Source of the DNA: Anabaena lutea FACHB-196
GTDB taxonomy: Bacteria; Cyanobacteriota; Cyanobacteriia; Cyanobacteriales; Nostocaceae
DNA: 36,939 bases
Reading direction: 5' to 3'
NCBI RefSeq assembly: GCF_014698305.1
Contig: NZ_JACJST010000037.1
Span: 1-36,939 of the forward strand
Numbering within the stretch: the stretch's first letter is position 1; the number at the start of each line of letters is the position of its first letter. Both the position numbers and the translations under genes were made by a program. This document shows, in pieces, positions 1 through 36,939 of this stretch. The notes under the pieces are model-generated. The model did not search any database and was not told the DNA's origin. It was given only the letters and a program-made list of their open reading frames with translations.

Positions 1-147
<147 letters not shown>

Positions 148-197
148 TTGCATGATGAATTAACTAACCCTTTTAACATTCATCACTTTTAATTTAT

Positions 198-224
198 CCT
201 CCACCAATTGGTGGGGGTTTTTTT
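198..224 (+). terminator. Rho-independent terminator of psbD
   Basis: An 8-bp stem (CCTCCACC paired with GGTGGGGG, one T-G pair) closes an AATT loop and is followed directly by seven T. It lies 51 bases after the psbD stop and should end that transcript. Confidence 0.9.
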
Positions 225-355
225 ATCTTTATAATTTATATTTTCTATTGCCAAGCTAATTTAATGTGTTATAGTAATTCAAGGTTACAAACCCAGAGTT
301 TTTTGCTCTGCCTTTTTGAAATTAAGACCGATTAGGCAACAAGGAGGTGATGCCC

Positions 356-427
356 ATGATAGAAAGTAGTATAACCATGGGTCATCAGGTTGCAGTTAGC
401 CGGCTGTGCGCCGGGGCTGTTCTCTAG
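356..427 (+). CDS. Small leader-like ORF, 23 aa, unrecognised
   Basis: ATG at 356 opens a 23-codon frame beginning MIESSITMGHQ and ending CAGAVL before TAG at 425-427. The sequence AAGGAGGTGAT (341-351) is an almost full-length match to the anti-Shine-Dalgarno end of 16S rRNA, with 8 bases between GGAGG and this ATG. An in-frame ATG at 350 is too close to that site. Such a strong site in a genome where these are often weak suggests real translation. About 100 bases of potentially structured RNA and a strong terminator follow, so the unit is a short transcript, either a leader peptide or a dual-function small RNA. I do not recognise the peptide and propose no function. Confidence 0.45.
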   Translation: MIESSITMGHQVAVSRLCAGAVL

Positions 428-528
428 AAGTTAGTCTTAGTTATCCTGAGATACTAAGTTAGCTCAATTTACTAGGCAAGCTTGGAGTTCCTTCCGGCAG
501 TCTGGTTGCAACCTGAAGACCCGCTAGA

Positions 529-576
529 CCGCCCTATGTTAGATCTTCTGATTTAACTTAGGGCGGATAGTTTTTT
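529..576 (+). terminator. Rho-independent terminator after the 23-aa ORF
   Basis: CCGCCCTA (529-536) pairs with TAGGGCGG (559-566). The stem continues after one T-T mismatch through GTTA/TAAC, and six T follow at 571-576. It would end a transcript of roughly 250-300 bases carrying the small ORF at 356-427, separating it from the porin. Confidence 0.85.
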
Positions 577-779
577 ATGGGTAACTTTTGGTGTATTGAC
601 CAACTTAGAGATTTTAGATTTGTTTCACGTAGCGTGCTTCTCTCAAAGCAAGTATTAAATAAGTTTGGGTGATTTTAACCGTGTTTAAATTTTAGATTTT
701 GTATCTTCAATTCCATTATCCAAAATTTAAAATATAAAATTCGGTGATCAGAACTTATTTCCCAAGGCAGGTAGAAACC

Positions 780-796
780 CCGCCCCTTGTGGGCGG
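780..796. repeat. GC-rich perfect hairpin
   Basis: CCGCCC (780-785) and GGGCGG (791-796) flank a 5-base loop in AT-rich surroundings. TTAGTTTTCCC follows, so it could act as a weak terminator on the plus strand or be a dispersed repeat. Confidence 0.5.
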
Positions 797-1117
797 CTTA
801 GTTTTCCCTGTTGCCCGTTGCCTGTTCTCTATTCCCTTTCATCTGCAATTTGCTGTATTAAAGCAATGTTCTATAGCTATTTGTAGTTTGTTACGTATCG
901 TTTTAGGTTGATATGAGATAGGTTCGGGTAGCAAAGTGATTCAATCAACCAATTTAAGTTCGTCAAGTAAGTTTGGCGGAACCTTCTGAGTCAAGCAAAC
1001 ATCTTTTATATATAGAGGTCTCTGCCAGCAAAGTCATAACTACACATGATGTAGAAAGATTTGAAGCTAAAGGGAGTCATTTCCCATTTGACAGTTGTTT
1101 AATAGATTAAGCTTATC

Positions 1118-1146
1118 TTGCTCATCAGACTTAGATATACTATAAT
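1118..1146 (+). promoter_or_regulatory. Predicted sigma70-type promoter of the SLH porin
   Basis: TTGCTC (1118-1123), a 17-base spacer and a perfect TATAAT (1141-1146) lie about 200 bases before the porin start. A consensus TTGACA also occurs at 1088-1093 but has no good -10 at the right distance. The long 5' leader this implies may carry regulation. Confidence 0.55.
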
Positions 1147-1348
1147 AGAAACCTATGGCTAAATGTTTTTACATAAGTTAATTACATCAATATTTAACGA
1201 TTCGTTAATCAGTTATTAGCTTTGTAAAAACTAGAATTGTAGTAATGGCAGCTATGCCTTATCCACAGGTTTCAGCAAGATATCAAATTTCTGAGAAGTA
1301 GGTACACTACAACAGCTATCTATATAAGGTGTGAGGAGTAAAAGAAAG

Positions 1349-3079
1349 ATGTCTAATCTCTTGTGGAAGTCCCTGGTAGTAAGCCCAGCAGTGTTGGGTG
1401 CAACGTTGTTACTTTCAGGAACAGCGATGGCTACACCTGCCGCTGGCAACGCGGCTCCAAATGCTACCACTGAAGTATTAACACTAGAAACACAAGCAGC
1501 AACAGAAGTTGTTAAACAGCCTGAAATATTGGCTCAAGCAACCAAAGATGCTCAAGTTTTAGATCAAGTTAAACGCTACAGTAACGAAGGTCAAAATTTA
1601 CAGTCTCAAGTAACATCAGTTTCTCAGTTTTCCGATGTTCAACCCACTGACTGGGCATTCCAAGCCTTGCAGTCATTGGTTGAGCGCTATGGTTGTATAG
1701 CTGGTTATCCCAATGGTACATATCGGGGTAATCGTGCTTTAACCCGTTATGAATTCGCAGCTGGTTTAAATGCTTGTTTAGATCGGGTGAATGAATTGAT
1801 TGCCACAGCAACAGCTGACTTGGTGACAAAACAGGATCTAGCAACATTACAGCGGTTACAAGAAGAATTTTCCGCAGAATTGGCAACTCTACGCGGTCGT
1901 GTAGATGCTTTAGAAGCACGCACTGCTGAATTGGAAGCTAATCAGTTCTCTACTACCACCAAGTTGCAAGGTGAAGCTATTTTTGCTTACACTGACTCTT
2001 CCATAGCTAATGAAAATGGAGTTTTTCAAGATAGAGTACGTTTAAATCTGCAAAGCAGCTTTACAGGTAGAGATATGTTAACCACCCGTCTATCTGCGGG
2101 TAATTCAACAGGCTTGAGCTTAAACACTGGTGGCGGTGCAGAAGGTAAACAAACCTTTGAGGTTGGTAGCACTGGTAATAACAATGTCAGGCTAGACAAA
2201 TTGACCTATGAAGCTCCTATCGGGCCAGCACAGGTTTACATTGCAGCTAGTGGTGGACAACATAGCGATTATGCTGCTGTGAATAACCCCTACTTCTTCG
2301 ATAAAACTGATGGTGGTAACGGTGCTTTAAGCACTTTTGCTTCTGAAAACCCCATCTATCGGATTGGTGGTGGTTCAGGTATTGCACTTAATGTGCCTTT
2401 TGGTCAAGGTGGTGGTATCCTCAAACCAAGTTCACTAACTGTGGGTTACTTGGCTTCTGAAGCTAATAACCCTGCTGCTGGTTCTGGTTTGTTTGATGGT
2501 AATTATGCTGCTTTAGGTCAGTTGAACTTTAATGTTGGCAATCGCATTGCCTTAGCTGCAACCTATGTACATGGTTATAATGGTGCAGATAGTGCTTTAT
2601 TTGACTCTGGTTTAGGACTTACTCAACCTGGTACAACAAGAGGTCTTGGTATAGTAGGTACTAACCAAGCTAACAGTCTCAGTACAACCAACGCCTCTTC
2701 TAGCAACTCCTACGGGCTTTCAGCAGCTTTCAGACCTAGCGACAAGCTGTCGATTAGTGGTTTCGTTTCTTACCACGATGTCACAGGCTTCGGTGCTAAT
2801 GATGACTATGAAGCTTGGAGCTACGGAGTTGGCCTAGCATTACCTGACTTTGGTAAGAAGGGTAACGTATTGGGTATTTTCGGTGGCGCTCAACCTTATT
2901 CCTTCAACAATAATCGTGCTGGTGCTGATACTCCTTACCAAGTTGAAGGTTTCTACAAGTATCGCGTCTCCGATAACATTTCTGTCACTCCTGGCGTAAT
3001 TTGGGTAACATCTCCCGGACAGAGCAGCAACAACGATGATGCCTTTATTGGTACTCTGAGAACAACTTTCACCTTCTAG
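1349..3079 (+). CDS. SLH-domain OprB-family outer-membrane porin (iron-uptake porin type)
   Basis: A 576-aa outer-membrane channel of the cyanobacterial SLH plus OprB type, the major porin class of these organisms; members are linked to uptake of inorganic ions including iron. ATG 1349 is preferred over the upstream GTG at 1331 because GAGGAG sits 10 bases before it. Residues 1-28 form a signal peptide ending SGTAMA. An SLH domain follows (FSDVQPTDWAFQALQSLVER, then GYPNGTYRGNRALTRYEFA), which anchors the protein to the cell-wall polymer. A coiled coil comes next (about residues 145-200), then a glycine-rich beta-barrel ending in the aromatic TFTF typical of outer-membrane insertion. It is transcribed alone, with its own promoter and terminator. 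Confidence 0.9.
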   Translation: MSNLLWKSLVVSPAVLGATLLLSGTAMATPAAGNAAPNATTEVLTLETQAATEVVKQPEILAQATKDAQVLDQVKRYSNEGQNLQSQVTSVSQFSDVQPTDWAFQALQSLVERYGCIAGYPNGTYRGNRALTRYEFAAGLNACLDRVNELIATATADLVTKQDLATLQRLQEEFSAELATLRGRVDALEARTAELEANQFSTTTKLQGEAIFAYTDSSIANENGVFQDRVRLNLQSSFTGRDMLTTRLSAGNSTGLSLNTGGGAEGKQTFEVGSTGNNNVRLDKLTYEAPIGPAQVYIAASGGQHSDYAAVNNPYFFDKTDGGNGALSTFASENPIYRIGGGSGIALNVPFGQGGGILKPSSLTVGYLASEANNPAAGSGLFDGNYAALGQLNFNVGNRIALAATYVHGYNGADSALFDSGLGLTQPGTTRGLGIVGTNQANSLSTTNASSSNSYGLSAAFRPSDKLSISGFVSYHDVTGFGANDDYEAWSYGVGLALPDFGKKGNVLGIFGGAQPYSFNNNRAGADTPYQVEGFYKYRVSDNISVTPGVIWVTSPGQSSNNDDAFIGTLRTTFTF

Positions 3080-3118
3080 AAGATTGATATTTGTTGACAA
3101 TCTTGAAACTTATTTTTT

Positions 3119-3141
3119 CCCGCCATATGGCGGGTTTTTTA
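3119..3141 (+). terminator. Rho-independent terminator of the porin gene
   Basis: The perfect palindrome CCCGCCATATGGCGGG (3119-3134) is followed by six T. It lies 40 bases after the porin stop. Confidence 0.9.
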
Positions 3142-3238
3142 TTTTGGGGAGGAAAAAATAACAAACCCCAGTGGTGAACCGGAGTATACTAGGAGAAGGG
3201 TGAAGCGTGTTTGTGTAGGGTTTCTCAGAAAAGTCTAC

Positions 3239-3263
3239 AATTTTGAATTTGAAATTTTGAATT
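3239..3263. promoter_or_regulatory. Paired 11-mers before the Rrf2 gene, possible operator
   Basis: AATTTTGAATT occurs at 3239-3249 and again at 3253-3263, 14 bases apart, about 60 bases before the Rrf2-type regulator. It could be an autoregulatory site. Similar AT-rich words are common dispersed repeats in these genomes, so the evidence is position only. Confidence 0.25.
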
Positions 3264-3320
3264 GTTTACCCTTCATCCTTCAGCTTTCATCATTTATCCT
3301 TTATTCTTAAATTGCTGCTT

Positions 3321-3761
3321 GTGGAACTATCTTGTAAATCAGAATACGCAATTCTTGCCTTATTAGAAATGGCAATTCATTACGAAAGCGGCGAACCAAT
3401 GCAAATTCGACAAATTGCCGCGCAACAAAATATACCAGATCGATATTTAGAACAGCTGTTAGCTACCTTACGGCGTGGAGGGATAGTAAAAAGTCTACGG
3501 GGTTCAAAAGGCGGCTATTTTTTGGCGCGAGAACCTTGGAAAATTAGCGTTTTAGATATATTGGAATGTTTAGAAGGATTAGATGTGCGTCCTGGGGAGG
3601 AAGATACTAATAACCCTAAAAGTACAGATAGTGCGATTGTGGACGAAATTTGGCTAGAAGCTCGTCAGGCAGCAAATTCAGTCCTGCAAAAACATTCACT
3701 TCAGGATCTTTGTGAAAAGCGAAATGCAAGGCGGCAATTAGATATCATGTACTACATTTAA
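3321..3761 (+). CDS. Rrf2-family transcriptional regulator, CymR-like
   Basis: A 146-aa winged-helix DNA-binding protein of the Rrf2 family. GTG 3321 gives the usual family N-terminus [18 protein letters not shown]; the frame also opens at a TTG three codons upstream. The recognition region reads [20 protein letters not shown] and is followed by the wing [11 protein letters not shown]. The three-Cys Fe-S cluster loop of IscR is missing (only the Cys in LECLEGLD lies in this region), which argues against IscR or NsrR. The cysK start codon lies only 17 bases after its stop, so the two are probably co-transcribed. In Bacillus the Rrf2 protein CymR represses sulfur genes in complex with CysK; the gene pairing here suggests the same kind of control, which is inference. 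Confidence 0.85.
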
Positions 3762-3778
3762 AGAAAGAAAAATTGATT

Positions 3779-4741
3779 ATGCGGATTGCTCAGAATATTA
3801 CAGAACTAATTGGACGAACACCTTTAGTACAGTTAAACCGCATTCCCCAAGCAGAAGGATGTGTGGCGCAAATTGTGCTGAAACTAGAAAGTATGAATCC
3901 CTCTTCTTCAGTCAAAGACAGAATTGGGTTGAGTATGATTAGTGCTGCTGAGGAGGAAGAACTGATTACTCCTGGGAAAACTATATTGGTGGAGCCGACA
4001 TCTGGAAATACAGGAATTGCTTTGGCAATGACAGCGGCTGCTAAAGGGTATAGATTAATTTTGACTATGCCGGAGACTATGAGTGCCGAGCGACGGGCAA
4101 TGTTGCGGGCTTATGGTGCTGAATTGGAACTCACACCAGGGATTGAGGGGATGAGTGGGGCAATTCGCAGAGCGCAGGAAATTGTGGATAGAACCCCTTA
4201 TGCTTATATGTTGCAACAGTTCCGCAATCCGGCCAATGCCAAAATCCATCGGCAAACGACAGCAGAAGAAATCTGGGAAGATACCGACGGCAAGGTAGAT
4301 ATGATTGTGGCTGGGGTGGGTACAGGTGGTACGATTACTGGTGTGGCTGAGGTGATGAAGGCACGCAAACCAAGTTTTCAAGCGATCGCAGTTGAACCAG
4401 CTAATAGCCCAGTGTTATCGGGCGGTAAACCTGGCCCTCACAAGGTTCAGGGCATTGGGGCTGGCTTTATTCCCCAAGTGTTAAAAGTAGAATTGATTGA
4501 TGAAGTAATTACAGTTACGGATGAAGAAGCGATCGCTTATAGTCGGCGTTTAGCCAGAGAAGAAGGGCTATTATCTGGGATTTCCAGCGGTGCTGCTTTG
4601 TGTGCGGCTATTCGTGTCGCTCAACGTCCTCAAAATCAGGGACGCTTAATAGTCATGATTCAACCGAGTTTTGGTGAGAGATATTTGAGTACACCATTGT
4701 TCCAAGATTTAGAAGCAAAGGTTGCAACAAGTATCAGCTAA
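3779..4741 (+). CDS. cysK: Cysteine synthase A (O-acetylserine sulfhydrylase)
   Basis: A 320-aa PLP enzyme that makes cysteine from O-acetylserine and sulfide. ATG 3779 gives [20 protein letters not shown], the standard family start; the TTG two codons upstream is less likely. Visible motifs are the PLP lysine in SSSVKDRIG, the substrate loop [11 protein letters not shown], the phosphate-binding [19 protein letters not shown], and the C-terminal [12 protein letters not shown]. Length is normal for CysK. It follows the Rrf2 regulator in the same direction, and no terminator is visible between them. No obvious CysM-specific features were seen. Confidence 0.93.
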
Positions 4742-4800
4742 CGATACGTTAGATTAAATCAGTTAACTAATAACTGATGATTGATAACTGTTAGCTGATC

Positions 4801-5487
4801 ATGGTCGATTCTAACCACTACGAAACCCTGAAAGTTAATTCCAAAGCCAGCCAAGCGGAAATTAAACAAGCTTATCGCCGCTTGGTTAAGCTTTTTCATC
4901 CTGATACTCATCAGAAGACAGCAAATAATGAGCAAATTATTCTCATTAATGCGGCTTATGAGGTTTTAGGCGACACTCAAAATCGCCAGCACTATGACCA
5001 AAAGCTGCGACATAATTCTCAAAAATCAAGTATTCCCAAGCCAAAGCGTAATTCTGAGCAAAAACCTTACCAAACAACCAGGCCAACGGGAAGAGATGCT
5101 GATGAACAAGTCGAAGAATGGTTGCGTAGAGTTTATAAACCAGTAAATCGCATACTTTGTACCATTCTCAGTTCTCTAGATGAACAACTGGAGGAATTAG
5201 CCGCAGATCCTTTTGATGATGAATTGCTAGACGAATTTCAGGATTATTTAGAATCTTGTCGAGAAGACCTGAAGGAAGCTCAAATTAGATTTCGTTCTTT
5301 ACCTAATCCTGCAACTTTCGCAGCAGCAGCAGCCCATCTCTATTATTGTTTGAGTCAAGTTGCAGATGGAATAGAAGAGTTGGCTTATTTTCCGTTAAGC
5401 TACGATGATCGCTATTTGCACACAGGTCAAGAATTATTCCGTATAGCTAAAAGATTGCAGCGTGAAGCGCAAGAATCGGTAGGTTGA
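4801..5487 (+). CDS. J-domain (DnaJ-like) protein
   Basis: A 228-aa protein with an N-terminal J domain (residues 5-68): YETLKVNSKASQAEIKQAYR, then the HPD triad at 33-35, then AYEVLGDTQNRQHYD. J domains stimulate the ATPase of a DnaK partner. A charged linker (about 70-100) follows, then a helical acidic region of no known family (100-228) with EEWLRRVYKPVNRILCTIL. The Gly/Phe and zinc-finger regions of true DnaJ are missing, so this is a co-chaperone of type C with an unknown client. The 59 bases before the start contain overlapping short repeats of the AACTGAT type. It converges with the PIN gene 21 bases downstream. Confidence 0.85.
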   Translation: MVDSNHYETLKVNSKASQAEIKQAYRRLVKLFHPDTHQKTANNEQIILINAAYEVLGDTQNRQHYDQKLRHNSQKSSIPKPKRNSEQKPYQTTRPTGRDADEQVEEWLRRVYKPVNRILCTILSSLDEQLEELAADPFDDELLDEFQDYLESCREDLKEAQIRFRSLPNPATFAAAAAHLYYCLSQVADGIEELAYFPLSYDDRYLHTGQELFRIAKRLQREAQESVG

Positions 5488-5507
5488 AAAATGTAGCAAT
5501 ATCAATT

Positions 5508-5910
5508 TTATAATTTATGTAAAAGTTCTTGATAAGTAACAATTTCAGTATTTTCAAATTTTGTCATCACTAATAAATCTTGATCACCAGTGACTAAAAA
5601 ATTTGCGTCACTATCTTTTGCTAGTGCTAAAAGATAATTATCTTTTGCATCCCGACAAATAAAAACTTCTGAGGTTATATTTATAAATACACAAATAGTT
5701 CGTAAAAGTTGAATTAATTCATCGACTTTGTTAGACGGAAAATATTTTTGTAATTTAGAACGTTGAGTTACTAAAGTAATTTCTTCTAATATTTGTTCAG
5801 AAATTACTACTAGAATTTTTTCTGCAACTAAAAGGTTTTTTAAATCTTTCAGTTCTTTACTAATCAAAAAACTAATCCAAAGATTGGTATCAATAATTAT
5901 CTTATATCAT
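5508..5910 (-). pseudogene. PIN-domain toxin with disrupted 5' end
   Basis: This is the toxin ribonuclease of a type II toxin-antitoxin pair (PIN family, COG1569-like). The frame reads YKIIIDTNLWISFLISKEL at its N-terminus and later CRDAKDNYLLALA and FLVTGDQDLL, so the acidic PIN residues are present. However, no normal start exists in this frame. The only ATG (5910-5908) is one base out of frame and overlaps an in-frame TGA (5909-5907). The first standard-type start in frame, TTG at 5867, would drop the IIDTN strand with the first catalytic Asp. Either a one-base insertion followed the start codon, inactivating the gene, or translation begins at a rare ATA/ATT codon (5900-5895). Its likely antitoxin lies about 100 bases upstream, rather than overlapping as is usual. 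Confidence 0.6.
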
Positions 5911-6008
5911 TTTACTTTGAAGCTGCACATAATTAAGACAACTCCAAACTATTGCTATATCTAAATTTTAAGATTTTCAATTCTGTGCAAGCTCAATGAA
6001 AATTGATA

Positions 6009-6245
6009 TTAACTGCTTTGTTTTCTGTCATAAATTTGAGAGCGGACAATTTCAACCTCTTCAGTAATTTCTGCTAATGATAATTCATCAGTTTGAAATA
6101 CTTCCAATAACTCTGTTAATTTATGATTCAAGGTTTCTTTTTCTAGTTCTTTGCTAAGTAACAATTTTTCTGAATCAGAAAGTTGTTTAACTAGAGTCAG
6201 AATTTGCTCAAATGTCAATGGCAATTGATAGGTATTTTGTAGCAT
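6009..6245 (-). CDS. Antitoxin-like partner of the PIN toxin (VapB15-type)
   Basis: A 78-aa protein, MLQNTYQLPLTFEQILTLVK at its start, of the small helical family that precedes PIN toxins in many cyanobacterial genomes. ATG 6245 is chosen because AGGAG lies 10 bases before it; the longer frame start at 6272 has no such site. The middle LSDSEKLLLSKELEKE and the tail ITEEVEIVRSQIYDRKQ are typical of the family. The C-terminus would bind and neutralise the toxin. With the toxin gene apparently broken, this may be an orphan antitoxin. Confidence 0.65.
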   Translation of the reverse strand: MLQNTYQLPLTFEQILTLVKQLSDSEKLLLSKELEKETLNHKLTELLEVFQTDELSLAEITEEVEIVRSQIYDRKQSS

Positions 6246-6280
6246 AGTGTTAATTCTCCTACTTTTGATCAATCCTTATA

Positions 6281-6526
6281 TTATACATTGTCTTTATATT
6301 CATACAAAATTGTTTCAATGACTGGAACATTAGAATTATCAGCTAGATTTGCGTCGATGCGAGCAAGATAGGGCAGTCCAAGTTTACTAATTGCATCTGC
6401 TGCTAAAGTTAAGAAATCTTCAAATTCTGTATCAACAACACATCCAATTTCTATATTTAATCCTTCTGGTAAATGAAAAATTACATTAATTCGAGCTTGC
6501 AGCCCAACTACAGTTCCATGTATCAC
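6281..6526 (-). CDS. Shortened clan-AA aspartic protease-like protein
   Basis: An 81-aa protein beginning at GTG 6526. It overlaps the stop of the upstream gene by four bases (GTGA), so the pair is translationally coupled. It resembles the small retropepsin-like (clan AA) proteins of cyanobacteria: a beta hairpin, then VVDTEFEDFLTLAADAISKL and a second strand pair. Family members normally read D-T-G-F; here the triad is D-T-E. The protein also ends about 35-40 residues earlier than usual, lacking the last strands. It could be inactive as a protease or act only as a binding partner. The family assignment comes from recognising the motif and the gene pairing. Confidence 0.5.
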   Translation of the reverse strand: MIHGTVVGLQARINVIFHLPEGLNIEIGCVVDTEFEDFLTLAADAISKLGLPYLARIDANLADNSNVPVIETILYEYKDNV

Positions 6527-6795
6527 TGTGCTGTCCTGATCAATGTACCACCAACAGCATAAACTGCGTTAAAGCCAATTCGTCCTGCCCAAATTGGTGC
6601 ATCAACTTGTTTAGTTTGTATTTTGCGACTTGTGATTATTAAATCATCACCAATTTTATATTCACCTGTTTCTACATTAATTGAAATAATTTTACCAATG
6701 TTTTCTGCCGTCTCTACTAGAGGGAGAATTTTATTTTCATAAAGTTCTTTGCCACGTTTGGTAATTTCTTCACCACTGAGTTTAGGGTAAGACAT
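6523..6795 (-). CDS. Conserved cyanobacterial small protein, partner of a clan-AA protease
   Basis: A 90-aa protein starting MSYPKLSGEEITKRGKELYE. ATG 6795 is preferred over the TTG at 6816 because it gives the family's usual N-terminus. The middle carries GKIISINVETGEYKIGDDL and the end AGRIGFNAVYAVGGTLIRTA. It occurs in cyanobacteria as the first gene of a pair with clan-AA aspartic protease-like proteins, an arrangement like that of toxin-antitoxin modules. It has no known activity. It overlaps the next gene by four bases, and its promoter should lie in 6800-6896. Confidence 0.6.
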   Translation of the reverse strand: MSYPKLSGEEITKRGKELYENKILPLVETAENIGKIISINVETGEYKIGDDLIITSRKIQTKQVDAPIWAGRIGFNAVYAVGGTLIRTAQ

Positions 6796-6896
6796 AGGGA
6801 CAATTTTTAACTCCAAGTTAATAGACTTATGGTGCTATTCTAAGACAGAAGCTACAGCTAATTATTAGTTCACGAGGCTGTCTTCTTTCTTGGTTA

Positions 6897-7973
6897 CTAA
6901 CTTACAATTCCTTTCAGTTTCTCTCCTGGAAGTACTTTAGGTTGATTTATTACTTCGGCTGAAGGAGAAATGTATTTAATAGCAAGTATACGTACCTCTA
7001 TCACTTCTAGAAAATAGGGCTTTAGGAATTTAATTGTATACACTCTCCGCCTCACATCTTCAGATGATGAGTAATTACTATTAGTAAAGCCTATCATACT
7101 CCAAGAAACATCTTTTATTCTTTCCAATTTTATAGTTAATTCTGGGTTGATAGAGCCACCATATTTTAGAAGTAAGTTTTCGCAGTCTGTATATATTCGT
7201 TCAAAAACTGTAACAAGAAATTCTTGCCATGATAGTTGACCTTTATTAGACAGATTCTTTAAATCCTTTTTTTCAAAAACATTAGTAATGGCTTCTATTG
7301 CAGATACATCATAACTCTGCAAATTGGTACAAATAGTTTTATTAACTGCTTCTTCTGCTTTTTGATGTCCTAAATCATCTGCCAGAAAGTAATTCAGGAA
7401 AACACCAAAATAGTTAACAGATTCACAAAACTTTGTAGCTACTAAAATAGTTAATGGGTAGACTACAATTTTTACTTCTTCTATTTGTTGCTGATTTGTA
7501 AATATTCTTTCCCACTCTGAATAGTATTTTTTGAGCAGGTCATGATTATTTTCATTTGCTAAATAGCTGCATATATCTTCCCAGAAAACTATATTTACAG
7601 GAAATTTTGCTTCTAATTTGCGTTTTTCGTTCAAGTCCCTAATAAAGTCCTGGATTTTGGTATCTCTTGATTCTGTGCTTGCGATAATATACTCGCTAAT
7701 TGGTGAGGAAAAATTCTCTGCTTTTGCAATTTCTATCTCAATTTTATGCTGAGTTAGAGTATTGTCTTGATAGCGTTTACACTGAACAGCTAAGTAGTTA
7801 CCAGAGCCATTTTGCTGACCATAGATATCAATACCATTTTGAGCTTGTCCACTTCTTCCATATCTCTGTGCATGGGGATCTTGCCACCGACGGGTGTAAA
7901 TTTCCCACATAATATCCTCGAATTCATCCCAGGACTTAGGTTTAGGCAAATCACTTGTAGAAGGTGTAGGCAT
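6897..7973 (-). CDS. Unrecognised protein with N-terminal Mrr-like PD-(D/E)XK nuclease domain
   Basis: A 358-aa protein on its own on the minus strand. Residues 14-140 look like a restriction-endonuclease fold: a helix with WDEFEDIMWEIYTRRW (E19), then GRSGQAQNGIDIYGQ (D49), then YLAVQCKRYQ (Q64-x-K66). This is the D...QxK form of the PD-(D/E)XK site seen in Mrr-type enzymes and in nuclease effectors of defence proteins. Residues 140-358 are mixed alpha/beta with no motif I recognise; there is no P-loop, HTH or membrane helix. The predicted role is DNA cleavage, possibly in defence, with the C-terminal half as sensor or target-binding part; that role is inference. It sits among toxin-antitoxin-like genes in AT-rich sequence. 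No clear ribosome binding site precedes ATG 7973. Confidence 0.65.
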   Translation of the reverse strand: MPTPSTSDLPKPKSWDEFEDIMWEIYTRRWQDPHAQRYGRSGQAQNGIDIYGQQNGSGNYLAVQCKRYQDNTLTQHKIEIEIAKAENFSSPISEYIIASTESRDTKIQDFIRDLNEKRKLEAKFPVNIVFWEDICSYLANENNHDLLKKYYSEWERIFTNQQQIEEVKIVVYPLTILVATKFCESVNYFGVFLNYFLADDLGHQKAEEAVNKTICTNLQSYDVSAIEAITNVFEKKDLKNLSNKGQLSWQEFLVTVFERIYTDCENLLLKYGGSINPELTIKLERIKDVSWSMIGFTNSNYSSSEDVRRRVYTIKFLKPYFLEVIEVRILAIKYISPSAEVINQPKVLPGEKLKGIVS

Positions 7974-8072
7974 GGTTAATTGAAACTTTGGAAGTTAAAC
8001 GTATTACAATATAGTACTTAAAATTAACACTTCTGGCCTTAGCCCTACCAATTGTTACCAGTTAAAAAACAA

Positions 8073-8100
8073 CTGACCACTGACCACTGACCACTGACCA
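8073..8100. repeat. Heptamer tandem repeat (4 x CTGACCA)
   Basis: Four perfect copies of CTGACCA run in tandem, followed by the partial copy CTAAGCA. Short tandemly repeated heptamers of this kind are a hallmark of heterocystous cyanobacteria. Confidence 0.9.
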
Positions 8101-8173
8101 CTAAGCAACAAATTAGTTTACACTGGTAATAGTGAAAGATTAAGAAATTTTAAGCTCTGCTCCCAGTGTACTC

Positions 8174-9046
8174 ATGCAATGTATTGTAAATCGCCGCGCT
8201 CAGTTTTCGGCAAGTCATCGGTATTGGTTGCCAGAACTGAGTGAAAACGAAAATGTGGAAAAATTTGGTCTTTGCTCGAAATTTCCCGGTCACGGACATA
8301 ACTATGTTTTATTTATTTCCCTCGCTGGGGAATTAGATGAATATGGTATGGTGCTGAACTTGTCTGATGTAAAACAAGTAATTAAGAGGGAAGTTACCAG
8401 TCAACTAGATTTTTCTTATCTCAATGATGTGTGGACAGAATTTCAACAAACTCTTCCCACCACAGAAAATATTGCGCGGGTGATTTGGGAACGTCTCGCA
8501 CCCCACTTACCTTTAGCCCGCGTGCAGTTATTTGAACATCCTGAACTTTGGGCAGATTATATGGGCAACGGAATGGAAGCATACTTAAGTATTAGCACTC
8601 ACTTTAGTGCCGCACACAGACTCGCTCATCCTGATTTGAGTTTAGAAGAGAATACAAAGATTTATGGTAAATGCGCTCGTGTGAATGGACATGGACATAA
8701 CTACCATTTAGAAGTCACTGTGAAAGGAGAAATTGATCCTCGCACGGGTATGACTGTAGATTTAGGTGCGTTGAATCAGGTGATTGATGATTATGTAGTA
8801 CAACCATTTGATCACACTTTCTTAAACAAAGATATTGGTTTCTTTGCCAAAGTTGTTCCTACTGCTGAGAATATCGCACTTTATATTAGTAACGTATTGC
8901 GATCGCCTATTCAAGAGCTAGGAGCCAAGCTGTACAAGGTCAAACTCATCGAAAGCCCCAATAATTCTTGCGAAATTTACGCTGCTGATTCAGAAACAAC
9001 ATCTGCTAGTGCAGCCGTTAGTCAACCAGTATTGGCAAGAGTTTAA
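8174..9046 (+). CDS. Tandem 6-pyruvoyltetrahydropterin synthase / QueD-family protein
   Basis: A 290-aa protein made of two complete PTPS/QueD domains. Such enzymes act on dihydroneopterin triphosphate in pterin or queuosine synthesis and bind zinc through three His. Domain 1 (about 1-130) has FSASHR (H15), the catalytic-type Cys C34 and GHGHNY (H40, H42). Domain 2 (135-275) has FSAAHR (H148), C167 and GHGHNY (H173, H175). Domain 2 keeps the Asp-His pair in FDHTFLN (D213-H214), but domain 1 reads LDFSYLN, with Phe80 where the His belongs, so only the second site has the complete Cys-Asp-His set. The end (SETTSASAAV) is low complexity. Single-domain members are 120-150 aa. Whether the product is 6-carboxy- or 6-pyruvoyl-tetrahydropterin cannot be told here. 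Confidence 0.85.
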   Translation: MQCIVNRRAQFSASHRYWLPELSENENVEKFGLCSKFPGHGHNYVLFISLAGELDEYGMVLNLSDVKQVIKREVTSQLDFSYLNDVWTEFQQTLPTTENIARVIWERLAPHLPLARVQLFEHPELWADYMGNGMEAYLSISTHFSAAHRLAHPDLSLEENTKIYGKCARVNGHGHNYHLEVTVKGEIDPRTGMTVDLGALNQVIDDYVVQPFDHTFLNKDIGFFAKVVPTAENIALYISNVLRSPIQELGAKLYKVKLIESPNNSCEIYAADSETTSASAAVSQPVLARV

Positions 9047-9048
9047 CT

Positions 9049-9083
9049 AATTCGTAATTCGTAATTCGTAATTCGTAATTCGT
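9049..9083. repeat. Heptamer tandem repeat (5 x AATTCGT)
   Basis: Five perfect AATTCGT copies begin two bases after the PTPS stop. An inverted trace (AATTACGAATTA) lies at 9151-9162, so the two could fold together. It also overlaps the stop of the truncated Uma2 frame. Confidence 0.9.
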
Positions 9084-9159
9084 AATTATTGGGTTTAATT
9101 TCCCAACTCTTGGATTTGAAACAATCTTGAATTAGGAATTATAAATTATCAATTACGAA

Positions 9160-9258
9160 TTACTTTAAAACATTGGCAATAATCTCATAGCGATTTCTGT
9201 TATCGCCTGCGAATAACTCTAAATCAGCGGTAGTCCAACGTACAGGAGTTGCTTGCAT
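9160..9258 (-). pseudogene. Uma2-family endonuclease, N-terminal remnant
   Basis: A 32-codon frame starts at ATG 9258 with a good AGGAG six bases upstream and ends at TAA 9162-9160. It reads TPVRWTTADLELFAGD and RYEII, the conserved opening of the cyanobacterial Uma2 (DUF820) PD-(D/E)XK family, whose members are about 190 aa. The frame then stops at the AATTACGAATT repeat, so the catalytic part is gone. It begins 10 bases after the PrsW stop in the same direction. It is too short to be functional and probably reflects a deletion between repeats. Confidence 0.65.
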
Positions 9259-9267
9259 AAAAATCTC

Positions 9268-10254
9268 CTAGTATTTTCCTAAGTTTAAAAAATACCCACG
9301 ATCGGCTAAATATCGTAAATAGCGATAAATTAACCAGGACAAAACTCCTAAAAAGAAATTTAGTGCTACTTGTTCAAGTATAAACGAGAAAATATCAGGC
9401 TCAAACAGTCGCTCCCACCGCAAAGGACTAAGTTTTCTAGCGAGAATAAACAACCCCAAAATAGCATTTCCACCTAGTAAGAGTATTAACAATACTAAAC
9501 CCCTTTGCCAATAACGAGTTTGGGGTGTATGACCGGAAATTAGAATAATAGAACGTTGGCGTTTTATTCTTCGCAGTAGTTGCTCTAATCGCCAAAACAT
9601 CCACAACAGAAAAGGAAATAAAGCATAACCAAGAAAATGTATTGGACGTGGATAAACCCAAGCCCTAGAGAAAATATTCACCAAAGCATGAAAAAAGACA
9701 GAATTTAACCAAGCCGTAAAAATCAAATTTCTGTCTCGATTTAAACGCCTTGTGGAAGAAATATATATTCCTAGGGCATAACCCCAAGGCGCAGAAAACA
9801 GAGGATGTACAGGAGTGCTAATCAGCCGTTCTAGAATTGATGCTGTACCGTGAAACCAGTAAATCCAGTTTTCTTCAGCACCAAATCCTAAAGCCACAGC
9901 TATGGTAAAGATGAAAACTGTAGTGGCACGAAATCGGTATCTGCGTTGAAGATAGCAGAGAGGGATGATAACTGCTACTAACTTACAGCCTTCTTCAATT
10001 GGCGCTATTACCATCATCTGCCGCAGGGAAAAGCCAAAAAAAGACCGCTGTATTTTGGACCAATCTAGAACCGAGTTAGCAACAGTTTCTACCCCCCATT
10101 CTAGTCCCAGGGCTACGAAACCAGATATTCCCCCAATAATGAAGAAAAATAGCAATTGTCGCAGAGGTGGGGCAGCAGGAGTTCTGCGGTAATAAAACCA
10201 CAAAAACAGCAGCGGTGGAATAACTGCCCACAGTGGTAGAAATAAATTAGCCAC
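9268..10254 (-). CDS. PrsW-family intramembrane metalloprotease
   Basis: A 328-aa membrane protein with about eight hydrophobic segments. PrsW proteases cleave membrane-bound anti-sigma factors in Bacillus. The family signature is visible: APIEEGCK (E87-E88), FGAEENWIY (E128-N129), TPVHPLFSAPWG (H150) and FFHALVN (H189). The region after residue 200 holds two or three more hydrophobic segments and ends RGYFLNLGKY. Its ATG overlaps the methyltransferase stop by eight bases, so the two form an operon. No substrate can be proposed from the neighbours. Confidence 0.85.
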   Translation of the reverse strand: MANLFLPLWAVIPPLLFLWFYYRRTPAAPPLRQLLFFFIIGGISGFVALGLEWGVETVANSVLDWSKIQRSFFGFSLRQMMVIAPIEEGCKLVAVIIPLCYLQRRYRFRATTVFIFTIAVALGFGAEENWIYWFHGTASILERLISTPVHPLFSAPWGYALGIYISSTRRLNRDRNLIFTAWLNSVFFHALVNIFSRAWVYPRPIHFLGYALFPFLLWMFWRLEQLLRRIKRQRSIILISGHTPQTRYWQRGLVLLILLLGGNAILGLFILARKLSPLRWERLFEPDIFSFILEQVALNFFLGVLSWLIYRYLRYLADRGYFLNLGKY

Positions 10255-11167
10255 TCACCTGAGCAATTACAGTCCGGTGACGAGGACTGTTGCTAGTAAT
10301 GTTGGGAGTTTGGAAACCTGCCGCTACTAAAGCTTGCTCAATATCTAAGCTGAAATATTCATCTAAATAAGGTTCGGTACTTTTGAGCAAAGTTAGAATA
10401 TACGTTGGCATTTTCTTGTAAATTTCCGATTTGGGGTTCATGTCCATAATTGCTAAATGCCCACCAGGACGCAAAACACGTCTTGCTTCTGCCAAAATAT
10501 TTCTGGTTGCTGACTGCGGTAATTCATGACACATGAGAAAAATGGAAACTAAATCAAATGATTGATCTGGTAATCCTGTAGATTCAGCAGCACCATGAAC
10601 CCAGTTAATTTTAGCTTGACGTTGTTGGCTACGATAGTTAGCAACTGCTAAGAAGTAGGGAGATAAATCTAAACCAGTAATCTTGGCTTGGGGATAAACT
10701 GTTTGTAAAGCAAAAGTACTCATTCCCACACTACAACCTAAATCTAGGATGTCTTTTGGTGGCTGGGAAATGGAACTTTCGACGATGTTATGGTAGCTTT
10801 GGCGTAGTTTTTCATCACCTTGGGCTTCGGTATCTTGCCAAATCTTAGCATGGACGGCATGAGCAGCAGATTCTACTTCAAATGCAGCTTGCCAACTGAG
10901 ATTTCCGGTTTCGTAAGCGTGGAATGAGGTAACGTAGTAGTCTGGGTAGGTTAGCTGAGAATTTTGGACTTGAGCTAAATCAGTTGCCCAATCACGCGAT
11001 CGCAGTTGTTCTACCTCTTTTGTCCAAAACACGCCTATTTTTTCAGCGCGTTTAATCATCATTTGTCTGGCTTGGTGTTTGGCTAGGTTCGCTAATGGTT
11101 TAATGGAAAGGATGCCATTCACGAAGCGGGAAGCTAAATCAGGAGTGGTTGTGACAGCAGCAGTCAT
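10247..11167 (-). CDS. Class I SAM-dependent methyltransferase
   Basis: A 306-aa protein with a Rossmann methyltransferase core. Motif I is ILDLGCSVGMSTFAL (about 141-155), the acidic end of strand 2 is ITGLDLSPY, and later motifs are FDLVSIFLMCHELP and EARRVLRPGGHLAIMDMNP. The N-terminal 130 residues are helical, with a YPDYYVTSFHAYETGNLSW segment found in cyanobacterial members, and may bind the substrate. It resembles the ubiquinone/menaquinone (UbiE-like) methyltransferases but the substrate is unknown. It overlaps the PrsW gene downstream and is divergent from mscL. Confidence 0.85.
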   Translation of the reverse strand: MTAAVTTTPDLASRFVNGILSIKPLANLAKHQARQMMIKRAEKIGVFWTKEVEQLRSRDWATDLAQVQNSQLTYPDYYVTSFHAYETGNLSWQAAFEVESAAHAVHAKIWQDTEAQGDEKLRQSYHNIVESSISQPPKDILDLGCSVGMSTFALQTVYPQAKITGLDLSPYFLAVANYRSQQRQAKINWVHGAAESTGLPDQSFDLVSIFLMCHELPQSATRNILAEARRVLRPGGHLAIMDMNPKSEIYKKMPTYILTLLKSTEPYLDEYFSLDIEQALVAAGFQTPNITSNSPRHRTVIAQVSG

Positions 11168-11249
11168 AAATTAATTTTTGTTGAACAGCCTTTTTAATTT
11201 ATGACATATTTGCTGGAATTGAGTCTAGAAAGGGGTGTAATTAAAATAT

Positions 11250-11678
11250 ATGGCCAGAGCAAATCGTAGAACCAGGACTTTTATTCAAGATTTTCGAGAC
11301 TTTGCTCTCAAGGGTAATGTAGTGGATTTAGCGATCGCTGTAATTATTGGTGGAGCTTTTGGCAAGATTATCTCCTCTTTTGTAGAGGATGTGATTATGC
11401 CACTCATTAACCCCTTGGTTGCTTTCGCTGGCAAAGATTGGAGAACAATTACTATTGGTCCAGGAGTTGCCATTGGCAAATTTCTCGGTTCCATTGTTGA
11501 TTTTGTCATCATTGCCTTAGTTTTGTTTGTGGCAATTTCTGCTTTACAGAAATTCAAAAGAAGAGAAGAAGTGGCTGCTGCCGAACCATTACCACCAGAT
11601 CCTAGCCTTGTGGCTCAAGAAAGACTCACTGAGTCTCTGGATCGACTAACGCAGACTTTAGAAACTCGAAATCTGTAA
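11250..11678 (+). CDS. mscL: Large-conductance mechanosensitive channel
   Basis: A 142-aa inner-membrane channel that opens under tension to release solutes in hypo-osmotic shock. The first helix and TM1 are clear: FRDFALKGNVVDLAIAVIIG followed by GAFGKIISSFVEDVIMPLI. TM2 is GSIVDFVIIALVLFVAI, followed by the cytoplasmic helix with a coiled-coil end (ERLTESLDRLTQTLE). Length is typical. It is transcribed alone, with convergent DUF3352 downstream. Confidence 0.95.
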   Translation: MARANRRTRTFIQDFRDFALKGNVVDLAIAVIIGGAFGKIISSFVEDVIMPLINPLVAFAGKDWRTITIGPGVAIGKFLGSIVDFVIIALVLFVAISALQKFKRREEVAAAEPLPPDPSLVAQERLTESLDRLTQTLETRNL

Positions 11679-11708
11679 TTATAGTAAACATCTGGTGCAA
11701 AAAAGGAT

Positions 11709-11736
11709 GTAGAGAGGTTATATGCAACGTCTCTAC
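11709..11736. repeat. Dispersed inverted repeat between convergent genes
   Basis: GTAGAGA (11709-11715) pairs with TCTCTAC (11730-11736), with a further partial match inside (GGTT against GCAAC). This GTAGAGACGTTGC-type palindrome is frequent in Nostocales intergenic DNA. It sits between mscL and the convergent DUF3352 gene and may serve as a terminator, although there is no T tract. Confidence 0.6.
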
Positions 11737-11763
11737 AAAGGTTCTTATTCCTAGTAATTTACT

Positions 11764-13434
11764 TTACTTTGAGGTAGCAGGCTTCAGAGACAACAACATC
11801 TCCATTTGACTGGTTGATTTATCGGGGCTATTCACAGTCACACCAAGACCACGAATGGAAGATAAGATAGCAGTAGCTTCCGGGGGAAGGGATTGACCTT
11901 GTGTGGCAAAACGAGTGATTAAAGAGGTGGTGCTGTCCATATCTAGATAGAAATAGCCACTGTTGGGTTTCTGTAAAGAACCTGTTACGGTCTTAAATGT
12001 ATCGCTATTATCAAGGGCTTGACCTTTTTTATCTGCTATTGCTTCACCCACCGGACCACCAATAGCGAAAAATACGGTGTCTTGATCTAGCCACCCATGT
12101 GCCACTAAAGCGCCTTGTTGGGGTATTTGCCACTCGGTGATATTTTTACCACCTATGCTTTTTTGGGCAACGTTGAGAGATTGCTTTTTGGCTAAATCAT
12201 CTAGTTTTGTGAAAGTTGCTTCGGCTGTTTTGCGATCGCTTGTATCAAATACAAAAGCCCCTCCAAAACCAACATTTGCTAACCAACCTTGATTAGATTT
12301 CACAGCACCAAAGGCAAATTCTCCGTTCATCCAACTAAAAATATCTTTATCTAAATCAATATTGGCAGATTGTTTTAGCTGTCCGCGAGCTTGTTCAACT
12401 CCTTGCTTAAATTCAGGATAATCTTTTGACTGTTCTACAAAAGTTTGCCAACTACGATTAATATTCTGTCCAGTGACTAAAGCAAAAGTATCACTAGGAA
12501 ATTGTCCAACTATCTGAGCAGGAGTGGTTTGATACTGAAATTTGTTCAGTTGTGGATCTAAATTTGCTACTGTTTTTAACCGCAGTCCCCCATCATCAAC
12601 ACCAATACCTGCTACTACAGATTTTACTTGCTTGAGTTGCATTAAAGTTTGTGGAGGTAATGCCCTAGCCTGGGGATTTAATACTGTTAATTGCTGTACT
12701 GTATTAGCGTAATCAGGCAGATAAATCTGAGCAAGGCTGTTTTTAACATCCACACCTTTGTCCAAAATGCTGCTGACACCTTCTTTACTGGCAAAAGAAG
12801 CTTCACCTTTATAGGTGTCAATCGCTTTTTCCACTGCTCGTCTTTCTGCTGCTAAGAGTATATGACTATTATTCAAAACTACTGTATATGTTGATTTACC
12901 CTTATTTTGAGTAGCAATAATTTTTTCACCTTTGTAGTCTGATTCCTGAACTTGGAGGTCTTTCTGCCCCTTCAACTTGTTAGCAAAATTTAAAGCGTTG
13001 AGTTTGTCCTTTATCCCTACTACCAACAGTAAACTTGGCTCCTGCGGTGGTTGGAGAGGTGGATTTGATTGACTAGGTGTAGGAGAACCAGGTGGTAAAA
13101 CAGCAATCATCACACCACCTATCCAAGGTTGTATGTCTGTTTCGTAAGAAATGTTACTATTATTTAGTAGTTGTTTATTGATATCTCCTAGACTTTTTGC
13201 CAATAGCTGTTGCGCTTGTGGAGTGCCAAACTGCTGTAACTTCTGCCAAGATTGTGTGTCAGTATTGATATAAGTTGCCATTAAGGCATTGGATGGTACG
13301 ACTTTAGCACTACCCAAAGGACTGGAGCTATCTCCAGAGGGAGCTTTTAAATACATATAGGCAGCTAGACCACCTACTACGACTATAGCAGTACCAATAG
13401 CAGGAACTAAAAATTTTGATTTACTTTCAGGCAT
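11764..13434 (-). CDS. DUF3352 domain-containing membrane-anchored protein
   Basis: A 556-aa protein with a single N-terminal membrane anchor (FLVPAIGTAIVVVGGLAAYM, residues 8-27). A Ser/Gly linker follows, then a long soluble domain facing the periplasm or lumen. The sequence KVVPSNALMATYINTDTQSW and the later repeated DLAKKQ and LDQDTVFFAIGG segments fit DUF3352, a family widespread in cyanobacteria with no known activity. ATG 13434 has AGAGGA about 10 bases before it. It is transcribed alone. Confidence 0.8.
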   Translation of the reverse strand: MPESKSKFLVPAIGTAIVVVGGLAAYMYLKAPSGDSSSPLGSAKVVPSNALMATYINTDTQSWQKLQQFGTPQAQQLLAKSLGDINKQLLNNSNISYETDIQPWIGGVMIAVLPPGSPTPSQSNPPLQPPQEPSLLLVVGIKDKLNALNFANKLKGQKDLQVQESDYKGEKIIATQNKGKSTYTVVLNNSHILLAAERRAVEKAIDTYKGEASFASKEGVSSILDKGVDVKNSLAQIYLPDYANTVQQLTVLNPQARALPPQTLMQLKQVKSVVAGIGVDDGGLRLKTVANLDPQLNKFQYQTTPAQIVGQFPSDTFALVTGQNINRSWQTFVEQSKDYPEFKQGVEQARGQLKQSANIDLDKDIFSWMNGEFAFGAVKSNQGWLANVGFGGAFVFDTSDRKTAEATFTKLDDLAKKQSLNVAQKSIGGKNITEWQIPQQGALVAHGWLDQDTVFFAIGGPVGEAIADKKGQALDNSDTFKTVTGSLQKPNSGYFYLDMDSTTSLITRFATQGQSLPPEATAILSSIRGLGVTVNSPDKSTSQMEMLLSLKPATSK

Positions 13435-13634
13435 TGTTATTATCCTCTTTTGATCAAATTATGATCAGGTAGTTACAACAGTAATCGTCGGATTTTTGGA
13501 TTTTTATCACTAATTTCCACTAATTTAGCGGGTATTTACTGATAAAATTAGTATTTCTACACAATACTAATTTGTAGTGACTCTAAAAAAGACTTCACCA
13601 GAGTGAGGAGTGAATCCGCAAATGGTATTTTAGT

Positions 13635-13678
13635 TGATCTCAAAAAAATAGTCAGATGATCTCAAAAAAATAGTCAGA
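13635..13678. repeat. Perfect tandem duplication of a 22-bp unit
   Basis: Two identical 22-bp units (13635-13656 and 13657-13678), each starting TGATCTC and ending AGTCAGA around a run of seven A, abut exactly. They lie about 200 bp before the DUF3352 start (minus strand) and 57 bp before the IsrB element's first hairpin. Two helical turns per unit would suit a cooperative protein site, but slippage duplication is equally possible. Confidence 0.85.
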
Positions 13679-13734
13679 CTCTCAGCCACAAGTTATTCTA
13701 CGCTAGAGGAATAATAGTATTTGTACTCAGTCAA

Positions 13735-13994
13735 TAACCCCACCCGTCGATAGGGATGGGGCTTGTAACTAACAAAAGTTACGTGTTTGACTAGCCCATT
13801 GAGACTAATCCTGATACGCACTTCCAAATACTTCCCCAGTTTGGATTATCTGCAAGACTGTTTGTTAAGTCGTTGGGTTAAGCCAAGACATTTTGGAATA
13901 GTTGGGCGAGGGGACTTGTACTTGTCTTGGAAAATCGCTCTACTTGGGCAAAGCCCAAGACCGCGTTTTCCGCTTACTCGAAGGATTATCTCTT
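13735..13994 (+). ncRNA. Candidate omega RNA (HEARO-like) of the IsrB element
   Basis: IscB/IsrB guide RNAs are encoded directly upstream of the nuclease ORF, with the guide at the 5' end. Here the 260 bases before isrB are rich in stems. Stem 1 is CCCCACCC (13738-13745) with GGGATGGGG (13753-13761) around a GTCGATA loop. Stem 2 is GTAACT (13765-13770) with AGTTAC (13777-13782). Late stem CTTGGGC-AAA-GCCCAAG spans 13943-13959. AGCCCA near 13793-13798 could pair with TTGGGC near 13903-13907 as a long-range contact. The CCGTCGATAGG loop context fits what I recall of HEARO RNAs. The guide would be the roughly 16-20 bases before 13735. Open frames through this region are probably shadows. The exact ends are estimates. 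Confidence 0.6.
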
Positions 13995-15107
13995 ATGCGA
14001 GTACCCGTAATTTCAGCAAATAATATTCCATTAATGCCAACAAAACCTAGTCGTGCTAGGCGTTGGATTAAAACTGGTATTGCAATTGGTAAATTCAACA
14101 AATTAGGTATTTTCTATGTTCAGTTGACCTGTGTACCATCTGATACCCAAACACAAGAGATTGTAATTGGATTAGACCCTGGGAAAATGTTCTCTGGTGT
14201 GGCTGTTCAATCTCAAAAATACACACTACAAATGTTGCACCTAGTCCTTCCATTTAAAACAATTAAAGACAGAATGAAACAACGGTCTATGATGCGTCGT
14301 GGTAGACGTGGTAGACGAATTAACCGAAAATTATCTTTCAGCAAACGTAGCCATCGACAAGCTAGATTTGACAATCGTCGTAGCTCCAAACTACCTCCAA
14401 GTATTCGAGCTAATAAAGACTTAGAATACCGCACAATTACTTTATTATGTGAAATCTACCCAGTAAAAACAATTGTTATTGAAGAGGTAGAAGCAAGAGG
14501 AAATAAGAGTTTTAGCCCTGTCATGGTTGGTCAAAGATATCAAATTAACCGACTATCTGAACTGACTAATGTGGAATTAAAAAAAGGGTGGGAAGCATCC
14601 AACCTTCGTCAATATTTGGGATTGCACAAAGAAAAATCTGATAAGTCTTTACAAATCCCAGAAACTCATGCCGTTGACGCTGTTACTTTGGCTTGTTCAG
14701 AATTTGTGAAATACCAAACATGGAACGACATTAAAAATCATGGTGCATCTTGGGTAGGCAATGTAACTATTACTAATGCACAATTTACAATTTTACGTCG
14801 TCCTCCAATTAGCCGTAGACAACTACATTTAATGGTTCCATCAAAGGGTGGAAATAGACGTAAATATGGTGGAACTACAACAAGGCATGGATTTAGAAAA
14901 GGTGATTTTGTAGAAGCTACCCAGGGTAAGAAAACATTTTTTGGTTGGGTTAGTGGAGACACGGAAAAACAAGTTTCAGTTAGTGATTGTAACTGGAAAA
15001 GATTAGGACAATGCACTGCTAAAAAAGTCCGATTGATTAAGCGTTACACGGGATTAATCGTGTTGTCAACTCGGAAAATGTTTAATTTAACGACATCGAG
15101 TCATTAA
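13995..15107 (+). CDS. isrB: IsrB: HNH-less IscB-family RuvC nuclease (RNA-guided nickase type)
   Basis: A 370-aa protein of the IS200/IS605-associated IscB/IsrB group, relatives of the Cas9 ancestor. ATG 13995 opens with MRVPVISANNIPLMPTKPSR, which contains the PLMP motif (12-15). RuvC-I is EIVIGLDPGKMFSGVAV (D61). The Arg-rich bridge helix covers 93-130 (MMRRGRRGRR). RuvC-II is TIVIEEVEARG (E163/E164) and RuvC-III is ETHAVDAVTLA (H225, D228). Only about 55 residues separate RuvC-II from RuvC-III and no HNH domain is inserted, which is what separates IsrB from IscB. The C-terminal 240-370 would be the target-adjacent-motif interacting region. All RuvC acidic residues are kept, so strand nicking is expected. 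No TnpA transposase is nearby, so the element is non-autonomous or domesticated. Confidence 0.85.
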   Translation: MRVPVISANNIPLMPTKPSRARRWIKTGIAIGKFNKLGIFYVQLTCVPSDTQTQEIVIGLDPGKMFSGVAVQSQKYTLQMLHLVLPFKTIKDRMKQRSMMRRGRRGRRINRKLSFSKRSHRQARFDNRRSSKLPPSIRANKDLEYRTITLLCEIYPVKTIVIEEVEARGNKSFSPVMVGQRYQINRLSELTNVELKKGWEASNLRQYLGLHKEKSDKSLQIPETHAVDAVTLACSEFVKYQTWNDIKNHGASWVGNVTITNAQFTILRRPPISRRQLHLMVPSKGGNRRKYGGTTTRHGFRKGDFVEATQGKKTFFGWVSGDTEKQVSVSDCNWKRLGQCTAKKVRLIKRYTGLIVLSTRKMFNLTTSSH

Positions 15108-15114
15108 ATTAAAC
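15080..15114 (+). terminator. Perfect 11-bp inverted repeat at the isrB end
   Basis: GTTTAATTTAA (15080-15090) and TTAAATTAAAC (15104-15114) are exact complements around 13 bases and straddle the isrB stop. Together with the next hairpin this probably marks the 3' end of the transcript and element. Confidence 0.6.
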
Positions 15115-15125
15115 CCGCTATCCCT

Positions 15126-15153
15126 CCCCAGGTTGCTTCGCACCAAGCTGGGG
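15126..15153. mobile_element. Right-end hairpin of the IsrB insertion
   Basis: CCCCAG (15126-15131) pairs with CTGGGG (15148-15153), with a TTG/CAA inner stem. Subterminal hairpins of this sort are the ends recognised in IS200/IS605-type elements. The element would thus span about 13735-15170; the exact cleavage sites are not visible. Confidence 0.45.
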
Positions 15154-15395
15154 TATCTCGCGGAAAACAGATGAAAATAGATTACGGTGTGGTATAAGAG
15201 ACTCTTCGATGATATAAATCTGAAAAATATCAGATGAAATCAGGAGATAGAGACTTGGGAGCAAAATGAGAAGATTGATTCAAATCATCCCATCCCCAAG
15301 AAAAATCCCGATCAAATAATCATGTTGATTGGGGATATCCACGTGCAATCGCTATTTGTATGAAAATTTCAGGATTACAAGGTCAGTAATAATCA

Positions 15396-17972
15396 ATGTT
15401 GCAGTCTTATTTTGATACCGAGAATAACAGACATAAATCTTTTGAGTTACCAGGGGCTAAACCACACTATAACCCCGATAGACCGGGACAAGTAGAGCAT
15501 ATTTTTCTAGACCTAAATTTGGATATCCCGCACCAAAGTTACTACGGTAATTGTAGCATTCGTCTATTGCCAATCCGCAATAATATTGATCGTTTGACCT
15601 TGGATGCTGTAAACCTGAATATCCAATCTGTACAGGTAGACGAAGTAATACAAAAGTTTGAATATGACGGAGAAAAGCTTTCTATTCAACTTTCTCAACC
15701 AACTCAGATAGGTAATAGATTATTAATTGCGATCGCTTACTCAGTAGAAAAACCCCAACGAGGGATTTACTTTATTCAACCAGACAAACACTACCCGCAT
15801 AAACCCACCCAAGTCTGGACTCAGGGAGAAGACGAAGACTCTCGGTATTGGTTTCCCTGCTTTGACTATCCAGGACAGCTATCAACTTCAGAAATTCGTG
15901 TCCGTGTCCCCAAACACCTCATTGCAATTTCCAACGGTGAACTGATTGATACAGCAGTTGATGGTGATGACAAAATTTACCATTGGTCACAGCAGCAAGT
16001 TCATCCTACTTACTTAATGACATTAGCAGTAGGTAACTTTGCAGAAATTCGGGATGAGTGGAAAGGTAAACCTGTTACCTACTATGTCGAAAAAGAACGG
16101 GAAGCAGATGCTAAACGTAGCATGGGTAAAACTCCCCGCATGATCGAATTTTTGAGCGAAAAGTATGGTTATTCCTATGCTTTCCCCAAATATGCCCAAG
16201 TTTGTGTAGATGACTTCATTTTTGGAGGGATGGAAAACACCTCAACCACCCTGTTAACAGATCGATGTTTACTAGATGAACGTGCAGTATTAGATAACCG
16301 CAACACAGAAAGCTTAGTTGTCCATGAACTAGCACACCAATGGTTTGGGGATTTAGTAGTAATTAAACATTGGTCTCATGCTTGGATTAAGGAAGGAATG
16401 GCTTCCTATTCTGAAGTCATGTGGACAGAACATGAATATGGTGACCAAGATGCAGCATATTATCGCTTATTGGAAGCACGTAGTTACTTAAGCGAAGATG
16501 GCAGTCGCTACCGTCGGCCAATGGTAACTCATGTTTACCGAGAAGCAATTGAACTTTATGATCGACACATTTACGAAAAAGGATCTTGTGTTTATCACAT
16601 GATTCGCACAGAATTGGGAGATGAATTATTTTGGCAAGCTATTCAAATATTTGTTCAAGATAATGCTCACAAAACTGTAGAAACAGTAGACTTACTAAGG
16701 TCAATTGAAAAAGCAACTGGACATAATCTCACTTTCCTTTTTGACCAGTATGTTTATCGTGGTGGTCATCCAGATTTTCAAGTTGCTTACTCTTGGGATG
16801 GTGATGCTAATTTAGCCAAGGTGACTGTTACTCAAACCCAAGCAAGTGATGACAGTAAGGATTTGTTTGACCTGAGAATTCCCATAGGTTTTGGTTACAC
16901 TCAGTCAGAATCAGCACTTAAAACTTTCACTGTGCGCGTGAATGAACGAGAACAAAGTTTCTATTTTCCATTAACAGAAAAGCCAGATTTTATCAGCTTT
17001 GATGTGGGCAATAATTACCTGAAAACTGTAGCTTTAGAATATCCAGTCCCGGAACTAAAAGCACAGTTGCAATTTGATCCTAATCCTGTTTCTCGCATCT
17101 ATGCAGCCGAAGCTTTGGCTAAAAAAGGCGCATTAGAAGCTACTAAAGCATTATCAGCAGCTTTACAAAATGATCCGTTTTGGGGTGTGCGGGTAGAAGT
17201 AGCTAAACAATTAGCAGAAATTAAATTAGATCAAGCCTTTGATGGTTTAGTTTCTGGTTTGCAAGATCCCAGTCCTTATGTTCGCCGTGCTGTGATAGAG
17301 TCTCTATCTCAAATAAAAACCCATACAAGTTATAAAGCTGTTAAAGGTTTTGTTCAAGATGGCGATGCGAGTTACTATGTGGAAGCTGCTGCTTGTCGGA
17401 CTATTGGGGCAATAGCGGCTGCTAATTTGGAAGATAAACCCCACGAAGAAAAAGTCATCAAGCTACTGAAAACTGTTTTAGAAGAAAAAGCAGGTTGGAA
17501 TGAAGTTGTACGCAGTGGTGCAATTGCTGGTTTAGCAGAATTTAAAACCTCAGAATCTGCTTTGAATTTGCTGATTGAATACACTAAACTCGGCATTTCC
17601 CAACCGTTACGTCTAACAACAATTCGCAATTTAGGCAAAATTTCTGTTGGTCAAACTCCTACTAATATTGAACGGATTTTAGATCGATTAGCAGAAATAG
17701 CTAGAGAGACTTTCTTTTTAACGCAAATGGCAGTAGTGTCAGCATTGGGACAAATGGAAACACCGAAAGCGATGGGCATTTTACAATCTTTAGCTAATCA
17801 AACAGCAGATGGGCGTGTCCGTCGTTATGCTGAGGAGGAAGTTACCAAAGTCCAAAAGAATATTGGCCCAGAAAAAACCTTGCGTCAAATGCGTGAAGAA
17901 CTAAATCAACTCAAACAACAAAACCAGGAACTAAAAAGCCGCTTGGAAACTTTGGAAGCAAAATCAAAGTAG
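15396..17972 (+). CDS. M1-family aminopeptidase with C-terminal HEAT-like repeats
   Basis: An 858-aa zinc metallopeptidase that removes N-terminal residues from peptides in the cytosol. The exopeptidase loop is GGMEN (277-281) and the zinc site is VHELAHQW (H310, E311, H314) with the third ligand in WIKEGMAS (E333), 19 residues on. The N-terminal beta domain and the catalytic domain take about 560 residues. From about 570 on, PVSRIYAAEALAKKGALEAT, VRVEVAKQLAEIK and YVRRAVIESLSQIK are HEAT-like helical repeats in place of the usual ERAP-type C-terminal domain. The last 35 residues form a coiled coil (LRQMREELNQLKQQNQELKS). It is a cyanobacterial version of aminopeptidase N. The upstream ribosome site is weak. 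Transcribed alone. Confidence 0.9.
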   Translation: MLQSYFDTENNRHKSFELPGAKPHYNPDRPGQVEHIFLDLNLDIPHQSYYGNCSIRLLPIRNNIDRLTLDAVNLNIQSVQVDEVIQKFEYDGEKLSIQLSQPTQIGNRLLIAIAYSVEKPQRGIYFIQPDKHYPHKPTQVWTQGEDEDSRYWFPCFDYPGQLSTSEIRVRVPKHLIAISNGELIDTAVDGDDKIYHWSQQQVHPTYLMTLAVGNFAEIRDEWKGKPVTYYVEKEREADAKRSMGKTPRMIEFLSEKYGYSYAFPKYAQVCVDDFIFGGMENTSTTLLTDRCLLDERAVLDNRNTESLVVHELAHQWFGDLVVIKHWSHAWIKEGMASYSEVMWTEHEYGDQDAAYYRLLEARSYLSEDGSRYRRPMVTHVYREAIELYDRHIYEKGSCVYHMIRTELGDELFWQAIQIFVQDNAHKTVETVDLLRSIEKATGHNLTFLFDQYVYRGGHPDFQVAYSWDGDANLAKVTVTQTQASDDSKDLFDLRIPIGFGYTQSESALKTFTVRVNEREQSFYFPLTEKPDFISFDVGNNYLKTVALEYPVPELKAQLQFDPNPVSRIYAAEALAKKGALEATKALSAALQNDPFWGVRVEVAKQLAEIKLDQAFDGLVSGLQDPSPYVRRAVIESLSQIKTHTSYKAVKGFVQDGDASYYVEAAACRTIGAIAAANLEDKPHEEKVIKLLKTVLEEKAGWNEVVRSGAIAGLAEFKTSESALNLLIEYTKLGISQPLRLTTIRNLGKISVGQTPTNIERILDRLAEIARETFFLTQMAVVSALGQMETPKAMGILQSLANQTADGRVRRYAEEEVTKVQKNIGPEKTLRQMREELNQLKQQNQELKSRLETLEAKSK

Positions 17973-17992
17973 CGTTAATTAAAAGTAACCAA

Positions 17993-18030
17993 ATTTTAGA
18001 TTTTGGGTTGAATAATTCAAAATCTAAAAT
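17993..18030. repeat. Perfect 13-bp inverted repeat after the aminopeptidase gene
   Basis: ATTTTAGATTTTG (17993-18005) and CAAAATCTAAAAT (18018-18030) are exact complements around a 12-base loop, 20 bases after the stop. It could terminate transcription in either direction; similar AT-rich repeats are scattered in these genomes. Confidence 0.7.
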
Positions 18031-18483
18031 CTCATAGGGTTATTAGATCAAAATGAAAGATTAAGTTAAGAGAGTTTAGCGCAGCTTCACAAAGAAACGG
18101 TACTTACCAATCAATACACACTGATGTTTACCTTGATGATTTTCAGCCAGATAAGCTATACTCAAAACGGTTGGGACATGGACTTTTGTAAAATCAGGAA
18201 AAACCTAGATTTGTAAGGGTTTAGCAGTGCTAAACCCCTACCCGCAGAATCAAATAATTAAGCTGTGTTGAGTATAAAAAGTATCTTTAATTACGTATTA
18301 TTTTTCTCTTTATTTACGTATTATTTTATTTACAAGCATCTTTTGATGCGATTAACTACGGAGTTTATATTGTTGATTGTGGAGTAAAAATAATTTATAT
18401 AATCAGCTTGTGCGGTGATCTCAAGTTATGCTGTTTGCTTATACTAAGTATAAAAAGTTGATAAAATATAAAGTTCCAATATT

Positions 18484-18560
18484 ATTCTTTTATAAAGAAT
18501 GATTAAGAAAATATAAAATAGTCCAGATATTAGATAAATGTTTGTACTTTTATAAAGTAT
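18484..18560. promoter_or_regulatory. Two palindromes exactly 60 bp apart, candidate operators
   Basis: ATTCTTTTATAAAGAAT (18484-18500) and GTACTTTTATAAAGTAT (18544-18560) share a CTTT-TAT-AAAG core. Where the first has T and A at symmetric positions, the second has A and T, so the symmetry is kept although the bases differ. Similar sequence also continues to the right of each. They lie about 330-410 bp before the ABC1 kinase start. Confidence 0.4.
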
Positions 18561-18891
18561 AATTAAGGAAAAGATAAACAAATCTAGGCAGGTCAGATAG
18601 CCTTAGTCTGCCTCATAAAGTACCTAGAAATAGGCAAAGCTTAATTCTTTCTTGTAACTAAAACCGAAAGAAGCTCCACATTTTATCCGGAATGGTAAAT
18701 GAGTGGATAAGTTTACAGTGGGGCTGGATGCTATCTGCTGTATAGGTAAAAAAGCTAACCTAACATTATATAGCAATTAGTGTTAGCAAGTAGTCAAATC
18801 AAAACCTACTACTATCCTTGATGAGCAACCAGCTTGTGAATCAGGAGAAAAGCAATAGTGTAAATTTCCCAGTTGAAGAGGCAATAAAGGC

Positions 18892-20616
18892 GTGGGTCAG
18901 TATCAACCTGCTCAACTAAGGCAGTATAATCCAGAAGCGATCGCTCGTTACTATAGTTACCGTCCCTGGTTAGCTTGGGGCAGATTCTTGAGAATCATCC
19001 TCTCTTTTGCAGGCTTTATCTTCAGTCTCAAATGGGATGAATGGCAAAATCAAGTTGAGCAGAACAAGGGTAAACGAGCTACTCAGTTGAGAGAACTGCT
19101 CACTAATCTTGGGCCTACTTTTATTAAAGTTGGTCAAGCCCTTTCCACCAGACCTGACTTAATCCGCAAAGATTTTTTAGCAGAATTGGTGAAGTTGCAA
19201 GATCAGTTACCACCTTTCAATAATGCCTTAGCTTACCAGATTATTGAAAGTGAACTAGACCGACCAATTCAAGAAGTATTTAGCGAACTTTCACCAAATC
19301 CTGTAGCAGCAGCTAGTTTAGGTCAAGTTTATCGGGGTCGTTTAATTAGTGGTGAAGAAGTAGCCGTGAAGGTACAACGCCCTAACCTACATCCCGTAAT
19401 TACAAAGGACTTGTACTTAATGCGCTGGGCGGCAGGTTGGCTGACACCTTGGCTACCTCTCAATCTCGGTCACGACCTGAGATTAATTGTGGACGAGTTT
19501 GGGACAAAACTATTTGAAGAAATTGATTACATCAACGAAGGTCGCAACGCAGAAAAGTTTGCTAGTAACTTCCACGATGATCCTCAGGTCAAAGTTCCCT
19601 CTATTTATTGGCGTTATACCAGTAATCATGTTTTAACTCTGGAATGGATTAACGGCTTTAAACTAACAGATACCCAAAGCATTAGCGCAGCAGGTTTAGA
19701 TCCAGAAACAATTATCCAGATAGGTGTTACCTCTGGATTGCAACAATTGTTAGAGCATGGCTTTTTCCATGCCGATCCCCATCCAGGTAATTTGTTTGCT
19801 GTCCCCGATGGTCGGATGGCTTACATTGATTTTGGCATGATGGATCAGTTGGAGGAAACCACCAAAGAGACACTGGTAGATGCACTAGTGCATCTAGTAA
19901 ATAAAGATTACACCGACCTAGCTGAAGACTTTGTCAAACTGGGCTTTCTGGCTCCAGATACAAATATTTGCCCAATTGTGCCAGCATTAGAATCTGTGCT
20001 GGGAAATGCTATTGGCAAAAATGTCAAGGATTTTAACTTCAAAACTGTTACTGATGAATTTTCGGAATTGATGTATGAATATCCTTTCCGAGTACCTGCA
20101 AAATTTGCTTTAATTATTCGTTCCCTGGTGACACAGGAAGGTATTGCTCTGAGCCTTAACCCAAATTTTAAAATTGTGGAAGTAGGTTATCCCTACATAG
20201 CACGGCGGTTGCTAACTGGGGAATCTCCAGCATTGAGGCGGCGGTTACTCAATGTGTTGTTTAAAAATGGTAAATTCCAATGGCAGCGGTTAGAAAATTT
20301 AATTTCCATTGCTCGCACTGATGAAGAATTTGATGTCTTACCTACAGCGAAAATGGGGTTACAATTCATACTATCCGAAGAAGGGAAATTTCTCCGTCGT
20401 CAGTTGGTTCTTGCACTCACTGAAGATGACCGTTTGCACACAGAAGAAATGCAAAGGCTGTGGAATTTAGTCAAAAATGACTTACCACCGAATCGCTTAT
20501 TAGATGTAGCGGTAGGTATTTTGACAGAGCTATCGAGGGAAGGCGTAGCTGCTATTTTACCAAACGCCATATCCTTTGCGGGCTTTACCATAAACCAATC
20601 ATCAAGTAAAAATTAA
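18892..20616 (+). CDS. ABC1 (AarF/UbiB) family atypical kinase
   Basis: A 574-aa UbiB-family protein. Members support quinone or prenyl-lipid homeostasis; in chloroplasts and cyanobacteria they are ABC1K proteins. Family signatures are FIKVGQALSTRPDL (KxGQ, 79-82), the Ala-rich loop VAAASLGQVYRG, the lysine strand EEVAVKVQRP (K160), FEEIDYINEGRNAEKF, GFFHADPHPGNLF with the catalytic Asp, and YIDFGMM. The C-terminus is hydrophobic (LLDVAVGILTELSR, IKLPNAISF-like tail) and may touch the membrane. GTG 18892 is the only usable start, since an in-frame TGA precedes it; GAGG lies about 11 bases before. The small membrane protein gene downstream is probably in the same operon. Confidence 0.9.
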   Translation: MGQYQPAQLRQYNPEAIARYYSYRPWLAWGRFLRIILSFAGFIFSLKWDEWQNQVEQNKGKRATQLRELLTNLGPTFIKVGQALSTRPDLIRKDFLAELVKLQDQLPPFNNALAYQIIESELDRPIQEVFSELSPNPVAAASLGQVYRGRLISGEEVAVKVQRPNLHPVITKDLYLMRWAAGWLTPWLPLNLGHDLRLIVDEFGTKLFEEIDYINEGRNAEKFASNFHDDPQVKVPSIYWRYTSNHVLTLEWINGFKLTDTQSISAAGLDPETIIQIGVTSGLQQLLEHGFFHADPHPGNLFAVPDGRMAYIDFGMMDQLEETTKETLVDALVHLVNKDYTDLAEDFVKLGFLAPDTNICPIVPALESVLGNAIGKNVKDFNFKTVTDEFSELMYEYPFRVPAKFALIIRSLVTQEGIALSLNPNFKIVEVGYPYIARRLLTGESPALRRRLLNVLFKNGKFQWQRLENLISIARTDEEFDVLPTAKMGLQFILSEEGKFLRRQLVLALTEDDRLHTEEMQRLWNLVKNDLPPNRLLDVAVGILTELSREGVAAILPNAISFAGFTINQSSSKN

Positions 20617-20639
20617 TTTAATAACAATCAGGAGTTTTC

Positions 20640-21014
20640 ATGTACTATTACCCTTTACAACCGCCATATTTCTTACTTTTGGCTGGATTTCTCACAGCAT
20701 TAACTTCTGGTTTAGCATTGTCGGGAACTCTGAAAGTAATTGTGCAGAAATGGCCAAGTGATCCCCAAGAACCTATAAAATCTCGTTCTTCCTTAAAACA
20801 ATTATTTGTGCCATTTATCGGCATCACTGGAGGTATTTGTTTATTTATGTCTTCAGGTTTAGAAATCTTTGGCTTTCCATCTCCTTTGGCTTTAGGAGTT
20901 GGTTTACCTCTGAGTTTACTGACTTGTGTATTTGTTTGGTTGCAGTTAGGAAGTTTGCTGGAGTTTGCTAGAAGTCGCGGAATGCAATCTCTAGATTTAG
21001 ATTCTTGGTCTTAA
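20640..21014 (+). CDS. Small conserved cyanobacterial membrane protein, function unknown
   Basis: A 124-aa protein with three hydrophobic segments: FLLLAGFLTALTSGLALSG, LFVPFIGITGGICLFMS, and LGVGLPLSLLTCVFVWLQL. ATG 20640 has CAGGAG six bases before it. It begins 23 bases after the ABC1 kinase stop, so co-transcription is likely, which may link it to membrane-lipid or quinone work. No known motif was found. Confidence 0.7.
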   Translation: MYYYPLQPPYFLLLAGFLTALTSGLALSGTLKVIVQKWPSDPQEPIKSRSSLKQLFVPFIGITGGICLFMSSGLEIFGFPSPLALGVGLPLSLLTCVFVWLQLGSLLEFARSRGMQSLDLDSWS

Positions 21015-21034
21015 ATCTTAATAATATAAATCAA

Positions 21035-21085
21035 GACTTACGCAAATTTTTTTGGTATTCTTTTTTCATTACCTGTGCGTAAGTC
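21035..21085. repeat. Dispersed inverted repeat GACTTACGCA ... TGCGTAAGTC
   Basis: Exact 10-bp arms (21035-21044 and 21076-21085) flank 31 bases of T-rich DNA between two convergent genes. This GACTTACGCA word is a frequent Nostocales repeat and could be a tiny MITE or a bidirectional terminator. Confidence 0.65.
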
Positions 21086-21170
21086 CTAAATATTAACCAC
21101 ATCTGCAAGTAGATAATAAAATGGGATGCTCCCTAATAAATCTTCATTGCATTTGTGGTTTTTTCATGGC

Positions 21171-22199
21171 TTATTGCTTAATTCTATCCTTTAAATTACG
21201 ATACTTCAGCTTCAAATTCTTAATTTTTTGCCCTACAAAACCTGTGGTAGCCTGCTGTAACTGACTCAAAGAACTGGGACGTTTAAAACTTTGCGGACGC
21301 TGTTCTGGAGATTTTAAATATCTATAGTGTAAAAATACATCGCGGTAAGCTATATCAACATCTTCACCAGCACAAAGCTTAGTAAATGATGAGGCAGATA
21401 TACTCATATAATGCAGGTAAGTGATAGGTTTGCCTTGGTCATATAATATATTATCTACAACGTCAAATTTAGATGACCAATGAGAACCTGTAGCATCATC
21501 ATGACAGGCGTAGTTATAGGAAGAAATACCACTGCGTAAAACTAAATAGTTGAGAAGTGTTTGATCGGATGCAATCCAATGTAATACATCAGCTTCACCT
21601 GATTCCAATTTATCTAGTAAATTGGCTAACATGGTATCATCAAAAACACACTTTTTAGAAGCAAACCAACCAGAGCAAAAAACATCGTTTATGATTTTTT
21701 CTCTTTGAAAGACTTCGGTTATTTTTTCTTCTGTCCAATTGAAAATATAGTTCAGATCCGATTTATGTTGAAAATCATTTGTCACCCAATCATATTCATC
21801 TAATTTTTGATAAAATTCATCCAGTGATTTCATTAAAAGTGTATCACCATCAAAGAAAATAAACTTATCAAACGGTCCATCTAGGCAACAAAGCTTTCTA
21901 TATCTTTGAGTACGAAAATTATTTGGTAAACCACGTTTCCTCATCAATTCTTGTGATCTCTTATGGCTTTTACATACGCGACTTCCAAATTCTTCCCAGC
22001 GAGCTATGGAAGCTGCATCATCAAATAGGTTCACATTATTTCTGGTGTCAATTTCGACTTTGACTTTTTCTATATTATCATCATAGGGAATAACATAAAC
22101 AGGAATTTCCCTACCAGCATTAACTTCTATACTGTTGAGTAAAGCTACCAATTGGTCATAAACCACATCGTTAGCTAGGGTGTAAATACCGTTAACCAT
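21171..22199 (-). CDS. GT8-like glycosyltransferase (Npun_R2821/R2822-type), copy 3
   Basis: A 342-aa nucleotide-diphospho-sugar transferase-like protein. The N-terminus MVNGIYTLANDVVYDQLVAL is the first Rossmann strand and helix; FIFFDGDTLLMKSLDEF holds the DxD metal-sugar motif; VFCSGWFASKK and LHWIASDQTLLNYLVLRS match the acceptor region of the group. The C-terminal 40 residues are basic, suggesting membrane or partner contact. GAGGAG precedes ATG 22199. It is the last gene of the minus-strand glycan cluster and is closest to the copy at 23113-24081. The sugar is unknown. Confidence 0.75.
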   Translation of the reverse strand: MVNGIYTLANDVVYDQLVALLNSIEVNAGREIPVYVIPYDDNIEKVKVEIDTRNNVNLFDDAASIARWEEFGSRVCKSHKRSQELMRKRGLPNNFRTQRYRKLCCLDGPFDKFIFFDGDTLLMKSLDEFYQKLDEYDWVTNDFQHKSDLNYIFNWTEEKITEVFQREKIINDVFCSGWFASKKCVFDDTMLANLLDKLESGEADVLHWIASDQTLLNYLVLRSGISSYNYACHDDATGSHWSSKFDVVDNILYDQGKPITYLHYMSISASSFTKLCAGEDVDIAYRDVFLHYRYLKSPEQRPQSFKRPSSLSQLQQATTGFVGQKIKNLKLKYRNLKDRIKQ

Positions 22200-22217
22200 A
22201 CAAATAGCTCCTCAATA

Positions 22218-23108
22218 TTAAATGCGGTGAGCAATAAAAGGAAATAAGCGACGAGTTAGTTTAGGAATAAAGGCGAATTGGCCCTCATGTAGATAGCGAT
22301 AATGTTGCCACAATTGCCAATAAGGACTACCAGGCTTCATTTTTATACCAGCCCAATGCAAATATTTTAGTCGTTTTCCTTTATCATAAAGTACATAATC
22401 TTGTTCTTGAAAATTACGGGAACCACCCCAACTACCCGGTCCACCGCCGGGAATTTTGACGAGATTACCACGTTTAGCAATTAACTTAAGAATAAGATAA
22501 TTTAAAACAGGTTGGTCTGTGACTCCTTCAGAAAAATCAAAGTATTCACGATGTGTAGCACATTCTTGCAAAGTCTTATCCATTTGTTCATAGCTAATAA
22601 CACCTTTTCTTGAACCCCAGAAACCACTATTGAAAACATCTTCTAGTTGAATGTCTGTAAAAATTTGTTGCTCTTTTACAAGAGGAGAAAAAATATTTCT
22701 AAGTTTGTCATTAGCATGATGATAATCACAACAGAAGAAATCTACCTCAGCCAGTTTGTCTAAGTCGTTGGAGATTTTTTCAAAGACGACAATATCCGTA
22801 TCAATATAAATAAATTCATCTAGAGGTCCAAACCATGCCACCAATTTCCGCATTTTATTGGGTAAAGCTAGGAAATCTCGATCAAAAATTTCACCTATGC
22901 GTTGTGTAAATTTTTCAATTAATTCTAAGTCAGGGAAAATTTTGACCTTGTGTAACTTAGCCAATGTTTCAGCGACTTTATGGTATTTATCATTAAAAGG
23001 AATGAGATAAACCGTGACTTCCTGGTCATAGTGACGAATACTATTGAGTAAGGCAATAGCATTTTCAATTACGTGGTCGTTAGCAACAATATAAATTCCC
23101 CGACTCAT
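22218..23108 (-). CDS. GT8-like glycosyltransferase (Npun_R2821/R2822-type), copy 2
   Basis: A 296-aa protein of the same family, starting MSRGIYIVANDHVIENAIAL. The DxD motif is in EFIYIDTDIVVFEKI; the pattern FNSGFWGSRKG and EGVTDQPVLNYLIL follows, then KYLHWAGIKMKPG. It is shorter and more divergent than its two flanking paralogues. GAGGATAACT precedes ATG 23108. It lies in a tight operon: 4 bases after the upstream gene and 18 before the next start. Confidence 0.75.
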   Translation of the reverse strand: MSRGIYIVANDHVIENAIALLNSIRHYDQEVTVYLIPFNDKYHKVAETLAKLHKVKIFPDLELIEKFTQRIGEIFDRDFLALPNKMRKLVAWFGPLDEFIYIDTDIVVFEKISNDLDKLAEVDFFCCDYHHANDKLRNIFSPLVKEQQIFTDIQLEDVFNSGFWGSRKGVISYEQMDKTLQECATHREYFDFSEGVTDQPVLNYLILKLIAKRGNLVKIPGGGPGSWGGSRNFQEQDYVLYDKGKRLKYLHWAGIKMKPGSPYWQLWQHYRYLHEGQFAFIPKLTRRLFPFIAHRI

Positions 23109-23112
23109 ATAG

Positions 23113-24081
23113 TTATCCTCTAAATAATTTTAATTTTTGTAATGCTTTAGTTAGCAAACCTGGTGGTGAGGCGTTATAAGAACGAGGAGGATTTTTGAAA
23201 AATGGGCGTTTATCTGGTTCATGCAGATAGCGATAGTAAAGAAATAAATCTCTATAGGGAAATTCAATATTTTCGCCTGCACATACGGCTTGACTAATCT
23301 TGGGTGTGATGCCAATATAATGTAAGTAGGTTAAGCGATTACCTTTGTCATACAATATTCTTTCCTTCTCTTCAAAGTGTTTGGATGTGACTGTGGAACC
23401 TGTAACTTGCTCGCTGGGTAAGTAATGAGCTAAATTACAAATTTTTAGACCAGACCTCATAAACATATAGTTAATAACTGGTTGATCACCTCTAGGATAA
23501 AGAATTTCTCTTTCACCTGCACGTAGATAAGATAAGAGTTTCGCTATTCTGTTTTCATCAAATAGACCTTTTTTAGATGCGTAAAATCCAGAACAGAATA
23601 TTTCTGTTTCTAAACGGTTTTGATCAAAAACTTCAAATAATTTTGGGGAGCCAATATTATAAACTTTATCTGGCTGTTTAAATTGAAAATCATAGACTAT
23701 GCAATCATATTCATCTAGTTTTTGAAACACTAAATCTAGTGAATCCATCACTAAGGTATCAGCATCTAGATAAACAAATTTATCAAAGGGTTCATCAAAG
23801 GCACAAAATCGTCGATGTCCACCATAAATTCTGTATTTGCGAGTCATACTTGCTGGACTAGCCTCTAGCATGAATTGATCCCAACGTTGAATTGATTGTT
23901 GATTATCGTAAATAAATACATTGGGACGTTTGGCTATTTCCTCAGTTATCCGCTGGATTTTTTCATCAAAGGGATAGATACAAACTGGAATTTCTGATCC
24001 CAAGAAAACATCTATACTGTTGAGCAGAGCTACCAGTTGATCGAAAACGTAATCATTGCCAAGGGTGCAAATACCTTTCAT
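23113..24081 (-). CDS. GT8-like glycosyltransferase (Npun_R2821/R2822-type), copy 1
   Basis: A 322-aa protein from ATG 24081 (MKGICTLGNDYVFDQLVALL). The frame also opens at a TTG seven codons upstream, inside the previous gene, but the ATG matches its paralogues. Motifs: KFVYLDADTLVMDSLDLVF (DxD), IFCSGFYASKKGLFDENR, RGDQPVINYMFMRSGL, LTYLHYIGITPKI. It starts five bases after the stop of the GT10 gene. With the copies at 22218 and 21171 it forms a triplet of paralogues. Confidence 0.75.
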   Translation of the reverse strand: MKGICTLGNDYVFDQLVALLNSIDVFLGSEIPVCIYPFDEKIQRITEEIAKRPNVFIYDNQQSIQRWDQFMLEASPASMTRKYRIYGGHRRFCAFDEPFDKFVYLDADTLVMDSLDLVFQKLDEYDCIVYDFQFKQPDKVYNIGSPKLFEVFDQNRLETEIFCSGFYASKKGLFDENRIAKLLSYLRAGEREILYPRGDQPVINYMFMRSGLKICNLAHYLPSEQVTGSTVTSKHFEEKERILYDKGNRLTYLHYIGITPKISQAVCAGENIEFPYRDLFLYYRYLHEPDKRPFFKNPPRSYNASPPGLLTKALQKLKLFRG

Positions 24082-24085
24082 ATAT

Positions 24086-25042
24086 TTATGAGTATTGAGC
24101 AACGAAGTTTGATAACCAATTGAGCAGATTTAGTTTGTGTAAGATAATTTGTCTGGCTTCAGCAATTGCATCTTTAGCAGCATACCATGCATCAGGGGTG
24201 GAAATTACTTCTTGGATATAAGCAATACCTTTTTCATCTAAGCTAGGCAATCTTAAAAAACTACCTGTGGGTAATAGTTTATCTGCCGCTGTTCCACCAT
24301 AGTAAATAGGTAAACACCAAGCTAGTAAACTATCCCAAAGTTTCTCACTCACATACCAATAATTACTAGCATAGTTTTCAATTGCTAGATTATAGTAATA
24401 CGGTGCCATTCCATACCATTTATTACCAAGTTCTCCTGATGTTTTTACCCATTTTTGTAAACCACGTCCATAGAAATCAACTTGCAGCCCGCTAGATTGT
24501 AAAGATTGCAAAAAGTCTAAACGCTGACGATGGTTGGCTGTGCGATTAATTCCTGAGGTAATCCAACTACAGGTAGCTACTTTTTGTGGACATGGCATTT
24601 CATTCAAATCCTTAAATGAATTGGAATGATACCAAATTGCTGGCATATAATTAGGAGTAGGAGCAAAATCATCAGGCCCAGAAATATAGCCACAATAATT
24701 CTGAGCTTTTTGATAATTATGCTGGTTGATTTCTACAATTTCCTCTAAAGGTGGTTCTCTTAACAAATAAATAATCTGCTCTTTATTGACACCACGTAAT
24801 AAATTATGAATATTTAACTCTGGTTTTTGCTGCCGTTTCCGTAACCGTTCTAATAACGATAGAGGAGGTGATGGTTTAGGAAAATCAAACTGATACATAA
24901 GCAGGAAATCTGGTTTTTCTGCCAGTGCTTGCATTTGTATATTTCCCCAGACACCAAAGGGATGCGGTGTTTGTTGCCACAGCCAATCTGCCCTTGATTC
25001 TAAGGCGCGATAGCTGCTAATCATACCGATAGTTTTAATCAT
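24086..25042 (-). CDS. GT10 (alpha-fucosyltransferase-like) glycosyltransferase
   Basis: A 318-aa protein whose second half carries the GT10 donor-binding motif: YNLAIENYASNYWYVSEKLW, then DSLLAWCLPIYYGG. The known family reads F-x-x-x-x-E-N ... Y-x-T-E-K ... P-(V/I)-Y-x-G and transfers fucose from GDP-fucose to glycans. The N-terminal half (PFGVWGNIQM, IIYLLREPP) fits a bacterial acceptor domain. There is no signal or membrane segment, so it acts in the cytosol on a growing glycan. It is translationally close to the GT8-like triplet. The sugar is likely fucose or a relative, but that is family inference. Confidence 0.75.
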   Translation of the reverse strand: MIKTIGMISSYRALESRADWLWQQTPHPFGVWGNIQMQALAEKPDFLLMYQFDFPKPSPPLSLLERLRKRQQKPELNIHNLLRGVNKEQIIYLLREPPLEEIVEINQHNYQKAQNYCGYISGPDDFAPTPNYMPAIWYHSNSFKDLNEMPCPQKVATCSWITSGINRTANHRQRLDFLQSLQSSGLQVDFYGRGLQKWVKTSGELGNKWYGMAPYYYNLAIENYASNYWYVSEKLWDSLLAWCLPIYYGGTAADKLLPTGSFLRLPSLDEKGIAYIQEVISTPDAWYAAKDAIAEARQIILHKLNLLNWLSNFVAQYS

Positions 25043-25130
25043 GTCATTGTTAATGATTTTTACTTGTAGTTGTAGTTATTCAATAGTTAAAGCAGAGAAA
25101 ACTCATATCTTCTTAGAATCATTAATAGTT

Positions 25131-27380
25131 TCAAAGTTTAATGCTATCTTCAAATTTTTCTAAATTACCAAGAAGATAAATAGCGGATTCATATGCTTCT
25201 GTAAGTAATTCATTTTGTCCTTCGGTTGAATCTGTCAAGTTATCGGCTAGTGTGCGGAGACTCCCAAATATAGGATTTAGGCAGGAGCGAAATTCATCAA
25301 ACATATAACTAAAATTTTGATAATACGTAGTAATGTTGCTGTGATTTTGTTCGGCAATAGATACTAATTCTCCTTTGATTTGTCGATTAATTACATCATC
25401 GAAAACATCAACGGTATTGAGGATTCTCCAGGCAGATTTGTAGGATTGTTCAAGTAACTCTTGGCGCTCTTGCGAATCATCTACTAGATCATCAAGTAAC
25501 AAACCTAGCAACCCAATCATTGAGTTTAGTTGTGTGCGAATTTCGTAAGATATGCGGAGCAAGCTCTGATTCCGTTTTTCGGGAGTGTCAGATTTACTGG
25601 CAAATTGCATAGAGTATAGGCGTGAATAGTAGCCCCCTTTTTTGAGTAGTTGTTCATGAGTTCCTACCTCTACTACTGAGCCTTGCTCCAAGACGGCAAT
25701 TTGATCAGCTTTGCGAACTGTTGAAAGTCGATGAGCAATTACTAAGGTGGTGCGATTATGACTCAGTTCATCAAGAGCAGATTGTACCAAGCGTTCCGAA
25801 ACAGTATCTAAGGCACTAGTAGCTTCATCTAAAATTAGAATTTCTGGGTCTTGAACCAATGCCCGTGCGATCGCTAATCTTTGCCTTTGCCCACCTGATA
25901 ACATCACGCCTCGATCGCCTATTAGGGTATCAAATTGTTGGGGTAATTTGCTAATAAATTCATAGGCATTAGCCCGCTTTGTCGCTGTGATAATTTCTGC
26001 TTCCGTTGCTTCTGGTTTAGCATAGGCAATGTTATTTCGCACCGAATCATTAAAAAGAAACGTGTCTTGACTAACTATTCCCATATGTTTTCGCACAGAG
26101 GTTAAATCCAACTCTCGCAAATCTATGCCATCAAAGGTAATACAGCCACTTGTCGGATCATAAAATCTTGGCAAAAGGTCTGCCAAGGTGGATTTTCCAG
26201 CCCCAGAACCGCCTACCAATGCTAAAGTTGTACCACAAGGTAAATATAAATTTACATCTTTGAGTACCTGTTTTTCATTGCTAGTATAGGCAAAAGATAT
26301 TGATTTAAATTCAATTCCTTGGCGTAATGTTTTGTAGGGAAGTTTACCGTTACCCATAAACGGTTTATTTTCTAGCCTTAAAAATTCACTAACTATGGTG
26401 ACACTGGTAGAAATGCTGGCAAAGTTGCTCCGAAGTGTATTTAATTGAGAAATTAGTGGTAGCAATCGCAACAGCACTAATAAATATGTCAGCAGTACGG
26501 TAGAAAGGGCAGTAATTTTATCAGCAAATAAAGTTCTACTTAAAAAAACAATCATCACTAAGCAGGTAACTCCCATGAATTCGCTGAGGGGAGCTATTGC
26601 TTCTGAATTAATTTGAGCTTGAAAATCTGCTTTTTCACGAGTTCTAATTAAATTTTTAATGCGGTTATATTCTCTAGTTTCATTACCTGTTGATTTAACT
26701 AACCTAATTCCGCTCAGAGTTTCTAGTATGGCGATTGAATATGCCTTGGACATCTCACTAAGTTGTTTACCAAACTTTTTAGAACGAGAAATGAGATGTT
26801 GATTCAGCAAGGTTACTACCGACATTAAAGCCGTTGCGGCAATTGTTAGTTGCCAAGAAATTGACAATAATAAACCAACGAAAACTAAAATAGTAATTGA
26901 TAGGGTAGTTAACCTGATTGTATTACCTATGGCCGTAGAAGCACGACCCATTTCTCCGCCTAAGCGATTAATTAAATCGCCTACTTTGGTTTTAGTATAA
27001 TAATCAACGTCTACATTTATTAATATACTGAGTCCAGCTTCTCGCATATCCGAAGTGATCCTCCGGTTCAAAGAACTTGATGTCAAGGAACTAGTATAAG
27101 AAGCTAAATTCTTTAAAGCAATTGTGCCTATTATCGCCCCTGCCATAAATCCAATTTGGTAATTTTCTGGCACATTGTTAAACGGATTCATGATGGCTTT
27201 AAGAATACCGGGAGCGCCTTGAAAGTCTACTTCTTGTCCTACTATTCTTAAAATTACTGGCACAATTAGCGCTGTGCTAATACCATTAAATAAAGCTCCA
27301 GAAAATCCTAATAATATTGTTAATACAATTAACCTTGGATAAGGTTTGGCAAATCTTAGTAGTAGTTTTCTGGTAGACAT
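25131..27380 (-). CDS. ABC exporter with two C-terminal HisKA-like modules lacking the phospho-His
   Basis: A 749-aa half-transporter of the MsbA/lipid-glycan type. Residues 1-330 are the six-helix membrane domain. The ATPase follows: Walker A LVGGSGAGKST (388-398), signature MLSGGQRQR (493-501), Walker B ILILDEATSALD, H-loop His550. The usual exporter would end near 590. Here about 150 residues follow. Residues 604-668 read SYEIRTQLNSMIGLLGLLL and match the HisKA dimerisation helix pair (typical SHEIRTPLN), with Tyr612 in place of the His. A second, weaker copy covers 690-747 (FDEFRSCLNPIFGSLRTLA), with Asp695 at that position. No HATPase follows. The modules probably mediate dimerisation or partner docking. 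It lies among glycosyltransferase genes and likely exports their product. Confidence 0.85.
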   Translation of the reverse strand: MSTRKLLLRFAKPYPRLIVLTILLGFSGALFNGISTALIVPVILRIVGQEVDFQGAPGILKAIMNPFNNVPENYQIGFMAGAIIGTIALKNLASYTSSLTSSSLNRRITSDMREAGLSILINVDVDYYTKTKVGDLINRLGGEMGRASTAIGNTIRLTTLSITILVFVGLLLSISWQLTIAATALMSVVTLLNQHLISRSKKFGKQLSEMSKAYSIAILETLSGIRLVKSTGNETREYNRIKNLIRTREKADFQAQINSEAIAPLSEFMGVTCLVMIVFLSRTLFADKITALSTVLLTYLLVLLRLLPLISQLNTLRSNFASISTSVTIVSEFLRLENKPFMGNGKLPYKTLRQGIEFKSISFAYTSNEKQVLKDVNLYLPCGTTLALVGGSGAGKSTLADLLPRFYDPTSGCITFDGIDLRELDLTSVRKHMGIVSQDTFLFNDSVRNNIAYAKPEATEAEIITATKRANAYEFISKLPQQFDTLIGDRGVMLSGGQRQRLAIARALVQDPEILILDEATSALDTVSERLVQSALDELSHNRTTLVIAHRLSTVRKADQIAVLEQGSVVEVGTHEQLLKKGGYYSRLYSMQFASKSDTPEKRNQSLLRISYEIRTQLNSMIGLLGLLLDDLVDDSQERQELLEQSYKSAWRILNTVDVFDDVINRQIKGELVSIAEQNHSNITTYYQNFSYMFDEFRSCLNPIFGSLRTLADNLTDSTEGQNELLTEAYESAIYLLGNLEKFEDSIKL

Positions 27381-27467
27381 TGGGTGTGATTATATGGAAA
27401 ATACAGTTATTTTTAACAAAAATAATCCTAGTTCGGAATTCCTTTATTAATTTTTTCTCATCTCTAT

Positions 27468-28640
27468 TTATAAATTAGCAATAACTGACTCAAGTACAGA
27501 AGACATAGAATCGATACTATATTTGGCGACACATCTGTCTCTTGCTTTGAGCGCACGCTGGTTAGCTGCATCTAAATTCTCAAATATCAATTTAATCTTT
27601 TCTGCAATTTGTACTGGCGCTTCAGGATCAACTAAATAACCAGTTTCATCTAAAATTTCGGGAATGTCTCCTACACGTGTTGCTAAAACGGGTTTAGCCA
27701 TTGCCATTCCATCTGTTAACTTGAGGGGAAATTGAGCTAAAGCTGCGTTTGTATTTCTTTGTGGAACAACGATTACGTGGGCTGCTGCCACAATTTTAGG
27801 CATTTCTGTAGCTGGATATTTTGGTAGTTTTATAATCCAACGTCCCCATTTTTCTGAGAGTTGAGCATCATAGTCATCATAAGGGCTTCCACCTACAATC
27901 ACGAGTTTTAAATCTGGTTCATTAAGAAGTTCGAGTGCCATTAACACGTCTTCGACACCTTTATATGGTCTAGGTGCGCCAGGAAACATTAAAATTCTAT
28001 ACCCTGATAGTCCATAGTCGATTCTACTTTTTTCTGGATTATAGTGATTGGGATTAAAGAGTTCCGTATCTTTTCCATTTGGTAAATATACGCCACCAAA
28101 TCGCTCTTGTAAAAATTTAGTATGAATTGTAATAGCGTTTGCTTTGTGAGTCATTCCTTCCATCATTTTTAAATAAAACGGATTATCTGGCTGTCTCAAA
28201 GCCCCATCCGGTTTAAAAATGTCCCGATAAAGCTGCTTTGGGGATACACTATATTGCCATTTTTCACCACCATACCAACTTAATTCCCAGTCGTCTATAT
28301 CTAAAACTATAGGTTGATTAGTTTTTAATTTTTGCAGTAATGCTAAACCAAAAGTTGTCGGTTTTGGCCTCATAGCATAAATAATATCCCCATCAATTTT
28401 TTTCAAAAGCTGAGAAGCTGATTTCAGGAATTTTGGGTAGTTATAGCCCTGAAGGTGAGTAACCATAGTTTCTGATTTAGGAATTACGGCTGCTTCTTGT
28501 CCAAATATAAATCCTAATATTTCGACTTGATGATTAAGTTTTTGCAAGGCTTGTGCTAACAGAAAAGAACGAACAGATCCGCCTCCCCACCTTCCTGCTC
28601 CAGCACTAGATAAATCACTGACGACTATAGAAATTTTCAA
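27468..28640 (-). CDS. GT4-family glycosyltransferase
   Basis: A 390-aa GT-B enzyme. The N-terminal Rossmann domain begins MKISIVVSDLSSAGAGRWGG, with the Gly-rich loop of GT4 enzymes. The C-terminal domain has ILMFPGAPRPYKGVEDVLMAL, LKLVIVGGSPYDDYDAQL, and the donor site ALAQFPLKLTDGMAMAKPVLA followed by GDIPEILDETGYLVDP; the E-x7-E acidic pair is replaced here by a K-x-x-D type. It uses a nucleotide sugar of unknown kind. First gene of the minus-strand cluster, 87 bases before the ABC exporter; likely a shared transcript. Confidence 0.85.
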   Translation of the reverse strand: MKISIVVSDLSSAGAGRWGGGSVRSFLLAQALQKLNHQVEILGFIFGQEAAVIPKSETMVTHLQGYNYPKFLKSASQLLKKIDGDIIYAMRPKPTTFGLALLQKLKTNQPIVLDIDDWELSWYGGEKWQYSVSPKQLYRDIFKPDGALRQPDNPFYLKMMEGMTHKANAITIHTKFLQERFGGVYLPNGKDTELFNPNHYNPEKSRIDYGLSGYRILMFPGAPRPYKGVEDVLMALELLNEPDLKLVIVGGSPYDDYDAQLSEKWGRWIIKLPKYPATEMPKIVAAAHVIVVPQRNTNAALAQFPLKLTDGMAMAKPVLATRVGDIPEILDETGYLVDPEAPVQIAEKIKLIFENLDAANQRALKARDRCVAKYSIDSMSSVLESVIANL

Positions 28641-29279
28641 TTTTGGTATTCTCTCTTCTCAGTGCAAAATTTTTAATTTATTTATAATCGAAACAGTACT
28701 GTTTTTAATTATGATTCCTCGCAACTAACAGTTTTATAAATATTTTTACATTTTTACCATGTTGATAATTCTGGCAATCTTCTGGACGAATATTTAACTC
28801 CCATAATGATGTTAATTTGGTTGTAAATATTGGAAATTAGCACTGCTCTATTTGCTAGATCTTTTGCTAACGGTTGTAAATAATTCAGTATTTTATCTAT
28901 ATCTTTGCTAATATGGTAAATGTCTTCTATGAACCATCCGTCACAAAAAAGCCAGCTTGGAAAAAGGTGATTGCGTTAAGGTGGAGTTGTTCGACCATAT
29001 TGGAATTATTCCAATTAGAAGGTTTATCTTTGTTAAATATTAATTGTGTTAAATAGTTCGCATATATAAAGTTGGAATCTAGGTTAACATTGATAAGTAT
29101 ATACTCTCCTGGGTAGTATTGCATAACCAAGAAGGTATGATTTTATATTATTATACCAGGCATTTTTTCATTTGTATTTAAAGTAACGGTAATTATTGGC
29201 AATTTTCTGTGAAGTTATGTAAGCATCAAGATAATTAGTTAAATTTAACACTTGATTTTACTGAGTAGAGGACAAATAA
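28641..29279. other. Region between the glycan cluster and gloB
   Basis: AT-rich and without a normal gene. It contains two overlapping minus-strand frames that may be one frameshifted gene (28754-29130) and the divergent promoters of the glycosyltransferase cluster and gloB, which I could not locate precisely. GAGGAC lies about 7 bases before the gloB start. Confidence 0.5.
28754..29130 (-). pseudogene. Possible frameshifted small gene, unrecognised
   Basis: Two minus-strand frames overlap by 49 bases. The first (29130 to stop 28927, 67 codons) reads YYPGEYILINVNLDSNFIYA and ends FFQAGFFVTDGS. The second is open from 28975 to the stop at 28754 without an early start and reads WLFCDGWFIEDIYHISKDID and later LAKDLANRAVLISN. 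A single base change in the overlap would join them into about 125 codons. The family is unknown. Chance open frames in AT-rich DNA are the alternative. Confidence 0.3.
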
Positions 29280-30053
29280 ATGCAAGTAATTCGTCTTGAG
29301 GCACTTTCTGACAACTATATATTTTTGCTACATGATCCACAGCAAAATATTGCTGCGGTTGTTGATCCGGCAGAGGCTGAACCTGTTTTAAAGCAACTAG
29401 CACAACTGCAAGCTGAGTTAGTAGCTATTTTTAACACACATCATCATCAAGATCATGTGGGCGCTAATCAGCAGTTAATGCAAAACTTCCCCCAATTAGT
29501 AGTTTATGGTGGAGTTGAAGATCGGGGAAGGATTCCTGGACAGCAGGTATTTTTGCAAGATGGCGATCGCGTACAATTTAGCGATCGCACTGCTGAAGTA
29601 TTTTTTGTTCCCGGACATACCCGCGCTCACATCGCTTACTACTTCCCCCCAGTAACAGCGCTAGAGACAGGAGAATTATTCTGCGGTGACACTCTGTTTG
29701 CTGGCGGTTGTGGTCGTTTATTTGAAGGGACACCAGCCCAAATGGTAGAATCCTTAAGTAAACTCCGAGCTTTACCTGATAATACTCGTGTTTGGTGCGC
29801 CCACGAATATACCTTAAGCAATTTGCGATTTGCTCTTACCGTTGATAGCGATAATACCGATTTACAAAAACGTTACGATCAAGTCAAGGCTATGCGCGAT
29901 CGCCAAGAAGCTACAATTCCCTCACTATTAGAAATCGAAAAGCTTACCAATCCTTTTTTACGTTGGGATAAACCTTCATTGCTATTAGCGGCAAACAGCA
30001 ATGAGCCAATTCAAACTTTTGCGTGTATTCGCGGAATGAAAGACAAATTTTAG
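29280..30053 (+). CDS. gloB: Hydroxyacylglutathione hydrolase (glyoxalase II)
   Basis: A 257-aa cytosolic metallo-beta-lactamase-fold enzyme that hydrolyses S-lactoylglutathione, the second step of methylglyoxal detoxification. The metal site is [10 protein letters not shown] (H54, H56, D58, H59), followed by [12 protein letters not shown] and [16 protein letters not shown]. The C-terminal substrate-binding helices include the glyoxalase II signature [14 protein letters not shown] and end with IRGMKDKF. Length is normal. RBS GAGGAC precedes the ATG. Confidence 0.93.
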
Positions 30054-30293
30054 TAATTAGTCAGCAGTGAAGAATAATTTGTTAACAAACCACCGTCATT
30101 TACTGCTAGAATTCTTTGATGCCAACAGGTTTTTAATATTTTTGGCTTTTTAGTATTGCGATCGCCCCCTGCATTTCGCTACGATCTGTAAGCTTTGGGG
30201 TTTTGGCAAAGTCGCTTGGGGTCAAGCTACACTCATGTGAGCTATCCTACTAACACCCAAATTAATCATATTTTACAGGAAAAACGCAAGAAG

Positions 30294-30752
30294 ATGGCGA
30301 AACGTGTGCAGTTAGTTTTAAATCAAGATATCACCAAGCTGGGAAAATCCGGCGACTTAGTTGACGTAGCTCCCGGCTATGCCCGTAATTATCTGATCCC
30401 CCAAAAATTGGCAACTCATGCCACCCCTGGTATTCTCAAACAAGTAGAACGCCGCCGCGAAAAAGAACGTCAGTTGCAATTAGAACTGAGAGCGCAAGCC
30501 GAAGAGCAAAAAGCAGCTATAGAAAAAGCTGGTAGCTTGAAAATTGCCAAGCAAGTTGGTGAAAACGAAGCTATTTTTGGTACAGTTACAACCCAAGATA
30601 TCGCCGAAGCAATTCAAGCGGCTACAGGTCAAGAATTAGATCGGCGTGGTATCACGATTCCTGATATTAATCACTTGGGTACTTACAAAGCTGAAATTAA
30701 GCTGCATTCTGAAGTAACAGTACAAATTGACATTGAAGTAGTTCCTAACTAA
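30294..30752 (+). CDS. rplI: Ribosomal protein L9
   Basis: A 152-aa 50S protein binding 23S rRNA. ATG 30294 gives the canonical start [20 protein letters not shown] followed by [13 protein letters not shown]. The upstream in-frame extension (from 30195) would add residues unlike any L9 and is rejected. The long linker helix [20 protein letters not shown] and the C-terminal domain with the [17 protein letters not shown] segment follow. L9 is commonly located before dnaB, as here. Confidence 0.95.
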
Positions 30753-30769
30753 TTACTGCTTGCTTTGTC

Positions 30770-30803
30770 ACCACAGATAAGTTATCTGTGGTTATCCTTT
30801 TTT
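30770..30803 (+). terminator. Rho-independent terminator of rplI
   Basis: ACCACAGA (30770-30777) pairs with TCTGTGGT (30785-30792) around TAAGTTA, followed by TATCC and six T. It separates rplI from dnaB, so dnaB needs its own promoter in 30804-30926. Confidence 0.85.
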
Positions 30804-30926
30804 GCGGTTGAGGCGAGGAATTAAGAGGAATTAATGGGAATTAAAATAGCCTCAAAAGCCTCCAACCGTAGATTTTGGATTACAAGGGTGTATTGTTAAA
30901 CCCTGCCGAACAATCTAAAATCGCTT

Positions 30927-33900
30927 ATGGCTGAAGAACTAAACTTTCAAAGTGATGCTAGTAATCGCCTCCCACCCCAAAACATCGAAGCAGAAGAAGC
31001 GATTTTGGGGGGAATTTTACTAGATCAAGAAGCAATTACTCGAGTTAGCGATCGCCTCGTTCCCGAAGCTTTTTACATTAGCGCTCACAGAGAAATATAT
31101 CAAGCAGCGCTGCGTCTTCATGCTCAAGGTAAACCCACAGACTTACTTTCCCTTACCAGCTGGCTAACTGATAACGACAAACTTACACTCATCGGTGGTA
31201 GAAATAAATTAGCAACTTTAGTAGATCGCACAGTTTCAGCAGTTAACATTGATGCATTGGCAGGATTAGTAGTTGAAAAATACCTGCGACGGCAATTAAT
31301 TAAAGCTGGTAATGAAATTGTTCATCTTGGTTTTGAGACAGAAACCGAATTACCTATCGTTCTCGATCAAGCAGAACAGAAAGTTTTTGGCGTTACTCAA
31401 GAAAAACCCCAATCAGGTTTAGTTCATATTTCTGATACCCTGATTAATACCTTTCAAGAAGTAGAAAAGCGGCATGAAGGCATCGCTTTACCAGGTATCC
31501 CTTGCGGTTTTTATGATTTAGATGCTATGACTACCGGTTTCCAGCGCTCTGATTTAATTATCGTCGCTGGTAGACCATCAATGGGTAAATGCCTGAGTTA
31601 TGACTCAGAAATCGTCCTAGCAGATGGACAAATTTCCACAATTGAAGAATTGTATCAGCAACGGCAAGGTTCATTATTAACATTAAATGATGATTGGAAA
31701 TTGACCTTTACCCAACCATCTGCATTTGTAGATGATGGAATTAAACCAGTTTTCCGAGTCACAACTCGCTTGGGTCGGGCAATTGAAACTACAATTACTC
31801 ACCCATTTTTAACTATTAAAGGTTGGCAGAGGTTAGAAAATCTCCAAGTTGGAAATAAGATTGCCATCCCTCGGAAAATAGATGTGTTTGGTACAGAAAC
31901 TATCCGCGAGTGTGAAGTCAAATTATTAGGATATTTAATTGGTGATGGTGGTTTAACTAATAGCACTCCTAGATTTACAAACAGTAATCCATTACTGCAA
32001 ACAGAGTTTTCCCAAGCAGTAACTGAATTTGGTGGTTTGTCAGTAAGATGGGAAGATTCCCAAGGACAACGGACACCTTCATTATGTGTTCGCGGAGATT
32101 TGGAATTTATTGCTACTCAAAGACAACTTTTTGCGGAAAATCTCAAAATTGCTATTAGTTCTCGTTCATTATCTGCTAAAAAATTGAGCGATGAACTAGG
32201 AGTAACTCCATCTTTACTTTCTATGTGGCAGAAAGGAGAGTGCGTACCCAATGATGACACTTTTCAGCTATTGTGTAAAACTCTGGGAATGGAGTTAGAA
32301 GAATTTGCACCTCATGGATTTGCTAGTATCAGCAAATCGAGTAAAAATTCTTTGAGAATTTGGTTAGAAAAATTAGGTTTATGGGGTAAAAATGCTCATG
32401 CTAAGAATATTCCATCAATTGTCTTTAAATTAGAAAAATCACAATTATCATTGTTTCTAAATCGTCTCTTTGCTACTTATGGTTGGGCTACTTTACTTAA
32501 TAGTGGTCAATCACAATTAGGTTATTGTACAGTCAGCGAAAAACTAGCAAGACAAATTCAACATCTGTTATTAAGATTTGGAATTATTGCTGCTTTGAAA
32601 AAACGGTCTGTAAAATATAATAATACTCGTAGACCAGCATGGCAATTAGATATTACTGATGCTTTATCTATCAAAAACTTCATTGCAGAAATTGGCATTT
32701 TTGGCAAAGAAGCAGCATTAGCAAAAGTTACAGAAGCAATATATCAAAAAAGATATCAAACCAATCGTGACTTAATACCTGTAGAGATTTGGGAACAGAT
32801 AGCATTAGCTAAAGGTAGCGAAACTTGGAGTAGTTTAGCTCAACGGGCTGGGATTAAAAGCTATACAAATATCCATGTCGGTAAGCGGGCATTAAAACGG
32901 GAAAGATTATGGATTTTAGCCACTGCTTTAGATAATTTACCACTTCAGCAATTAGCAAATAGTGATGTATATTGGGATGAAATCATTTCTATTGAACCAA
33001 TTGGTAACAAACAAGTTTATGATTTAACAATTCCCGAAACACACAACTTTATTGCTAATGATATTTGTGTTCACAATACGGCATTTTGCCTGAACTTAGC
33101 ACACAATATCGCCTCTGGTTACAAATTACCAGTCGCTGTTTTTAGTTTAGAAATGTCCAAAGAACAACTAGTACAGAGACTATTAGCCAGTGAAGCAGGA
33201 ATTGAAACTAGTTATTTACGCAGCGGACGCATCAGTCAAACCCAGTGGGAACCTTTAAGTCGTGCAATTGGTAATCTTTCCGATATGCCAATTTTTATTG
33301 ACGACACCGCCAATATAACAGTTACGCAAATGCGGAGTCAAGCGCGACGACTTCAAGCAGAACAAAATATGCAATTGGGATTGATCGTGATTGATTACCT
33401 GCAATTAATGGAAGGTGGTGGTGATAATCGGGTTCAGGAATTATCCAGAATTACGCGATCGCTCAAAGGTTTAGCCCGTGAATTATCTGTGCCAATCATA
33501 GCTCTATCTCAGTTAAGTCGAGGCGTGGAATCTCGCACCAACAAACGCCCGATGTTATCTGATTTACGTGAATCCGGTTGTTTAACAGGTGATAGTCTAG
33601 TCACATTGGCAGATACCGGATTACAAGTCCCAATTAAAGAATTAGTATGTAAATCTGGTTTTGCAGTTTGGGGACTGAATGAAAACACAATGAAGTTAGA
33701 AAGGGCAATTGTCAGCAATGCCTTTTCTACAGGTGTGAAACCAGTATTTACCTTGAAAACTCGATTAGGAAGAAAAATTAGAGCGACAGGTAATCACAAA
33801 TTCCTCACAATTAATGGTTGGAAAAGACTTGATGAGTTAAGTCCTAAACAACATCTATGTTTACCAAGACATCTACCTATTTCTGGTAAACAAACCATGA

Positions 33901-35057
33901 CTTATGCTGAGGTTGCATTATTAGGACATTTAATAGGTGATGGTTGTACATTGCCACGTCATGCTATACAGTACACTACCAGGGAGAGAGATTTAGCAGA
34001 AAAAGTTGCATATTTAGCAAAAGAATTGTTTGGAGATGCCATTGTTCCTAGAATTTCCCCTGAACGTGGTTGGTATCAGGTTTATTTACCAGCAGCACAA
34101 CGCTTAACTCATAGTGTTAGAAATCCAATAGCCAAATGGCTAGACTCTCTTGGAGTTTTTGGTTTAAGGTCTTACGAAAAGTTTGTGCCTCAAGACTTGT
34201 TTTCACAGCCCCAAGAGTTAATAGCTTGCTTTCTGCGGCATCTTTGGTGTAAAGATGGTTCTATAAAGTTGCTTGCTGGCAAAAAACCAAGACCTATTGC
34301 ATATTATGCAAGTAGCAGTGAAAGACTAGCGTTTGATGTTCAGGCACTTTTATTAAGATTGGGCATTAATGCAAGACTGAAAATGATTCCTCAGCCTGGT
34401 AAGGGTAGAAATCAGTATCATGTCACAATTACTGGTAAGCCTGACCTTGAGTTATTTATTCAAAAGATTGGAGCGGTAGGAGAATACAAATTAGGTTCAT
34501 TACAAGAAATCTCTGAACACCTTGAAAATTGCATTCATAACCCTAACCGAGATGTAATACCCAAAGAGGTTTGGAAAACTTATGTTGTACCTGCAATGCA
34601 AACTATTGGGATGACAACCAGAGAAATACAATATCGCATGAAAAAATCATATTGTGGTTCTACACTGTACAAAGCAAATTTAAGTCGAGAAAGAGCATTA
34701 AAAGCTGCTAATATTGTTGAATCAAGTGAGTTACTTGCCCTTGCCAACAGTGATGTATATTGGGATGAAATTGTGGCAATCATACCTGATGGAGAAGAAG
34801 AAGTATTTGACTTAACAGTTTCTCATTTGCATAATTTTGTAGCTAATAATATCATTGTTCACAATTCAATTGAACAAGACGCAGATTTAGTAATCATGCT
34901 ATACCGTGATGAATACTATACACCAGACACACCAGATCGAGGAATAGCCGAAGTGATAGTGGCTAAACACCGTAACGGGCCAACAGGTACAGTTAAACTT
35001 TTATTTGATCCGCAATTTACAAAGTTTAAAAATCTAGCTCGACCAAATAATTATTAA
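30927..35057 (+). CDS. dnaB: Replicative DNA helicase DnaB with two inteins
   Basis: A 1376-aa precursor of the hexameric replication-fork helicase. The three extein pieces (1-221, 718-884, 1314-1376) add up to 451 aa, the normal DnaB size. Piece 1 has LPPQNIEAEEAILGGILLD and ends within Walker A at GRPSMGK; piece 2 resumes TAFCLNLAHNIAS and has IVIDYLQLMEGGG (Walker B region) and ends LSDLRESG; piece 3 is SIEQDADLVIMLYRDEYYTP to the end. The first intein splits the P-loop between Lys and Thr, so unspliced protein cannot bind ATP. Both insertion points are known intein sites in bacterial dnaB genes. Splicing residues (Cys1, His-Asn at the end, Thr or Ser after) are all present at both. Confidence 0.95.
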   Translation: MAEELNFQSDASNRLPPQNIEAEEAILGGILLDQEAITRVSDRLVPEAFYISAHREIYQAALRLHAQGKPTDLLSLTSWLTDNDKLTLIGGRNKLATLVDRTVSAVNIDALAGLVVEKYLRRQLIKAGNEIVHLGFETETELPIVLDQAEQKVFGVTQEKPQSGLVHISDTLINTFQEVEKRHEGIALPGIPCGFYDLDAMTTGFQRSDLIIVAGRPSMGKCLSYDSEIVLADGQISTIEELYQQRQGSLLTLNDDWKLTFTQPSAFVDDGIKPVFRVTTRLGRAIETTITHPFLTIKGWQRLENLQVGNKIAIPRKIDVFGTETIRECEVKLLGYLIGDGGLTNSTPRFTNSNPLLQTEFSQAVTEFGGLSVRWEDSQGQRTPSLCVRGDLEFIATQRQLFAENLKIAISSRSLSAKKLSDELGVTPSLLSMWQKGECVPNDDTFQLLCKTLGMELEEFAPHGFASISKSSKNSLRIWLEKLGLWGKNAHAKNIPSIVFKLEKSQLSLFLNRLFATYGWATLLNSGQSQLGYCTVSEKLARQIQHLLLRFGIIAALKKRSVKYNNTRRPAWQLDITDALSIKNFIAEIGIFGKEAALAKVTEAIYQKRYQTNRDLIPVEIWEQIALAKGSETWSSLAQRAGIKSYTNIHVGKRALKRERLWILATALDNLPLQQLANSDVYWDEIISIEPIGNKQVYDLTIPETHNFIANDICVHNTAFCLNLAHNIASGYKLPVAVFSLEMSKEQLVQRLLASEAGIETSYLRSGRISQTQWEPLSRAIGNLSDMPIFIDDTANITVTQMRSQARRLQAEQNMQLGLIVIDYLQLMEGGGDNRVQELSRITRSLKGLARELSVPIIALSQLSRGVESRTNKRPMLSDLRESGCLTGDSLVTLADTGLQVPIKELVCKSGFAVWGLNENTMKLERAIVSNAFSTGVKPVFTLKTRLGRKIRATGNHKFLTINGWKRLDELSPKQHLCLPRHLPISGKQTMTYAEVALLGHLIGDGCTLPRHAIQYTTRERDLAEKVAYLAKELFGDAIVPRISPERGWYQVYLPAAQRLTHSVRNPIAKWLDSLGVFGLRSYEKFVPQDLFSQPQELIACFLRHLWCKDGSIKLLAGKKPRPIAYYASSSERLAFDVQALLLRLGINARLKMIPQPGKGRNQYHVTITGKPDLELFIQKIGAVGEYKLGSLQEISEHLENCIHNPNRDVIPKEVWKTYVVPAMQTIGMTTREIQYRMKKSYCGSTLYKANLSRERALKAANIVESSELLALANSDVYWDEIVAIIPDGEEEVFDLTVSHLHNFVANNIIVHNSIEQDADLVIMLYRDEYYTPDTPDRGIAEVIVAKHRNGPTGTVKLLFDPQFTKFKNLARPNNY
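31590..33077 (+). other. DnaB intein 1 (496 aa) at the GRPSMGK/T site
   Basis: Starts CLSYDSEIVLADG (block A, Cys1), has the block-B TxxH in ETTITHPFLT, and ends FIANDICVHN before Thr718. The homing endonuclease is of LAGLIDADG type: block C is LLGYLIGDGG, but block E reads FLNRLFATYGWA, lacking the Asp of the usual T-D-G, so DNA cleavage is probably lost. Between them, at about intein residues 184-230, lies an XRE/Cro-type helix-turn-helix: SAKKLSDELGVTPSLLSMWQ followed by KGECVPNDDTFQLLCKTLG. This extra DNA-binding domain explains the large size. Confidence 0.88.
33579..34865 (+). other. DnaB intein 2 (429 aa) at the RESG/S site
   Basis: Starts CLTGDSLVTLADTG (Cys1), block B is KIRATGNHKFLT, and it ends FVANNIIVHN before Ser1314. 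This is the site of the well-known Synechocystis DnaB intein. The LAGLIDADG motifs are both intact: LLGHLIGDGC and CFLRHLWCKDGS, so the homing endonuclease could be active. Its C-terminal block shares LANSDVYWDEI with intein 1. Confidence 0.9.
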
Positions 35058-35101
35058 TTGGGAATTGGGAAAAAGTTTTTACCAGTCCCCAGTTCCCAGT
35101 T
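35056..35101. terminator. Candidate bidirectional terminator between dnaB and the FKBP gene
   Basis: AATTGGGAATTGGG (35056-35069) and CCCCAGTTCCCAGTT (35087-35101) can pair, with G-T pairs, around AAAAAGTTTTTACC. It lies exactly between two convergent genes. Such GGGAATTGGG words are also common dispersed repeats. Confidence 0.45.
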
Positions 35102-35102
35102 A

Positions 35103-35633
35103 TTACTTAATACCCAGTAATTCTACATCAAAAAGCAAAGTAGCATTAGGTGGAATGACTCCACCAGCACCCCGCGCACCATAACCTAACTCTGGAGGGA
35201 TGATTAGCTGACGGCGATCGCCTACTTTCATCGTACTCAGTCCTTCATCCCAGCCTTTGATTACCTGTCCGGTACCAATTTTAAACTCGAAGGGTTGGCC
35301 GCGATCGCGTGAACTATCAAACTGCTGACCATTTTCTAAAGTACCGACATAATGAACTACAACCGTTTGTCCTTTTTGAGGAGTCGCTCCCTTTTCTTTC
35401 CCCTTTGCTAACTCAACATACTTCAGTCCAGAGGGGGTAGCTACAACATTCGCTTCCGACATAGTATTGCTCGCTATGAGATTATTGTTTTCTTCAATTA
35501 CAGTAGTAGCTGCTGGTAAAGTTTGAGTCAATTGAGACGCAGTAGCAGTATTTTTGGACTCGCCAACTTGCGCCAGGATCAAAGCTCCAACACATACCAG
35601 CATAAATACTACGCTGAGTAAAATTCCTTTCAA
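35103..35633 (-). CDS. FKBP-type peptidyl-prolyl isomerase, exported
   Basis: A 176-aa prolyl isomerase that speeds protein folding outside the cytosol (periplasm or thylakoid lumen). TTG 35633 is chosen because GGGAG lies 8 bases before it; the GTG at 35642 overlaps that site. An N-terminal hydrophobic signal or anchor ([20 protein letters not shown]) is followed by an unstructured linker to about residue 65. The FKBP domain follows: [59 protein letters not shown] and [10 protein letters not shown]. The binding-pocket Tyr, Phe, Trp and Ile residues are present. It may share a transcript with the phasin-like gene upstream. Confidence 0.9.
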
Positions 35634-35714
35634 AATTAGCACTCCCTATATTAGGTAGTTCGGTAATCAGATTACCAACAGCACAAAAAACAGTTTAAAT
35701 CAGAAATGAGTTTC

Positions 35715-36038
35715 CTAACGCCAAAGCTTATTTTCCAAATCTCGCACTTGACGCTCTAAACGGTCTATTCTCCCTCGTAATTCATCTACCTCTGACTGAC
35801 GAGCCACCCCCAAATCTTGCATCATGTTTCGCATTTGTCTTTGCATTTGCACGTCCCAGTTGCCTTGCTCTGACTTTAATTGCTCTACAATGTTATCCAT
35901 TACTGATTTGGCTTGTTCAGGATTTAACTTACCATCCTTCACCAGTTCCTCGCTTACTTCCTTGAGTTTGTCTGCTACCAAAGAGGTTGTGCCAATACCC
36001 AGCATCATTATTTGTTGCAACCAGTTGTTGCTGTCCAT
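35715..36038 (-). CDS. Phasin-like coiled-coil protein
   Basis: A 107-aa soluble protein with a hydrophobic N-terminus (WLQQIMMLGIGTTSLVADKL) and a C-terminal coiled coil (VDELRGRIDRLERQVRDLEN). The middle (KLNPEQAKSVMDNIVEQLKS) fits the small phasin-family proteins of cyanobacteria; phasins coat polyhydroxyalkanoate granules, but many such homologues occur without granules, so the role is open. AAGGGAGT precedes ATG 36038 directly, a good site. Confidence 0.7.
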   Translation of the reverse strand: MDSNNWLQQIMMLGIGTTSLVADKLKEVSEELVKDGKLNPEQAKSVMDNIVEQLKSEQGNWDVQMQRQMRNMMQDLGVARQSEVDELRGRIDRLERQVRDLENKLWR

Positions 36039-36839
36039 ACTCCCTTCCTGTTACTTGTTTCTAACCAGCAAACCTTGACTCCTTACCCTATCCAACACAG
36101 CTATGCTGGAAGCGTAGTGATTCTAGCCTACAGATCTATTTTGGCAAATTTGTAAACATAACAGATTAAAAGATGTAGTTGTGGAAATGCTAAACCCAGA
36201 TTTCTCAGCTACAGCGCCCTAAAATTTTTTCATCTCTGACACCGCCTAAATTTCCGAAAAAACCTCTCATAACATAGGTGGTGGTTTTTCACATACAGAG
36301 AGGAGTCAGGCAGGAGTCAGGAGTAAAACAGCTTGATACTTGATTAGTGATTAAAATTTTGTACTTCGTTGACCAAGAATAAACTGTAGCTATGGAAGTT
36401 AGAGTAAAACACAAGCAGACTTTTGGTTATGGCAGATTTAGCTGTAATAATCCTGAAACATCTAGACTTGGCTTCAAACATTGAGACATTAACCCATTTT
36501 TCTGGAATATATGGTGATTATTATCGATTATGAGTAATTGTGTCTTCCCCCCATGAATGATATTATCCCTTACTGGACAAGGCTTGCATCTTCATCTATC
36601 TAATCTATATACAGAAGTCCAAAAAAAGTTTATCGAACCCCTTGACAAGAAAGAAGAGAGATTGCTATATTGATTGAGTGAGGGCAAGCGCCCAAACAAC
36701 TGAACCGAGAAAAAATAATACTTTGAAAGAGTAAGAACGATAATACCTGGTCATAAAAGAATAAACTGAGAGATTCTTGAAAGAGAAAGAAGAGTCTGGA
36801 AGTTAAAAAAATTGTAGAGCTACAAACTCGTGACACAAC
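36039..36839. other. 0.8 kb region upstream of the rRNA operon
   Basis: No gene is visible on either strand. It contains the repeated word AGGAGTCAGG near 36301-36322, an imperfect A/T-rich hairpin around 36256-36290, and at the right end the rRNA promoter and leader. Open frames on the minus strand over the leader are not supported by any start signal or family. Confidence 0.55.
36642..36671 (+). promoter_or_regulatory. rRNA operon promoter
   Basis: Consensus TTGACA (36642-36647) with an 18-base spacer and TATATT (36666-36671). The GC-rich GAGGGCAAGCGCCC follows directly, then about 160 bases of A-rich leader before the 16S start. This is the strongest promoter-like sequence in the region. 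Confidence 0.7.

Positions 36840-36939
<100 letters not shown>

What the first reader, a model, noticed from the sequence alone, without database searches (positions are those of the whole stretch)
13735..15170. Complete IsrB element with predicted omega RNA and end hairpins, without transposase
The ORF at 13995-15107 has the PLMP motif, Arg-rich bridge helix and all RuvC acidic residues, but no HNH between RuvC-II and RuvC-III. This matches IsrB, the RNA-guided nickase type related to the Cas9 ancestor. The 260 bases before it carry at least three good stems, and two inverted repeats follow the ORF. No TnpA is present. An intact nuclease with its RNA in a chromosome without the transposase raises the question of whether it was kept for another role. 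The guide would be the 16-20 bases left of 13735.
Basis: partly seen in the sequence, partly recalled or inferred. Interest (0 to 1): 0.8.

Follow-up and report, generated by a model that had tools for sequence, protein, structure and literature searches.

The report
Solo IsrB RNA-guided nickase mobile element
A 1.4-kb mobile DNA element in a filamentous cyanobacterium carries an intact small RNA-guided DNA-nicking enzyme (IsrB) with its guide RNA; relatives lacking it at this site show where it inserted, so it looks like an ordinary jumping element of a known kind rather than a gene kept for another job.

Summary
ORF 13995-15107 (370 aa) is a full-length IsrB (best solved relative DtIsrB, E 7.7e-51) with RuvC residues, bridge helix and PLMP, and no HNH. 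13730-13921 matches the HEARO/omega RNA model (48.2 bits, E 2.9e-8, below the curated cut-off of 83). A 33-sequence alignment supports the fold: 34 of 53 pairs change on both sides. Exact empty sites in 3 of 4 congeners fix the element at 13730-15170 (1441 bp, no target duplication). The empty target is followed by ATGA, an IsrB target motif.

'Kept for another role' is not supported. The site is polymorphic, 34 related RNA copies carry 32 guides, and the other copy here has decayed. It is best read as a non-autonomous IS200/IS605-type element that needs a transposase in trans; none was identified.

One group-level regularity may be new: 23 of 48 insertion sites place the element directly before an ORF of at least 50 codons starting at the target-motif ATG, against 16-19% of ATGA sites in this genome. 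The window copy is not such a case.

The parts
13730..15170 (+). whole element, 1441 bp, no target-site duplication
   Evidence: contiguous empty site in G005, G006, G007
13710..13729 (+). guide segment (host flank left of the element)
   Evidence: lies directly 5' of HEARO position 1; identical (20/20) in the empty sites of G006 and G007, 1 mismatch in G005
13730..13921 (+). omega RNA (HEARO) scaffold
   Evidence: RF02033, 48.2 bits, E 2.9e-8; 34 of 53 consensus pairs have two-sided changes in 33 sequences; window keeps 51 of 53 pairs
13924..13973 (+). palindromic repeat inserted between omega RNA and isrB; in 4 of the 5 copies from this genus and in none of the 10 others aligned
   Evidence: alignment of 15 copies; hairpin -21.2 kcal/mol, z -3.74; weaker matches elsewhere in the genus
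13981..13985 (+). AAGGA, probable ribosome binding site of isrB
   Evidence: sequence, 9 nt before the ATG; AAGGA or GAGGA in the 15 copies
13995..15107 (+). isrB, RNA-guided nickase, 370 aa
14175..14177 (+). RuvC-I Asp61 codon
   Evidence: invariant
14481..14483 (+). RuvC-II Glu163 codon
   Evidence: invariant
14667..14678 (+). RuvC-III His225...Asp228 codons
   Evidence: invariant
15000..15011 (+). Arg336 and Gln339, aligned with the TAM-reading R323 and Q326 of DtIsrB
   Evidence: alignment (chain numbering minus 150, my reckoning) with residue roles from PMC9581776
15080..15114 (.). inverted repeat 1 over the end of isrB
15126..15153 (.). inverted repeat 2, right-end hairpin
15171..15174 (+). 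ATGA, target-adjacent motif in the host flank
   Evidence: follows the target in the three empty sites; 20 of 20 distinct-site copies have ATGA within 10 nt of the aligned right end

Best explanation
It is a non-autonomous IS200/IS605-type (ISC) mobile element whose only gene is the OMEGA nickase IsrB. A transcript running from the left flank through the omega RNA would give a scaffold with the 20 flanking bases as guide (inferred; no RNA data). The occupied site is safe because the guide there is followed by GTCA, the element's own first bases, instead of the motif ATGA (shown in sequence). If a transposase supplied in trans excises the element (inferred), the empty site has target plus ATGA (as the three congeners show). 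IsrB would nick the non-target strand there and favour copying the element back from a sister chromosome (inferred from published IsrB and TnpB work). Its persistence is explained by this selfish cycle, not by a host role.
For: End-to-end IsrB protein match with catalytic and TAM-reading residues. Omega RNA model match and strong covariation. Exact empty sites in 3 of 4 congeners; the fourth also lacks the element but is diverged at the junction. ATGA beside the target fits the NTGA motif of DtIsrB and the NTG motif of DsIsrB from Dolichospermum (PMC9581776). ATGA within 10 nt of the aligned right end in 20 of 20 distinct sites, about 6% expected per site. 34 omega RNA copies carry 32 different guides. 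The last 18 guide bases have no second match with 0 or 1 mismatch in this genome. Two copies 98.6% identical at different sites in Dolichospermum DET69. dN/dS 0.08-0.17 against 14 relatives.
Against: No transcript, nicking or transposition was measured. No cognate TnpA was found: three Y1_Tnp matches exist in the genome, one of them weak, and none of 33 TnpA loci from 12 genomes has ends like this element (best: 21 bases at E 0.99). HEARO scores below Rfam's curated cut-off. The empty state of relatives could reflect excision rather than absence. Two guides are shared by two genomes each (C30 copy and G005; L095 and L137), so some copies stay at one site across species. The tree does not resolve the subfamily (15 of 25 inner branches open). 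No promoter stands out above chance.
Confidence: 0.88

Rival explanations
1. Domesticated IsrB: the intact nickase and RNA are retained by the host for regulation, defence or another role at this locus.
For: Intact ORF, purifying selection, no transposase in the element, only one intact copy in the genome. Two other insertion sites are shared between genomes.
Against: Absent from this site in 4 of 4 congeners. The guide comes from the insertion site, and 34 copies carry 32 guides. The best match of the guide elsewhere in this genome has 2 mismatches. Element ends are complete.
Confidence: 0.05
2. Relic: an immobile, inactive copy that has only recently stopped working.
For: The other copy in this genome (C30) has lost about 770 bp of its centre, and a third RRXRR place is a broken fragment. 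Window omega RNA breaks 2 of 53 consensus pairs. A hairpin of about 50 nt sits between RNA and ORF.
Against: Catalytic residues intact, low dN/dS, exact ends. The hairpin is shared by copies at three different sites, which suggests that copies with it have moved, unless the repeat inserted at this point more than once.
Confidence: 0.07

Closest known systems
DsIsrB of Dolichospermum sp. and its omega RNA (PMC9581776; passages and section 8 read)
   Same: IsrB of a Nostocales cyanobacterium with cognate omega RNA; DsIsrB recognises NTG and was assayed for nicking in vitro (on an ATGG target).
DtIsrB of Desulfovirgula thermocuniculi (PDB 8dmb)
   Same: Same domain order, RuvC, bridge helix, TAM-reading Arg and Gln.
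   Different: Distant in sequence. Compared with the HEARO model the window's RNA lacks several stretches.
Microcystis ORF2067, IsrB-like, found inserted in cyanophage Mic1 gp49 at 5'-ATGA-3' (PMC11237433, passages read)
   Same: IsrB gene with short flanks that moved and sits at ATGA.
   Different: Other host; jump into a phage gene.
IscB / ISC elements
   Same: PLMP, bridge helix, RuvC, HEARO RNA.
   Different: IscB has an HNH domain; the NCBIfam IscB model reaches 93 bits, below its cut-off of 175.

Membership tests
IsrB (OMEGA nickase) | about 350 aa, PLMP, bridge helix, split RuvC | tested here: met
IsrB (OMEGA nickase) | no HNH between RuvC-II and RuvC-III | tested here: met
   no HNH in Pfam scan; about 60 residues between the motifs
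IsrB (OMEGA nickase) | TAM-interacting C-terminal domain | tested here: met
   alignment with DtIsrB to residue 354 incl. R336 and Q339; by sequence only, the AlphaFold model was too weak (pLDDT 50.6)
IsrB (OMEGA nickase) | HEARO-type omega RNA directly upstream | tested here: met
   (E 2.9e-8, below the curated cut-off), covariation
IsrB (OMEGA nickase) | NTGA/NTG motif 3' of the target | tested here: met
   ATGA in 3 empty sites and at 20 of 20 right ends
IsrB (OMEGA nickase) | RNA-guided nicking of the non-target strand | not testable with these tools
   needs a biochemical assay
IscB | HNH domain | tested here: not met
TnpB | TnpB domains in Pfam | tested here: not met
   Pfam scan at E up to 10 gives RRXRR only
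IS200/IS605 superfamily element | no target duplication, hairpin ends, fixed motif at one flank | tested here: met
IS200/IS605 superfamily element | own TnpA (autonomous form) | tested here: not met
   none on the window's contig; three Y1_Tnp matches elsewhere in the genome

The most novel reading that the evidence does not exclude
Cyanobacterial IsrB elements use a target motif, ATGA, that doubles as a start codon. About half of their insertion sites sit directly in front of an ORF that begins at that ATG, and in two of three right-end types the element's last bases form a strong ribosome binding site (GAGGTCTT|ATG, AGGAGTTTTG|ATG). The element would thereby replace the leader it displaces, so insertion costs the host little while the nickase guards the site. 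The window copy, with a weaker right end and only an 8-codon frame behind its ATG, would belong to the other half.
Probability: 0.35. Interest if true: 0.6.

Novelty: new member of a known kind. Interest (0 to 1): 0.4.

Why it matters
It gives a natural IsrB locus with its insertion site, guide, target and motif all fixed by related genomes, so the homing-back model for a nickase (rather than a double-strand cutter) can be tested. The start-codon pattern, if it holds, would explain how such elements spread without killing the genes they land at.

Tried and rejected
TnpB or IscB identity: rejected. Domestication: rejected on polymorphism and guide diversity. Helper transposase by end similarity: 33 Y1_Tnp loci (30 returned plus 3 of this genome) gave no convincing match (one 21-base match to the right end at E 0.99); only loci returned by the tool were compared, not every match listed. 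A tblastn with this genome's three TnpA proteins found none in the loci then held except their own; other TnpA types could be missed. Promoter and terminator scan: nothing above chance. Structure: AlphaFold model too weak to use; no fold search was run. Single-genus origin: the four genus copies are one side of a branch in 0% of 200 bootstrap trees, but that part of the tree is unresolved (stops in rows were read as X).

Limits of the counts; 34 of 54 loci fitted the left-end pattern, 20 did not and were left out; right ends were placed by alignment to the window element (E 1e-10, ending at element position 1425 or later) and ATGA sought in the next 20 bases; 28 of the 48 sites were recognised by a motif list that I wrote by eye and that required xTG, so the motif in those 28 is not independent evidence (47 of 48 are ATGA, one ATGG); two loci without a recognisable end (L015, L040) were dropped; rows sharing the same 20 bases were counted once; the control comes from this genome alone while the sites come from many; the window's right-end type reached no strong ribosome-binding match (0 of 20 at -5 kcal/mol or below) against 68% of the other 28; copies within a type are related by descent. 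One of the 23 start-codon cases looks like an internal ATG (L019: its Pfam match begins at profile position 23). One of the two 98.6%-identical Dolichospermum copies (L138) carries an intron and has a stop in its isrB match. Searches for the start-codon idea in print: 0 papers; 2; 3; for intron plus IsrB, (4); listings only, nothing on either in titles and abstract starts, and the library lacks most subscription papers.

Full report
Observation. The frame at 13995-15107 is open and encodes 370 residues. Pfam gives RRXRR only, E 1.8e-46; the NCBIfam IscB model reaches 93 bits, below its cut-off of 175. Among solved structures the best match is DtIsrB (8dmb), E 7.7e-51, aligned over residues 2-354, while the best stretches of the IscB entries end at residue 183 or before. 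D61, E163, H225 and D228 are in place and invariant in the 16 aligned sequences, window included. R336 and Q339 align with R323 and Q326 of DtIsrB, which read the target motif (PMC9581776, passages); Gln339 is His in two of the 16 rows. The upstream region matches HEARO at 13730-13921, 48.2 bits, E 2.9e-8, under the curated cut-off of 83.

Ends, guide and target. A search with the right flank found the orthologous site in all five genomes of the genus held, this one included. In G005, G006 and G007 the window's 13729 and 15171 are adjacent, with nothing lost or duplicated at the junction, so the element is 13730-15170. G004 also lacks it, but its sequence at the junction has diverged. The 20 bases left of the element are identical in G006 and G007 and differ once in G005; each is followed by ATGA. 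In the occupied site the same bases are followed by GTCA, so the locus should not target itself. The last 18 guide bases have no second match with 0 or 1 mismatch in this genome.

The family. P0001 finds relatives at E 1e-20 or better in 83 of 217 genomes of the family, this one included, and 12 named loci in Anabaena, Nostoc, Dolichospermum and Calothrix. In 33 aligned omega RNAs, 34 of 53 consensus pairs have two-sided changes; the window keeps 51 of 53. Of 54 loci tried, 34 gave a clear left end beginning GTCA, with 32 different guides; one shared guide is the C30 copy of this genome and its counterpart in G005, the other is L095 and L137 in two Dolichospermum genomes. Right ends of 20 distinct sites all have ATGA within 10 nt of the aligned end, against about 6% by chance. 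Protein dN/dS against 14 relatives is 0.08-0.17.

Copies in this genome. Besides the window there is an internally deleted copy on C30 at the same site as an intact copy in G005 and a broken RRXRR fragment on C34. In Dolichospermum DET69 (G055, recognised because its second contig has the length and match coordinates of that plasmid record) two copies 98.6% identical sit at different sites, which speaks for recent transposition.

Transposase. None lies in the element. The genome has three Y1_Tnp matches, one weak. One sits beside a gene that by eye is tnpB. No TnpA locus compared has convincingly similar ends. Mobilisation in trans is therefore inferred. That the element's other end, read on the minus strand, finishes in TTGAC as in ISDra2 is recalled, not tested.

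Mechanism. Shown by sequence: intact protein and RNA, guide beside the element, target plus motif in empty sites, motif absent from the occupied site. Inferred: transcription, RNP formation, nicking of the regenerated empty site, copying back. PMC9581776 reports nicking 8-11 nt upstream of the motif by DtIsrB, and DsIsrB of Dolichospermum recognised an NTG motif. PMC11870625 (abstract) reports gene-drive behaviour for TnpB; whether a nickase does the same is open.

Start codons. In 23 of 48 distinct sites an ORF of at least 50 codons starts at the motif's ATG; in host DNA of this genome (window flanks plus ten 20-kb pieces) the share is 397 of 2127 ATGA sites, and 90 of 575 whose junction lies outside predicted genes (binomial p 4.0e-6 and 1.6e-7). 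Pfam was run on 20 of the 23 proteins. Nine have a domain that begins at profile position 8 or earlier within their first 12 residues (for example SSB, DUF1350, ArsA, the first domain of DAHP synthase), which fits true starts; seven have domains further in and three none, which says nothing; one (L019) looks internal. The 28 right ends of the other types pair well with the anti-Shine-Dalgarno (68% at -5 kcal/mol or below, against 19% of 132 gene starts and 8% of random sites), while the window's type does not (0 of 20). Survival of harmless insertions could produce the same bias. The window's ATGA opens 8 codons only; the next gene, an M1-family peptidase, starts at 15396.

Verdict. A well-preserved new member of a known kind, close to a biochemically tested group. 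Its lack of a transposase is normal for the copies read here. The start-codon pattern and the nested elements noted below are more interesting than the window copy itself.

Noticed in passing
L129-L132 (Microcystis phages LMM01, MaMV-DC, MaMV-CH02, MaMV-DH01) and viral contigs L179-L188, L190, upstream of isrB: IsrB with a weak HEARO match (E 0.0005 to 0.09) lies in the same gene setting in four Microcystis phages, preceded by a short irregular array of truncated left-end units (GTCACTAACCCCGCCCTAAGGCG plus variable bases). The pattern starts 4-5 times in the four phages and 0 to 7 times in the 11 viral contigs read, a CRISPR-like layout.
   Followed up: partly
L134, L135, L138, L140, also L136 and L137 (Dolichospermum DET69): A group II intron of about 2.2 kb (two in tandem in the plasmid copy, each with an annotated reverse transcriptase) is inserted at AAGGATTA|TCTCTTTATG, between omega RNA and isrB, in several IsrB elements; in L137 a related intron sits inside the ORF.
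   Followed up: partly
window 13924-13973; G000 C13, C56; G004, G007: The hairpin inserted between omega RNA and isrB resembles small palindromic repeats at other places of the genus (79-91% identity over 35-56 nt).
   Followed up: partly
L003 (G000:C30:14526-15193): Internally deleted IsrB copy keeping both ends, the omega RNA and an open frame of 180 codons; the copy at the same site in G005 is intact.
   Followed up: partly
L016:5400-5978 and L026:994-1477: Two omega-RNA-like left ends in tandem before one isrB, with different guides.
   Followed up: no
window 13636-13678: A 21-22 nt tandem duplication in the left flank, present also in G007 but single in G005 and G006.
   Followed up: no
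window 30927-35057: DnaB helicase gene interrupted by what look like two inteins with LAGLIDADG domains (two intein-splicing matches).
   Followed up: no
window 5508-7973: PIN-domain protein and an Mrr-like restriction endonuclease gene near each other.
   Followed up: no
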